A stretch of 64,000 nucleotides of DNA, from positions 806,001-870,000 of the forward strand of contig JAOSKR010000002.1 of the NCBI GenBank assembly GCA_027493545.1, in the 5' to 3' direction. The translations under genes and the position numbers were made by a program. The notes below the pieces were generated by a model, which was given only the letters and a program-made list of their open reading frames with translations, was not told where the DNA came from and searched no databases. Positions 1-64,000 of the stretch are shown here, piece after piece. The stretch is from Roseovarius sp. GTDB taxonomy: Bacteria > Pseudomonadota > Alphaproteobacteria > Rhodobacterales > Rhodobacteraceae. How positions within the stretch are numbered: position 1 is the first letter of the stretch; each line of letters opens with the position of its first letter.

Positions 1-1237
1 CCAAGGGCCACGGCGCGCTGACGGACCCCGACCAGCTTGCCGCCGCCAAGGCCGCCTGGGGCTGGCCATATGGCCCCCTTCGAGGTGCCCGCCGACATCA
101 AGGCCGCATGGGAAGCGATCGGGCACCGCGGCCGCACCGAACGCTCGGCCTGGACCGAGCGCCTGAAAGGGGCCGGCGCGCGCCGGCAGACCGAGTTCGC
201 ACGCGTCACCGCCCTCGCGCCCCCGCGCCAGCTCTCGGCGCGCATCAAGGCGCTGAAAAAGCAGGTGAGCGAGGAGGCTCCCAAGGTCGCCACCCGCAAG
301 TCGAGCGAGATGGTGCTCGAGGTGATCAACCCGATCATGCCCGAAACAATCGGCGGCTCGGCCGACCTCACCGGCTCGAACAACACCCTGACCGCCGGCC
401 TCGGGATCTTCGATGTGGGCAACCGCAAGGGCCGCTACATCCATTACGGCATCCGCGAACACGGCATGGCCGCGGCGATGAACGGTATGGCGCTGCATGG
501 CGGCATCAGGCCTTACGGCGGCACCTTCATGTGCTTCACTGACTACGCGCGGCCGGCGATGCGGCTGGCGGCGCTGATGCGGGTGCCCACGGTCTTTGTC
601 ATGACCCATGACAGCATCGGGCTCGGCGAGGACGGCCCCACCCACCAGCCGGTCGAGCATCTGGCGATCAGCCGTGCCACCCCCAACACCCATGTCTTCC
701 GCCCCTGCGACACCGTCGAGACCGCCGAGGCGTGGGAGCTGGCGCTGACGTCGACGACGACGCCGTCGGTGCTGTCGCTGACCCGTCAGGGGGTGCCGAC
801 GCTCAGGCGCGAGCACACGACCAAGAACCTCACCGCGCAGGGCGCCTATGTGCTGGCCGAGGCGGTGGGCAAGCGGCGGGCGATCCTGCTGGCCACCGGC
901 TCGGAGGTGCAGCTGGCGATGGCGGCCCGCGACATGCTGCAGGCCGAGGGCATCGGCACCCGCGTCGTCTCGATGCCCTGCTGGGAGCTGTTTTCGGCCC
1001 AGGACGAGGGTTACCGCCGCCGGGTGCTGCCCGCCGGGCCGGTGCGCGTGGGGGTCGAGGCGGGCGTTCGCCAGGGCTGGGACCGCTGGCTTTGCGGCGA
1101 GCGCGGGCGCGACACCGAGGGCCGGCTTTGTCGGCATGGAGGGCTTCGGCGCCTCGGCGCCGGCGGAGGTGCTCTTCGAGAAGTTCGGCATCACCGCGGC
1201 GGCGGTGGCGGACGAGGTGCGCCGGCTTCTGGGCTGA
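1..1237 (+). CDS. tkt: Transketolase, C-terminal part (5' end outside window; two apparent frameshifts near 72 and 1122)
   Basis: Translation has [47 protein letters not shown] and C-terminal [24 protein letters not shown]...RRLLG*, spread over frames. Confidence 0.93.
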
Positions 1238-1258
1238 GGCGGGCCGAAACCCGGGTTC

Positions 1259-1295
1259 GGGGGCGCTGCCCCCGTCCCGGACCCCGGTCCGGGAC
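1259..1295. terminator. Double hairpin between convergent tkt and lpxB (GGGGGC-GCT-GCCCCC, then GTCCCGGACC-CC-GGTCCGGGAC)
   Basis: Two adjacent perfect inverted repeats read from sequence; no long T-run follows, so terminator function is inferred. Confidence 0.5.
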
Positions 1296-1301
1296 TCCCC
1301 C

Positions 1302-1324
1302 GGAGTATTTGCCGGCAAGATGAA
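1302..1324 (+). repeat. Motif copy A: GGAGTATTTGCCGGCAAGATGAA
   Basis: Nearly identical to 42707..42729 on the minus strand (GGGAGTATTTGGGGCAAGATGAA). Confidence 0.7.
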
Positions 1325-1327
1325 GGA

Positions 1328-2491
1328 TCAGGCCCGCGTACCCTCGAGGCGGGCCAGCACCGCACGCGCGGCGCGCAGCCCCGGGGCCTCGCCGCCCGCG
1401 CCGAGGCGCTCCATCGTCAGGCGCATGGCGGCGCGCTGGTCGCCGGGGTCGTCGAGAAGCCGCAGGAGCGCGGCCGTGATCCGGTCGGGCCGGCAGGCCG
1501 CGCCCAGAAGTTCGGGCACCGCGCGGGTCTCGGAGACGAGGTTGACGAGCGTCAGCGTATCGACCTTCAGCATGCGTTCGAAAATCAGGCGGCTGAGGCG
1601 GCTGACATCGTAGGCGATGAGCATCGGCGTATCCGCCGCCGCCAGTTCCAGCGACACCGTGCCCGAGGCCGCAAGCGCGCGGTCGGCGGCGCCGAAGGCC
1701 GCCGCTTTCTCGGCCAGGTGGCTGTCGGTGCCGCCCCTGCCCGGCGCGATCAGCACCGGCTGGCCGGGCCAGTCGGCGATGGCCGCGCGCACCTGTTCCT
1801 CGCGCGCCACTGTCGCCGGCACCACCAGGCGCAGATCGGGGCGGGCGGCGCAGACGGTCTCGAGCGCGCGTCCGAAGATCGGCGCAAGCTGCGCCACTTC
1901 CGAGCGGCGCGAGCCCGGCAGCACCATCAGTACCGGCGCCCCGCCGAGCCCGTGGCGGGCGCGGAAACCGGCGATCTCGGCCGCGCTCGCCTGGCGCTCG
2001 CTCACCACCGGGTGGCCGACGAAATCGCAGGCCATGCCGGCGGCCTCCATATAGGGGGGCTCGAAAGGCAGAAGCGCCAGCACATGGTCGATGAAGCGCG
2101 CCATCTTCGCGGCCCGGCCGGGGCGCCACGCCCAGACCGAGGGTGCCACGTAATGCACCGTCCTGACGGCGCTTTTCGTCCGCACCAGCCGCGCCGCGCG
2201 GAGGCAGAAATCTGGACTGTCGATGGTGATCAGCATGTCCGGCCGGGTCTCCAGCACGGCCCCGACGGTCTGGTGCAGGCGCCGGCGCAAAAGCGGATAG
2301 CGGCGGGCGACCTCGGTGAGGCCATGCACGCTGAGGTCGTCCATCGGAAAGATCGAGGAAAGCCCCTGTTCGTGCATCAGCGGGCCGCCGACGCCGGTGA
2401 ATTCGACCTGTGCGAGGCCGCGCAGCCCGGCCATCAGCGCCGCGCCCAGCCGGTCTCCCGAGGCCTCGCCCGCGATGACGAAGACGCGCAT
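1328..2491 (-). CDS. lpxB: Lipid-A-disaccharide synthase
   Basis: 387 aa; MRVFVIAGEASGDRLGAALMAGL start, downstream of lpxI/lpxA. Confidence 0.96.
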   Translation of the reverse strand: MRVFVIAGEASGDRLGAALMAGLRGLAQVEFTGVGGPLMHEQGLSSIFPMDDLSVHGLTEVARRYPLLRRRLHQTVGAVLETRPDMLITIDSPDFCLRAARLVRTKSAVRTVHYVAPSVWAWRPGRAAKMARFIDHVLALLPFEPPYMEAAGMACDFVGHPVVSERQASAAEIAGFRARHGLGGAPVLMVLPGSRRSEVAQLAPIFGRALETVCAARPDLRLVVPATVAREEQVRAAIADWPGQPVLIAPGRGGTDSHLAEKAAAFGAADRALAASGTVSLELAAADTPMLIAYDVSRLSRLIFERMLKVDTLTLVNLVSETRAVPELLGAACRPDRITAALLRLLDDPGDQRAAMRLTMERLGAGGEAPGLRAARAVLARLEGTRA

Positions 2492-3298
2492 TCAGAGCGC
2501 CCGCGCCGCGAGGAAGATGCCGCTGTCGCGCACCGCCCGAATCGTGGCCTCGCGCTCGACAATGATCAGCTTGCCGGCCTCGATCACCATCCCGGCAAGC
2601 CCCGCCGCCGCCACCGCCGCCACCGTGCGCGGGCCGATCACCGGCATGTCGATGCGCAGATCCCGGCCCGCCTTGGCGGCCTTGACATAGACGCCGCGAT
2701 AACCGCGGCGGTAGGCGGGATCGGTCTCGGCCACCAGGCGCAGCAGGGCATCGGTCCCCTGTACCGTCTCGAAGCCGAGACACTGCCCGCCCGCCACCAC
2801 GCAGCCCTGCCCGATGTCGAGCGCCGCGGCGCCGTGCAGGATTTCCGTGGCCCGCGCGATGTCGGCCTCCTCGTCGGGGCCGGGGATCGGGCCCAGATGC
2901 AGCCCCTCCTCGGCGAGGAGCGCGGGCAACACCTCGGATGGCGCGACGACGGTGAAACCCTGTTCCTCGAACACCTCGATGACCGTCCTGAGAAGACCGT
3001 CATCGCCCTTCGAGAGCGCCGCCATCAGCCGCGGCGCCAGCGCCGCCATCTCGGCATCGAAGAGTGCCGGATCAAACGCCGGGCGGGTCAGCGCACCGGC
3101 AAAGACCACGCGATCCACGCCGGCCGCGCGCATCGCCGCGAATAGTGCCCCGATGCGTTCCAGCCGGTGGCGGTCAGAACGGCCCTCGAGCGGGCTGGCG
3201 ATGCCTTCAAGCGTGATCGTCAGCGCCCCGGGCACGGCCTCGGCCAGCGCCACCGGCAGCGCCCCGTCACAGGCGATGATCGCCAGCCGGCCAGGCAC
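2492..3298 (-). CDS. lpxI: UDP-2,3-diacylglucosamine diphosphatase LpxI (DUF1009 family)
   Basis: GTG start gives VPGRLAIIACDGALPVALAEA; lies between lpxA and lpxB. Confidence 0.9.
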   Translation of the reverse strand: MPGRLAIIACDGALPVALAEAVPGALTITLEGIASPLEGRSDRHRLERIGALFAAMRAAGVDRVVFAGALTRPAFDPALFDAEMAALAPRLMAALSKGDDGLLRTVIEVFEEQGFTVVAPSEVLPALLAEEGLHLGPIPGPDEEADIARATEILHGAAALDIGQGCVVAGGQCLGFETVQGTDALLRLVAETDPAYRRGYRGVYVKAAKAGRDLRIDMPVIGPRTVAAVAAAGLAGMVIEAGKLIIVEREATIRAVRDSGIFLAARAL

Positions 3299-3302
3299 CG
3301 GC

Positions 3303-4111
3303 TCAGCCCGCGCCCGGGGTAAGGAACGACCGGTCGCTGCCGGCGGTGACGAAATCGACGATCTGGCGGACATAGACGCTTCGGGTTTCGTCGCCGAGAC
3401 GCCGGGCGCGTTCCTGAAAGCTGCCCTCGCCCTGGGCCAGCATCTGAAAGGCGGCGCGCAGCGCGGTGATATCCTCGCGCCCGACGCCGCGGCGCTTGAG
3501 CCCGACGAGGTTGAGCCCGTCGAGATGGCCGCGCGGCGCCTGCACCAGCCCGTAGGGGATGACGTCGTTGGTGACCATGGTCACCGCGCCGATGATCGCG
3601 CCCCGGCCGATGCGCACGAACTGATGGACGCCCGAGAGCCCGCCGATGATCACATCGTCCTCGACGATGCAGTGGCCGGCCAGCGCGGCGTTGTTGACCA
3701 CGATCACCCGGTCGCCCAGCTGTACGTCATGGGCGATGTGGCAGCCGGCCATGAAGAGGCCGTCGTCGCCCACCCGCGTGACCCCGCCGCCGCCCTCGGT
3801 GCCGGGGTTCATGGTGACGTGCTCGCGGATGCGGTTGCGCGCGCCGATGACCAGCCGGGTCTTCTCGCCCCGGAATTTCTTGTCCTGGGGATCTCGCCGA
3901 TGCAGGCAAAGGGAAAGATCACCGTCCCGGGCCCGATTTCGGTGTCGCCGGCGAGAACCACGTGCGATTTCAGCTCGACGCCTTCGCCGAGACGGACCTC
4001 GGGGCCGACATGGCAGAAGGGGCCGATGCGCACGCCCTGCCCCAGCTGTGCCCCGGCCTCGATCACGGCGCTGGGGTGGATCAGGCTGTCGGGGCCGCCC
4101 ATCGCGGTCAT
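3303..4111 (-). CDS. lpxA: Acyl-ACP--UDP-N-acetylglucosamine O-acyltransferase (frameshift near 3893)
   Basis: N-term [22 protein letters not shown] in one frame; [24 protein letters not shown] and [14 protein letters not shown] in another. Confidence 0.93.
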
Positions 4112-4572
4112 GCTCCCTGCATGTCGAGCATGGCGGTGAATTCGGCCTCGGCGGCCATTTCGCCACCGATCCGGGCCGTGCCCGCGAACTTCCACACCTT
4201 GCCGCCGGGCCGCCCGCGCAGGGTGAGCACGTTCAGTTCCAGCACGTCGCCGGGCACCACCATGCGCCGGAACTTCGCCCGCTCGATCGACATGAAATAG
4301 ATCAGGAATTCCTGGTCGGCCATGTCCAGCGCCGTGCCCACCATCACCGCCGCGGTCTGGGCCATCGCCTCGACGATGGTGACGCCCGGCATGATCGGCC
4401 GCCCGGGGAAATGGCCCTGGAAATGGGGCTCGTTCATGGTAACGTTCTTGATCCCGCACGCGCTCCGCAGGCCGTCGATGTCGATCACGCGGTCGACCAG
4501 AAGGAACGGGTAGCGATGCGGAATGAGCCGCTGGATCATCTGGATATCCGCGGATTTCAACGGCTCGGTCAT
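4108..4572 (-). CDS. fabZ: 3-hydroxyacyl-ACP dehydratase FabZ
   Basis: 154 aa; [13 protein letters not shown] and [20 protein letters not shown]. Confidence 0.96.
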
Positions 4573-4642
4573 GGATCGTCCTTCCGGTCTGCTCTCGGAA
4601 TTGTCCCTAGCAAGCCGTGCCTGCCCCGGCAAGCGTGCGGTA

Positions 4643-5260
4643 TCACTGGTCGGAAGGCGGCGCGGCCGGTTCCTGCACCCTCTCGGGCGCGGGGGGGCTT
4701 TCGCTTTCCTCGGATGGCGGTTTGCCGTCGCCGATGGCGGCGTCGATGCGGGCGATGGCGGCATCGGTGATGTCGACCGCGTCGGCGCGCAGCAGGACCG
4801 TGCGCGCATCGAGCAGCACCACCCCGCCCATGTCGCGCATCACCGCGATCAGCAGCGGCTCGGCCCGGCGCAGGAAGGCCACCGGCAGCCGTTCGCGGTC
4901 GCGCTCGAGATCGCGCACCCGACGTTCGCTGTCACGGCGGATGTCCTGCACCCTGGCGTCGAAGGCGTCGGCGAGTTTGCGGAACTCCTCGGGGGAAAGC
5001 TCGGCCCGGCGGTCGGTCAGATCGCGTTCCTCGGCTTCGAGTTCGGCTTCGAGCTTGCGGTTGCGCGCCGCCAGTTCCTCGCGCTCGGCCCGATGGTCGG
5101 CCAGCATGCGTTGGCCGAGTTGTGATTCCTCGAAAACCCGCTCGGGATCGAGGATCAGGATGTCACTTTGCACCCTGCCCGTCTCCTGTGCCGCCGCCGG
5201 CGGACTGCCGAGGCAGATCACCGCGGCAGTCACGGCGGCGAGGCGTCGCAGGGCCGTCAC
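4643..5260 (-). CDS. OmpH/Skp-family periplasmic chaperone
   Basis: Signal peptide, [23 protein letters not shown], coiled-coil, downstream of bamA. Confidence 0.85.
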
Positions 5261-5262
5261 GC

Positions 5263-7595
5263 TCAGAAATCCGTTCGCACCGAGAAGTCGAAGTTGCGCT
5301 CGATGTCCGTCGGCTCCTTTTCAAGGGCCTTGGTGAAGTCCATCCGGATCGGGCCGAAGGGCGATTTCCAGAAGAGCGACAACCCGATCACATGGCGCGC
5401 CCTGAACGAGGTCGACATGGGGATCGGCGGTCCGATGGTATCGACGTTCCAGATCGAGCCGATATCGTAGAAGGCACCGCCGGAGACACCGAATTCCTCG
5501 GGCAGGCCGAGGGGGAACTCGGCCTCGAACTTGAGCGCCGCGAAGAGGTTGCCGCCGAGATGCTCGCCGGCCTGGGTGGGGCCCATGCCGTTGGGCTCGA
5601 ACCCGCGCATCACCTTGTGGGTGAAGCGATCGGCCGCGCGGCTGCCCGGAGTGCCGGAAAAGTCGACCGATCCGCCCTCGAGGATGCCGCGCAGCGTGAC
5701 CTCCTCGTTCAGCACCTTGGTTTCGCCCACCAACCGCATGGTCGTCTTGACGTATTCCTGATCACCGCCGAGCCCGGCCAGCTCGACTCCGGTGTCGATC
5801 AGGATGCCGGCATTGGGGTCAAGCCCGACGCGGCGTGAATCGTAGACGTAACGGTAGCCGATGGCGCTGGCCCAGAGCCCGCCCAGCGTCGATTCGGCCG
5901 CCAGCGTCGGCGAGGTGCCGAAATAGCTGCCCCTGGTCGGTGTAGGTGGCGCTGTAATAGAGCGTCAGCCTCGAGCGTTCGGCGACCGGAAAGGTCAGCC
6001 CCGGACGGAAGCTGGCGAACTCGGTGTCGTATAACGCGTTGTCGCTGTCGGTCTCGACATAGGCCGAGGAAAACGAGAACGCCACGTCGCGGCCCAGAAA
6101 GGCCGGCTCGACGAAGTCGATCCTGTAGTTGGCCTCTTCACCCGATATCGACAGGCTGGTCGCCAGGGTCTGGCCGCGGCCGAGGAAGTTGCGCTCGCGA
6201 AAGCCGACCGAGAAACCGAGTCCGACATCGCTTGAAAAGCTGGCGCCGAAGGTGAGCGAGCCGGTGGTGGTTTCCTCCACCTCGACATCGACCACCACCT
6301 GATCGGGGCGCGAGCCTTCGCGGGCGTTGACGTCGGCGTCCTTGAAATAGCCCAGCGCGCGGATGCGCTCGGCGGCCTCGCGGATTTCACGCGGGTTGAA
6401 CGGGTCGCCCTCGACGGTGTTGAACTGGCGCCGGATGACGCGGTCGAGCGTGGTGGTGTTGCCCTCGATGTCGATGCGCTCGACAAAGACCCGCGGGCCG
6501 CGCACCAGCGCGAATTCCACGTCGAGCGTCAGGGCGCGGTCGTTGCGGGTGATCCGTGGCTCGACACGCAGGAAATCCTCGCCCTGCCGGATGCCCTGCC
6601 GTTCCATCCGCGCGATCGCGTCCTCGACCAGCGAGGGCGAATAGACCGTCCCCGGGCTCACCCGCAGGACGCTGCGGTAGACGTCGGCGTTGACGGTCGG
6701 GATCTCGCTGATCACGGTGATGGCGCCGAACCGGAACTGCTGGCCTTCCCCGGAGGTTGAAGGTCACGAAATAGGCGTCGCGCTCGCGCGTCAGTTCGGC
6801 GTTGGTGCCGGTAATGCGGAAATCGACATAGCCGCGCGACTGGTAGAAATCGGTCAGCACCTGACGGTCGAAGGCGAGACGATCCTCGACAAAGGTGTCG
6901 CGGGCGATGAGTGCGCGCAGGATCCCCGCCTGCTTGCTTTCGACCACCCGCCGCAGCCGGCGGTCGGAATAGGCCTTGTTGCCGACGAAGCTGACACGCT
7001 CGATCTCGATGCCCTTGCCCTCGAATATCTCGAAGACCAGATCGACGCGGTTCTCGCTGCGGCGGATGATCTTGGGCGTCACCCGCGCGGCGATGCGACC
7101 GCTTTGCAAGTAAGCCTTTGAAATCTCGGCGGCGTCACGCTCTGCCCGGCTGGGGCTGAAGACCTGGCGCGAGCGGCTTTCGACGATGCCCTCGAGGTCT
7201 TCGTCCTTGATCTTGCGGTTCCCCTCGAACGAGATCCGGCTGATCGTCGGGAATTCGGTCACCTTGATCAGAAGGCGGTTGCCCTGGGGCACCATGCGGA
7301 CGGTTTCGAAAAGGCCACTGTCGAGGATGCGCTGATAGGCGTCGTTGAGTTCGCCGGCGCTGACCGTCTGCCCGCGCGAGATGCCCGCGTAGGTCAGCAC
7401 GGTGCCGGCATCGACGCGCTGGTTGCCCTCGATCGCGACCGAATCGAAGCGGTAGGTCTGCGCCGCGGCGTCGCGGGAGGGCGCGAAAACCGCCAGCGCG
7501 AACGCCAGGACAATCAGCCAGCGGGTTGCGAAAATCGTCGGTCGGGCGCGTGCGGGGCGCACGTCTCGCGGCGCGTTAAACAGATTCATTTTCAA
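5263..7595 (-). CDS. bamA: Outer membrane protein assembly factor BamA (frameshifts near 5935 and 6748)
   Basis: POTRA repeats (FDSVAIEGNQRVDAGTVLTYAGI) and C-terminal barrel ending NFDFSVRTDF* across three frames. Confidence 0.93.
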
Positions 7596-7867
7596 ACCCA
7601 GTCAGACATCCCAGTATGGATTTTGACTAACCATATTGGCTGGGCTTGTCAAAGAGCGCGTTGCCAGCATTTGTGTAATCGGCGCGGGCTGTGACAAGAA
7701 GGACCACGACGCGCCCCCGATCGCTACGGCGCGGGGCGCGGCAGGGTCACGAAGGGGTCATGACAGGGGCCGGGCCGCCCCGGAAAGGGACGGTTTCGAT
7801 CGCGGAGCGGGTGGTTGGCGACGCGCGCGAGTCGGCGGGCGACTCGCGATGCGGCCCGGCGCGCGGT

Positions 7868-8005
7868 TCAGTACGCGAGCAGAAGCGAGCCGAAGAATGC
7901 CCCCGCCATCAGCGCGAACACGATGGTCGCGAGGTACAGGATTCGGTCCCAGTTCACATCCACAAGCAGGCTGAGACCGCGATATCCGCTGATAATCTGG
8001 TGCAT
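7868..8005 (-). CDS. 45-aa single-pass membrane protein between rseP and bamA
   Basis: MHQIISGYRGLSLLVDVNWDRILYLATIVFALMAGAFFGSLLLAY*; one TM helix, same strand as its neighbours. Confidence 0.6.
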   Translation of the reverse strand: MHQIISGYRGLSLLVDVNWDRILYLATIVFALMAGAFFGSLLLAY

Positions 8006-8116
8006 GATCCGACCTACTCCAGGCGCTTTCCCCACCCCTTGGATGCCGGCCCATTGTGACGGGAATCGGGTCGCGATTGCGGCAAGACCATGGCGAATCG
8101 CGCAGGTCGCGTGCAA

Positions 8117-9468
8117 TCAGGGGCAGAAGAGGTCGTTGGCCAGCGCAAAGGCCATCACCCCCAGCACCAGCGCCAGCCCCGCCGCCATCATCACCCTGAG
8201 CGCGCCGTCGCTGGGCGGGCGGCCGACAACCGCCTCGTAGGCGAAAAACACCAGGTGCCCGCCATCGAGCACCGGGATCGGAAAGAGGTTCAGGAGGCCC
8301 ACCGCCGTCGACAGCACGGCGATGAACCAGATGAAACTGCCGACACCCTGGCTGGCCATTGCGCCCGAGACCTCGGCGATGCCGATCGGCCCGGACATGT
8401 TGCAGCTGCTGATGGCGCCGGTGATCATGTGGTAAAGCCCCGAGACCGAGCCGACGATCACCTGCCACACCTGCACGGTTCCGTTGGCAAGCGCCCGGAC
8501 CGGACCCAGCGCCTCGGTCGCCGGATCGAACGCCAGCCCCCCGACGATGCCGATGCGCCACTGGGTCTCGAACCCGCCCTCCTGCTGCGGCTCGTCCACG
8601 CGGCGCGGCGCCAGCGCGAAATCGAGCAGCTCGCCGTCGCGCCAGACGATGAGTTGCAGCACCCGCCCGTTCGATGCCTCGACCTTTTCCTTGAGCTGCG
8701 AAAACGCCACCACCGGGGTGCCGTCGATGCCGACGATCACGTCGCCGGAGTGCATGTCGATGTCGTAGGCGGCCGATTTCGGCGCCAGCTGCGCGACCAG
8801 CGGCGGCATCGGCTGCGGCCCCTTGGCGGCGATCACATCGCCATCGCGGCGCACCTCGTAATCGAGCAGCGCGGTTACGGGCAACGCGTCCAGAAATCCT
8901 CGAATGCCGAGCCCGCCACGTCCTCGCGCCCCGGCACCGGATGGCCGGCGATACTCACCAGTTCGTCGCCGGGCTGAAGCGTCACGCCGGCGACCGGCAG
9001 CGGCTTGAGCGTCCCCACCGTCAGCGGCTCGGCGACCCTGCCCTGCGACATCATCACCCCGGCAAAGACCAGCACCGAGAGCGCGAAGTTGAACAGCGGC
9101 CCCGCCGCCACCGTCGCCGTCCGCGCCCAGAGCGGCGCGCCCAGCATGGTATGGCGGCGTTCCTCTGCCGAGAGCCGGCTGTAGCTTTCCCCGGGGGTGC
9201 CGCTGGCGGCGTTCTCGTCGCCCATGAACTTGACATAGCCGCCAAAGGGCAGCGCCGCGATCTGCCAGCGGGTGCCGCGCCGGTCGGTGCGCGCCCACAG
9301 CACCGGCCCGAAGCCCAGCGAAAAGACATCCGCCTTGATCCCGCTCCAGCGCCCGACGATGTAATGGCCGTATTCGTGCACCGCCACGATCACCGACAGC
9401 GCCACGACAAAGGCGAGGATGGTCATGAAAAGCCCGCCAAACTGGGGCATGAACGCCATCGATTCCAC
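8117..9468 (-). CDS. rseP: RseP-family site-2 protease (M50) with PDZ domains (frameshift near 8890)
   Basis: VHEYGHYIVGRWSGIKADVFSLGFGP and LNLFPIPVLDGGHLVFFAYEAV, in two frames. Confidence 0.93.
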
Positions 9469-9477
9469 TAGCTGTTC

Positions 9478-10650
9478 CTAACCTTGTCTTTCTACCACCA
9501 CCGCATCGGCGCAAAGCCGCGCGCCGCGGTCCGCCGACATGACCTCGTCGAGGCCGAATCCGCCGGCACCGGCGTGCCCGCACGTCATCTGCCGGGCCAG
9601 CACCTCTTCCACTACCTCGGACATATGGCAAAATCCGATATGTCCAGCGATGAAATGATCCAGCGCCCGTTCCTTGGCGGCGTTGAAGACCGCCCCGGCA
9701 AGCCCGCCCGCCGCCATCACCTGCCGCGCCAGCCCCAGTGCCGGGTAGCGGCGCGGGTCGGGCGCACGAAAGCTGAGCTGGCCGATCTCGGCCAGATCGA
9801 GCCGCGCCACCGGCAGCGCGGTGCGCCTGGGCCAGTACATGGCATGGCCGATGGCGTGGCGCATGTCAGGCGGGCCGACATGGGCGATCATGCCGCCGTC
9901 GTGGAAGCCCACCAGCGCGTGAACCAGCGATTCGGGATGGATCAGAACCTCGATCCGCTCGGGCTCGAAGCCGAACAATTCCTTCGCTTCAATCAGTTCC
10001 AGCGCCTTGTTGAACATCGACGCGCTGTCGATGGTGATCCTCTGGCCCATGTCCCAGTTGGGGTGGGTCGCGGCCTCGAGCGGGGTGGCCCTGGCCAGCC
10101 GTTCGAGCGGCCAGTCGCGGAAGGCGCCGCCGCTGGCGGTGATCACCACCCGGTCGACGGTGTCCGGATCCTCGCCCCTCAGCGCCTGAAAGATCGCCGA
10201 ATGCTCGCTGTCGACGGGCAGCACCCGCGCGCCGCTGGCGCGCGCCGCCGCCATCACCAGCGGCCCGGCGGCGACCAGCGTCTCCTTGTTGGCGAGCGCC
10301 AGCGTCGCCCCCTGCCCCAGCGCCGCCAGCCCCGGCGCCAGCCCGGCCGCGCCGACGATCGCCGACATCACCCAGTCGGCCGGCCGCGCCGCCGCCTCAT
10401 TGAGCGCCGCCGAACCGGCCGCCGCCTCGATGCCGGTGCCCTTGAGCGCCGCGCGCAGATCGTCCAGCAGGTCGTCATGGGCGGTGACCGCCAGCGCGGC
10501 CCCGAGCGCGCGCGCATCCTCTGCCAGCCGCGCGATGTTGCGCCCGCCGGTGAGCGCCACGACATCGAAGGCGCCCTTGTCGCGCCGCACCAGGTCGATG
10601 GTGCTCTGACCGATCGAGCCGGTCGCGCCGAGAATCGAAATGCGTTTCAT
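9478..10650 (-). CDS. dxr: 1-deoxy-D-xylulose-5-phosphate reductoisomerase
   Basis: MKRISILGATGSIGQSTIDLV, LANKETLVAAG, PVDSEHSAIFQ. Confidence 0.96.
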   Translation of the reverse strand: MKRISILGATGSIGQSTIDLVRRDKGAFDVVALTGGRNIARLAEDARALGAALAVTAHDDLLDDLRAALKGTGIEAAAGSAALNEAAARPADWVMSAIVGAAGLAPGLAALGQGATLALANKETLVAAGPLVMAAARASGARVLPVDSEHSAIFQALRGEDPDTVDRVVITASGGAFRDWPLERLARATPLEAATHPNWDMGQRITIDSASMFNKALELIEAKELFGFEPERIEVLIHPESLVHALVGFHDGGMIAHVGPPDMRHAIGHAMYWPRRTALPVARLDLAEIGQLSFRAPDPRRYPALGLARQVMAAGGLAGAVFNAAKERALDHFIAGHIGFCHMSEVVEEVLARQMTCGHAGAGGFGLDEVMSADRGARLCADAVVVERQG

Positions 10651-10658
10651 GCGTCCCG

Positions 10659-11438
10659 TCATGCCCCCTGCGGGATCGCGCCCAGCGCCCACATGAGCGC
10701 CGCCGCCGCGGCGGCACCCATCAGCGCGTCGAACCGGTCGAGCAGCCCGCCGTGACCGGGGATCAGGGTCGAGCTGTCCTTGACCCCGGCCCGGCGCTTG
10801 ACCGCGCTCTCGGCAATATCGCCCATCTGCCCGGCAAAGGCCACCGGGACCGAGACCGGCGCCAGCACCACCCCGGCCCCCGTGAGCGGGGCGAAGAGCA
10901 CCCCCATGGCCGCCGCCGCCGCCCAGCCGGCAACGGTGCCGGCCCAGGTCTTCTTGGGGCTGACGCGGGGCCAGAATTTCGGCCCGCCGAAACTGCGCCC
11001 GGCGAAATAGCCGGCCACATCCGTCACCACCACCACCGCCACCAGCCACAGCGCCCAGACGAGACCGGCCTCGTTGCGCAGCGTCACAAGCGCCAGCACG
11101 GCCAGCAATACCCATGCCTGAAAGCCGAAGCAGAGGCGGCGGTCGCGCCCCGCCCGCGTGGCCGTCACGAGCGCCGCAACCAGCACCGGCAGCAGCGCCC
11201 AGACCCCCGTCACGAGCACCCCCAGGACCAGCGCCAGGCCCGCCAGCAAGCCGTCCTGCACCGGCGCCGGCGCGGCAAAGAGGCGCGCGGCCTCCCACGC
11301 CATGACACCGCCCACGGCGCAGACAGCGAGCGCGAACACCCATCCCCCCAGCCACAGGATCAGCCCACCCGCCGCCGCCAGTACCACTCCCGAGACGACG
11401 CGCGGCACAAGATCGTCCCAGCGGGCGGCCCCGCTCAT
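10659..11438 (-). CDS. cdsA: Phosphatidate cytidylyltransferase
   Basis: Polytopic protein with C-terminal KRRAGVKDSSTLIPGHGGLLDRFDALM. Confidence 0.94.
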   Translation of the reverse strand: MSGAARWDDLVPRVVSGVVLAAAGGLILWLGGWVFALAVCAVGGVMAWEAARLFAAPAPVQDGLLAGLALVLGVLVTGVWALLPVLVAALVTATRAGRDRRLCFGFQAWVLLAVLALVTLRNEAGLVWALWLVAVVVVTDVAGYFAGRSFGGPKFWPRVSPKKTWAGTVAGWAAAAAMGVLFAPLTGAGVVLAPVSVPVAFAGQMGDIAESAVKRRAGVKDSSTLIPGHGGLLDRFDALMGAAAAAALMWALGAIPQGA

Positions 11439-12175
11439 GCCGGGACAGCCCCATAACGGCGCTCGCGGGTGCCGTAACCCTGGATCAGGTCGGTAAAGAT
11501 TTCGCTGGTGAAGTCGGGCCAGAGCGTGTCGATGAACTCGTATTCCGCATAGGCCGACTGCCACAGCAGGAAGTTCGAGATCCGCGCCTCGCCGCTGGTG
11601 CGGATCACCAGGTCCGGGTCCGGCAGGACGCAGGTATCCAGGTATCTTGGCAGGGTTTCCTCATCCACGTTTTCGGGCTTCAGCCGGCCCGCGGCGACAT
11701 CCTGGGCCAGCCGCCTGGTGGCGCGCGCCACCTCGTCGCGACCGCCGTAGTTGACCGCCACCGTCAGGTTGGTGCCGCTGCAATGCGCGGTCACCGCCTC
11801 GGTCTCGTCCATCAGGGCGCGCAGCTTGGCATCGAGGCGCACCCGATCGCCGATGAACCGCACGCGGACGTCGTTTTTGACGAATTCCTGCATCTCCTTG
11901 ACGATGTAGCGGCGAAAGAGGTTCATCAGCCCCGCAACCTCGGTCTGGGTCCGTCGCCAGTTCTCGGTCGAGAACGCAAAGATGGTCAGGTATTTCACCC
12001 CCAGGTCGGGGCAGGCGGTGACGATCTCGCGGACCCGGCGCGCCCCGGCGTGATGGCCGAAAAGGCGCGGCCGCCCGCGCGCCTGCGCCCAGCGGCCGTT
12101 GCCGTCCATGATGATCGCGACATGGCGCGGCCCGGCCCGGGTCTGGGGTTTGCGCTTGTCGCGTCCGTCGGGCAT
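11435..12175 (-). CDS. uppS: Isoprenyl (undecaprenyl diphosphate) transferase
   Basis: HVAIIMDGNGRWAQARGRPRLFGHHAGARRV; DLVIRTSGEARISNFLLWQSAYAEYEF. Confidence 0.96.
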   Translation of the reverse strand: MPDGRDKRKPQTRAGPRHVAIIMDGNGRWAQARGRPRLFGHHAGARRVREIVTACPDLGVKYLTIFAFSTENWRRTQTEVAGLMNLFRRYIVKEMQEFVKNDVRVRFIGDRVRLDAKLRALMDETEAVTAHCSGTNLTVAVNYGGRDEVARATRRLAQDVAAGRLKPENVDEETLPRYLDTCVLPDPDLVIRTSGEARISNFLLWQSAYAEYEFIDTLWPDFTSEIFTDLIQGYGTRERRYGAVPA

Positions 12176-12176
12176 C

Positions 12177-12740
12177 TCAGACCTGCATGATCTCGGCTTG
12201 CTTGTGCTCCAGCGCCTCGTCGATGGCGGCGATGTGGCGGTCGGTGATCTCCTGTACCTCGGTTTCCCAGAACTTCTGGTCGTCCTCGGACATGCCCTCA
12301 GCCTTGGCCCGCTTGATCTTGTCCATGCCGTCGCGGCGCACGTTGCGGATGGCGACGCGGGCGCTCTCGGCGTATTGCGAGGCGACCTTGGTCAGATCGC
12401 GCCGGCGTTCCTCGTTCAGTTCGGGGATCGGCAGCATGATGATGGTGCCGTTAAGCTGCGGATTGATCCCCAGCCCCGATTCGCGGATCGCCTTCTCGAC
12501 CTTGCTGACCAGCGACTTGTCCCAGACGTTGATCGTCACCATCCGCGGCTCGGGTACGTTGACGGTGCCGACCTGGTTGATCGGGGTCATCTGGCCGTAG
12601 GCGTCGACCTGGATGGGTTCGAGCATCGAGGCCGAGGCGCGACCCGTGCGCAGGGACGCGAACTCGGTCCTGAGCGCGTTCATCGCCCCGTCCATCCGGC
12701 GCTCCAGATCCCTGGTGTCGAGCTTGAATTCGTCCGTCAT
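12177..12740 (-). CDS. frr: Ribosome recycling factor
   Basis: [43 protein letters not shown]. Confidence 0.96.
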
Positions 12741-12786
12741 CGTGGTGTTCCTCTCGCGGGTCGTGCCTGAGTGATCCTGTTTAGCC

Positions 12787-13551
12787 TCAGCCGTGCACGG
12801 TTGTATAGGTGCCCTCACCTGCCAGTATGCTGCGAAAGCCGCCAGGCTCGTCGAGGGAAAAGACGATGATCGGCAGGTTGTTGTCGCGCGCCAGCGCGAT
12901 CGCCGAGGCGTCCATCACCTTGAGATGCCGCGCCAGCACCTCGTCATAGGTGACATCGTCATAGCGTTTGGCGTCCGGGTGCTGCACCGGGTCCTTGTCG
13001 TAGACGCCATCGACCTTGGTGCCCTTGAAGATCGCCTCGCAGGCCATTTCGCTGGCGCGCAGCGTGGCCGCGGTGTCGGTGGTGAAATAGGGGTTGCCGG
13101 TGCCGGCGGCGAAGATGCAGACGCGCTTTTTTTCCAGATGTCGCACCGCCCGGCGGCGGATATAGGGTTCGGCCACCTCGTCCATGCGGATGGCGGTGAT
13201 CACCCGGCAATGGACGTCGAGACCCTCCAGCGCGCTCTGCATCGCCAGCGCGTTCATCACCGTGGCCAGCATTCCCATGTAGTCGGCGGTGGTGCGTTCC
13301 ATCCCCTGCGCCGATCCCTGCAATCCGCGAAAGATGTTGCCGCCGCCGATCACCATGCAAAGCTCGACGCCCATGTCATGCACCGACTTGACCTCGCGGG
13401 CGATGCGCTCGACCGTTGGCGGGTGCAGCCCGAAACCCCGGTCCCCCATCAGCGCCTCGCCGGAGATCTTCAGCAGAACGCGACGGAATGTCGGCTTGGG
13501 GATTCGGTGTCGGGCATGGGGTCTGGGCTCTCGCTGGCGCCGGTCTGGCAA
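12787..13551 (-). CDS. pyrH: UMP kinase
   Basis: [51 protein letters not shown]. Confidence 0.96.
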
Positions 13552-13587
13552 TCGCGGGCAAAATGTCGCAAAAGCCGCAGGGGTTCA

Positions 13588-14528
13588 ATGACTGAAAAGC
13601 CCACGCCGCCGGATAAGCCTCGCGATACCCGAACGATGACGTTTCCGCCCGACATTCCCGCCGGCATTCCCGCCGGGCGCCCGGTGCTCATCGCCGGGCC
13701 CACCGCCTGCGGCAAGTCGGCGCTGGCGATGCGCATCGCCGAGGCCCGGGGCGGTGTCGTGATCAATGCCGACGCCATCCAGGTCCATGCCAACTGGCGG
13801 GTGCTGACCGCGCGCCCGACCGAGGCCGACGAGGCGCGTGTGCCGCACCGTCTCTACGGTCATGTGGCGGGCGATGAGCCCTATTCCGTGGGCCGCTGGC
13901 TGCGCGAGGTGACGCCGCTTCTCTCGCGGCCCGAGCAGGCGGTGATCGTCGGCGGCACCGGGCTCTATTTCACGGCGCTGACCGAGGGGCTGGCAGATAT
14001 CCCCCGATCCCGCCCGAGACCCGCGCCCGCGCCGAGGCAATTCTTTCAGAACAAGGCCTTGCGGGGCTCATCGCCGGGCTCGACACGCGAACCCGCGCGC
14101 GCATCGACTGCGCCAACCCCGCCCGCGTGCTGCGCGCCTTCGAGGTGCAGCAGGCGACCGGGCGCGGCCTCGCGGACTGGCACGACGCCACCCCGCCGCC
14201 GGTGCTGGCGCCACAGGACTGCACGCGGCTCCTGATCGAGGCGCCGAGGGACTGGCTCGCCGCCCGCATCGCGGCGCGTTTCGATGCCATGCTGGCCGCC
14301 GGCGCCCTCGATGAGGCGCGCGCCAACCTGGCCCTGTGGTCGCCCGCCCTGCCCTCGGCCAAGGCGATCGGGGCGGCGGAGCTCATCGCCCATCTCAGGG
14401 GCGAGCTGAGCCTCGACGCCGCGCGCGACCGCGCCATCACCGCCACCCGCCGCTATGCCAAGCGTCAGCGCACATGGTTTCGCGCCCGGATGCGGGACTG
14501 GCAGCGGGTTTCCGCCTGCGACATATAG
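13588..14528 (+). CDS. miaA: tRNA dimethylallyltransferase (frameshift near 14003)
   Basis: [20 protein letters not shown]...[19 protein letters not shown]-terminal part in a second frame. Confidence 0.92.
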
Positions 14529-14615
14529 GTTTTCCGACATCTCCCCCTTCAAATCCGGCAACTTTCTGGGGAAAGCTGTCAGAATTCCGGCAGATCGCGA
14601 AAGGCAGGAACAGTC

Positions 14616-15455
14616 TTGAGCAAACACCCCAAGGTCATGAGCATCGCCCAGTGGACCGGCACCGGCACCTCGTGGCGGGCCGAACTGCCGCATTCGCGGC
14701 CCGAGCACGCGCTGGTGTGGATCACCCGCGGCCAGGGCCGCTGCCTGATCGAGGGGGTGCTGCGCGGGCTCGGGGTGCATACCGCGCTCTGCGTTCCCGC
14801 CGGCACGCTTTTCGCGCTGGAGATGGGCAAGCAGGGCTTCGGCACCGTCTGCGCCATCCCCGCCGGCGGGCCGCTCCTGATGCCCGACCAGCCGACGCTC
14901 CTGCGCATTCGCGACGTGCTGGCGCAGGTGGAACTCACCGGCATCCTCGAGGCGATGCAGCGCGAACAGACCGGCGCGCGCGACTTTACCGACGAGGCGA
15001 TGACCGCGCACGCCACGCTGCTGACGGTGTGGCTGCGCCGGGCGATCATCGGCCATGCCGAGGACCCGCCCGAATTCAGCGCCGCGCAGCGGCTGACGAT
15101 GGCCTATGCGGCGCTGGTCGAGCGCGATTTCACCACCGGCAAGCCGATGGCCGACTATGCCCGCACGCTCGGCGTGACGCCCACGCATCTGACCCGCGCC
15201 TGCCGCACCAGCGCGGGCATGACCGCGTCCGAACTGCTGACCCGCCGGATCGTGCATGCGGTGCGCGATCTGCTGGAAACCACCGACCACCCCGCCAACC
15301 GCATCGCCGCCATGCTGGGCTTTCGCAGCGCCGCCTATTTCTCGCGCTTCGTGTTGCAGCATACCGGGCTGACCCCCACCGCGCTGCGCAACGCAGGGGC
15401 GGCAAAGGGCGCCGGCGGGGCGGCGCCAACGCGCCGGGTGTCCGGCGGCGCTTGA
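14616..15455 (+). CDS. AraC-family transcriptional regulator
   Basis: C-terminal double HTH: MADYARTLGVTPTHLTRACRTSAGMTASELL...AAMLGFRSAAYFSRFVLQHTGLTP. Confidence 0.88.
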   Translation: MSKHPKVMSIAQWTGTGTSWRAELPHSRPEHALVWITRGQGRCLIEGVLRGLGVHTALCVPAGTLFALEMGKQGFGTVCAIPAGGPLLMPDQPTLLRIRDVLAQVELTGILEAMQREQTGARDFTDEAMTAHATLLTVWLRRAIIGHAEDPPEFSAAQRLTMAYAALVERDFTTGKPMADYARTLGVTPTHLTRACRTSAGMTASELLTRRIVHAVRDLLETTDHPANRIAAMLGFRSAAYFSRFVLQHTGLTPTALRNAGAAKGAGGAAPTRRVSGGA

Positions 15456-15519
15456 TCTTGGCGGTGCGCCGGTATTCTAATCGGGGGATTGGCCGCGCCG
15501 ATTTCAATCAGGTGATCCG

Positions 15520-17211
15520 ATGCCCAGCGAGTTTTCCGCAGACCGCCCTTCCGACCGGGTTCACCCGTCGGCGCCGGGGCTTGCGCGAGAGCTGGCAAGC
15601 GGGGCGATCGGGCGGCGCGAGTTTCTCGCCCGCGTCACCGGGCTGGGGCTCGGCGCCGGGGCCGCGCGGGCGCTGGGCGGGCTCGCCCTGTCAGCGTCCA
15701 CCGCCGCCGCCGAGATCGCGTCCGGGATTGTCCCCGGCGGCACGCTGCGCATCCAGCAGACCGTCCGCCCGCTCAAGGACCCGCGCAGCTATGACTGGTC
15801 GGAGCTCGGCAACCAGACCCGCGGCTTTCTGGAATATCTGGTGGAATATCAGTCTGATGGCGCGTTTCGCGGCATGCTGCTGGAGCGCTGGGAGGCCAAC
15901 GCCGACGCCACCCGCTACCGGCTGCATCTGCGCCGGGGCGTGCGCTGGAACAACGGCGATGCCTTCACCGCGAGGGATGTGGCGCGCAACATCGCGCGCT
16001 GGTGCGACACCACGGCGCCGGGCAACTCGATGGCCAGCCGGCTTGCCGGGCTGATCGACCCGGCCACCGGGCAGGCGCGCGCCGGCGCGGTCAGGGTGGC
16101 GGACACCCACACCGTCGATCTGGCGCTGTCATCCCCCGATATCGCCATCATCGCCAATTTCTCGGACTATCCCGCCGCGCTCACCCATCAAAGCTACGCC
16201 GGCGGCGACCCCTTCGAGCACGGCATCGGCACCGGCCCCTTTCGCCCGGTCGAGCTGGTCCCGGGGGTGCGCTGCGTGCTCGAGCGCGACACCGAACACG
16301 CCTGGTGGGGCAGCGCGGTGCTGGGCGGGCCGTGGCTCGACCGGGTGGAATTCCTCGACTACGGCACCGACCCGGCCAGCTGGGCGGAGGCGGCCGAGGC
16401 CGGCGAGGTCGATCTGCTCTACGAATCGGTTGGCGTCTTCATTGAGGTGATGGATGCGCTCGGCTGGACACGCACCCGCGCCGACACCGCCGCCACCATC
16501 GTCATCCGCGGCCACCAGCAGGCCGAGGTGGACGGGCGCAGACCCTATGCCGAGACGCGCGCGCGCCGGGCGCTGGCGCTGGCGGTCGACAACGCCATCT
16601 GCCTCGAGCTGGGCTATGCCGGGCGCGGCGGCGTTGCGGCCAACCACCATGTCAGCCCGATCCATCCCGCCTATGCCGATATCGGACCGGCCGAACACGA
16701 TCCCGCCCGCGCCCTCTCCGAAATGCGCGCACTGGGGCTTGAGGATTTCGAGCACGAACTCATCACCGTCGACGACGAATGGCAGCGCAACACCGGCGAC
16801 GCGGTAGCGGCGCTGATGCGCGATGCCGGGCTGAGGTGCCGCCGCGCCATCCTGCCGGGCAGCACGTTCTGGGAAAACTGGCTCGGCTACCCGTTTTCGG
16901 CCACGCAGTGGAATCACCGCCCGCTCGACGTGCAGACGCTGGCGCTGGCCTATCGCTCGGGCGCGGCCTGGAACGAGACCGGGTTCGCCAACGCCGAGTT
17001 CGACGCGCTGCTCGATCAGGCGATGTCGATCGCCGACGCCGACACCCGGCGCGCGATCATGGCCCGCATCGAAACCCTGCTGCGCAATGAGGGGGTGATC
17101 ATCCAGCCCTACTGGCGCGCACTTTACAGCCACCACAACGGCCGGCTGGTCAACGCCCAGAAGCACCCCGCGCACGAGATCCATCTCTACAGAATCGGGT
17201 TTGCCGCCTGA
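15520..17211 (+). CDS. ABC transporter substrate-binding protein, peptide-binding (SBP_bac_5) family
   Basis: Twin-arginine-like IGRREFLARVTGLG; LRRGVRWNNGDAFTARDVARNIARW; GIGTGPFRPVE. Confidence 0.88.
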   Translation: MPSEFSADRPSDRVHPSAPGLARELASGAIGRREFLARVTGLGLGAGAARALGGLALSASTAAAEIASGIVPGGTLRIQQTVRPLKDPRSYDWSELGNQTRGFLEYLVEYQSDGAFRGMLLERWEANADATRYRLHLRRGVRWNNGDAFTARDVARNIARWCDTTAPGNSMASRLAGLIDPATGQARAGAVRVADTHTVDLALSSPDIAIIANFSDYPAALTHQSYAGGDPFEHGIGTGPFRPVELVPGVRCVLERDTEHAWWGSAVLGGPWLDRVEFLDYGTDPASWAEAAEAGEVDLLYESVGVFIEVMDALGWTRTRADTAATIVIRGHQQAEVDGRRPYAETRARRALALAVDNAICLELGYAGRGGVAANHHVSPIHPAYADIGPAEHDPARALSEMRALGLEDFEHELITVDDEWQRNTGDAVAALMRDAGLRCRRAILPGSTFWENWLGYPFSATQWNHRPLDVQTLALAYRSGAAWNETGFANAEFDALLDQAMSIADADTRRAIMARIETLLRNEGVIIQPYWRALYSHHNGRLVNAQKHPAHEIHLYRIGFAA

Positions 17212-17242
17212 TCGTGCGCGACGAAAACACGAAACCCCGCCC

Positions 17243-17273
17243 GCGCCCCGGGCTCGACCCGGGGTCGGGGCGC
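17243..17273. repeat. Palindromic element between convergent genes (CCCCGGG-CTCGA-CCCGGGG, alternative pairing GCGCCCCG/CGGGGCGC)
   Basis: Perfect inverted repeats; could be a terminator or REP-like element. Confidence 0.5.
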
Positions 17274-17290
17274 GCCCGTCGCCGGCCGTG

Positions 17291-17875
17291 TCAGCTGCCC
17301 CAGATCACCTTCACGTAATTGCGGGTTTCCTTGTAGGGCGGCACGCCGCCATAGCGCTCGACCGCCTTGGGCCCGGCATTGTAGGCCGCCAGCGCCAGCC
17401 GCCACGACCGGAAGCTGCGATATTGCTGTGCCAGATACCGCGCCCCGCCTTCGAGGTTCTCGTAAGGGTCGTGCGGGTCGACACCCAGCCGCGATGCGGT
17501 CTCGGGCATGAGCTGCGCCAGCCCGATCGCGCCCTTGTGCGACCTGGCGGTCGGGTTCCAGCCGGACTCCTGCTGCACCAGGCGCAAAAACAGGTCCTGC
17601 GGCACCCCGTGGCGCATCGCCGCCGCCCGCGCCATGCCAAGATACGCGCCCTTGTATCGACCGTCATAGGATTTGACCGATTCCCATTTCGTCGGTGTCA
17701 CGACCCGCCCGGTCTCCAGCGAGATCGACGCCTTGACCGCGCCGCGCGCGCGGGTGTCCAGAACGCTGGTCTGCGAACGGAACGCCATCTTCTTGCCCTT
17801 GCCGAAAATGTCGGCCTGCGCCACTGCCGGAACCGACAGTGCCGCGCAAAGCAGCGAGGTTGCGAGAATACGCAT
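17291..17875 (-). CDS. Lytic transglycosylase (SLT domain)
   Basis: [47 protein letters not shown]; signal peptide from [21 protein letters not shown]. Confidence 0.9.
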
Positions 17876-18062
17876 CTCTGTCCCTGTCCCCCAAGTATGT
17901 CGCCGGGCACTATACCCGTTTTGGCACCGATTTCCAGATCCGCGGGCGATCATTCGCGAAAACCGGCGGATTTGCGTGATTGATGGAGAATTTTGGGCTT
18001 TTCTTCACATGCCTGCGATGGTGTAAGCAGACGGCAAACACAATCAGGTGCAGGAGGGCGCG

Positions 18063-18534
18063 ATGGCGGGCTCGGTCAACAAGGTGATCCTCATCGGCAA
18101 TCTCGGACGCGATCCGGAGGTGCGCACGTTCCCCGACGGGGGCAAGCTGTGCAACCTGCGCATCGCCACCTCCGAGCAGTGGAAGGACCGCAACACCGGC
18201 GAACGGCGCGAGCGCACCGAATGGCACAATGTCGTGCTGCGCGGCGACGGGCTGGTGCGGGTGGCCGAACAGTATCTGCGCAAGGGCTCCAAGGTCTATA
18301 TCGAGGGCCAGCTGCAGACCCGCAAATGGCAGGACCAGTCCGGGCAGGACCGCTATTCGACCGATGTCGTCGTGGCGGGTATCGGCGGCACCCTCACCAT
18401 GCTCGACAGCCGTGACAGCGGCGGCGGTGGTGGTGGCGGCGGCGGTTACGGTGGCGGGCAGGACAGCGGCCGCGACGCGGACGAACCGGCCCCCGGCCCC
18501 TGGGCGCGACTACGACGACGAAATCCCGTTCTGA
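18063..18534 (+). CDS. ssb: Single-stranded DNA-binding protein (frameshift near 18500 before the C-terminal tip)
   Basis: [21 protein letters not shown]...; the conserved tip RDYDDEIPF* is in a different frame after the Gly-rich linker. Confidence 0.94.
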
Positions 18535-18627
18535 TCCGCGCGGAGCGGGGCTTTTTCTCTGGTCATCCGGTCTCGCGGCGAGTAAGCCCGCGCCTCAGCC
18601 CGAGGAACCCCGAGGACCCCCCGAGAC

Positions 18628-20448
18628 ATGGATCTGCGCAACATCGCCATCATCGCCCATGTCGATCATGGCAAGACCACGCTCGTCAATGAGCTTCTGA
18701 AACAGTCCGGCGTCTTCCGTGCCGGCCAGGCGGTGGCCGAACGGGCCCTCGATTCGGGCGATCTGGAGCGTGAGCGCGGCATCACCATCCTCGCCAAGGC
18801 CACCTCGGTGGAGTGGAAGGGCACCCGCATCAACATCGTCGACACCCCCGGCCACGCCGATTTCGGCGGCGAGGTCGAGCGCATCCTCAGCATGGTCGAC
18901 GGCGTGGTGCTGCTGGTCGACGCCGCCGAAGGCCCGATGCCGCAGACCAAGTTCGTGACCCAAAAGGCGCTGGCGCTGGGGCTGCGCCCGATCGTGGTGC
19001 TCAACAAGGTCGACAAGCCCGACGCCGAGCCCGACCGCGCGCTCAACGAATGCTTTGATCTCTTCGTGGTGCTCGGCGCCAACGAGGACCAGCTCGATTT
19101 CCCGCATATGTACGCCTCGGGGCGCTCCGGCTGGGCCGATCACGCGCTTGACGGGCCGCGCCGCGACCTTTCCGCGCTCTTCAGGCTGATCATCGATCAC
19201 GTTCCCGCGCCGCGCCAGCTCGCCCGCATGGGCGAGGATTTCCGCATGCTGGCCACGACGCTCAGTGCCGATCCCTATCTCGGCCGCATCCTCACGGGGC
19301 GCGTCGAATCGGGAACCCTGCGCGCCGGCGCCACGGTGCAGGCATTGAGCCGCGCCGGACAAAAGATCGAGCAGTTCCGGGTCACCAAGATCCGCGCCTT
19401 CCGCGGCCTGCAATACCAGGACATCGACGAGGCCCGGGCCGGCGATATCGTCACCCTGGCGGGGATGTCGAAGGCGACCGTGTCGGACACCATCTGCGCG
19501 CTCGCCGTCGAGGAACCGCTCGCCGCCCAGCCGATCGACCCGCCGACGATCTCGGTCACCATCGGCATCAACGATTCGCCGCTGGCGGGGCGCGACGGCT
19601 CCAAGGTGCAGTCGCGGGTGATCCGCGAGCGGCTCATGCGCGAGGCCGAACTGAACGTCGCCATCCGCGTGACCGACACGCCCGGCGGCGAGGCGTTCGA
19701 GGTCGCCGGACGCGGCGAATTGCAGATGGGCGTGCTGATCGAGAACATGCGCCGCGAGGGGTTCGAACTGTCGGTTTCACGCCCCCGCGTGCTCTTGCGC
19801 GAGGATGCCGAGGGCCGCACACTCGAACCGGTCGAGGAGGTCACCATCGACGTCGACGACGAGCACGCCGGCACGGTGATCGAAAAGCTGACCGGCCCGC
19901 GCCGCGGCGACCTGACCGAGATGAAACCGGCCGGTACCGGCAAGACCCGGATCGTGGCGCATGTGCCCTCGCGCGGGCTGATCGGCTATCACGGCGAGTT
20001 CCTGACCGACACCCGCGGCACCGGGGTGCTCAACCGCGTCTTTCACGGCTGGGCGCCGCACAAGGGGCCGATTCCCGGCCGCCGCGCCGGCGTTCTGATC
20101 TCGATGGAGGCCGGCGCCGCGGTGGCCTATGCGCTGTGGAACCTCGAAGAGCGCGGCCGCCTCTTCATCGGCCCGCAGGAAACCGTCTATCAGGGCATGA
20201 TCATCGGCGAGCATTCGCGCGAGAACGATCTCGAGGTCAATCCGCTCAAGGGCAAGAAGCTGACCAACATCCGCGCCTCCGGCACGGACGAGGCGGTACG
20301 CCTCACGCCCCCGGTGCGGATGAGCCTCGAGGCGGCGATCGCCTATGTCGACGATGACGAACTGGTCGAGGTCACGCCAAAGGCGCTGCGCCTGCGCAAG
20401 CGCCATCTCGACCCGCACGAGCGCAAGCGCGCGGCCAGGGCGGGTTGA
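18628..20448 (+). CDS. typA: Ribosome-associated GTPase TypA/BipA
   Basis: [24 protein letters not shown]; full-length 606 aa; [20 protein letters not shown]. Confidence 0.96.
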
Positions 20449-20467
20449 GGGCCGAACGCGGGCGCGC

Positions 20468-20758
20468 TCAGTTGCAGGGGATTTCCTGCATCACGTAATA
20501 TTCGCCCTTGATCAGGGTCTTGTGCTCCTCAAAGACCGCCGGGTATTCCAGCAGTTCGTAGCGCCCGTTGCGCTTGACGTATTTGCGCTCGGCGTCCTTG
20601 ATCTTGGTCTTGGTCACGTTGTATTCCGCCGGCATCAGCACGCGCTTGTAGCAGCCCAGGAGCCGCGGCTTGGCATTCTCGGCCTGCGCGGTGGCGGCGA
20701 CAAGCGCCAGACAGGCGCCGGTCATCAGGGTTCTTCCAATCATCTGCTCGACTCCCAT
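20468..20758 (-). CDS. Small secreted two-Cys protein (paralog of 20940..21209)
   Basis: Signal peptide ending AQA; CYKRVLMPAEYNVTK...YELLEYPAVFEEH...GEYYVMQEIPCN*. Confidence 0.65.
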   Translation of the reverse strand: MGVEQMIGRTLMTGACLALVAATAQAENAKPRLLGCYKRVLMPAEYNVTKTKIKDAERKYVKRNGRYELLEYPAVFEEHKTLIKGEYYVMQEIPCN

Positions 20759-20884
20759 GGATCGTTGTCCGGCGGTCAGACTGACCGCTCAGGATGGCGA
20801 AACTTGGGACACGGAGTGTAAAGAACATGGAAACAATCGGGCCGGAGGGGCGGGCAAGGCCCCGCCGAGGCGATTGCGGCCATG

Positions 20885-20917
20885 AAAAAGGCCCGTGCCG
20901 CTCTGGGCCGGGCCTTT
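20885..20917 (-). terminator. Intrinsic terminator downstream of the 20940..21209 gene
   Basis: AAAGGCCCG...CGGGCCTTT stem; minus strand reads CGGGCCTTTTT. Confidence 0.75.
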
Positions 20918-20939
20918 CCCGATCTTGTGGCCGACAGTC

Positions 20940-21209
20940 TCAGCGACAGGGTACCTGGCGCCAGACATAGTGCCCCGGATCCTTGACGCTGAGCTTTTCG
21001 ATATAGACTGGCGGATAATACACCTTTTCCACCTGGTGAGCACTGACATGCTCGTACTGGGTCTTGGCCGGGATCTGCAACTGCTTGGTGGCGCTGTAGG
21101 TGGTCGCGACCCAAACCTCATCGTAGCAGGCCTGAGTCTGGCCGTCCCGGGCGAAGGCCGGCGCGGCGAAAAGCGCCGCGGCAGCAGTGGCGAGCAAAAC
21201 CTTTTTCAT
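20940..21209 (-). CDS. Small secreted two-Cys protein (paralog of 20468..20758)
   Basis: Signal peptide MKKVLLATAAAALFAAPAFA; CYDEVWVATTYSATK...VYYPPVYIEKLSVKDPGHYVWRQVPCR*. Confidence 0.7.
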   Translation of the reverse strand: MKKVLLATAAAALFAAPAFARDGQTQACYDEVWVATTYSATKQLQIPAKTQYEHVSAHQVEKVYYPPVYIEKLSVKDPGHYVWRQVPCR

Positions 21210-21393
21210 AATCGTCTCCCTAAGAGTTGGCAGTAACTCAACTTTACCCCAGACCGGCGGATTTTTGCACAAGGATTATGCGGATACCCGCCGATCCGGC
21301 GGTGGAGACGGCTTTGCGGGCGCAAAACAAGGCGATTCAGTGGCGTTTCCGCCGTATCCCGGCCGGAACCAATAAGGCGTTGAAAACAGGTAT

Positions 21394-21410
21394 GTTTCTA
21401 ATTCAGAAAC
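21394..21410. promoter_or_regulatory. Candidate operator palindrome GTTTCT-AATTC-AGAAAC
   Basis: Perfect inverted repeat in AT-rich intergenic DNA upstream of the 20940..21209 gene. Confidence 0.35.
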
Positions 21411-21554
21411 AAATTAACCAATTTCTCCCTTTTGTCTGCGAAAAGGCGTCAACAGACCGAATCATGGCGCCAAGGGCCCCGCGCACATGCTGGCGCCCGC
21501 CACGGATCGGCCTCCGTGCGCGCGCGCGCCCGCGTGACGGCACCCGTGCATGCC

Positions 21555-21842
21555 TTATTCGCTGGTCTCCACAACCAGAAGGTCGCGCTCGGAGGCGTTG
21601 CGGGCATGGCTCAGCGCCTCCTGGTACTCGGGCGAGCGATAGCATGCCTCCGCCGCCTCGAGCGAAGGGAACTTCGCCACCACGTTGCGCGGCCGGTCGT
21701 TGCCCTCGAGTTGCACGTAACGGCCGCCGCGGGCGATGAAATGGCCGCCGTGCTGTGCGATGGCGGGGCCGGCCAGCCTGGCATAGCGGCCATAGGCCTC
21801 CTCGTCGGTGACCTTGACATGAGCGATCCAGAGTGCGGGCAT
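21555..21842 (-). CDS. DUF1330-like small protein (first of a tandem pair)
   Basis: MPALWIAHVKVTDEEAYGRYARLAGPAIAQHGGHFIARGG...LEGNDRPRNVVAKFPS. Confidence 0.75.
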   Translation of the reverse strand: MPALWIAHVKVTDEEAYGRYARLAGPAIAQHGGHFIARGGRYVQLEGNDRPRNVVAKFPSLEAAEACYRSPEYQEALSHARNASERDLLVVETSE

Positions 21843-21853
21843 GGGGGTCTCCT

Positions 21854-22138
21854 TCAGATGCCGTCGACGACCACGATGTCGCGCTCGCTGCTCGACAGCG
21901 CGATCGGCAGGATTCGGGCGTAGTCGTCGGAATTGTACCAGTCGAGCGCGGCCTGGCGATCGGGAAACTCGATCACCACGTGGCGGTCGGGGCTGTTGCC
22001 CTCGAGCCGGGTCTGCGCCCCGCCCTTGACCAGAAAGCGGCCGCCATGGCGTTCGGCCATCGCCACTGTCTGGCTGGCATAGGCGACATAGGCCTCCGGG
22101 TCGGTCACGTCGATCCGGGCGATGATGTAGGCGGGCAT
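21854..22138 (-). CDS. DUF1330-like small protein (second of a tandem pair)
   Basis: MPAYIIARIDVTDPEAYVAYASQTVAMAERHGGRFLVKGG...LEGNSPDRHVVIEFPD. Confidence 0.78.
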   Translation of the reverse strand: MPAYIIARIDVTDPEAYVAYASQTVAMAERHGGRFLVKGGAQTRLEGNSPDRHVVIEFPDRQAALDWYNSDDYARILPIALSSSERDIVVVDGI

Positions 22139-22150
22139 CGGTGTCTCTCC

Positions 22151-24849
<2,699 letters not shown>

Positions 24850-24876
24850 CGGGGGTCCGTTCCTGGGGCGTGTGTG

Positions 24877-24907
24877 GCGGGCGCGCGCGCACACGCGCGC
24901 GCCCCGC
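24877..24907. repeat. GC-alternating hairpin between recA and alaS
   Basis: GCGGGCGCGCGCGC-ACAC-GCGCGCGCCCCGC; uninterrupted purine/pyrimidine alternation over about 22 bp. Confidence 0.5.
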
Positions 24908-24988
24908 TGACTTAGCGGCGCCGCCCGCCCATGTCCACAGCCTCGACATTGCGCCCCGGCCGTGTACGGCCGCGGGCGCCTGGCCGCT

Positions 24989-26060
<1,072 letters not shown>

Positions 26061-26111
26061 GAAATTCGGTTCCTTATTTCACACCCTGTACCGGCCGTCC
26101 ATCGCCGCTTT

Positions 26112-26126
26112 GTTCACGTGTTGTTC
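26112..26126. promoter_or_regulatory. SOS/LexA box GTTC-N7-GTTC upstream of recA
   Basis: GTTCACGTGTTGTTC matches the alphaproteobacterial LexA consensus GTTCN7GTTC and lies about 50 bp upstream of recA. Confidence 0.85.
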
Positions 26127-26248
26127 CCTTATGACGACCGGTGGGGAACATTTCAAGAAAATTGTTCGCGTCCCACTTTTGCCGGCAAGGGTTAAGGAGT
26201 AGTTTACGGCTGGGCGACGATTTCGACTGGTGGCGGGGCCGTGACGGC

Positions 26249-26878
26249 ATGCTGGTGTTCTCGAAGGAAAAACTGGTATTCCTGTCGGTACCCAAGACCG
26301 GCACCACAGCCTGGCAGGCGGCACTGGAACACCGCGCCAGCCTGATCCTGCGCGACCCGCCCGAGCTCAAGCACGCGCCGGTCTTCCGCTACAACCGTTT
26401 CTTCCGCCCGATGCTGGAACGCTTTCTGGGCGAGGGGCTGACGGTGCTGGCGGTGATGCGCGAGCCGGTCGACTGGCTGGGCAGCTGGTATCGCTACCGG
26501 CGGCGGCCGGCGCTGGCCGGCCAGCCTGCCGGCACCCACCAGATCGGCTTCGACGAGTTCGTGCTGGCCTACATGCGCGGCAAGCGGCCGGCCTTTGCCA
26601 ATGTCGGCTCGCAGGCCAAGTTCCTGGAGCCGCAGAAGAACGGCACCGCGGTCACGCATCTCTTTCGCTACGACGATCAGGCCGGGCTGCGCGACTTCCT
26701 GGAAGCGCGGCTGGGGGCCGGGATCGTGACCGAGCGGCTCAACGCCTCGCCGGGCGCGCCGCCGGCGCTCTCGGCCGAGGTGGCGGCGCGACTGCGGCAT
26801 GAATGCGCCGCGGAATTCGCGCTCTATGAGGGCATCGGCGCAAACGGCGCCTACCGCCCGCTGCCGGTCTCCGGCTAG
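26249..26878 (+). CDS. Sulfotransferase-like protein
   Basis: MLVFSKEKLVFLSVPKTGTTAWQAAL (PAPS-binding-type loop) and VMREPVDWLGSWYRYR. Confidence 0.75.
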   Translation: MLVFSKEKLVFLSVPKTGTTAWQAALEHRASLILRDPPELKHAPVFRYNRFFRPMLERFLGEGLTVLAVMREPVDWLGSWYRYRRRPALAGQPAGTHQIGFDEFVLAYMRGKRPAFANVGSQAKFLEPQKNGTAVTHLFRYDDQAGLRDFLEARLGAGIVTERLNASPGAPPALSAEVAARLRHECAAEFALYEGIGANGAYRPLPVSG

Positions 26879-26934
26879 GGCCGATGTCCGGCGCCCGGCC
26901 CCGCGGGCAGGGCCATGCCCACGCGCATTGCGTG

Positions 26935-29319
26935 TCAACCCGGCAGCTTGCGCTGCACGGTTGCCGTCAGTTCTTGCAGCGAGAACGGTTTCGGCAGGAA
27001 GGTGGCGTCGTCCATGCCATCGCCCGCGCCGCCGAAATGTTCCGGCGCGTAGCCGGACATGAACACCACCGGCGTTCCCGGCCGGCGCTTGAGCGCCTCG
27101 CGCACCCAGCCCGGGCCGTCCATGCCCGGCATGATCACGTCGCTGACGAAGACGTCGATCCGGAGCGCGTCGTCCTCGAGTATCTCCATCGCCTCCTCTG
27201 CCGAGGCCGCCTCGAGCACCGAGAGCCCGCGCATCCTGAGCGCGCGGCCGGCAAATGCGCGCACCGGCGCCTCATCCTCGACCAGAAGCACCACGCCGTC
27301 GCTCCGCCCCCGGGCGGCCGGTGACGGGGCGGCATCCGGCCGCGGAGCGGTTGCCGTGTCGCGGTCGTGGGCCGGCAGCAGCAGCATGATGCGGGTGCCC
27401 TCGCCCGGCGTGCTGTCGACGAAGATGAAGCCGCCGGTCTGCTTGAGAATGCCGTAGACGGTCGAGAGCCCCAGCCCCGTGCCCTCGCCCGGCCGCTTGG
27501 TCGTGAAGAACGGCTCGAAAACCTTGCGGAGGTGGCCCGGAGAGATGCCGACGCCCTCGTCCGCCACGGTCAGTTCGACATAGCGGCCGGGCGCCACCAC
27601 CGCCCGGTCGCGCCGCAACGGCTCCGTCAGCAGGCGGTTGGCGGTGGTGATGCGGATCTCGCCGCCTTCCGGCATCGCGTCGCGGGCATTGACCACCAGA
27701 TTGACCAGCACCTGTTCGAGCTGGCGGCGGTCGGCCCGGACCGGCCACAGCCGGGGCTCGTGGCCGAGCGACAAGGTCACCTTCTCGCCGACGAGCCGGT
27801 TGAGCAGATGGGTCAGGTCGAGGAGGATTTCACGCGGGTCGATCACCTCGGGGCGCAGCGTCTGCTTGCGCGAATACGCCAGCAACTGGCTGACCAGCGC
27901 GGCCGCGCGGTTCGCGTTCTGGCTGATCTGTTTGAGGTCGGCATGATCGGCGTCGTCCGGACCGTGGCGCAACAGCAGCAGGTCGCAATAGCCCGAAATC
28001 GCGGTGAGCAGGTTGTTGAAGTCATGCGCCACCCCGCCGGCAAGCTGGCCGATCGCCTGCATCTTCTGGCTTTGCGCGAATTGCGCCTCGAGCGATTTGA
28101 GCTGCGTGGCGTCGTGCAGCACCGCGATCAGCACGCTCTCGCCGTCATCGGCCGCCGGCGTGAGCGCCACCTGGACAAACCGGTCGCGGTCATCGCGCCG
28201 GAGCGGCACGATCTCGGCCTTGACGGTGCCGCGGCCGGCGGCGGCATCGTCGAGCCAGTCCGCGAGCGGCCTTCCGGGCCCCTGGATCAGGTCCGACAGC
28301 CGTCGCCCTCGCAGCTGTCGATGCCCAGAAGCGCGCGGGCGGGCGGGTTCGACAGCAGGATGCGCCCGTCGCGGGCCAGCTTCAGGAGCGGCACCGGCAG
28401 CGCGGCGAAAAGCGTCCAGCCATCGGCCAGTTCCTTCGCCGCGGGATCGGCGGGAAAGAGGAACAGATCGCGCCCGCCATCGCCGTGCGGCCATGCCGCC
28501 GCCGGGCAGGGCAGCCGGCCCCCGGGTGTCCCGACCCCGACGATCTGGCCGGTGACGATCCCGTCGCCGAGTTCCGGCGGAATGGCGTTTTCGTCCGCCC
28601 AGCCGAAAAGCTGTCGCGCCGCGGGATTGGCCACGGGCGCGGTGTCGGCCGCCGTGAATCGCAATGCCGGCACCGCCAGATCGGGTGCCGCGGGGGGCGG
28701 GCCGGCATCGCTGTCGATGCGCCACAGACACATCCCCTCGCCGGTGCGGCAGGCGGTCAGGGTCAACCGGCCGCCGCCGCCCGGCAGAGTGCGCCGGGCA
28801 CTGCCCCGGGCGCGCGCCGTGCCGGCCATGTCGCGCAAGGTTGCCGTGGCGCCCGCGATCTCGCCCTCCAGAAGTCCTGTGAGCGTGATCTCGCCCTCCG
28901 CCGCGAAGGCCGCGCGGGCGGCGGGATTGGCGTAGACCAGGGCCATGTCGTCCCCGGTCAGGACGGCCGGCACCGGATCGTGCTCGCAAAACATCCGGGC
29001 CGCGCGCCAAGGCCGCCCGGTCGGCCCGGTCGGCGCACCAGACCCGGTACCAGACCCGGGTCGCCGCCGCCCCCGGGACCAGCGCCGTCAGCGCGAAGGT
29101 CAGCTTCGCCAGCCCGTCCTGGCTGAGCATGCCGGCGGCGGCGAAGATCAGCGCCGCGGCGAGGATCGCCCTGCCCCGCGGCCGCAGGCGCGTGGCGACG
29201 CCGCGCAGATCCGCCTCCGATGCCAGTCCGAACCGCAATGCCCCGACCCCGATGGTTACCGCAACGCCCCCTGTCTGACGCAGAAAGCTTAACCTTGACT
29301 TAACGGCAGCCCGGAACAC
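26935..29319 (-). CDS. cckA: Hybrid histidine kinase CckA (frameshifts near 28300 and 29000)
   Basis: H-box GQLAGGVAHDFNNLLTAISGYCDLLL, ATPase EGTGLGLSTVYGILKQTGGFI, REC domain VLLVEDEAPVR...VVFMSGYAPEHF. Confidence 0.88.
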   Translation of the reverse strand: MFRAAVKSRLSFLRQTGGVAVTIGVGALRFGLASEADLRGVATRLRPRGRAILAAALIFAAAGMLSQDGLAKLTFALTALVPGAAATRVWYRVWCADRADRAALARGPDVLRARSGAGRPDRGRHGPGLRQSRRPRGLRGGGRDHAHRTSGGRDRGRHGNLARHGRHGARPGQCPAHSAGRRRPVDPDRLPHRRGDVSVAHRQRCRPAPRGTRSGGAGIAIHGGRHRARGQSRGATAFRLGGRKRHSAGTRRRDRHRPDRRGRDTRGPAALPGGGMAARRWRARSVPLSRRSRGEGTGRWLDAFRRAAGAAPEAGPRRAHPAVEPARPRASGHRQLRGRRLSDLIQGPGRPLADWLDDAAAGRGTVKAEIVPLRRDDRDRFVQVALTPAADDGESVLIAVLHDATQLKSLEAQFAQSQKMQAIGQLAGGVAHDFNNLLTAISGYCDLLLLRHGPDDADHADLKQISQNANRAAALVSQLLAYSRKQTLRPEVIDPREILLDLTHLLNRLVGEKVTLSLGHEPRLWPVRADRRQLEQVLVNLVVNARDAMPEGGEIRITTANRLLTEPLRRDRAVVAPGRYVELTVADEGVGISPGHLRKVFEPFFTTKRPGEGTGLGLSTVYGILKQTGGFIFVDSTPGEGTRIMLLLPAHDRDTATAPRPDAAPSPAARGRSDGVVLLVEDEAPVRAFAGRALRMRGLSVLEAASAEEAMEILEDDALRIDVFVSDVIMPGMDGPGWVREALKRRPGTPVVFMSGYAPEHFGGAGDGMDDATFLPKPFSLQELTATVQRKLPG
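29289..29303. promoter_or_regulatory. CtrA-type box TTAA-N7-TTAA
   Basis: TTAACCTTGACTTAA matches the CtrA consensus and sits at the rsmB 3' end / cckA 5' end. Confidence 0.6.
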
Positions 29320-30517
29320 CCGTCAAGGTTGTGCGCCTCTCCATCCGGCCGCGACAAGCGCGCCAGAAAGAAGCCGTCGCCCTGGTCGGACACCGGCCAA
29401 TTCTGCATGAAGAAACATCTCCATCCATCTGTTTCCTCGATAAATCTCTCGATTATATCCTCGTTCTCGACGCGCAAGAGAGAACAGGTGGCATAGGCCA
29501 GTTCTCCGCCCGGGGCGACCAGCGCGGCGGCCTCCCGAAGTATCCCCATCTGCTGCCCGGCAAGCTCCGCGAGCCGCTCCGGCGTCAGCCGCCACTTGGC
29601 ATCGGGAGTGCGCCGCCGGTGCCGCTGCCCGAGCACGGCGCATCGCAGAGCACCAGATCATAGGGCGCCTGCCGCGCAGCCATTCCCGGCGCGAGACAGG
29701 TCACGCGCGCTCCGGCCCGCTCCGCCCGCGCCGGCAAGTCCTTCATCCGTCCGGCATCGGCGTCGTGGGCGAACCACGTCGCTCCCCCGTCCCCGGCCCG
29801 TGCCGCAAGCGCCAGCACCTTGCCACCGCCGCCGGCGCAGAAATCGAGCACCCGTGCCCCGGCCGGCACCCCGAGCGCCGCCATCGCCGCCCGGCTGCTG
29901 CCGTCCTGAAACTCGACCCGGCCTTCGAGATAGGCCGCTGATCGGGCCACACGGCGCGCGCCGACGACCACCCGCAAGGCGGTGGGCGCGATCTCCAGGG
30001 GTTCGGCCTCCACTCCGTCTTGTTTAAGGCTGTCAATGGATTGCAAGACGGAGCTCATGCTGGAATTGACCCGCAGGATGACCGGGGCGCGCTGGCGCAA
30101 CGCCTCTGCCGCGGCCTCGGCTCCGTCGCCCAGCGAGGCGCGGAAGACCGGCACCAGCCAGTCGGGCAGATCGAGTCGCTCGCCATCGCCTGCCGGCGGG
30201 CGCCCGCCCTGGCGCTCGGCCGCATCGAGCGGCGGAGGCGCGTACCCCGCGCCGGTGAAGAACGTATCGGGATCGTCGCCCGCCGCCCTGATCGCGCCGA
30301 TCATCAGCCCGCGCCCGGTCCCGGTCCCGCCCAGGCAGGCGAGTGTTCGCCGCCGCCGCAGCGCCTCGAAGACATGGTCGCGCACCGCCGCACGGTCCTT
30401 CGATCCGGCATAGCGCGCGCCCCGGGCCCAGCGGGTCAGGGCCTGTTCGGCCGGTTGCCCCGCAAGAATCGCGTCGAGCACGCCGATGGCGGCGGCGACG
30501 CGCGCCCCCGGTGTCAT
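29289..30517 (-). CDS. RsmB/NOP-family rRNA cytosine-C5 methyltransferase (frameshift near 29605)
   Basis: VLDFCAGGGGKVLALA, LVLCDAPCSGSGT; DAKWRLTPERLAEL...LAYATCSL in a second frame. Confidence 0.9.
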
Positions 30518-30562
30518 TTCGTCACCTCAAAAGCGCGTCGCAACACCCTGAAGAAAAACGAC

Positions 30563-32078
<1,516 letters not shown>

Positions 32079-32218
32079 TCATTCGGGCGCGCGCGCCCCG
32101 CGTGGCAGGTGGACAAAGCCGCCGCGCCGTGACAGAGCCCGCCCATGACCGCAGACCGGACCATCGCCCGCCGTTTCACCGGCGGCCCCACCCGACCCGC
32201 CACAAGGCGGGGGCACCC

Positions 32219-32665
32219 GTGACCTCGCTCACCATCGCCAGGCCCCAAGACCTTGACCGGGTGCTGCGGCTCGTGGCCGATCACCATGTCGAGGAAGGCA
32301 TCGCCCTGAGCGACGACGCGCGGCGCGGCGCGGTTCTGCCACTTCTCGAAGGCTCGCCGCACGGGGTGATCTATCTCGTCGGCCCGGTGCGGGCGCCGAT
32401 CGGCTATGCCGCGGTCTCGTTCGGCTGGTCGATCGAGTTCGGCGGCATGGACGGGTTCGTCGACGAGCTCTACATCCGCCCCGGCGTGCGCGGCCGTGGC
32501 ATCGGCTCGGAAATCCTGTCATCGCTGCCCCTGGCGCTGGCCGGGGCGGGGATGAGGGCGATCCATCTGGAGGTGGCTCATGGCAACGAACGCGCCCGAA
32601 AGCTCTATCGGAAACTGGGGTTCCAGTCGCGCGAGGCATACGGATTGATGACCCGCCCCCTCTAG
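32219..32665 (+). CDS. GNAT-family N-acetyltransferase
   Basis: DELYIRPGVRGRGIGSEIL (acetyl-CoA loop) and HGNERARKLYRKLGF. Confidence 0.88.
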   Translation: MTSLTIARPQDLDRVLRLVADHHVEEGIALSDDARRGAVLPLLEGSPHGVIYLVGPVRAPIGYAAVSFGWSIEFGGMDGFVDELYIRPGVRGRGIGSEILSSLPLALAGAGMRAIHLEVAHGNERARKLYRKLGFQSREAYGLMTRPL

Positions 32666-32697
32666 CGAATTGCGGAACACAGACTTATCTTTGAGCC

Positions 32698-34131
32698 ATG
32701 ACCCTGCGCGTTCCCTTCGACAATTCCTATGCCCGCCTGCCGGCGCGGTTCTTCACGCGGATCGACCCGATGCCGGTCACCGCGCCGCGGCTCATTCGCT
32801 TCAACCACGCGCTCGCCGCCGATTTGGGCATTACCCCCGGCAGCGACGACGAGATGGCGCGCATCTTTGCCGGCAACGCGGTTCCCGCCGGCGCCGAGCC
32901 GCTGGCGCAGGCCTATGCCGGGCACCAGTTCGGCGGCTTCTCCCCGCAATTGGGCGACGGGCGCGCCAACCTGCTGGGCGAGGCGGTGGCGGATGGCAAA
33001 CGCTTCGACATCCAGCTCAAGGGGTCGGGCCCCACCCCCTACAGCCGGATGGGCGACGGGCGCGCCTGGCTGGGCCCGGTGCTGCGCGAATACGTCCTCT
33101 CGGAGGCGATGCACGCACTGGGCATCCCCACCAGCCGGGCGCTGGCGGCGGTGGCCACCGGCGAGCCGGTCTGGCGCGAGCAGGGCGCGCTCCCGGGCGC
33201 GGTGCTGACCCGGGTGGCGGCGAGCCATATCCGCGTCGGCACCTTCCAGTTCTTCGCCGCGCGGCGCGATGTCGAGGGGCTGAGGGCGCTTTACGAGTAC
33301 ACTGTCGCGCGGCATTACCCCGAGGCGCGCGACCCCGCCGCGCTGCTCGAGGCGGTGATCGCCCGGCAGGCGCGGCTGGTGGCGCAGTGGATGGCGGTGG
33401 GCTTCATCCACGGGGTGATGAACACCGACAACACCACGCTGTCGGGCGAGACCATCGACTATGGCCCCTGCGCGTTCATGGACAGCTATCACCCCGACAC
33501 GGTCTATTCCTCGATCGACGCGCATGGCCGCTATGCCTATTCCAGCCAGCCCGACGTGATCGTGTGGAACATGGCGCAGCTTGCCACCGCGCTGGTGCCA
33601 TTGATGCCCGACGCGGAGGCGGCGGCCGAAAGCTTCACCCGCATCGTGCATGCCATGCCCGGGCAGATCAGGGCGGAATGGCTGACGCTCTTTCGCCGCA
33701 AGATCGGGATCGACTCGGTGCGGGACGGAGACGAGGCACTGATCGGCGACCTGCTGGCCCGGATGGCGGAAAACCGCGCCGATTTCACCAACACCTTCCG
33801 GGCGCTGGCCACCGGCGGGCCGGCGCGCGATCAGTTCCTGAACCCCGCCGCCTTTGACGAGTGGGCGCGCACCTGGCGCGCGCGCCTTGAAGGCGAGGAC
33901 GGCGGCGAGGAGGGTGCCAGGGCGCGGATGCGCGCCGCCAACCCCGCCTTCATCCCGCGCAACCACCGCGTCGAGCAGATGATCGCAGCCGCGACCGAGG
34001 GCGATTTCGCCCCCTTCGCGCGGCTCGTCGAGGTGCTCTCACGCCCTTTCGACGACCAGCCCGGCGCCGCCGATCTTGCCCGCCCGCCCGCGCCCTCGGA
34101 AGTGGTGCAACAGACGTTTTGCGGCACATGA
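32698..34131 (+). CDS. selO: Protein adenylyltransferase SelO (YdiU/UPF0061)
   Basis: [42 protein letters not shown]-terminal QQTFCGT*. Confidence 0.95.
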
Positions 34132-34175
34132 CCGGGTGGAACCCAACCGGGTGGAGCGGGGCGGCGGCGACCCCG

Positions 34176-34811
34176 TCACTTGCGCCAGCGGCGGTAGAAG
34201 CGCGGATTGCGGCGCACGAACTCGTCGATCAGGCCCGCGAGCCCGCCGCGCGCGCGCCCCTTGAGATAGCCAAAGCCGGTCGCGGCCCCGATCAGCGCGC
34301 CGATGGCATCGACGATGAGATCGGTCATCGTGTCCATCAGCCCGGATTTCTGCATGTTGAAGCCGAAGGTCTGGTCCATCGCGAACTCGAATATCTCCCA
34401 CAGCGTGCCGATGGTGAGCGCGAAGCAGAACGCGAAGAAGGCCACCGCCACCGGCGGCGCGGCGAGGCGGTCGCCCTGGAACATCATGAACACCAGCACG
34501 AAACCGATCATCCCGAACCCCACCGCCGAGGCGCCGTGCATGACCACGTCCCACCACCAGAACCGGCCGTAGAAATCGAACACCTCGCCCAGAAAGAGCG
34601 TGGCGCCGATGAAGATCACCATCGCGGCGATGAAGGAGGGCGGCACGTGCACGTCGGCCCAGCGCGCCACCACCACCGGCGCCAGCGACAGCGCCAGCGT
34701 CGCCAGCGCGACGAACGCCATTTCGAGCTGCATCTCTGCCAGCGCCACCAGCACCACCACGGCCAGGGCGAGCCAGATCGCGCGCGCCAGCCAGGTCTGT
34801 TCGGCGAACAT
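34176..34811 (-). CDS. Multi-TM membrane protein (DUF2238-like)
   Basis: Several TM helices; WWDVVMHGASAVGFGMIGF, GTLWEIFEFAMDQTFGFNMQKSGLMDTMTDLIVDAIGA. Confidence 0.7.
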   Translation of the reverse strand: MFAEQTWLARAIWLALAVVVLVALAEMQLEMAFVALATLALSLAPVVVARWADVHVPPSFIAAMVIFIGATLFLGEVFDFYGRFWWWDVVMHGASAVGFGMIGFVLVFMMFQGDRLAAPPVAVAFFAFCFALTIGTLWEIFEFAMDQTFGFNMQKSGLMDTMTDLIVDAIGALIGAATGFGYLKGRARGGLAGLIDEFVRRNPRFYRRWRK

Positions 34812-34852
34812 CGGGGATACCCCTTTCAACTGTGCATGACCCCGGGGGCGAT

Positions 34853-35559
34853 ATGACACCGGCCGGGCTGAGGATTGCAACCTATAACCTGCAGAAATGC
34901 GTCGGCATCGACATGCGCCGGCGGCCCGACCGCTCGCTCAGCGTGATCGCGGGGCTGGATGCGCAGATCGTGGTGCTGCAGGAGGCCGACAAGCGCCTGC
35001 CGCCTCGTCCCGCCGCCCTGCCCCTCGCGATGGCCGAGGCCGAGGGCTGGCGCATCCCGTCCTTCGGCGGCCCCGGCGGCTCGATCGGCTGGCACGGCAA
35101 CGCCATGCTGGTGCGCCCCGACGTGGCGCTGCGCGCCACCCGGCATATCGAACTGCCGGGGCTCGAGCCGCGCGGCGCGATCCTGGCCGAGTTCGACACC
35201 GCGCTGGGGCCGCTTCGGGTGGTGGGCGTGCATCTGGGGCTGGTGCGCCGGTTCCGCCTGTTGCAGATGGCCGCGATCCAGCGCCACCTGGCGCGGCTCG
35301 CGCCGATGCCGACGGTGCTGACCGGCGATTTCAACGAATGGCGCGGTGGCGCGGCGCTGGCGGCGGCGGCCGGCGACATCCGGTTCATTGCCACGCCGCC
35401 CAGCTTTCCCGCCCCGCGCCCGGTCGCCCGGCTGGACCGGATCGGGCTTTGCGGGGGCTGCGCAGCACCGCCACCGGCACGCTCACCGCCAAGCCCGCGC
35501 ACATCGCCTCCGACCACCTGCCGGTCTGGGCCGACCTGACGGCGGCAAAGACGCGGTGA
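34853..35559 (+). CDS. Endonuclease/exonuclease/phosphatase family protein (frameshift near 35455)
   Basis: LRIATYNLQKCVG, IVVLQEADKRL, TVLTGDFNEW; IASDHLPVWADL in a second frame. Confidence 0.85.
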
Positions 35560-35657
35560 AGCTGCCGCCCGGCCTGCAGAGCGCGTGGCGCACCTGTCCG
35601 GGGTCGACCTGCCCGGTGTGCTGACCGGTCGCCCTGTCGTCGCCGGCGCAAGGCGTC

Positions 35658-35786
35658 ATGGACGTTCTGACCAGAGAAGGGCTGGACGACATTGACCTTG
35701 CCGCCGTGGCCGTCTTGGCGGTGCCCCTGTGGGCACTCCCCGCCGATCAGCGGACGACCGTAGCCGGGTTGTGCGAACACCCCTGA
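35658..35786 (+). CDS. Possible 42-aa ORF ahead of a terminator (low confidence)
   Basis: MDVLTREGLDDIDLAAVAVLAVPLWALPADQRTTVAGLCEHP*; about 30 bp before the terminator at 35815. Confidence 0.2.
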   Translation: MDVLTREGLDDIDLAAVAVLAVPLWALPADQRTTVAGLCEHP

Positions 35787-35814
35787 CGAACTCCAACGAC
35801 GAAGTGCCAACTAG

Positions 35815-35851
35815 CCCCGGTTCGCGTGCACCGACGCAACCGGGGTTTTTT
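35815..35851 (+). terminator. Rho-independent terminator
   Basis: CCCCGGTT-C-GCGT-GCACCG-ACGC-AACCGGGG followed by TTTTTT. Confidence 0.85.
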
Positions 35852-36366
35852 CAGTCGTCTTCGCTATCAAGGCGATCGAGCATTTCGATGATAAATGTTT
35901 TAAATCCTTCACCCCATTTTGTTGCGGATTTCATTTCTTCGACGGAAACGGCATCAACGGCCAAGTTTTCTTCGCCAGTCCGTTCAAATATTGCGAACAC
36001 GACAAAGCTGTCGTCTGCCGACAGATAACCGACGCAGTGCCCGTGGGCTATCTTGTTTCTTGGCTTCGAATACCGCTCGTAGAGTTTTTTGTGCTTCTTT
36101 AAGAGCTTGGTAGCTTCTTCCGTAGAATCGCGCCGTTTTATCAGACGGATCATTTCGGCGAGTTTCCCCGATCCGCTTTGTTTGCCAATGGTGTCGGCAG
36201 CTTTATGATACGGAAGCCCCATGACACGTGCCAGAAGCATCGCAAGCGCGCCGTCTAGCGTTCCCCAAGCAAGAACAAGGTCTAGCATCGCTTCGCGGTG
36301 CTTCGGGTTTAGAGAACGCTTAAAGTTCCCCGCTTTCAGTTCGCTGTTCAGCGTCATTTCGTCCAT
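35851..36366 (-). CDS. Hypothetical HEPN-like protein with Rx4H motif (RNKIAH)
   Basis: 171 aa, mostly helical by inspection; LYERYSKPRNKIAHGHCVGY; DNA visibly AT-richer than flanks. Confidence 0.6.
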   Translation of the reverse strand: MDEMTLNSELKAGNFKRSLNPKHREAMLDLVLAWGTLDGALAMLLARVMGLPYHKAADTIGKQSGSGKLAEMIRLIKRRDSTEEATKLLKKHKKLYERYSKPRNKIAHGHCVGYLSADDSFVVFAIFERTGEENLAVDAVSVEEMKSATKWGEGFKTFIIEMLDRLDSEDD

Positions 36367-36513
36367 GATCGCCCTTTCAGGTGTTCATGTCTTCGTGATC
36401 GCGCGGCGGACCTTCCGGAGCCATTCTTGCCCCAAAAAACCTTAGACAATGCTTAGGCAGAGTGCGGCGGATTTGGATTTATCAAGCAAAATCAATATCT
36501 TGCGGTGAGGAAA

Positions 36514-36588
36514 TGGCAGCCCGTAGGGGAATCGAACCCCTCTTTCCGGGTTGAAAACCTGGCGTCCTAACCGATAGACGAACGGGCC
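36514..36588 (-). tRNA. tRNA-Glu (anticodon TTC), CCA encoded
   Basis: Reverse complement GGCCCGTTCGTCTATCGGTTAGGACGCCAGGTTTTCAACCCGGAAAGAGGGGTTCGATTCCCCTACGGGCTGCCA folds as a cloverleaf. Confidence 0.95.
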
Positions 36589-36765
36589 ACGCTCATGCCA
36601 GCCGCTACCTATTAAAACCGGGCGCGTCGCGCAAGAGGCAAAATGCAGCAGATGCGCGCCCGCCGCCGGCCCCTGCCCCGCCGGCGCCGGGGCCGCAAGG
36701 CGGCATTTGCGTCTCGCCGCACCACGGCCCTTGCGCAGCCTTGCCGCCGGGCGCATTCTGCGGGC

Positions 36766-37782
36766 ATGAAACGCCCACCCAGTTGGGGCGTGGTCGCCAC
36801 CGTCAAGGCGCCCGCCCGCGACATCCTCAATTTCGCCGCCCACCATCTCGATCTCGGGGCGCACCGGGTCCATGTCTATCTCGACGAGGACAACCCGGTC
36901 GCGCGCGCCGCGCTCGGGGCCCATCCGCAATGCCGGGTGACCGTCACCGACGAGGCCTACTGGCGCCGGCGCAAGGGCCGACCCGAGCGCCACCAGCCGC
37001 GCCAGAGCGCCAACGCCACCCGCTGCTATCGCCGCGACCCGCAGGTCGACTGGCTCGCGCATGTCGATGTCGACGAGTTCCTCTGGCCCGGCGCGCCGCT
37101 GGCCGACCAGCTGGCCGCGCTGCCCGAGGCGACCCGCAGCGCTCGCGTCCGCCCGATCGAGGCGCTCGGCCCCGACCCCGACGACCCGCCGCCCGAGGGC
37201 ACGCTCTGGTGCAAGGGCCACGCCCGCCACCACGGGCCGCGCCGGGCCCAGACCATTGCCATCTACCCCACCTATGGCGAACACCTGAACGGCGGGTTCC
37301 TGAGCCACGTCGCCGGCAAGGTGTTCGTGCGCACCGGCATCGAAAAGACCTCGCTGCGCATCCACAACGCCTTTTTCGGCCGCGTGCAGGATCCCGCGCC
37401 GGCGCGGCTCGACGACACCATGCTGGTGCACCTGCACGGCCACAGCTGGGACCACTGGCTGGAGCTCTATCGGTTTCGCATGGCCCGGGGCAGCTATCGC
37501 GACAGCCTGCGCGCCGCGCCAATGCCCGACGGGGTGGCGCTCAACATGAACCAGCTCTTCTCGATGCTCGAGGCCGAGGGCGGCGAGGCCGCGCTCGCGG
37601 CCTTTTATCGCGAGGTCTGCACCGCCACGCCCGAGCTGCGCGCGCGCCTGCAAGACCACGGCCAGCTCTTTGCCGTGTCCCTCGATCTCGACGCCAGCCG
37701 TCGCCGGCATTTCCCCGACGCGGACGCGGCGTTGCCGGATCGGAAACAATCGCCGCCTCCGGCGCCGCGCCGGGCGCAATAA
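36766..37782 (+). CDS. Glycosyltransferase family 2-like protein
   Basis: MKRPPSWGVVATVKAPARDILNFAAHHLDLGAHRVHVYLDEDNP; DWLAHVDVDEFLWPG acidic motif. Confidence 0.75.
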   Translation: MKRPPSWGVVATVKAPARDILNFAAHHLDLGAHRVHVYLDEDNPVARAALGAHPQCRVTVTDEAYWRRRKGRPERHQPRQSANATRCYRRDPQVDWLAHVDVDEFLWPGAPLADQLAALPEATRSARVRPIEALGPDPDDPPPEGTLWCKGHARHHGPRRAQTIAIYPTYGEHLNGGFLSHVAGKVFVRTGIEKTSLRIHNAFFGRVQDPAPARLDDTMLVHLHGHSWDHWLELYRFRMARGSYRDSLRAAPMPDGVALNMNQLFSMLEAEGGEAALAAFYREVCTATPELRARLQDHGQLFAVSLDLDASRRRHFPDADAALPDRKQSPPPAPRRAQ

Positions 37783-37935
37783 TACGTGCCGTCGCACGGC
37801 ACGCATTGCTATTTCACCCGTGATTCGCTAAGGGCAATCAGGCCGACAGGGCCGCGCGCCCGCCAGCGGGTCGGCGCTGCCCTGCCGAATTGACGAGACG
37901 GCGGGCCCGAACGTGTCCGCAAACCATGGACACAT

Positions 37936-39419
37936 ATGACCAAATTTTCCGAACTGAACCTCAATCCGAAGGTGCTCAAGGCTGTCGAGGAAGCCGGCTA
38001 CGAAACCCCCACCCCGATCCAGATCGGTGCCATTCCGCCCGCGCTCGAGGGGCGCGACGTGCTCGGCATCGCCCAGACCGGCACCGGCAAGACCGCCGGT
38101 TTCACCCTGCCGATGCTGTCGCTCCTGGCGCGCGGCCGGGCCCGGGCGCGGATGCCGCGCTCGCTGGTGCTCTGCCCCACACGGGAACTCGCCGCCCAGG
38201 TGGCCGAGAACTTCGACACCTACTCCAAGTATCTCAAGCTCACCCGCGCGCTGCTGATCGGAGGGGTCAGCTTCAAGGAGCAGGAGGCGATCATCGACAA
38301 GGGAGTCGACGTGCTGATCGCCACACCGGGCCGCCTGCTCGATCATTTCGAGCGCGGCAAGCTGATTCTCTCGGACGTCAAGATCATGGTGGTGGACGAG
38401 GCCGACCGCATGCTCGACATGGGCTTCATCCCCGATATCGAGCGCATTTTCGGCCTGACCCCCTTTACCCGGCAGACGCTCTTCTTCTCGGCCACCATGG
38501 CGCCCGAAATCGAGCGCATCACCAACACCTTCCTGCAGGCGCCGGCGCGCGTCGAGGTGGCGCGCCAGGCCACCGCGTCCGAGACCATCGACCAGTTGGT
38601 GGTGATGTTCCGCCCCTCGCGCCGCGAGCGCGCCGACAGCGAGAAACGCGCGCTCCTGCGGGCGCTGATCGACTCCGAGGGCGAGGCCTGCCGCAACGCC
38701 ATCATCTTCTGCAACCGCAAGACGGATGTCGACATCGTCGCCAAGTCTCTCAAGAAACACGGCTATGACGCCGCCGCCATCCACGGCGACCTGGTCCAGA
38801 GCCAGCGCACCCGCACGCTCGACGCCTTCCGCGCCGGCACGCTGCGGTTCCTGGTTGCCTCGGACGTGGCCGCGCGCGGGCTCGACATCCCGGCGGTCAG
38901 CCACATCTTCAACTACGACGTGCCGGGCCATGCCGAGGATTACATCCACCGCATCGGCCGCACCGGGCGCGCCGGCCGCGAGGGCCGCGCGATCACCATC
39001 TGCGGGACACGCGACGACAAGGCGCTGGACGCGGTCGAGGCACTGGTTCAAATGACGATCCCGCGCCGCGAGAACCCGCTGGGCAGCGATGTCGCGCCAG
39101 CGGTGACGGCCCCGAGACGGACGAGAAACCGCGATCGTCGCGGTCGCGGTCGCGCAGGAAGCCGGCGCCGGAAAAAGAGCCGAAACCCGAGGTCGAAACC
39201 AAGAGCCATACGCCCGCCACCAAGACCCGGAGCGAAAAGGCCGGAAGTGAAATCGCCGCAAGCGAAAAGCCCGCGAGCGAAGCGCCGGCCGAAAAGCCCG
39301 CGCCCCGCAGCCGCGGCCGGCGCGACAAGTCCACCGACAAGTCCGGCGTCGTCGGTCTGGGCGACCACCTGCCCCGGTTCATCGCGCTCAGCTTCGACGA
39401 GCGCGGCACCACCGGCTGA
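37936..39419 (+). CDS. DEAD-box RNA helicase, RhlE-like (frameshift near 39100 in the low-complexity tail)
   Basis: AQTGTGKTAGFTLPML, VDEADRMLDMGF, SATMAPEI, HRIGRTGRAGREG; tail ends GDHLPRFIALSFDERGTTG* in another frame. Confidence 0.93.
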
Positions 39420-39443
39420 GGGCGCCGGCGCCGCGCGAACCTG

Positions 39444-41120
39444 TCAGCCGGCGGTGAGGCGGCTGATGATCACCGTCACCTCGGGCCGCTTGCCGATCTC
39501 GGAAACCGCCGTCTGCCGCGCGACCTTGCGCAAGCCCTGTTCGAGCTTGTCGTCATCGGTCAGCGTCGCGTCGCCGGCGCGGCGCATGAACTGGCCGAGA
39601 TCCGCCTCCATGACATCGACCAGCGGCGCGCGGCTTGCGCCCTCCTCGGCCAGCCCGTGAACCTCGCACCAGGGCTCGCCCAGGGGCTCGTCGTCCTCGT
39701 CGATGATGACGTTGACCAGTACATGGCCGTTCAGCGCCATGCGGATGCGGTCGCGCATCACCCCGTCGAGCGCGCCGACCTGCATCCGCCCGTCGAGATA
39801 GACCCGGCCGGTTTCCACGTATTCGGCCACCTGTGCGCCCGCCCGGGTGATCGCCACCATGGTGCCGTTGGGCGCCAGGACGCCCCTGCAGCCGTCCTCT
39901 CCCGCCAGCTTGACATGCTCACGCAGATGGCGGTGCTCGCCATGCATCGGCACCACCACCCGCGGGCGCACCAGCCGGTGCAGCCGCTGCAGGTCGGGGC
40001 GGTTGGCGTGGCCCGAGACGTGATAGCGCCCGGTGTCGTCGTCGATCACGTCGACGCCCTTTTCGCTCATCTGGTTGATGATTCGGATGACGCTGCGCTC
40101 GTTGCCGGGGATGGTCTTGGAGGAAAACAGAAAGGTGTCGCCGGGTTTCAGCTCGATGCCGTTGTACTTGCCCTGGGCCAGCTGGGCAGAGGCGGCGCGG
40201 CGCTCGCCCCGGCTGCCGGTGACGATCAGCATCAGGTTCTCGCGCGGGATGTCGCGCACCTCCTCCGGCGGGACGGTACCCGGAAAGTCGGTCAGCACGC
40301 CGGTCTCGACCGCGGCCTCGATCATCCGCCGCATCGCCCGCCCCATCAGACAGATCGTGCGGCCCGACCGCTGGGCCGCCTCGGCCAGCGTCTTGACCCG
40401 CGCGACGTTGCTGGCAAAGGTTGTCGCCACGAACATGCCCCCGGCCCCGGCGATCAGCCCCTCGATCGCGGGTCCAAGGCCTGATTCCGAGCGCCCCTCA
40501 TGGGGGCTGAAGACATTGGTCGAATCGCAGGTCAGCGCCAGCACGCCGGGCTCGGCCAGCGACGCCCAGAGCGCCTCGTCAAAGGCCTCGCCCACCACCG
40601 GGCCGGTATCCATCTTGAAATCGCCCGAATGCACCACCCGGCCGGCGGGGGTGTCGATCACCAGCCCCGAGCTTTCGGGGATCGAGTGCGAGATCGGCAC
40701 GAATCCCACCTTGAACGGACCCGCCTCTATCGTCTCGGGCCAGGGGCTGGCGGTGATCACCGCCTTTTCCGGTTGGCCCTGCTCGGCCATCCTGGCGCGC
40801 GCGAGATGGGCGGTGAAGGCGCGGGCATGGACCGGCACCGGCCCGAGCCGGTCATAAAGATGCGCCAGCGCGCCGACATGGTCCTCATGCGCGTGGGTGA
40901 TGAAGATCGCCTCGAGCCGGTCGCGCCGCTCGGCCAGCCAGCCGATGTCGGGAAAGATCAGATCGACCCCGGGGCTGGTGTCCATGTCCGAAAATGTCAC
41001 GCCCAGATCGACCAGGATCAGCCGCTCTTTCCCCGGCGCGCCATATCCGTAGACATAGGCATTCATGCCGATTTCGCCCGCCCCGCCCAATGGCAGGTAG
41101 ATCAGCCGGTCCGTGCTCAT
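39444..41120 (-). CDS. rnj: Ribonuclease J
   Basis: LPLGGAGEIGMNAYVYGYG, FITHAHEDHVGAL, HVSGHANRPDLQRLHRLVRP. Confidence 0.95.
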   Translation of the reverse strand: MSTDRLIYLPLGGAGEIGMNAYVYGYGAPGKERLILVDLGVTFSDMDTSPGVDLIFPDIGWLAERRDRLEAIFITHAHEDHVGALAHLYDRLGPVPVHARAFTAHLARARMAEQGQPEKAVITASPWPETIEAGPFKVGFVPISHSIPESSGLVIDTPAGRVVHSGDFKMDTGPVVGEAFDEALWASLAEPGVLALTCDSTNVFSPHEGRSESGLGPAIEGLIAGAGGMFVATTFASNVARVKTLAEAAQRSGRTICLMGRAMRRMIEAAVETGVLTDFPGTVPPEEVRDIPRENLMLIVTGSRGERRAASAQLAQGKYNGIELKPGDTFLFSSKTIPGNERSVIRIINQMSEKGVDVIDDDTGRYHVSGHANRPDLQRLHRLVRPRVVVPMHGEHRHLREHVKLAGEDGCRGVLAPNGTMVAITRAGAQVAEYVETGRVYLDGRMQVGALDGVMRDRIRMALNGHVLVNVIIDEDDEPLGEPWCEVHGLAEEGASRAPLVDVMEADLGQFMRRAGDATLTDDDKLEQGLRKVARQTAVSEIGKRPEVTVIISRLTAG

Positions 41121-41124
41121 CGCC

Positions 41125-41898
41125 TCATCCCTTCGTCTTGTTGTGGGCGTGGATCACCGTCAGCCCGTGCATGGTCAGATCGTCCTCGATGATGTCGAAA
41201 AGCCGCTCGCCCTGGGCAAAGAGCGGCGCCAGCCCGCCGGTGCCCACGACCCGCATCGGCCGGCCGTATTCCGCGCGGATGCGGTCGCAGATACCCTGCA
41301 CCAGCCCGATATAGCCCCAGAACACCCCCGACTGCATGCAGTCGAGCGTGTTGGTGCCGATGACGCGGTCGGGCGTCGTGACGTCGATATGGGGCAGCGC
41401 CGCGGCCGCCATGTGCAGCGCCTCGAGGCTGAGGTTGACCCCCGGTGCGATCGCGCCGCCGACATAGGCGCCGTCCTGGGCGACCACGTCGAAGGTGGTG
41501 GCGGTGCCGAAATCCACCACGATCAGGTCGCCGCCGTGCCGGTCGTGCGCGCCGGCGGTGTTGACCAGCCGGTCGGGGCCGATCTGGGTGCCCTCGTCCA
41601 CGCGCGGGGCGACCGGCAGGGCGCAGTCGGGCCGGCCCACCACCAGCGGCCGGCAGCCGAAGAAACGGTCGGCGAAGACCCGCAGGTTGAAGACCACCCG
41701 CGGCACCGTCGACGAGATGATCACGTCGCTTATACGCGCGTCGATGCCGTAATGCTTCACCAGCGTGGAAAACCAGGTGAAATAGGCGTCCGCCGTGCGC
41801 GCGTGATGGGTCGATGTCCGCAACGTGCAGAGAAACCGCGTCCCGTCCCAGATCGCAAAGACGGTGTTGGTGTTGCCGCAATCTATCGCCAGTAGCAT
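41125..41898 (-). CDS. coaX: Type III pantothenate kinase
   Basis: MLLAIDCGNTNTVFAIWDG; DLIVVDFGTATTFDVVAQDGAYVGGAIAPGVNLS. Confidence 0.95.
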   Translation of the reverse strand: MLLAIDCGNTNTVFAIWDGTRFLCTLRTSTHHARTADAYFTWFSTLVKHYGIDARISDVIISSTVPRVVFNLRVFADRFFGCRPLVVGRPDCALPVAPRVDEGTQIGPDRLVNTAGAHDRHGGDLIVVDFGTATTFDVVAQDGAYVGGAIAPGVNLSLEALHMAAAALPHIDVTTPDRVIGTNTLDCMQSGVFWGYIGLVQGICDRIRAEYGRPMRVVGTGGLAPLFAQGERLFDIIEDDLTMHGLTVIHAHNKTKG

Positions 41899-41911
41899 GG
41901 CCTTGCCCCCG

Positions 41912-42711
41912 TCAGAAAAAGACCTCGGCGGCCGCGATGGCCCGCCGGGCCCGTGAGGTTCTCAGGACAAGGTTGCCGGCCGCGTCCACGGTCTCGAAGA
42001 CCCCGGTGACCTCGTCGTGCCCGGTGCGCGCGGTGACGGTCTCGCCCAGCCGTGCCGCCCGGCCGAGCCACGCCTCCCGGATCGGCGCGAAGCCATAAGC
42101 GGCGAATTGCGCCTCGAGCCGGGCGAAGGCGGGCGCGAGCAGCGCGAGGAACTCCTCCGGCGCCACCGCCACGCCGGTCTCCGACATCAGCGAGACCGGC
42201 CGCAGCGCGCCCGCCTCGACCGCCTCCGGCGCCGGCGCGGCCACGAGGTTCACCCCGAACCCGATGGCGAGCGGCGCCGGCCGGCCCGCCGCCCCCGCGC
42301 TTTCCAGCAAGATCCCCGCCACCTTGCCGCCGTTCAAAAGCACGTCGTTGGGCCATTTGAGCGCCAGCCCCTGCGCTCGCCCGGTGGCCGCGACAAAGGC
42401 GTCATGGAGCGCCAGCGCGGCTATGAACGACCGCAGCGCGGCGCGGTCGGGGGTGCCGGGGTCCGGCAGTACCAGGTGGCGGCGAAATTGCCCGGCGTAT
42501 CCGCCCAGGCCCGCCCGCGCCGCCCGCGCCCCGGCGCTCTGGCGACGGGCCAGCACCCATTCGGGGCCCGCGAGCCCGGCGCCGATGCGCAACCCTTCGG
42601 CGTTGGTGCTGTCGATTTCCGCCAGCACCCTGCGGCCGTAGCCGGCCGGCCACGCCGCTGCCCGGCGTCTGCCCGGTGGTCTGCCCGGTCGTCTGTCACT
42701 CCCGGTTTCAT
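41912..42711 (-). CDS. birA: Biotin--[acetyl-CoA-carboxylase] ligase (two frameshifts near 42480-42540; start uncertain)
   Basis: VLAEIDSTNAEG, GRGRRGRAWADTPGNFAAT (other frame), LALKWPNDVLLNGGKVAGILLE. Confidence 0.9.
42667..42702. repeat. 12-bp tandem repeat (GTCTGCCCGGTS x2 plus a degenerate third unit)
   Basis: gtctgcccggtg gtctgcccggtc gtctgtcactcc. Confidence 0.6.
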
Positions 42712-42729
42712 CTTGCCCCAAATACTCCC
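42707..42729 (-). repeat. Motif copy B: GGGAGTATTTGGGGCAAGATGAA
   Basis: Minus-strand match to 1302..1324, 37 bp downstream of the nuoN stop codon. Confidence 0.7.
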
Positions 42730-42765
42730 GCCGGAGGCGGTCCGCCGGCGCGGCCGGATGCGGCG

Positions 42766-44199
42766 TCAGTTGACAAGAGCCGCCGCCGCGGCCTGGGCCA
42801 TGCCCTCGACGCCGAACATGTTGACGATGCCGAGAAGCATGATCGCCGCCGAGGCCATCAGGAAACCCCACTGCACCGGCGAACGGTCGGCCTGCAGCGT
42901 CTCGCCCTCCTCGCCGAAATACATGTAGTAGACGATGCGCAGATAGTAGAACGCGCCGATCACGCTGGCGACGACCCCGGCCACCGCCAGCCACACCAGC
43001 CCGCCCTCATAGGCGGCGCGCAGCACGTAGAGCTTGCCGAAGAAGCCCAGCAGCGGCGGCACCCCGGCAAGGCTGAAGAGCAGCAGCAGCATCGCCATCG
43101 CGCGCCCCGGATGGGCCCGGGAATAGAGGTTGAGGCTTCTGATGTCGGTTACCGGCTCGCCGTCGCGCTCCATGCCGAGGATGAAGGCGAAACAGCCCAC
43201 GTTCATGGTGATGTAGATGGCGATGTAGACCAGCATCGCCTGGACGCCAAAGACCGTGCCCGAGGCCAGCCCCATCAGCGCGTAACCCATGTGCGCGATG
43301 GTGGAATAGGCCATCAGCCGTTTGATGTCGCGCTGCCCGATCCCGGCGACGGCGCCGAGGAACATCGACAGCAGCGACAGCACCGCCACCACCTGGGTCC
43401 AGTCGCCCACGACGCCGCCGAAGGCATCATAGACCACCCGCGCGAAGAGCCCCAGACCGGCCATCTTGGGCGCGGTGATGAAGAACGCGGTGACCGGCGT
43501 CGGGGCGCCCTCGTAGACATCCGGCGTCCACATGTGAAACGGCACCGCCGAGACCTTGAACGCCATCCCCGAGATCATCAGCACCAGCCCGATCAGCAGC
43601 CCCACCGGTGCCTGGCCTTCGGCCGAGGCGAGGATGCCGGAAAAGAGCGTCGTGCCGGCAAAGCCGTAGATGAGCGAGGCGCCGTAGAGCAGCAGCCCCG
43701 AGCTGAGCGCGCCCAGGACGAAGTACTTGAGCCCGGCCTCGGTCGACTTGATGCTGTCGCGGCGCATCGCAGCGATCACGTAGAGCGCCAGCGACTGCAG
43801 CTCGACCCCCATGTAGAGCGACATCAGGTCGCCCGCCGAGACCATCATCATCATCCCCACCGCCGCCAGCGCGATCAGCAGCGGGTACTCGAACCGCAGG
43901 ATCCGGCGGCGCGACATGTAGTCCTGCCCCATCACCATCACCGCTGCCGCCGCCAGCAGCAGGGTAACCTTGCCGAACCGGGCAAAGCCGTCGTCGATGA
44001 ACATGCCGCCGAAGGCGGTGCGCGTACCCTCGCCGGTCATGCCGATCCAGACCGCCATCAACGTCATCAGCGCGGCGGTCAGCCAGGTCAGCATCCCCGC
44101 CATCCGGTCGCGGCCGGAGAAGACCGTCAGGATCAGCGCGGCCATGGCGTAGACCGAGATCACGATCTCGGGCAGGATTACGTTCAGATCAGCCTGCAT
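42766..44199 (-). CDS. nuoN: NADH-quinone oxidoreductase subunit N
   Basis: Polytopic; [44 protein letters not shown]. Confidence 0.95.
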
Positions 44200-44212
44200 C
44201 ACGCGGCCTCCG

Positions 44213-45760
44213 TCACTGCGACAGCCCGGCGAGGTCGGCGGCGGCGCCAGCCTCGGCAAGGGCGGTCTGGTAATTGCCGATCAGCGCCTCGACCGAGGGG
44301 CCGATGATGTCGGTCACGAGGCTGGGATAGACCCCCAGCAGCAGGGTCATCACCACCAGCGGCGCAAACACCGCGCGCTCGCGCGCGCTCATGTCGGTGA
44401 TCGACTTGAGGCTTTCCTTGATCAGTTCGCCCAGAACCACCCGGCGATAGAGCCAGAGCGCGTAGCCCGCGCTGAGGATCACGCCGGTGGTGGCCACCAG
44501 CGCCACCCAGGTGTTGACCTGGAAGACGCCCATGAGCGTGAGGAACTCGCCGATGAACCCGCTGGTGCCGGGCAGCCCGACATTGGCCATGGTGAAGAGC
44601 ATGAAGACCAGCGCATAGGCCGGCATCCGGTTCACGAGCCCGCCATAGGCGTCGATTTCACGGGTATGGATGCGGTCGTAGATCACCCCGACGATGAGAA
44701 AGAGCGCGCCGGAGATGAAGCCGTGGCTGACCATCTGGAAGATCGCCCCGTCGATGCCCTGCTGGTTGGCGGCGAAGATGCCCATCGTGACGTAACCCAT
44801 ATGGGCCACCGAGGAATAGGCGACGAGCTTTTTCATGTCCTCCTGCGCCAGCGCCACCAGCGAGGTATAGACGATGGCGATCGCCGACATCCACAGGATC
44901 AGCGGCGTCATCACCTCCGCGCCCACCGGGAACATCGGCAGGGAGAACCGCAGGAACCCGTAGCCGCCCATCTTGAGCAGGATCGCCGCCAGCACCACCG
45001 AGCCGCCGGTGGGCGCCTGCACATGCGCGTCGGGCAGCCAGGTATGCACCGGCCACATCGGCATCTTGACCGCGAAGGAGGCGAAGAAGGCGATGAACAT
45101 CAGCGTCTGCATCCCGCCGACGATGTGCAGCCCGAGGATCGAGAAGGTCTCGAACTGGAATTCGTGGGTCAGCAGCGTCGGGATGTCGGTGGTGCCGGCC
45201 TCGGCGAACATCGCCACCATCGCCACCAGCATCAGCACCGAACCGAGGAAGGTGTAGAGAAAGAACTTGAACGCCGCGTAGATGCGCTCCTTGCCGCCCC
45301 AGATGCCGATGATCAGGAACATCGGGATGAGCCCGCCCTCGAAGAAGAGGTAGAAGAGGATCAGGTCGAGCGCCACGAACACGCCCAGCATCAGCGTCTC
45401 GAGCACCAGAAACGCGATCATGTAATCCTTGACCCGCGCGGTGACGTTCCACGACGCCAGGATGGTGAGCGGCATCATGAAGGTGGTGAGCATCACGAAC
45501 AGCACCGAGATGCCGTCGACCCCGACCTTGTACTTGAGCCCCAGCAGCCACTGGCGTTCCTCGACGAACTGGAACCCGGTGTTGGAGGGATCGAAGTCGA
45601 AGAGGATGAAGAGCGACACCAGGAAGGTGAGCGTCGTCGCGATCAGCGCCACCCATTTGGCGTTGCGCTGCGCCGCCTCGTCCTCGCCACGAAGGAAGAT
45701 CGCGAGGATCGCCGCCGCGATGGCGGGGATGAACGTGGTGATGGAAAGCAGGTTGTCCAT
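44213..45760 (-). CDS. nuoM: NADH-quinone oxidoreductase subunit M
   Basis: [41 protein letters not shown]. Confidence 0.96.
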
Positions 45761-47816
45761 TATTCGGCCCCCCCGTAAAGACCACCCACGTCACCAGCAC
45801 CGCGATGCCCAGCACCATCGCCAGCGCGTAGGTAAAGAGGTACCCCGATTGCGCCCGCCCCGAGAGGCGGGTGAAGAAGGGGATCGCCCCCATCGCCACG
45901 CCGTTGAGAAAGCCGTCGATCACCCCGAGATCGCCGCCGCGCCACAGAAACCGCGCCAGCCGCTTGGTCGGATTGACGACAACCGCGTCGTAAATCTCGT
46001 CGATATACCACTTGTTGAGCAGGAAGAGGTAGAGCGGCCGCTGGCTTTGGGCGACGCGCGCCGGCATCGAGGGATCGACGATGTAGAACCAGACCGCCAC
46101 GCCAAGCCCCAGCAGCATCGCCAGGAACGGGCTGGCCTTGACCCAGACCGGAGCGTGGTGGGCCTCGTCCATGACATGGTTGTCGGGGGCCATGAAGATG
46201 GCGCCCTGCGGCGCACCCGCCGCCTCGGCGTGACCGACAGTCGCCGCCGCGCCCTCGCCGGCCTCGGCCGTGGCCGCCTCGGCGTGGGCGGCGATGCCGA
46301 AGAACCGGTTCACCCGGTCGTGATCGCCGAAGAAGCTGCCGTACCACACCATCCCCGACAGCACCGCGCCCACGGCCAGCGCGACCAGCGGCACCAGCAT
46401 CACGTTAGGGCTTTCCTTGGCGTGCTCGTGCGCGTGGCGATCGCCTCGCGGGCTTCCCCAGAAGGTCATGAACATCAGCCGCCAGCTGTAGAAGCTGGTG
46501 AAGAGCGCCGCGATCACCAGCGCCCAGAAGGCGCCGCCGCCCGCGGTGCCGGCCCAGGCGCTCTCGATGATGGCGTCCTTGGAGAGGAACCCGGCAAAGC
46601 CGATCTGCGTGAGCGGAATACCCACCCCGGTGATCGCCAGGGTGCCGATCATCATCGTCCAGAAGGTCACCGGCATCTTCTTTCGCAGCCCGCCATAGTT
46701 GCGCATGTCCTGCTCGTGATGCATCGCGGTGATGACCGAGCCCGAACCGAGGAAGAGAAGCGCCTTGAAGAAGGCATGCGTCAGCAGGTGGAACATCGCC
46801 ACCGAGTAGACGCCCACGCCGGCGGCCACGAACATGTAGCCCAGCTGGCTGCAGGTCGAATAGGCCACCACGCGCTTGATGTCGTTCTGCACCAGGCCCA
46901 CCGTGGCGGCGAAGAAGGCGGTGAGCGCGCCGATGAAGACCACGAACATCTTGGCCTCGGGCGCGAACTCGAAGATCGGCGACATCCGGCACACCAGGAA
47001 CACCCCGGCGGTCACCATGGTCGCGGCGTGAATGAGCGCCGACACCGGGGTCGGGCCCTCCATCGCGTCGGGCAGCCAGGTGTGCAGGATGAACTGCGCC
47101 GACTTGCCCATCGCGCCGACAAAGAGCAGGAAGGCCACCAGGTTGGCGGCGTTCCACTCGGTCCACAAGAACGTCATCTGCGTTTCGGCCAGCTTGGGAG
47201 CGGCGGCGAAGATATCGTCGAACCGCAGCGAGTCGACCAGGAAATAGAGCGCGAATATCCCCAGAAGAAAGCCGAAATCGCCCACCCGGTTGACCACGAA
47301 GGCCTTGATCGCGGCGGCGTTGGCGGATGGTTTTCGGTAGTAGAAGCCGATCAGCAGATACGAGGCGAGGCCCACCCCCTCCCAGCCGAAGAAGAGCTGC
47401 ATGATGTTGTCGGCGGTCACCAGCATCAGCATGGTGAAGGTGAAGAACGAGAGATACGCGAAGAAGCGCGGCCGGTAGCTCTCGGTCTCGCTGAAATTCT
47501 CGTCGTGGGCCATGTAGCCCATCGAATAGAGGTGGACCAGCGCCGAGACCGTGGTCACCACGATCAGCATGATCGCGGTCAGCCGGTCGAGCCGGATCGC
47601 CCAGGCGGTGTCGAGCGTACCCGACTGGATCCAGTCGAGGATATGCACCTGGTGCATCTGCCCGTCATGGCCCAGGAACACCACCCAGCTGAGCAGGCAC
47701 GAGAGGAACAGCAGACCCGTGGTCAGCCACTGCGCGCCCCTGTCGCCGATGATGCGCCAGCCGAACCCGGCGATGATGGCGCCGATGAGTGGCGCGAAGA
47801 GAATGATGCTCGTCAT
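45760..47816 (-). CDS. nuoL: NADH-quinone oxidoreductase subunit L (frameshift in C7 run near 45768-45774)
   Basis: [33 protein letters not shown]; restoring the frame gives a TAA stop overlapping the nuoM ATG. Confidence 0.96.
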
Positions 47817-47820
47817 GTCC

Positions 47821-48126
47821 TCAACCCTTCATCACGTTGACGTCTTCGACGTCGATGGTGCCCCGGTTGCGGAAGAAACAGACTAGGATCGCCAGGCCGA
47901 TGGCGGCCTCGGCCGCGGCCACGGTCAGCACGAAAAGGGTAAAGACCTGCCCCACCAGATCGCCGAGATGGGCCGAGAACGCCACCAGGTTGATGTTGAC
48001 CGACAACAGCATCAGCTCGATCGACATCAGCAGGATGATCACGTTCTTGCGGTTCAGGAAGAGCCCGAAGATGCCGATGACGAACAGCGCCGCCGCCACC
48101 GTCAGGTAATGTTCCAGTCCTATCAT
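47821..48126 (-). CDS. nuoK: NADH-quinone oxidoreductase subunit K
   Basis: 101 aa; [27 protein letters not shown]. Confidence 0.96.
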
Positions 48127-48172
48127 GCGTCCGTCCCTCCGGGTTTGACCCGTCGTCTCTTTTGCGTCGTGC

Positions 48173-48193
48173 GCCCCGGACCTGATCCGGGGC
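48173..48193. repeat. REP-like palindrome GCCCCGGA-CCTGA-TCCGGGGC
   Basis: 8-bp perfect arms, 5-nt loop, in the nuoK/nuoJ gap. Confidence 0.7.
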
Positions 48194-48231
48194 CTCTTTT
48201 CGTCATGCTCCCGGCGCGTCCCGGCCGGAAG

Positions 48232-48252
48232 GTCCCGGGTCAGGCCCGGGAC
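48232..48252. repeat. REP-like palindrome GTCCCGGG-TCAGG-CCCGGGAC (opposite orientation)
   Basis: 8-bp perfect arms; loop is the reverse complement of the loop at 48173..48193. Confidence 0.7.
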
Positions 48253-48322
48253 GGGCGGGGCCGCGCCACGGCCCCTGTTACTTTTCCGTCGCCTCAGCCT
48301 CCGAGGCCCCGGCCAGTATCGC

Positions 48323-48931
48323 TCACAGCCCCTGCCCCGGCTTGACGTCGCGCAGCTCCATCGCCGTGCCCGGGTCGCGGTACATCTGCGCCAGCACGTC
48401 CTGGCGCTTGATGTTCTCGCGGTGCCGCAGCGTCAGCACGATCGCCCCGATCATCGCCACCAGCAGGATCAGCCCGGCCAGCTGGAAGAGCAGGAAGTAC
48501 TGGTCATAGAGGATCAGCCCCAGCGCGGCGGTGTTCTCGATCCCGTCGGGCGTCGGCGCGGCGCGCGCGGCGCCGGCCCCGTCGGATATCTGCCAGTCGC
48601 CGAAGACGATGCCGAGCTGCATCAGCAGGATCAGCCCGATCAGCAGCGCCAGCGGCATGTATCTGGCCATCTCGGCCTTGAGCGCGGCGAAATCCACGTC
48701 GAGCATCATCACCACGAAGAGAAACAGCACCGCCACCGCCCCGACATAGACGATCAGCAGCAGCATCGCCAGGAACTCGGCCCCCAGCAGCACGAAGAGC
48801 CCCGCCGAGGAGGCGAAGGTGAGGATGAGCCACAGGACCGAATGCACCGGGTGGCGGCTGATGACGGTGAAGAGCCCGCCGACGAGCGCGGTCATGGCAA
48901 AGAGGTAGAACGAGAGCGCGGCGATGGTCAT
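48323..48931 (-). CDS. nuoJ: NADH-quinone oxidoreductase subunit J
   Basis: [51 protein letters not shown]. Confidence 0.96.
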
Positions 48932-49339
48932 GATTGGTCTTCCCTTCCTGTTCCTCGTCCAGCACCTCGCGGGCGAAATCCATCGCCCGGGTCATCGACG
49001 GGATGCCGGCAAAGACCGCCATCTGCGCGATGGTCTCGGCGATCTCGTCGCGGGTGGCGCCGGCCTCGCGCGCGTGGCGCACGGTCATGCGGATCTGGGT
49101 GTCGCTCTGCGCCCCCAGCATGGTCAGCCCGGCGAGCGTCAGCAAGAGCCGGGTCTTGGCGTCCAGCCCTCGCCGCTGATCCCGCGGCCGAACGACATTT
49201 CCATCAGCTCTTTCGGCATGGTCGGCCACAGCTTCTCGAACCCCTTGGGCGAAAAGCTCTCGAGCGCGGGGTTGAAGGCACGCGCCATTTCCTGCGCCTG
49301 GGCCATCATGGCCTCGAAGGGGTTCTTGGCATCGCTCAT
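48931..49339 (-). CDS. Carboxymuconolactone decarboxylase-family protein inside the nuo operon (frameshifts near 49172 and 48945; end approximate)
   Basis: [24 protein letters not shown]...; [62 protein letters not shown]. Confidence 0.75.
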
Positions 49340-49830
49340 CGGTAGGGTGCGTCCAGTTCCTGGTTGCGGGCGATCTCGACCTCCCAGCGTTCGCCGTTGT
49401 CGAGAAGCTTCGCCTTGTCGTAGAAAAGCTCCTCGCGGGTCTCGGTGGCGAACTCGAAATTGGGGCCCTCGACGATGGCGTCGACCGGGCACGCCTCCTG
49501 GCAGAAGCCGCAATAGATGCACTTGGTCATGTCGATGTCGTAGCGCGTGGTGCGGCGCGAGCCGTCGTCGCGCGGCTCGGCGTCGATGGTGATCGCCTGC
49601 GCCGGGCAAATCGCCTCGCAAAGCTTGCACGCGATACAGCGCTCTTCGCCGTTGGGGTAGCGCCGGAGCGCGTGCTCGCCGCGAAAGCGCGGGCTGAGAT
49701 AGCCCTTTTCATGCGGGTAGTTGAGCGTCGCCTTGGGGGCGAAGAAGTACTTCAACCCGACCCTGAAGCCGAGGATCCAGTCGCCCAGCAGGAAGTACCA
49801 GCCCGCGCGCCGATAGTCGATCTGCGTCAT
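49336..49830 (-). CDS. nuoI: NADH-quinone oxidoreductase subunit I
   Basis: Two 4Fe-4S motifs: [16 protein letters not shown] and [16 protein letters not shown]. Confidence 0.97.
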
Positions 49831-49833
49831 CTC

Positions 49834-50871
49834 TCAGCCCCCCATCGCCCAGCGCGCCCAGAAGCCGCCGAACACCTCGAATTTCGCCAGGAACGCCACG
49901 ATCACCACCCAGCCGAGCGACAGCGGCAGGAACACCTTCCAGCCGATCCGCATCAGTTGGTCGTAGCGATAACGCGGGGTGATCGCCTTGACCATCGCGA
50001 AGAGGAAGAAGAAGAACGCCATCTTGCCGATCATCCACAGCACCCCGTCGGGCAGGCCCGGGATCGGGCTCAGCCAGCCGCCGAAGAACAGAAGCGAGGT
50101 GAGCGCGCACATCAGGAAGATGGCGATGTATTCGCCGGCCATGAAGAGCAGGAAGGGCGTGGCGGAATATTCCACCTGATAGCCCGCCACCAGTTCCGAT
50201 TCGGCCTCGGGCAGATCGAACGGCGGGCGGTTGGTCTCGGCCAGCGCCGAGATGAAGAAGAGAAACACCATCGGCAGATGCGGCAGCCAGTACCAGCCGA
50301 AAAAGCCGTAGCCGGTGTCCTGCGCCGCGACGATGGCGGAAAAGTTCAGGCTGCCGGAGGAGATCACCACGCCGATGATGATCAGCCCGATCGACACCTC
50401 GTAGGAAATCATCTGCGCCGCCGACCGGAGCGAGCCGAGAAACGCGTATTTCGAGTTCGACGCCCAGCCGCCCATGATCACGCCGTAGATCTCGAGCGAG
50501 GAGACCGCGAAGACAAACAGGATGGCGACGTTCATGTCCGAGAGCACCCAGCCCTCGTTGAGCGGGATCACCGCCCAGGCGAGGATCGCCAGCACGAAGC
50601 TGGTCAACGGCGCCAGCAGGAACACCGCGCGGTCGGCGCCGGCCGGCACCACCACCTCTTTCACCACGTATTTCAGCGCATCCGCCACCGATTGCAGGAT
50701 GCCGTAGGTGCCCACCACGTTGGGCCCCCGCCGCATCTGCACCGCCGCCCAGATCTTGCGGTCGCCGTAGACCAGAAACAGCAGCGAGATCATCACGAAG
50801 CCGACGATCGCCGGGCACTGGGCGAAGATGATCACCGCGATCCCGAGCGGGGTTGCAAAGAAGTCAGCCAT
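49834..50871 (-). CDS. nuoH: NADH-quinone oxidoreductase subunit H
   Basis: 345 aa; [46 protein letters not shown]. Confidence 0.97.
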
Positions 50872-50878
50872 CAGGTCC

Positions 50879-51287
50879 TCACACCATCGGTATTCCGTTT
50901 TCGGCGCAGTCGGCGGCCACCACCTCGGCGTCGATCTTCGTCAGCCCCCTCGGGCAGCGCCGGCGAGACGGTATAAACCGCATCCCCGCGCCAGATGCCA
51001 CCCTCTTCGGCCACATTCGTGCGCAGATGCCGCGCGAAACCGAAGCCGCGGATCAGCGCATACTGCGCCGCCGCGCATTCGGCATAGCGTTCCACGTCGC
51101 CGCTGTCGCGGGCGCCGGCCATCTCGACATGGAAACGCACCAGATCGCCGTCGAGCAGCCGGGTTTCGATGCCCCGGTAATCGGGGGCAAAGCGGGTCAC
51201 GTCGCGCCCTTCGGACGCGGTGCAGCCCGACACCGCCCCGGCAAGGCAGATTGCGGCCGGCGATATGAGCGCGGCGCGCAGCATCAT
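50879..51287 (-). CDS. Hypothetical lipoprotein between nuoG and nuoH (frameshift near 50942)
   Basis: Lipobox LAGAVSGC; corrected C-term [21 protein letters not shown]. Confidence 0.65.
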
Positions 51288-53365
51288 TCCGCGGCGAGCC
51301 TTTGTTCGCGCCGCGCGCGGGCGTTGGCGGAAAGCTCGGCCATCAGCTCGCTGGCGCGCGCGATTGGATTGGTCAGGTAGAAATCAGCAATCGCCGCGCG
51401 CAGTTGCCCCGCGCCCAGTTCGACCTCGTCGACCGGGGCCCAGGCGTTTTCGGGCACGCTGTCGATCTCGCCCAGATGCGGCACTTCCGCGACCAGCGCC
51501 TGCCGCAATTGCGCCAGGCTGTCCCAGGGCAGGACGCTGCCCATCTCGCCCGAAAGCGCGCGCAGGATCGCCCAGTTCTCCTTGGCCTCGCCCGGCGGGT
51601 GGCCGGCGCGCAGCGCCAGTTGCGGACGGCCCTCGGTATTGACGAAGAGCCCCTGCTCCTCGGTCCAGGCGGCGGCCGGCAGGATCACGTCGGCACGGTG
51701 CGCGCCGCGGTCGCCATGGCTGCCCTGGTAGATCACGAACGGGCCGCCGGCGCCGTCGCGCGCGATCTCGATCTCGTCGGCGCCGAGATTGTAGATCACG
51801 TCCGCCCCCTCCAGCGCCGCACTGACGCCGCCCTCGCAGGTGGCGTCCACATCCATCGCGCCGACACGGGCGGCGGCGGTGTGCAGGACCAGCATCTTTC
51901 CCCCGACCTTGTCGGTGAGGCGCATCGCGAGGCTCAGCGCCGCGGCGCCGTTCTCGCCCAGGAGCGCGCCCTGACCGACGATGACGAGGCTCGCCTCGGC
52001 CGGCTGGGCATCCTCCAGCATCCGCAGCGCGAACTTGTTGCGCGCCCCCAGTTCGGTGGCGCCGAAGGTCAGCTCGGCGGGCTGGCCGGCATGCACCACC
52101 TCGGCGCCCTTGAGCCACGCCTTGCGGATACGTGCCCCCAGCACCGGCGCCTCGGCGCCGGGATCGGTGCCGATCAGGTAGATCTTGCGCGCGGTGTCGA
52201 TCTCTTCGATGCGGGCGTTGCCGACATAGGCCGAGCGGTTGCCGGCGGGCAGATGCGCGCCGTCGGTGCGGCATTCCACGCGCCCGCCCGCGCCCTCGAT
52301 CAGCCGCTTGAGCGAATAGGCCGCCTCGACCGGGGCGAGATCGCCGATGAGGCCGGCAAGGCCCTTCGCGCCCTTGATCGCCCTGGCCGCCGCCGCCAGC
52401 GCCTCGGGCCAGGTGGCGGGCCTGAGCTTGCCCTCCTCGCGCAGATAGGGCCGGTCCAGCCGCTGCCGGCGCAGCCCGTCCCAGACGAAACGGGTCTTGT
52501 CGGAAATCCATTCCTCGTTCACGCCGTCATGGTTGCGCGGCAGGATGCGCATCACTTCGCGGCCCTTGGTATCGACCCGGATCGACGAGCCGAGCGCATC
52601 CATCACGTCGATGGTCTCGGTCTTGGTCAGCTCCCACGGCCGGGCGGTAAAGGCGTAGGGCTTGTTGGTCAGCGCCCCCACCGGGCAGAGGTCGATGACG
52701 TTGCCCTGCAGGTTCGACGCCATGCTCGCGCGCAGCGCCGCCGAGACCGAGGTCTCGGGATCGGCGCCCTCGATGGCCAGCATCTCGTTGTCGTAGGTGG
52801 TCACGCGGGTGTCCTCGCCGCGCCCCAGCGTGCCCCACTGCTCCATCCCCGCCACCTCGGTGGTGAAGCGGATGCAGCGGGTGCAGTAGATGCAGCGCGT
52901 CATGTATGTCGCGACCAGCGGCCCGATCGACAGGTCCGGCAGCGCGCGCTTGGGCTCGCGGTAGCGCGAGAAATCGACGCCATAGGCGATGGACTGGTCC
53001 TGCAGGTCGCACTCGCCGCCCTGGTCGCAGATCGGGCAGTCGAGCGGGTGGTTGATGAGCAGGAACTCCATCACCCCCTCGCGTGCCTTCCTGACCATCG
53101 GCGAGTTGGTGCGCACCTGCGGCGGCTGGCCCTCGGGGCCGGGGCGCAGGTCGCGCACCTGCATCGCGCAGGACGCGGCGGGCTTGGGCGGCCCGCCGAC
53201 GATCTCGACCAGGCACATCCGGCAGTTGCCGGCGATCGACAGCCGTTCGTGATAGCAAAAGCGCGGGATCTCGACCCCCGCCTGTTCGCAGGCCCGGATG
53301 AGGGTCATCGCCCCCTCGGCCTCGATCTCGTTGCCGTCGATGATGATTTTGCGCAGGTCAGACAT
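51284..53365 (-). CDS. nuoG: NADH-quinone oxidoreductase subunit G
   Basis: [49 protein letters not shown]. Confidence 0.97.
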
Positions 53366-53371
53366 CGGTTC

Positions 53372-53840
53372 TCACTTTGCTCTCAGTAAACGGCCAATCC
53401 GGCTGCCCTGGGCGATTTCCGCCCGGCCCAGCTTGCACAGGCTGGCCGGATCCGAGGTTGCTCGCGCCCCCGGCCTCGAAATAGGCGTTGCGGCGCTCGC
53501 GCATCTTCGCCTTTTCGGCGTCGTCATCGATGTAGGCGTCGACCTCGGCCTCGCTGTAGCCGCGCTCGCGGGCCATTGCCTTGAGGTCGTCGGCATATCT
53601 TTGCGCCCGAAAGAAGCGCGCGCCGATATTGCCGCATTCGCGCTGGATCTTCTCGGCCACCGCGATATCGAGAAGGCCGGTATTGATGTCGGCCTCCGCT
53701 CGCAGCCCGGCCCCGGCGCTGGCACCGGCGGCGCCACCCGAGATCGCCGGGCAGAGGATCAGCGCGCTCAGCGACGGCACGGATCTGTGCATCGGGCGGG
53801 CCACGGGGCTGGTCATGGATCGGATCGTCGGACGTGTCAT
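53372..53840 (-). CDS. DUF5333-like secreted protein (frameshift near 53445)
   Basis: LLDIAVAEKIQRECGNIGARFFRAQRYADDLKAMARERGYSEAEVDAYIDDDAEK...; C-term LCKLGRAEIAQGSRIGRLLRAK* in another frame. Confidence 0.65.
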
Positions 53841-53967
53841 GGGCGTTCTCCTTTTACGGCGAACGGAGCACCCGCCGGTCCGGCGGGCCCCCGCGGGGCC
53901 GACAGGAGAAAAGACGCGCGTGCTATGCAATAACATGCGCGACTTGCCGCCGATATGAAAAAGACCG

Positions 53968-54325
53968 TCACCACAGCACGCATTTTCCCGAGAGCGTGAA
54001 GCCGCTGCCCGTGAGCGCCGCGGCGGATGCATCCGGCCCGACCGTCCAGGCGATTTCCGAGGTGCCGAAGTTCGTCAGGCAGTATTTCTTGCCGGCGTGG
54101 CGGCCGGCCTCACGGGCACCGGCGAGCCCCTGATCGGCACGCCGGACGGAGACGGTAAAGAGCGTGCGGTCGGACTTGTCGGCGGCACGCGCCTTGGTCG
54201 GATAATAGGCGCCGTTGAAAAGCACCCGGTCGGACTTCTTGGTACAGCCGGATACGGCCGGGGGCAAGGCCCACGGCCGCGACCAGCACCGCGCCCCTTC
54301 GCCAGTATCTGCACATGCCGCTCAT
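53968..54325 (-). CDS. Hypothetical lipoprotein (frameshift near 54258)
   Basis: MCRYWRRGAVLVAAVGLAP + AVSGCTKKSDRVLFNGAYYPTK...KKYCLTNFGTSEIAWTVGPD. Confidence 0.6.
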
Positions 54326-54341
54326 CCGCCCCCCACTTTGC

Positions 54342-54683
54342 TCACTCCCCGCGCGCGCAGAGCACTTCGTAACGCCCCGCGCCGGCCTCGACACCGATCA
54401 TCAGCGAGACCAGCACCGTCCTTGTGCCGCAGGCCGCCTGTTCGGCAAAGGCCACATACTCGCCGAGGTCGCCCGCGCCGATCGCCGCGCCGTCGCGCCG
54501 GCGCATCGTGACATGGACCTGCTCGCCGGCGATGGTGGCGCCCTCCTTCGAGGTCATCGACACCGCCCGGCGTGTCAGTTCGGCCTCGAGATTGGCCGAT
54601 TGCAGCGTCTCGGCGCCGGCCGTCGATACCGACATGCCCGCGCCCAGCACCGCCGCCGTCATCGTCATCGTCAGAACCTTCAT
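54342..54683 (-). CDS. Hypothetical secreted protein
   Basis: Signal peptide MKVLTMTMTAAVLGAGMSVSTAGA; two Cys in the mature region. Confidence 0.55.
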   Translation of the reverse strand: MKVLTMTMTAAVLGAGMSVSTAGAETLQSANLEAELTRRAVSMTSKEGATIAGEQVHVTMRRRDGAAIGAGDLGEYVAFAEQAACGTRTVLVSLMIGVEAGAGRYEVLCARGE

Positions 54684-54809
54684 CCCGTCGCCCTTCCTGT
54701 CGCCGCCGTTTTCCCGGCCCCTCGTCGCGCATCTGGCGCCGCGTTGCAAGCGTCGCGTGATGCCGGTCCGCGCGCGAGGATGCGCCGTTATGCCGCTTCG
54801 CCGGCGCGC

Positions 54810-55517
54810 TCAGACCACCCGCGAATGCACCGGCGCCCGCGGGACACTCTTTTCGATCACCACCAGCGGATCGTGTACGTGCACGCCGCTCACGGCCCCC
54901 TCCATCTCGGGCCGGTTGAGCCCCTTGTGGTGGTAGCGGCGGTGCATGTCGTCGATGATCGCGCGCACGCTGTTGAAAAAGTTTCCCGGCGCGTCGATGC
55001 CGCCCTCGAAGCCCTTCCAGTAGGCGGCGTGCAGATCCTCGATCATGTAGGTGCCGCCGTCCGCGAGGCGCGGATAGAGCACACGCAGCGATGCCTCGAT
55101 GTGGCTCATGCGGTGGCTGCCGTCGTCGAGCACCACATCGACGCCGCCCATCTCGTCGACCACCCGGGCCAGGAAATCCGGATCGTCCTGCGAGCCGATC
55201 CGCACCTGCCCGAAGAGCCCGTCGAACGCGGCACAGCCCTTGCGGATGTCGATACCGAAGAGCACCGCCTCGTCACCCAGGAACCGCCGCCACATCTGCA
55301 GGCTGCCGCCCTTGGCGACGCCGATTTCCAGAAACCGCACGCCGGTGCCCCGGTAACGCGCCAGGTAACGGTCATAGAGCGGGATGTAGTGATGCCACTT
55401 GTGCACCTCGAAATCGCGGTTGCTGGCATAGATCTCGGCCAGTTCGCCATCGAAGCCGTAGCGCTCCAGTATATCGGCGGCGACATCGCCGCCTTCGAAG
55501 GCGTATTTCCTGATCAT
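54810..55517 (-). CDS. Class I SAM-dependent methyltransferase (MT2; paralog of 55514..56317)
   Basis: [42 protein letters not shown]...GSQDDPDFL...VLDDGSHRMSH...YMIEDLHAAYW. Confidence 0.8.
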   Translation of the reverse strand: MIRKYAFEGGDVAADILERYGFDGELAEIYASNRDFEVHKWHHYIPLYDRYLARYRGTGVRFLEIGVAKGGSLQMWRRFLGDEAVLFGIDIRKGCAAFDGLFGQVRIGSQDDPDFLARVVDEMGGVDVVLDDGSHRMSHIEASLRVLYPRLADGGTYMIEDLHAAYWKGFEGGIDAPGNFFNSVRAIIDDMHRRYHHKGLNRPEMEGAVSGVHVHDPLVVIEKSVPRAPVHSRVV

Positions 55518-56317
55518 GCCGCGCCCTCCGGCGGGTCGGCCTTACCCACCTGCGAATGAACCGGCGGCCAGACCGGCGCCTTTTCGAACACGGTGATCGG
55601 ATCATGCACGTGCACCGCCGAAATCGCATCGCCCACGCCCGGCCGGCTGACGCCGCGGGTGTGGTACCAGCGATGCATGTCGTCAAAGATGTGGCCGAGG
55701 TTATGAAAGAAATTCGCCCGAGTGCCATACCCGCCCTTGTAGGTCGGCCAGTAGGCGGTGTGCAGATCCTCGATCATGTAAAGGCCGTCCCGCGCCAGCA
55801 GCGGAAACAGGATGTCGAGCGTCCGGCGGACATGCGGCATCATGTGGCTGCCATCATCCAGCACGATATCGACGCCGCCCATCTCCTCGACGACGGCGCC
55901 GAGAAACCCGGCATCGTCCTGCGATCCGATCCGGACCTGTCCCGCCTCGCCGTCGAAACGGGCGCAGTCGGGGTCGATGTCGATGCCGTAGATCACCGCC
56001 TCGGGCCCGAAATATTCACGCCACATCCGCATCGAGCCGCCCTTCGACACGCCGATTTCCAGAAACCGGACCCCGGTGCCGCGAAAGCGGCTGAAATAGC
56101 GGTCGTAAATGGGGATGTAGTGATGCCATTTATGCACCATCGCCCCCGACGTGCCGGTGAATATCCGCAGCAGATCGCCGTCGTAGCCATATTTCTCGCG
56201 AATATCGCCGGCAACGTCCGGCCCCTTGTAGAAGAAGTCCCAGACGCCGGGCTGACCGCCCCCGCCGCGCCGGGCGGGGTCTTGCGGCCAAAAAGCTTCA
56301 CTCCGCCGCCACGGCAC
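55514..56317 (-). CDS. Class I SAM-dependent methyltransferase (MT1; start uncertain)
   Basis: [42 protein letters not shown]...GSQDDAGFL...[11 protein letters not shown]...[11 protein letters not shown]; stop overlaps the MT2 start. Confidence 0.8.
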
Positions 56318-57594
56318 TGACGCGGCCGGATTTCTGCGCCCTGATGCGGTCCTCGATCTCGTCGCGGAAGTTGCGGATGAGCCCCTGCACCGGCCACGCC
56401 GCGGCGTCGCCCAGCGCGCAGATGGTGTGGCCCTCGACCTGCTTGGAGACGTCGTAGAGCATGTCGATCTCCTCGATCTCGGCCTCGCCGCGAATGAGCC
56501 GGTCCATCACCCGCATCATCCAGCCGGTGCCCTCGCGGCAGGGCGTGCACTGGCCGCAGCTTTCGTGCTTGTAGAACTTGGAAAGCCGCCAGATCGCCTT
56601 GATGATGTCGGTGGACTGATCCATCACGATCACGGCGGCGGTGCCGAGCGACGAGTTGACCTCGCGCAGCGCGTCGAAATCCATGATCGCCCCGCGCATG
56701 TCCTCGCCGCGCACGCAGGGCACCGACGAGCCGCCGGGGATCACCGCCTTGAGGTTCTTCCAGCCGCCGCGGATGCCGCCGCAATGCTTTTCGATCAGTT
56801 CCTCGAAGGGGATCGACATTGCGTCCTCGACCACGCAGGGATTGTTGACGTGGCCCGAAATCGCGTAGATTTTGGTGCCGGCGTTGTTGGGCCGCCCGAA
56901 ACCCGCGAACCAGTCGGCCCCCGCGGCGCAGGATGGTCGGCGTCACGGCGATCGATTCGACGTTGTTGACGGTGGTGGGGCAGCCGTAGAGCCCCGCCCC
57001 GGCGGGAAACGGCGGCTTCATCCGCGGCATCCCCTTCTTGCCCTCGAGGCTTTCCAGCAGCGCGGTTTCCTCGCCGCAGATATAGGCGCCGGCGCCATGC
57101 GCCAGGTAGAGGTCGAAATCATAGCCCGTCCCGCAGGCGTTGCGGCCGATGAGGCCCGCATCATAGGCCTCGTCGACGGCCATCTGCAGCGCCTCGCGCT
57201 CGCGGATGTATTCGCCGCGAAGATAGATGTAGGCGGCATGCGCCCCCATCGCGAAGGCCGCGATCAGACTGCCCTCGACCAGCGTGTGCGGGTCGTGGCG
57301 CATGATCTCGCGGTCCTTGCAGGTGCCGGGCTCGGATTCGTCGGCATTGACCACCAGATAGGCCGGCCGGCCGTCGCTCTCCTTGGGCATGAACGACCAT
57401 TTGAGCCCGGTCGGGAAGCCCGCGCCGCCGCGTCCCCGCAGCCCCGACGCCTTGACCTGCTCGACGATCCAGTCGCGCCCGTTCTGCAAGAGCCGGGCGG
57501 TGCCGTCCCAGTGCCCGCGCGCCCGCGCGCCCTTGAGCGTGCGGTCGTGCATCCCGTAGAGATTGGTGAAGATACGGTCCTGATCCGTCAGCAT
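56298..57594 (-). CDS. nuoF: NADH-quinone oxidoreductase subunit F (frameshift near 56925)
   Basis: [55 protein letters not shown] (second frame). Confidence 0.96.
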
Positions 57595-57598
57595 GCCG

Positions 57599-57817
57599 CT
57601 ACCCCTGATTGTCCTGGCGTGCCCGCCAGTATTGAAAGATGAGCCAAAAGGCAAAGACGAAACCCGCCAGCGCCATGAGGTCGAAGACGAGCCGCAGCCC
57701 CTGGCCGAAGCCCTCCTTGTCGGCGATGAGCGTGAGAAGCGCCCACAAGAGCCCGGTGCCGGCGATCGCCAGCGCCGCCTGACGCCCCTTGCGGGCGGCC
57801 TTGTCGTCTTTCCTCAT
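57599..57817 (-). CDS. Small two-TM protein, DUF5337-like
   Basis: 72 aa between nuoF and the HhH paralog: [25 protein letters not shown]...[22 protein letters not shown]. Confidence 0.65.
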
Positions 57818-57826
57818 CGGTCCCGC

Positions 57827-58570
57827 TCATTCGTATACACCGCCATCCTCGACCCGGCGGGAAAACTCGGTCTGCCCGCCCGCGGCGAGCGTGCTGGCCT
57901 GCGCGACCCATTCGTCGCGGCTGACCCGGCCCCTGAAGCCCTTGAGGTTCTGATCGACCCAGGCAACCTCGTCCGGCCCCCAGGCGGCGATCTGGTCGAA
58001 GTGAAAATATCCCATCGAATTCAAGAGCTTCTCCAGCTTGGGGCCGACGCCCTTGATCTGCTTGAGGTCGTCCGGAACCCCGCCGCGCGGTTCGGCCAGG
58101 CCCTCGGGCCGGCGCTCTCCGGCGGGGGCGGCGGCGGGCGCGGCAGGCGTGGCCGGTGTCGCTACCATGGCCGCGGGCTTTGGGCCGCCCCGATAGACCC
58201 ACGTCCCCTTGCGCGCGGCCAGTTCGGTCTCGCCCGGCAACTGGATGCCGGATTTCACCGCGGACGCCGCCGCATGGCCGCCCTCGGGCTCGGGTTCGGA
58301 CGGGGCCGGCGGCACCGCATCGGGTTTCGGCGCGACGGCCGGCGCGGGGGCGAGGGTTTTTTCTCGCGGCGTCGGCGCGGCCTCCGCCCGGGCGGTACAC
58401 AAGACCCGGGTCAGGACGAAATAGAGCATGACGCCCAGCGCCACCCCCGCCAGCACCGCCGCGAGCGTGCCGATGGCGCCATGGGTGGCGAGAATGACGA
58501 TCAGCCCGATCACCGCCGCAATCGAGCAGCAGACGATTTCGCACAGGCTCCAGTTCGATGAATTCGGCAT
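57827..58570 (-). CDS. Membrane-anchored protein with C-terminal helix-hairpin-helix-like domain (paralog of the NuoE tail)
   Basis: N-terminal TM segments, Pro/Ala linker, [59 protein letters not shown]. Confidence 0.75.
   Translation of the reverse strand: MPNSSNWSLCEIVCCSIAAVIGLIVILATHGAIGTLAAVLAGVALGVMLYFVLTRVLCTARAEAAPTPREKTLAPAPAVAPKPDAVPPAPSEPEPEGGHAAASAVKSGIQLPGETELAARKGTWVYRGGPKPAAMVATPATPAAPAAAPAGERRPEGLAEPRGGVPDDLKQIKGVGPKLEKLLNSMGYFHFDQIAAWGPDEVAWVDQNLKGFRGRVSRDEWVAQASTLAAGGQTEFSRRVEDGGVYE
57836..58072 (-). repeat. HhH-domain coding repeat, copy 1
   Basis: High nucleotide and protein similarity to 58604..58850 by visual alignment. Confidence 0.75.
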
Positions 58571-58603
58571 CAGGTGACCTCCCGGTTGTCCGGCGTGCCG
58601 GCC

Positions 58604-58850
58604 CTAGTAGACGTCCCCCTTCTTAACACGTTCGGAGAAGTCGGTCGCCCCGCCCGTCGCCAGCACCCGCGCCTGTGTCACCCAATCGTCGCGACTGACC
58701 CGGCCCTTGAAGCCCTTGAGGTTCTGGTCGACCCAGGCAACCTCCGCCTCGGTCCACGCGGCGATCTGGTCGAAATGGAAAAACCCCATCGAATTCAATA
58801 GTTTCTCAAGCTTGGGACCAACGCCCCTGATCTGCTTGAGATCGTCCGCC
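58604..58850 (-). repeat. HhH-domain coding repeat, copy 2 (3' end of nuoE)
   Basis: See 57836..58072. Confidence 0.75.
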
Positions 58851-59710
58851 CCGCCCTCGCGCGCGGCCTCGAGCGCCGGCGGGCGGCTGCCCGCCCCCGC
58901 GTCCTGCCCGCCGCTTTCCGGCGCCGGCTCCGGCGCCGGCGCAGGGGCGGCCCCGGCTTGCGGCTCCGGTGCCGGCGCGGGGTCGGGCACCGCGTCGGGG
59001 TCGGGCGCCCTGAACGCCGCGGGGGCGTGGTTCGCGCCCTTGTCGCGCCAGGGCGTGATCAGCGGCACCTCGGTGCCGTCGATGCGCCGGATCGTGTCGC
59101 CCAGCTCGGTGGCCAGCGCGACGCTGGCGTTGTAGCGCGTGCGCCCGCTCTCGAAGTCCTTGAGCGCGGTCAGCCCGGCTTTCGGTTCCGACGCGTAGCG
59201 GCCGTTCTGCGGCCCCGGCACCGGCACCTTGCCGGCGGCCAGCTCGTCGATGATCTCGGCCAGCCGCGCGGCGGTCAGGTCCTCGTAATAGTCCTTGCCG
59301 ATCTGCGCCATCGGCGCGTTGGCGCAGGCGCCGAGGCACTCGACCTCTTCCCAGCTGAACTTGCCGTCGGCGCTCAGCTCGTGCGGGTTGGGGGCGATCT
59401 TCTCGCGGCAGACGCCAATCAGATCCTCGGCCCCGCAGATCATGCAGGACGTGGTGCCGCAAATCTGGATATTCGCAATTGATCCAACTGGTTGCAGGTG
59501 GAACATGAAGTAGAACGTGGCGACTTCGAGCGCCCGGATGCGGGCCATCCCCAGCATGTCGGCGACATGCTCGATCGCCGGGCGCGAGAGCCAGCCCTCC
59601 TGCTCCTGCGCGCGCCACAAGAGCGCGATGACCGCGCTCGCCTCGCGGCCCTCGGGGTACTTGGTGATCTGCGCCTCGGCCCGGGCCAGGTTGGCGGGGG
59701 GTGAAGGCAA
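58604..59710 (-). CDS. nuoE: NADH-quinone oxidoreductase subunit E with C-terminal HhH extension
   Basis: [65 protein letters not shown]; tail [31 protein letters not shown]. Confidence 0.95.
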
Positions 59711-59750
59711 AGCTCTCGGGCTGGTCTTGGTGAAGGCGTCTCAGCATGGC

Positions 59751-60041
59751 TCAGGCACAGGCTCCCGTCGTCAGTTTCACGCCGCCATCGGGCAGGTTCA
59801 CGGCCCTCTCGGTGGCGACAAGATAGGTGGTGATGTCGAGCGCCTGCTGCCGCGTCAGCCCGGCCTGCAGCTCGACCGGCAGATAGTCGGTGTCGAATTT
59901 CATCACGCAGCCGATGGTGGCGGCGGCGGCGACATAATCGGCGACCATGTCCTCGTTCACGCCCTCGGGCGCGCCGCCGCAGGCGGCAAGCGCCAGCAGC
60001 GCCAGCCCGGCGCCGGCAACGATGGTCGGCCGCCGCCGCAT
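59751..60041 (-). CDS. Hypothetical lipoprotein between nuoD and nuoE
   Basis: Lipobox LLALAACG; 96 aa; stop-start overlap with nuoD. Confidence 0.65.
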   Translation of the reverse strand: MRRRPTIVAGAGLALLALAACGGAPEGVNEDMVADYVAAAATIGCVMKFDTDYLPVELQAGLTRQQALDITTYLVATERAVNLPDGGVKLTTGACA

Positions 60042-61265
60042 CAGCGGTCGATCTCCCCGAACACCACATCCATGGTGCCGATGATCGCCGCCACATCGGC
60101 CAGCTGGTGGCCGCCGGCGATGAAATCCATCGCCTGCAGGTGCAGGAAACCCGGCGCGCGCAGCTTGGCGCGGTAGGGCTTGTTGGTGCCGTCGGCCACG
60201 AGATAGACGCCGAACTCGCCCTTGGGCGCCTCGACCGCGGCATAGACCTCGCCCTCGGGGACGTGAAAGCCCTCGGTGTAGAGCTTGAAGTGGTGGATCA
60301 GCGCCTCCATCGAGGTCTTCATCTCACCGCGCCTGGGCGGGGCGATCTTGCCCCGCGCGAGGATGTCGCCCTGCCCCTCGGGCGCGCGCAGCTTGTCGAT
60401 GCACTGCTGCATGATCTTCACCGACTGGATCATCTCTTCCATCCGCACGAGGTAGCGGTCGAAGCAGTCGCCGTTCTTGCCCACGGGAATCTGGAATTCC
60501 ATCTCGTCGTAGCATTCATAGGGCTGGGCGCGGCGCAGATCCCAAGCCAGCCCCGATCCGCGCACCATCACGCCCGAAAACCCCCAGTCGAGGATGTCCT
60601 GCTCGCTGACCACGCCGATGTCGCAGTTGCGCTGCTTGAAGACGCGGTTTTCGGTCAGCAGCATGTGTATGTCGTCGACCACCCTGGGGAAGCTGTGCGT
60701 CCACGCCTCGATGTCGTCGATCAGCTCGGGCGGCAGGTCCTGATGCACCCCGCCGGGGCGGAAATAGGCGGCATGAAGGCGCGCCCCGCAGGCGCGCTCG
60801 TAGAAGATCATCAGCTTTTCGCGCTCTTCGAACCCCCCACAGCGGCGGCGTCAGCGCGCCCACGTCCATCGCCTGCGTGGTGACGTTGAGCAGATGGCTC
60901 AGGATGCGCCCGATCTCGGAATAGAGCACCCGGATCAGCTGTGCCCGGCGCGGCACCTCGACCCCGCAGAGCCGTTCGATCGCCAGACACCGGGCGTGTT
61001 CCTGGTTCATCGGCGCGACATAGTCGAGCCGGTCGAGATAGGGCAGGTTCTGCAGGTAGGTGCGGCTTTCCATCAGCTTCTCGGTGCCGCGGTGCAGGAG
61101 CCCGATATGCGGGTCGGCGCGCTCGACGATCTCGCCGTTAAGCTCGAGAACCAGACGCAAAACCCCATGCGCCGCCGGGTGTTGCGGGCCGAAGTTGATG
61201 TTGAAGTTGCGGATCCGCTGCTCGCCGGTCAGCGCGTCCTCGAAACCCTTGGAGCCGTCCATCAT
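60041..61265 (-). CDS. nuoD: NADH-quinone oxidoreductase subunit D (frameshift in C6 run near 60833-60838)
   Basis: [59 protein letters not shown] in a second frame. Confidence 0.96.
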
Positions 61266-61468
61266 TGCCGGCCCTTCTCGATAAAGTCCTTCACCGCAAT
61301 CAGCCACAGCAGGACCACCGCGCCGAGCGGGATGATCGCCGCCGCCGCCGCCCAGCTGGGCAGGCCGAAACGCGGCAGGATGCGCCAGAAGGGGATCACC
61401 AGGATCACCCCCAAAAGCAGGAACATCGGAAAGCTGATGCTTCCCATGCCGTATTGAAAGATGCTCAT
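61262..61468 (-). CDS. 68-aa membrane protein between nuoC and nuoD
   Basis: [68 protein letters not shown]. Confidence 0.65.
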
Positions 61469-61635
61469 CGGCGGCCTCCTTGTCGCCCCGGCCCAAAGGC
61501 CATGATATAGAGCAGGACGAGCGCGCAGAGCGGAAAGATGGCGATCAGCGCCCATTCCCGGCTCATCCCGTAATCCGGCAGGAGCCTCCAGAACGGCACC
61601 ACGAACGCCACCGAGAGGAGAATGAGCCAGATCAT
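61465..61635 (-). CDS. 56-aa membrane protein (paralog of 61262..61468), not in the ORF track
   Basis: Reverse-complement translation [60 protein letters not shown] overlap with the next start. Confidence 0.65.
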
Positions 61636-61671
61636 GCCTTCGCCCCCGCCTCACGCACGTCCCTTGACCGG

Positions 61672-62280
61672 CTACTTCGCCGGATCCCGCTTTTCGTCCC
61701 CCGGCAGGATGTATTCCGCACCCTCCCATGGCGACATGAAATCGAACTGCCGGTATTCCTGCACCAGGCTCACCGGCTCGTAGACCACGCGCTTTTCCAC
61801 CTCGTCATAGCGCACCTCGGTATAGCCCGTGGTCGGGAAATCCTTGCGCAGCGGATGACCGCGAAAGCCGTAATCGGTCAGGATGCGCCGCAGGTCGGGG
61901 TGCCCCGGAAACAGGATGCCGAACATGTCGAACACCTCGCGCTCGAACCAGTTGGCGCTGGGATGCACGCCGGTGATCGAGGGCACCACGTCCTCTTCGC
62001 GCACCGCCACCTTCAGCCGGATGCGGTGGTTCTGGTACATCGAAAGGAAATGATAGACCACGTCGAAGCGGCGCGGCCGCTCGGGGTAGTCGACGGCGGT
62101 GATGTCAATGAGCGTGCTGAAGCGGCAGGTCGGATCGGTCTGGAGAAACTCGACCAGCCCGACGATGTTGCTCAGCGCCGCCTCGACGGTCAATTCGCCG
62201 GTGGCCACGTGCCAGTCCACTACGCTGTCGGACCGCCTGGCGGCGATATGTTCGCCCAGTTCGTGCAAGGCTTCTGTCAT
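61672..62280 (-). CDS. nuoC: NADH-quinone oxidoreductase subunit C
   Basis: [42 protein letters not shown]. Confidence 0.97.
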
Positions 62281-62810
62281 CTCACGATCGTCCCTGTGCG
62301 TCGAATCTTGCGCTGCAGCGTCATGATCCCGTAAACCAGCGCCTCGGCCGTGGGCGGACAGCCGGGCACGTAGACGTCGACCGGCACGATGCGGTCGCAG
62401 CCGCGTACCACCGAATAGCTGTAATGGTAATAGCCCCCGCCATTGGCGCACGACCCCATCGAGATCACGTAGCGCGGTTCGGGCATCTGGTCGTAGACCT
62501 TGCGCAGCGCCGGCGCCATCTTGTTGGTCAGCGTGCCGGCCACGATCATCAGGTCCGACTGGCGCGGGCTGGCGCGCGGCGCGGTGCCGAAGCGTTCGAG
62601 ATCGTAGCGCGGCATCGACGCCTGCATCATCTCGACCGCGCAGCACGCCAGGCCGAAGGTCATCCAGTGCAGCGAACCGGTGCGCGCCCAGTTGACGATG
62701 TCCTCGACCGAGGTGACGAGAAATCCCTTGTCCTGCAGCTCGCGGTTCAACTCCTGCGTGGCGACCTCGCGGTCGGCCCCGGCGGTGTTGATGCCTGCAC
62801 TCACTCCCAT
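62277..62810 (-). CDS. nuoB: NADH-quinone oxidoreductase subunit B
   Basis: [56 protein letters not shown]. Confidence 0.97.
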
Positions 62811-63157
62811 GTCATCGCCCCCTTCTTCCATTCATAGGCGAACCCGATGGTCAGCACGCCGAGGAACACCATCATCGACCAGAACGCGGTCATCGAGAGG
62901 TCCTTGAACGCCACCGCCCACGGAAACAGCATCGCGATTTCCAGGTCGAAAATGATGAACAGGATCGACACCAGGTAGAAGCGCACGTCGAATTTCATCC
63001 GCGCGTCGTCGAAGGCGTTGAAGCCGCACTCGTAGGCGCTGACCTTTTCGGGGTCGGGGTTGCGCACGGCGAGGACGACGGCGGCGAGGATGAGCACGAC
63101 CCCCAGCCCGATGGCGACCGCCAGCAGGACCAGGACGGGCAGGTATTCCCTCAGCAT
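62801..63157 (-). CDS. nuoA: NADH-quinone oxidoreductase subunit A
   Basis: [45 protein letters not shown]. Confidence 0.97.
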
Positions 63158-63394
63158 CTCTTCCACGAGGTGGCTCCTTTCATGCCCGCGCGGACGCGGC
63201 ATCAAGACGGCTGCTATGACTGATGCGGGTTTACCCGTGCCCCTGCACGGGGTCAACCGAAGCCGCGCATTTTCGCGCTGGCGCCGGCACACCGCGCGGG
63301 CCGGCGAAAACCCCTGAAATCGGGGCATTCGGGCGGACCGGCCGGGATGCGACGCCCCGCGATCCGGCCCGGCGATAATGCCGCAGGCCTGGGT

Positions 63395-64000
63395 TCAGTC
63401 CGCCATCCAGCCGGGCTTGCGGCGCGCGAAAAACGCCGCGACGCCCTCCCGCGCCTCGTCGCCGGCCCAGGTTTCGGCCAGCGCGGCGACGGTATCGGCG
63501 ATGGTGTCGTCGTCGATCTTCGGGCCCAGCGCCCGCAGAAGCGCCTTGGCGCGCGCCACCGCGCCCGGCGCGCAGGCGAGATAGGGCGCGACCTCGGCCT
63601 CGATTGCCGCGTTGAGGTCGCCCGCCGGGACCGCCCGCGCCAAAAGCCCCAGCGCCACCGCCTCCTGGGCGCCGAACGGGCGGCCCGACATGAACACCCG
63701 TCGCGCCCGCGCCTCGCCCATGCGGGCGCAGACATAGGGGCCGATGGTGGCGGGGATGAGGCCCAGCCGGGTTTCGGTCAGCGCCATTCGCACCGAATCC
63801 GCCCCGATGGCCACGTCGCAGACGGCGAGCATTCCCACCCCGCCGCCAAAGGCGTTGCCGTGTACCCGGCCGACCAGCGGCTTCGGCAGGGTGTTGAGCG
63901 CCTGCAGCATCCGCGCGAGCTTGCCCGCCTCGGCGGCGCGCGCGTCAGGCGCGGCGTCGAACTGCTCGCGCATCCAGCCAAGGTCGCCGCCGGCGCAGAA
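63395..64000 (-). CDS. Enoyl-CoA hydratase/isomerase family protein (5' end outside window)
   Basis: KPLVGRVHGNAFGGGVGMLAVCDVAIGADSVRMALTETRLGLIPATIGPYV. Confidence 0.9.
   Translation of the reverse strand, partial: FCAGGDLGWMREQFDAAPDARAAEAGKLARMLQALNTLPKPLVGRVHGNAFGGGVGMLAVCDVAIGADSVRMALTETRLGLIPATIGPYVCARMGEARARRVFMSGRPFGAQEAVALGLLARAVPAGDLNAAIEAEVAPYLACAPGAVARAKALLRALGPKIDDDTIADTVAALAETWAGDEAREGVAAFFARRKPGWMAD

Follow-up and report, generated by a model that had tools for sequence, protein, structure and literature searches.

A low-GC one-gene islet encoding a candidate HEPN-like protein behind tRNA-Glu in Roseovarius sp.

The window analysed here, a 64,000-nucleotide stretch from Roseovarius sp. 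(contig JAOSKR010000002.1), harbours on its minus strand an open reading frame (35851-36366) that encodes a protein of 171 aa, LYERYSKPRNKIAHGHC. A first-pass annotation made from the letters alone had singled out this frame for its RNKIAH motif and had placed it about 150 bp past the 3′ end of a tRNA-Glu(TTC) gene. The coordinates, strand and sequence were recovered unchanged, and the gap was measured at 147 bp. Homology with a related locus, L002, delimits the islet around the gene, and its features are, in positions of the window:

35772-36513, no strand: islet of about 742 bp as delimited by L002 homology, running from the tRNA; GC 0.51 over 35781-36513
35815-35845, no strand: GC-rich hairpin past the stop codon, its plus-strand side bearing a T-run; L002 and L004 have a similar one
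35851-36366, minus: HEPN-like coding sequence, 171 aa (open reading frame, homologs, dN/dS, model of pLDDT 85)
36043-36060, minus: codons 103-108, RNKIAH (R103 and H108 of Rx4H), at the end of model helix 93-108; R and H invariant in 7/7 sequences
36367-36513, minus: left end of the islet, 147 bp from tRNA 3′ end to start codon, aligned with its equivalent in five other loci
36385-36398, minus: palindrome TCACGAAGACATGA, a degenerate version in the window; perfect TCACGNNNNCGTGA in L002, L003, L004 and L134
36440-36464, minus: conserved box CACTCTGCCTAAGCATTGTCTAAGG, common to L002 and, with changes, in L004
36514-36588, minus: tRNA-Glu(TTC), the islet site and the genome's only match to the tRNA-Glu pattern

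The GC content of the gene is 49.8% as opposed to 67.9% across the window, and no 516-bp stretch of the 64 kb has a lower value; the remark that the gene is AT-richer than its neighbours thus extends to a minimum for the whole window at the gene's size. The dN/dS values were 0.08-0.17 for the window gene against five homologs and 0.08-0.19 over all pairs (six homologs), which identifies the frame as a real protein-coding one under purifying selection. Elsewhere in the window the reading frames of an IMP dehydrogenase-like gene (30588-32012) and of an endonuclease/exonuclease/phosphatase gene (34883-35559) appear broken, suggesting that the assembly contains indel errors.

When one genome from each of 85,462 species was scanned with a pattern, a method that detects close relatives only, four relatives appeared, in Pelagivirga, Roseovarius, Rhodovulum and Actibacterium, with identities of 64-83%. 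A profile search across 397 genomes of the family added L007 (70% identity) and a distant member, L008 (30%). The close relatives are then five, all in other Rhodobacteraceae, making six close copies with the window gene, and L008 is the seventh member. The distribution is rare and patchy: the gene was found in one of 36 same-genus genomes, in two of the 84 genomes searched of the Roseovarius-type genus (L002 and L003) and in three of 397 genomes family-wide. Among 387 genomes of the class there were no further credible members, a class-wide match (L068, E 0.003) having been dropped because its sequence is that of an ABC substrate-binding protein. The viral, phage and plasmid collections searched contained no relative of the gene.

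All six close copies lie immediately on the 3′ side of a tRNA gene and in the same orientation. The upstream tRNA is tRNA-Glu in the window, L002 and L007, and tRNA-Ser(CGA) in L003 and L005. In L004 the gene adjoins a copy of the tRNA-Tyr 3′ end. This copy is the attR (CAGGGTCGCCCACCATT) of an 11.7-kb element that has an integrase and att repeats of its own and separates tRNA-Tyr from the copy; when this younger element is subtracted, the gene adjoins tRNA-Tyr as well. The element itself (L101:1430-13120, at tRNA-Tyr of Rhodovulum steppense) encodes an integrase, a capsid-protease, a portal protein, a terminase and a primase, the last two named from sequence without a library match, with no tail genes recognised, and looks like a capsid-forming phage satellite. 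L002 and L003 belong to the same genus and carry the gene behind different tRNAs (Glu and Ser, respectively), a situation that is not explained by a purely vertical history. Moreover, in the sister genomes L133 and L135 tRNA-Ser is followed by a small ORF and then rlmE, the gene being absent from these empty sites, and in L003 the gene is inserted between tRNA-Ser and the small ORF with rlmE (the names recJ, rlmE, metY, dppC and dppD were read from sequence). For the window no empty site could be derived from same-genus orthologs of the gene's two flanking genes, as these do not lie beside tRNA-Glu. The horizontal acquisition at a tRNA hotspot that had been proposed for the gene is well supported by its presence in so few same-genus genomes, by the three tRNA species occupied in related genera and by the empty sites.

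The surroundings of the tRNA differ between genomes. recJ adjoins tRNA-Glu in L002, in L007 and in two same-genus genomes that were read; the window has no recJ, and in its segment 35560-36900 tRNA-Glu is flanked by a glycosyltransferase-like gene and an endonuclease, so that the tRNA-Glu neighbourhood in the window is rearranged. The anticodon stem of the window's sole tRNA-Glu (CCAGG/CCCGG) also contains an A.C mismatch, at which the 29 other same-genus tRNA-Glu genes listed have a pairing T. The mismatch may be either a real mutation or a sequencing error, and a tie between it and a neighbouring gene for a putative RNase is speculative.

At the left end of the islet an AT-rich box adjoins the tRNA, and the palindrome TCACGNNNNCGTGA sits about 100-120 bp from the tRNA. 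The same palindrome is found 105 bp past tRNA-Ser in L134, where the cargo is unrelated, and it may therefore mark a class of element ends and not this gene in particular, with one extra instance only. The L134 islet (L134:1575-2200) is likewise small, follows tRNA-Ser with an AT-rich start and has a cargo that resembles a secreted protein. Taken as an RNA hairpin, the palindrome of L002 and that of L003 fold, but the window version does not, which makes a DNA site likelier at this position. An integrase of its own was present in the islet of none of the loci inspected, that of L004 being the separate element's. At the far (right) end there was no direct repeat of the tRNA 3′ end of at least 9 bp, the longest common string being 5-8 bp, and integration by a tyrosine recombinase is for this reason a proposal only. 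No partner gene is conserved across the window, L002-L005, L007 and L008, no MNT nucleotidyltransferase lies beside the gene in these seven loci, and no other defence genes were recognised next to any copy. What the first-pass annotation had observed for the window, that neither integrase nor MNT antitoxin accompanies the gene, is therefore general to the loci inspected.

HEPN domains are four-helix up-down bundles with an Rx4-6H motif, in which a polar residue (N, D or H) follows the R and which is placed at the end of helix-3; inserts are frequent between helices 2 and 3, helix-2 has a conserved acidic residue, often as Ex3[KR], and in Csx1 a beta-hairpin directly follows the motif (PMC3710099). 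Such a motif is easily come by: 60% of shuffled versions of the window protein hold Rx4-6H and 8.7% hold the stricter R[ND]x3-5H, and within the protein Rx4-6H matches three times. Given its frequency in shuffles, the motif alone is weak evidence. It becomes meaningful by being kept in all seven homologs, one of them at 30% identity. R103 and H108 did not vary in the alignment including L008, where R is followed by N or D, although about 80% of the columns vary and 34 are invariant; the R, the polar residue, the A and the H are all retained down to 30% identity.

AlphaFold with five similar sequences gave an unusable model (pLDDT 47), while seven sequences, including the distant one, gave a usable one with pLDDT 85 and pTM 0.78, two of the five models being near pLDDT 52. 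The predicted structure has helices at 21-49, 53-61, 65-77, 83-91 and 93-108, strands at 109-115, 121-126 and 136-141, and a last helix at 142-170. The motif is thereby placed at a helix end and followed by strands, in agreement with the description of HEPN domains (PMC3710099). E71 in helix 65-77 is invariant and has a basic residue at +3, giving Ex2[KR] as against the usual HEPN Ex3[KR]. Searches with Pfam, NCBIfam, PADLOC and PHROGs profiles matched no described family, a sequence search of the PDB gave nothing above noise, and Foldseek against the PDB gave nothing convincing, with no HEPN structure among the 50 matches listed. A SigI match far below its cut-off and matches to DpdF, Lig_C and EAD2, with one member each, were regarded as noise. 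A viral fold match, A0A4Y5TZQ9 (prob 0.99, TM 0.56/0.59), was set aside; the phage 2L372D protein guessed for it has 159 aa and no motif. In the absence of a library profile match the protein is filed as HEPN-like and not under a named family. Of the earlier HEPN claim, the part that stands is the conserved motif and its position at a helix end in the model, while a known HEPN protein was retrieved by neither sequence nor fold search; on balance, conservation and model make it probable that the protein is HEPN-like. What is new is an undescribed HEPN-like family and the recurrent, integrase-less placement of a single gene behind three tRNA species.

The best explanation overall, to which we give about an even chance, is that of a one-gene accessory islet at the tRNA-Glu 3′ end whose small HEPN-type protein acts as a stand-alone effector. 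The small HEPN-type domain, an assignment with moderate support from the model, would comprise helix-1 (21-49), helix-2 (about 65-77), helix-3 (93-108) ending in R103-N-x3-H108, the three-strand insert and helix-4 (142-170). Going by the HEPN RNases that have been characterised, the protein would most likely be dimeric and cut RNA without metal, with H108 activating the 2′-OH and R103 stabilising the intermediate. As no antitoxin gene lies alongside, the stand-alone effector would have to be held silent, either auto-inhibited or unexpressed, until a phage or another element triggers the RNase. A stand-alone anti-phage or anti-mobile-element role is weakly supported, and acting in defence or as a toxin is no more than plausible for the protein. 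Delivery was probably the work of tyrosine-recombinase elements aimed at tRNA 3′ ends; the islet would then be what is left of such an element after stripping, or a non-autonomous unit mobilised in trans.

A related account of delivery, which overlaps with this explanation and whose chances we place slightly short of even, takes the islet as the end piece left when larger prophages or islands decayed, the gene being the last tRNA-proximal cargo. tRNA 3′ ends are busy hotspots, and the 30 tRNA-Ser 3′ flanks taken from sister genomes had nothing in common in sequence, as a hotspot would predict, one of them having an ORF start that by eye resembles a phage integrase; in L004 a newer element has inserted ahead of the gene. 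On the other hand, no remnant of a common parent element was seen in six loci with three tRNA types, nor was an element carrying the gene found in the viral, phage and plasmid collections, and purifying selection indicates that the gene itself is not decaying.

The main rival to the RNase mechanism concerns function: the protein may have the HEPN fold and yet, in the manner of many MtlR-type HEPN proteins, bind RNA or regulate without being toxic, tuning a host process or silencing other elements. The lack of an antitoxin or partner at every locus would fit such a role, as would the position of the distant member, L008 (L008:1474-1986), which in G061 is flanked by dppC and dppD in an operon for a peptide ABC transporter and overlaps both neighbours by TGATG stop-start; co-production with transporter subunits, as this arrangement implies, would be odd for a lethal enzyme. 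In the sister genome G903, whose dppC is 98% identical to that of G061, the L008 gene is absent and a palindromic-repeat-rich spacer is found instead. However, inactive MtlR-type members have lost the catalytic motif (PMC3710099), whereas R and H are both kept in every member of the present family in spite of its variability, and we consider the regulatory alternative rather unlikely. That the protein is not HEPN at all, but an unrelated helical protein that carries an alpha-beta insert and uses RNxxxH structurally, would account for the matchless family-library and PDB fold searches and for the commonness of Rx4-6H by chance, but is quite unlikely in view of the motif's retention to 30% identity and its position where the long third helix ends.

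The boldest reading would be a non-autonomous cassette of one gene, its left end (AT-rich box and TCACGNNNNCGTGA) conserved, which the recombinases of other elements carry in trans to tRNA 3′ ends and whose cargo is an antitoxin-less HEPN RNase that possibly cuts tRNAs; in this full form it is a long shot. If the general explanation is true, the gene belongs to an undescribed HEPN-like family that escapes defence finders built on libraries, and single selected genes can spread among tRNA sites with neither an integrase nor a defence island in view. It then becomes testable how a solo HEPN protein stays harmless without an antitoxin, and what moves the islet.

In comparison with the HEPN superfamily (Anantharaman et al. 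2013, PMC3710099), the window protein shares an Rx4H motif that has N or D after the R and closes a long helix, an insert preceding the last helix and the character of a small mobile accessory gene. It differs in the three-strand insert right after the motif, in having no partner gene and in that no sequence relation to the HEPN families of Pfam, NCBIfam or PADLOC was detected. With HEPN-MNT toxin-antitoxin pairs such as SO_3166/SO_3165 (PMC4621449) it has in common a small HEPN-type protein with an R/H motif, but the seven loci of the window family have no MNT or conserved neighbour. The islet resembles the anti-phage cargo at phage and satellite hotspots (PMC9122126) and tRNA islands in being low in GC, patchy and located at a tRNA 3′ end, a kind of site that integrase-bearing elements also use (as in L004), but it consists of one gene, with no integrase or element genes and no recognisable right-hand att copy.

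A similar working model is that of DS-11 (CBS-HEPN) and DS-3 (PIN), single-protein RNase defence systems without an antitoxin; for DS-3 the cognate antitoxin is reported to be absent and the protein is presumed to be auto-inhibited until infection (PMC13092281). With such solo RNase defence proteins on record, a missing antitoxin is not fatal to the RNase reading. DS-11 carries a CBS sensor domain, whereas the 171-aa window protein has no separate sensor domain and is no more than a candidate for defence. With these systems it would share the single gene, the RNase-type active site and the lack of an antitoxin. Its placement as a one-gene islet behind different tRNA genes in a few related alphaproteobacteria makes the gene a good candidate for stand-alone phage defence.
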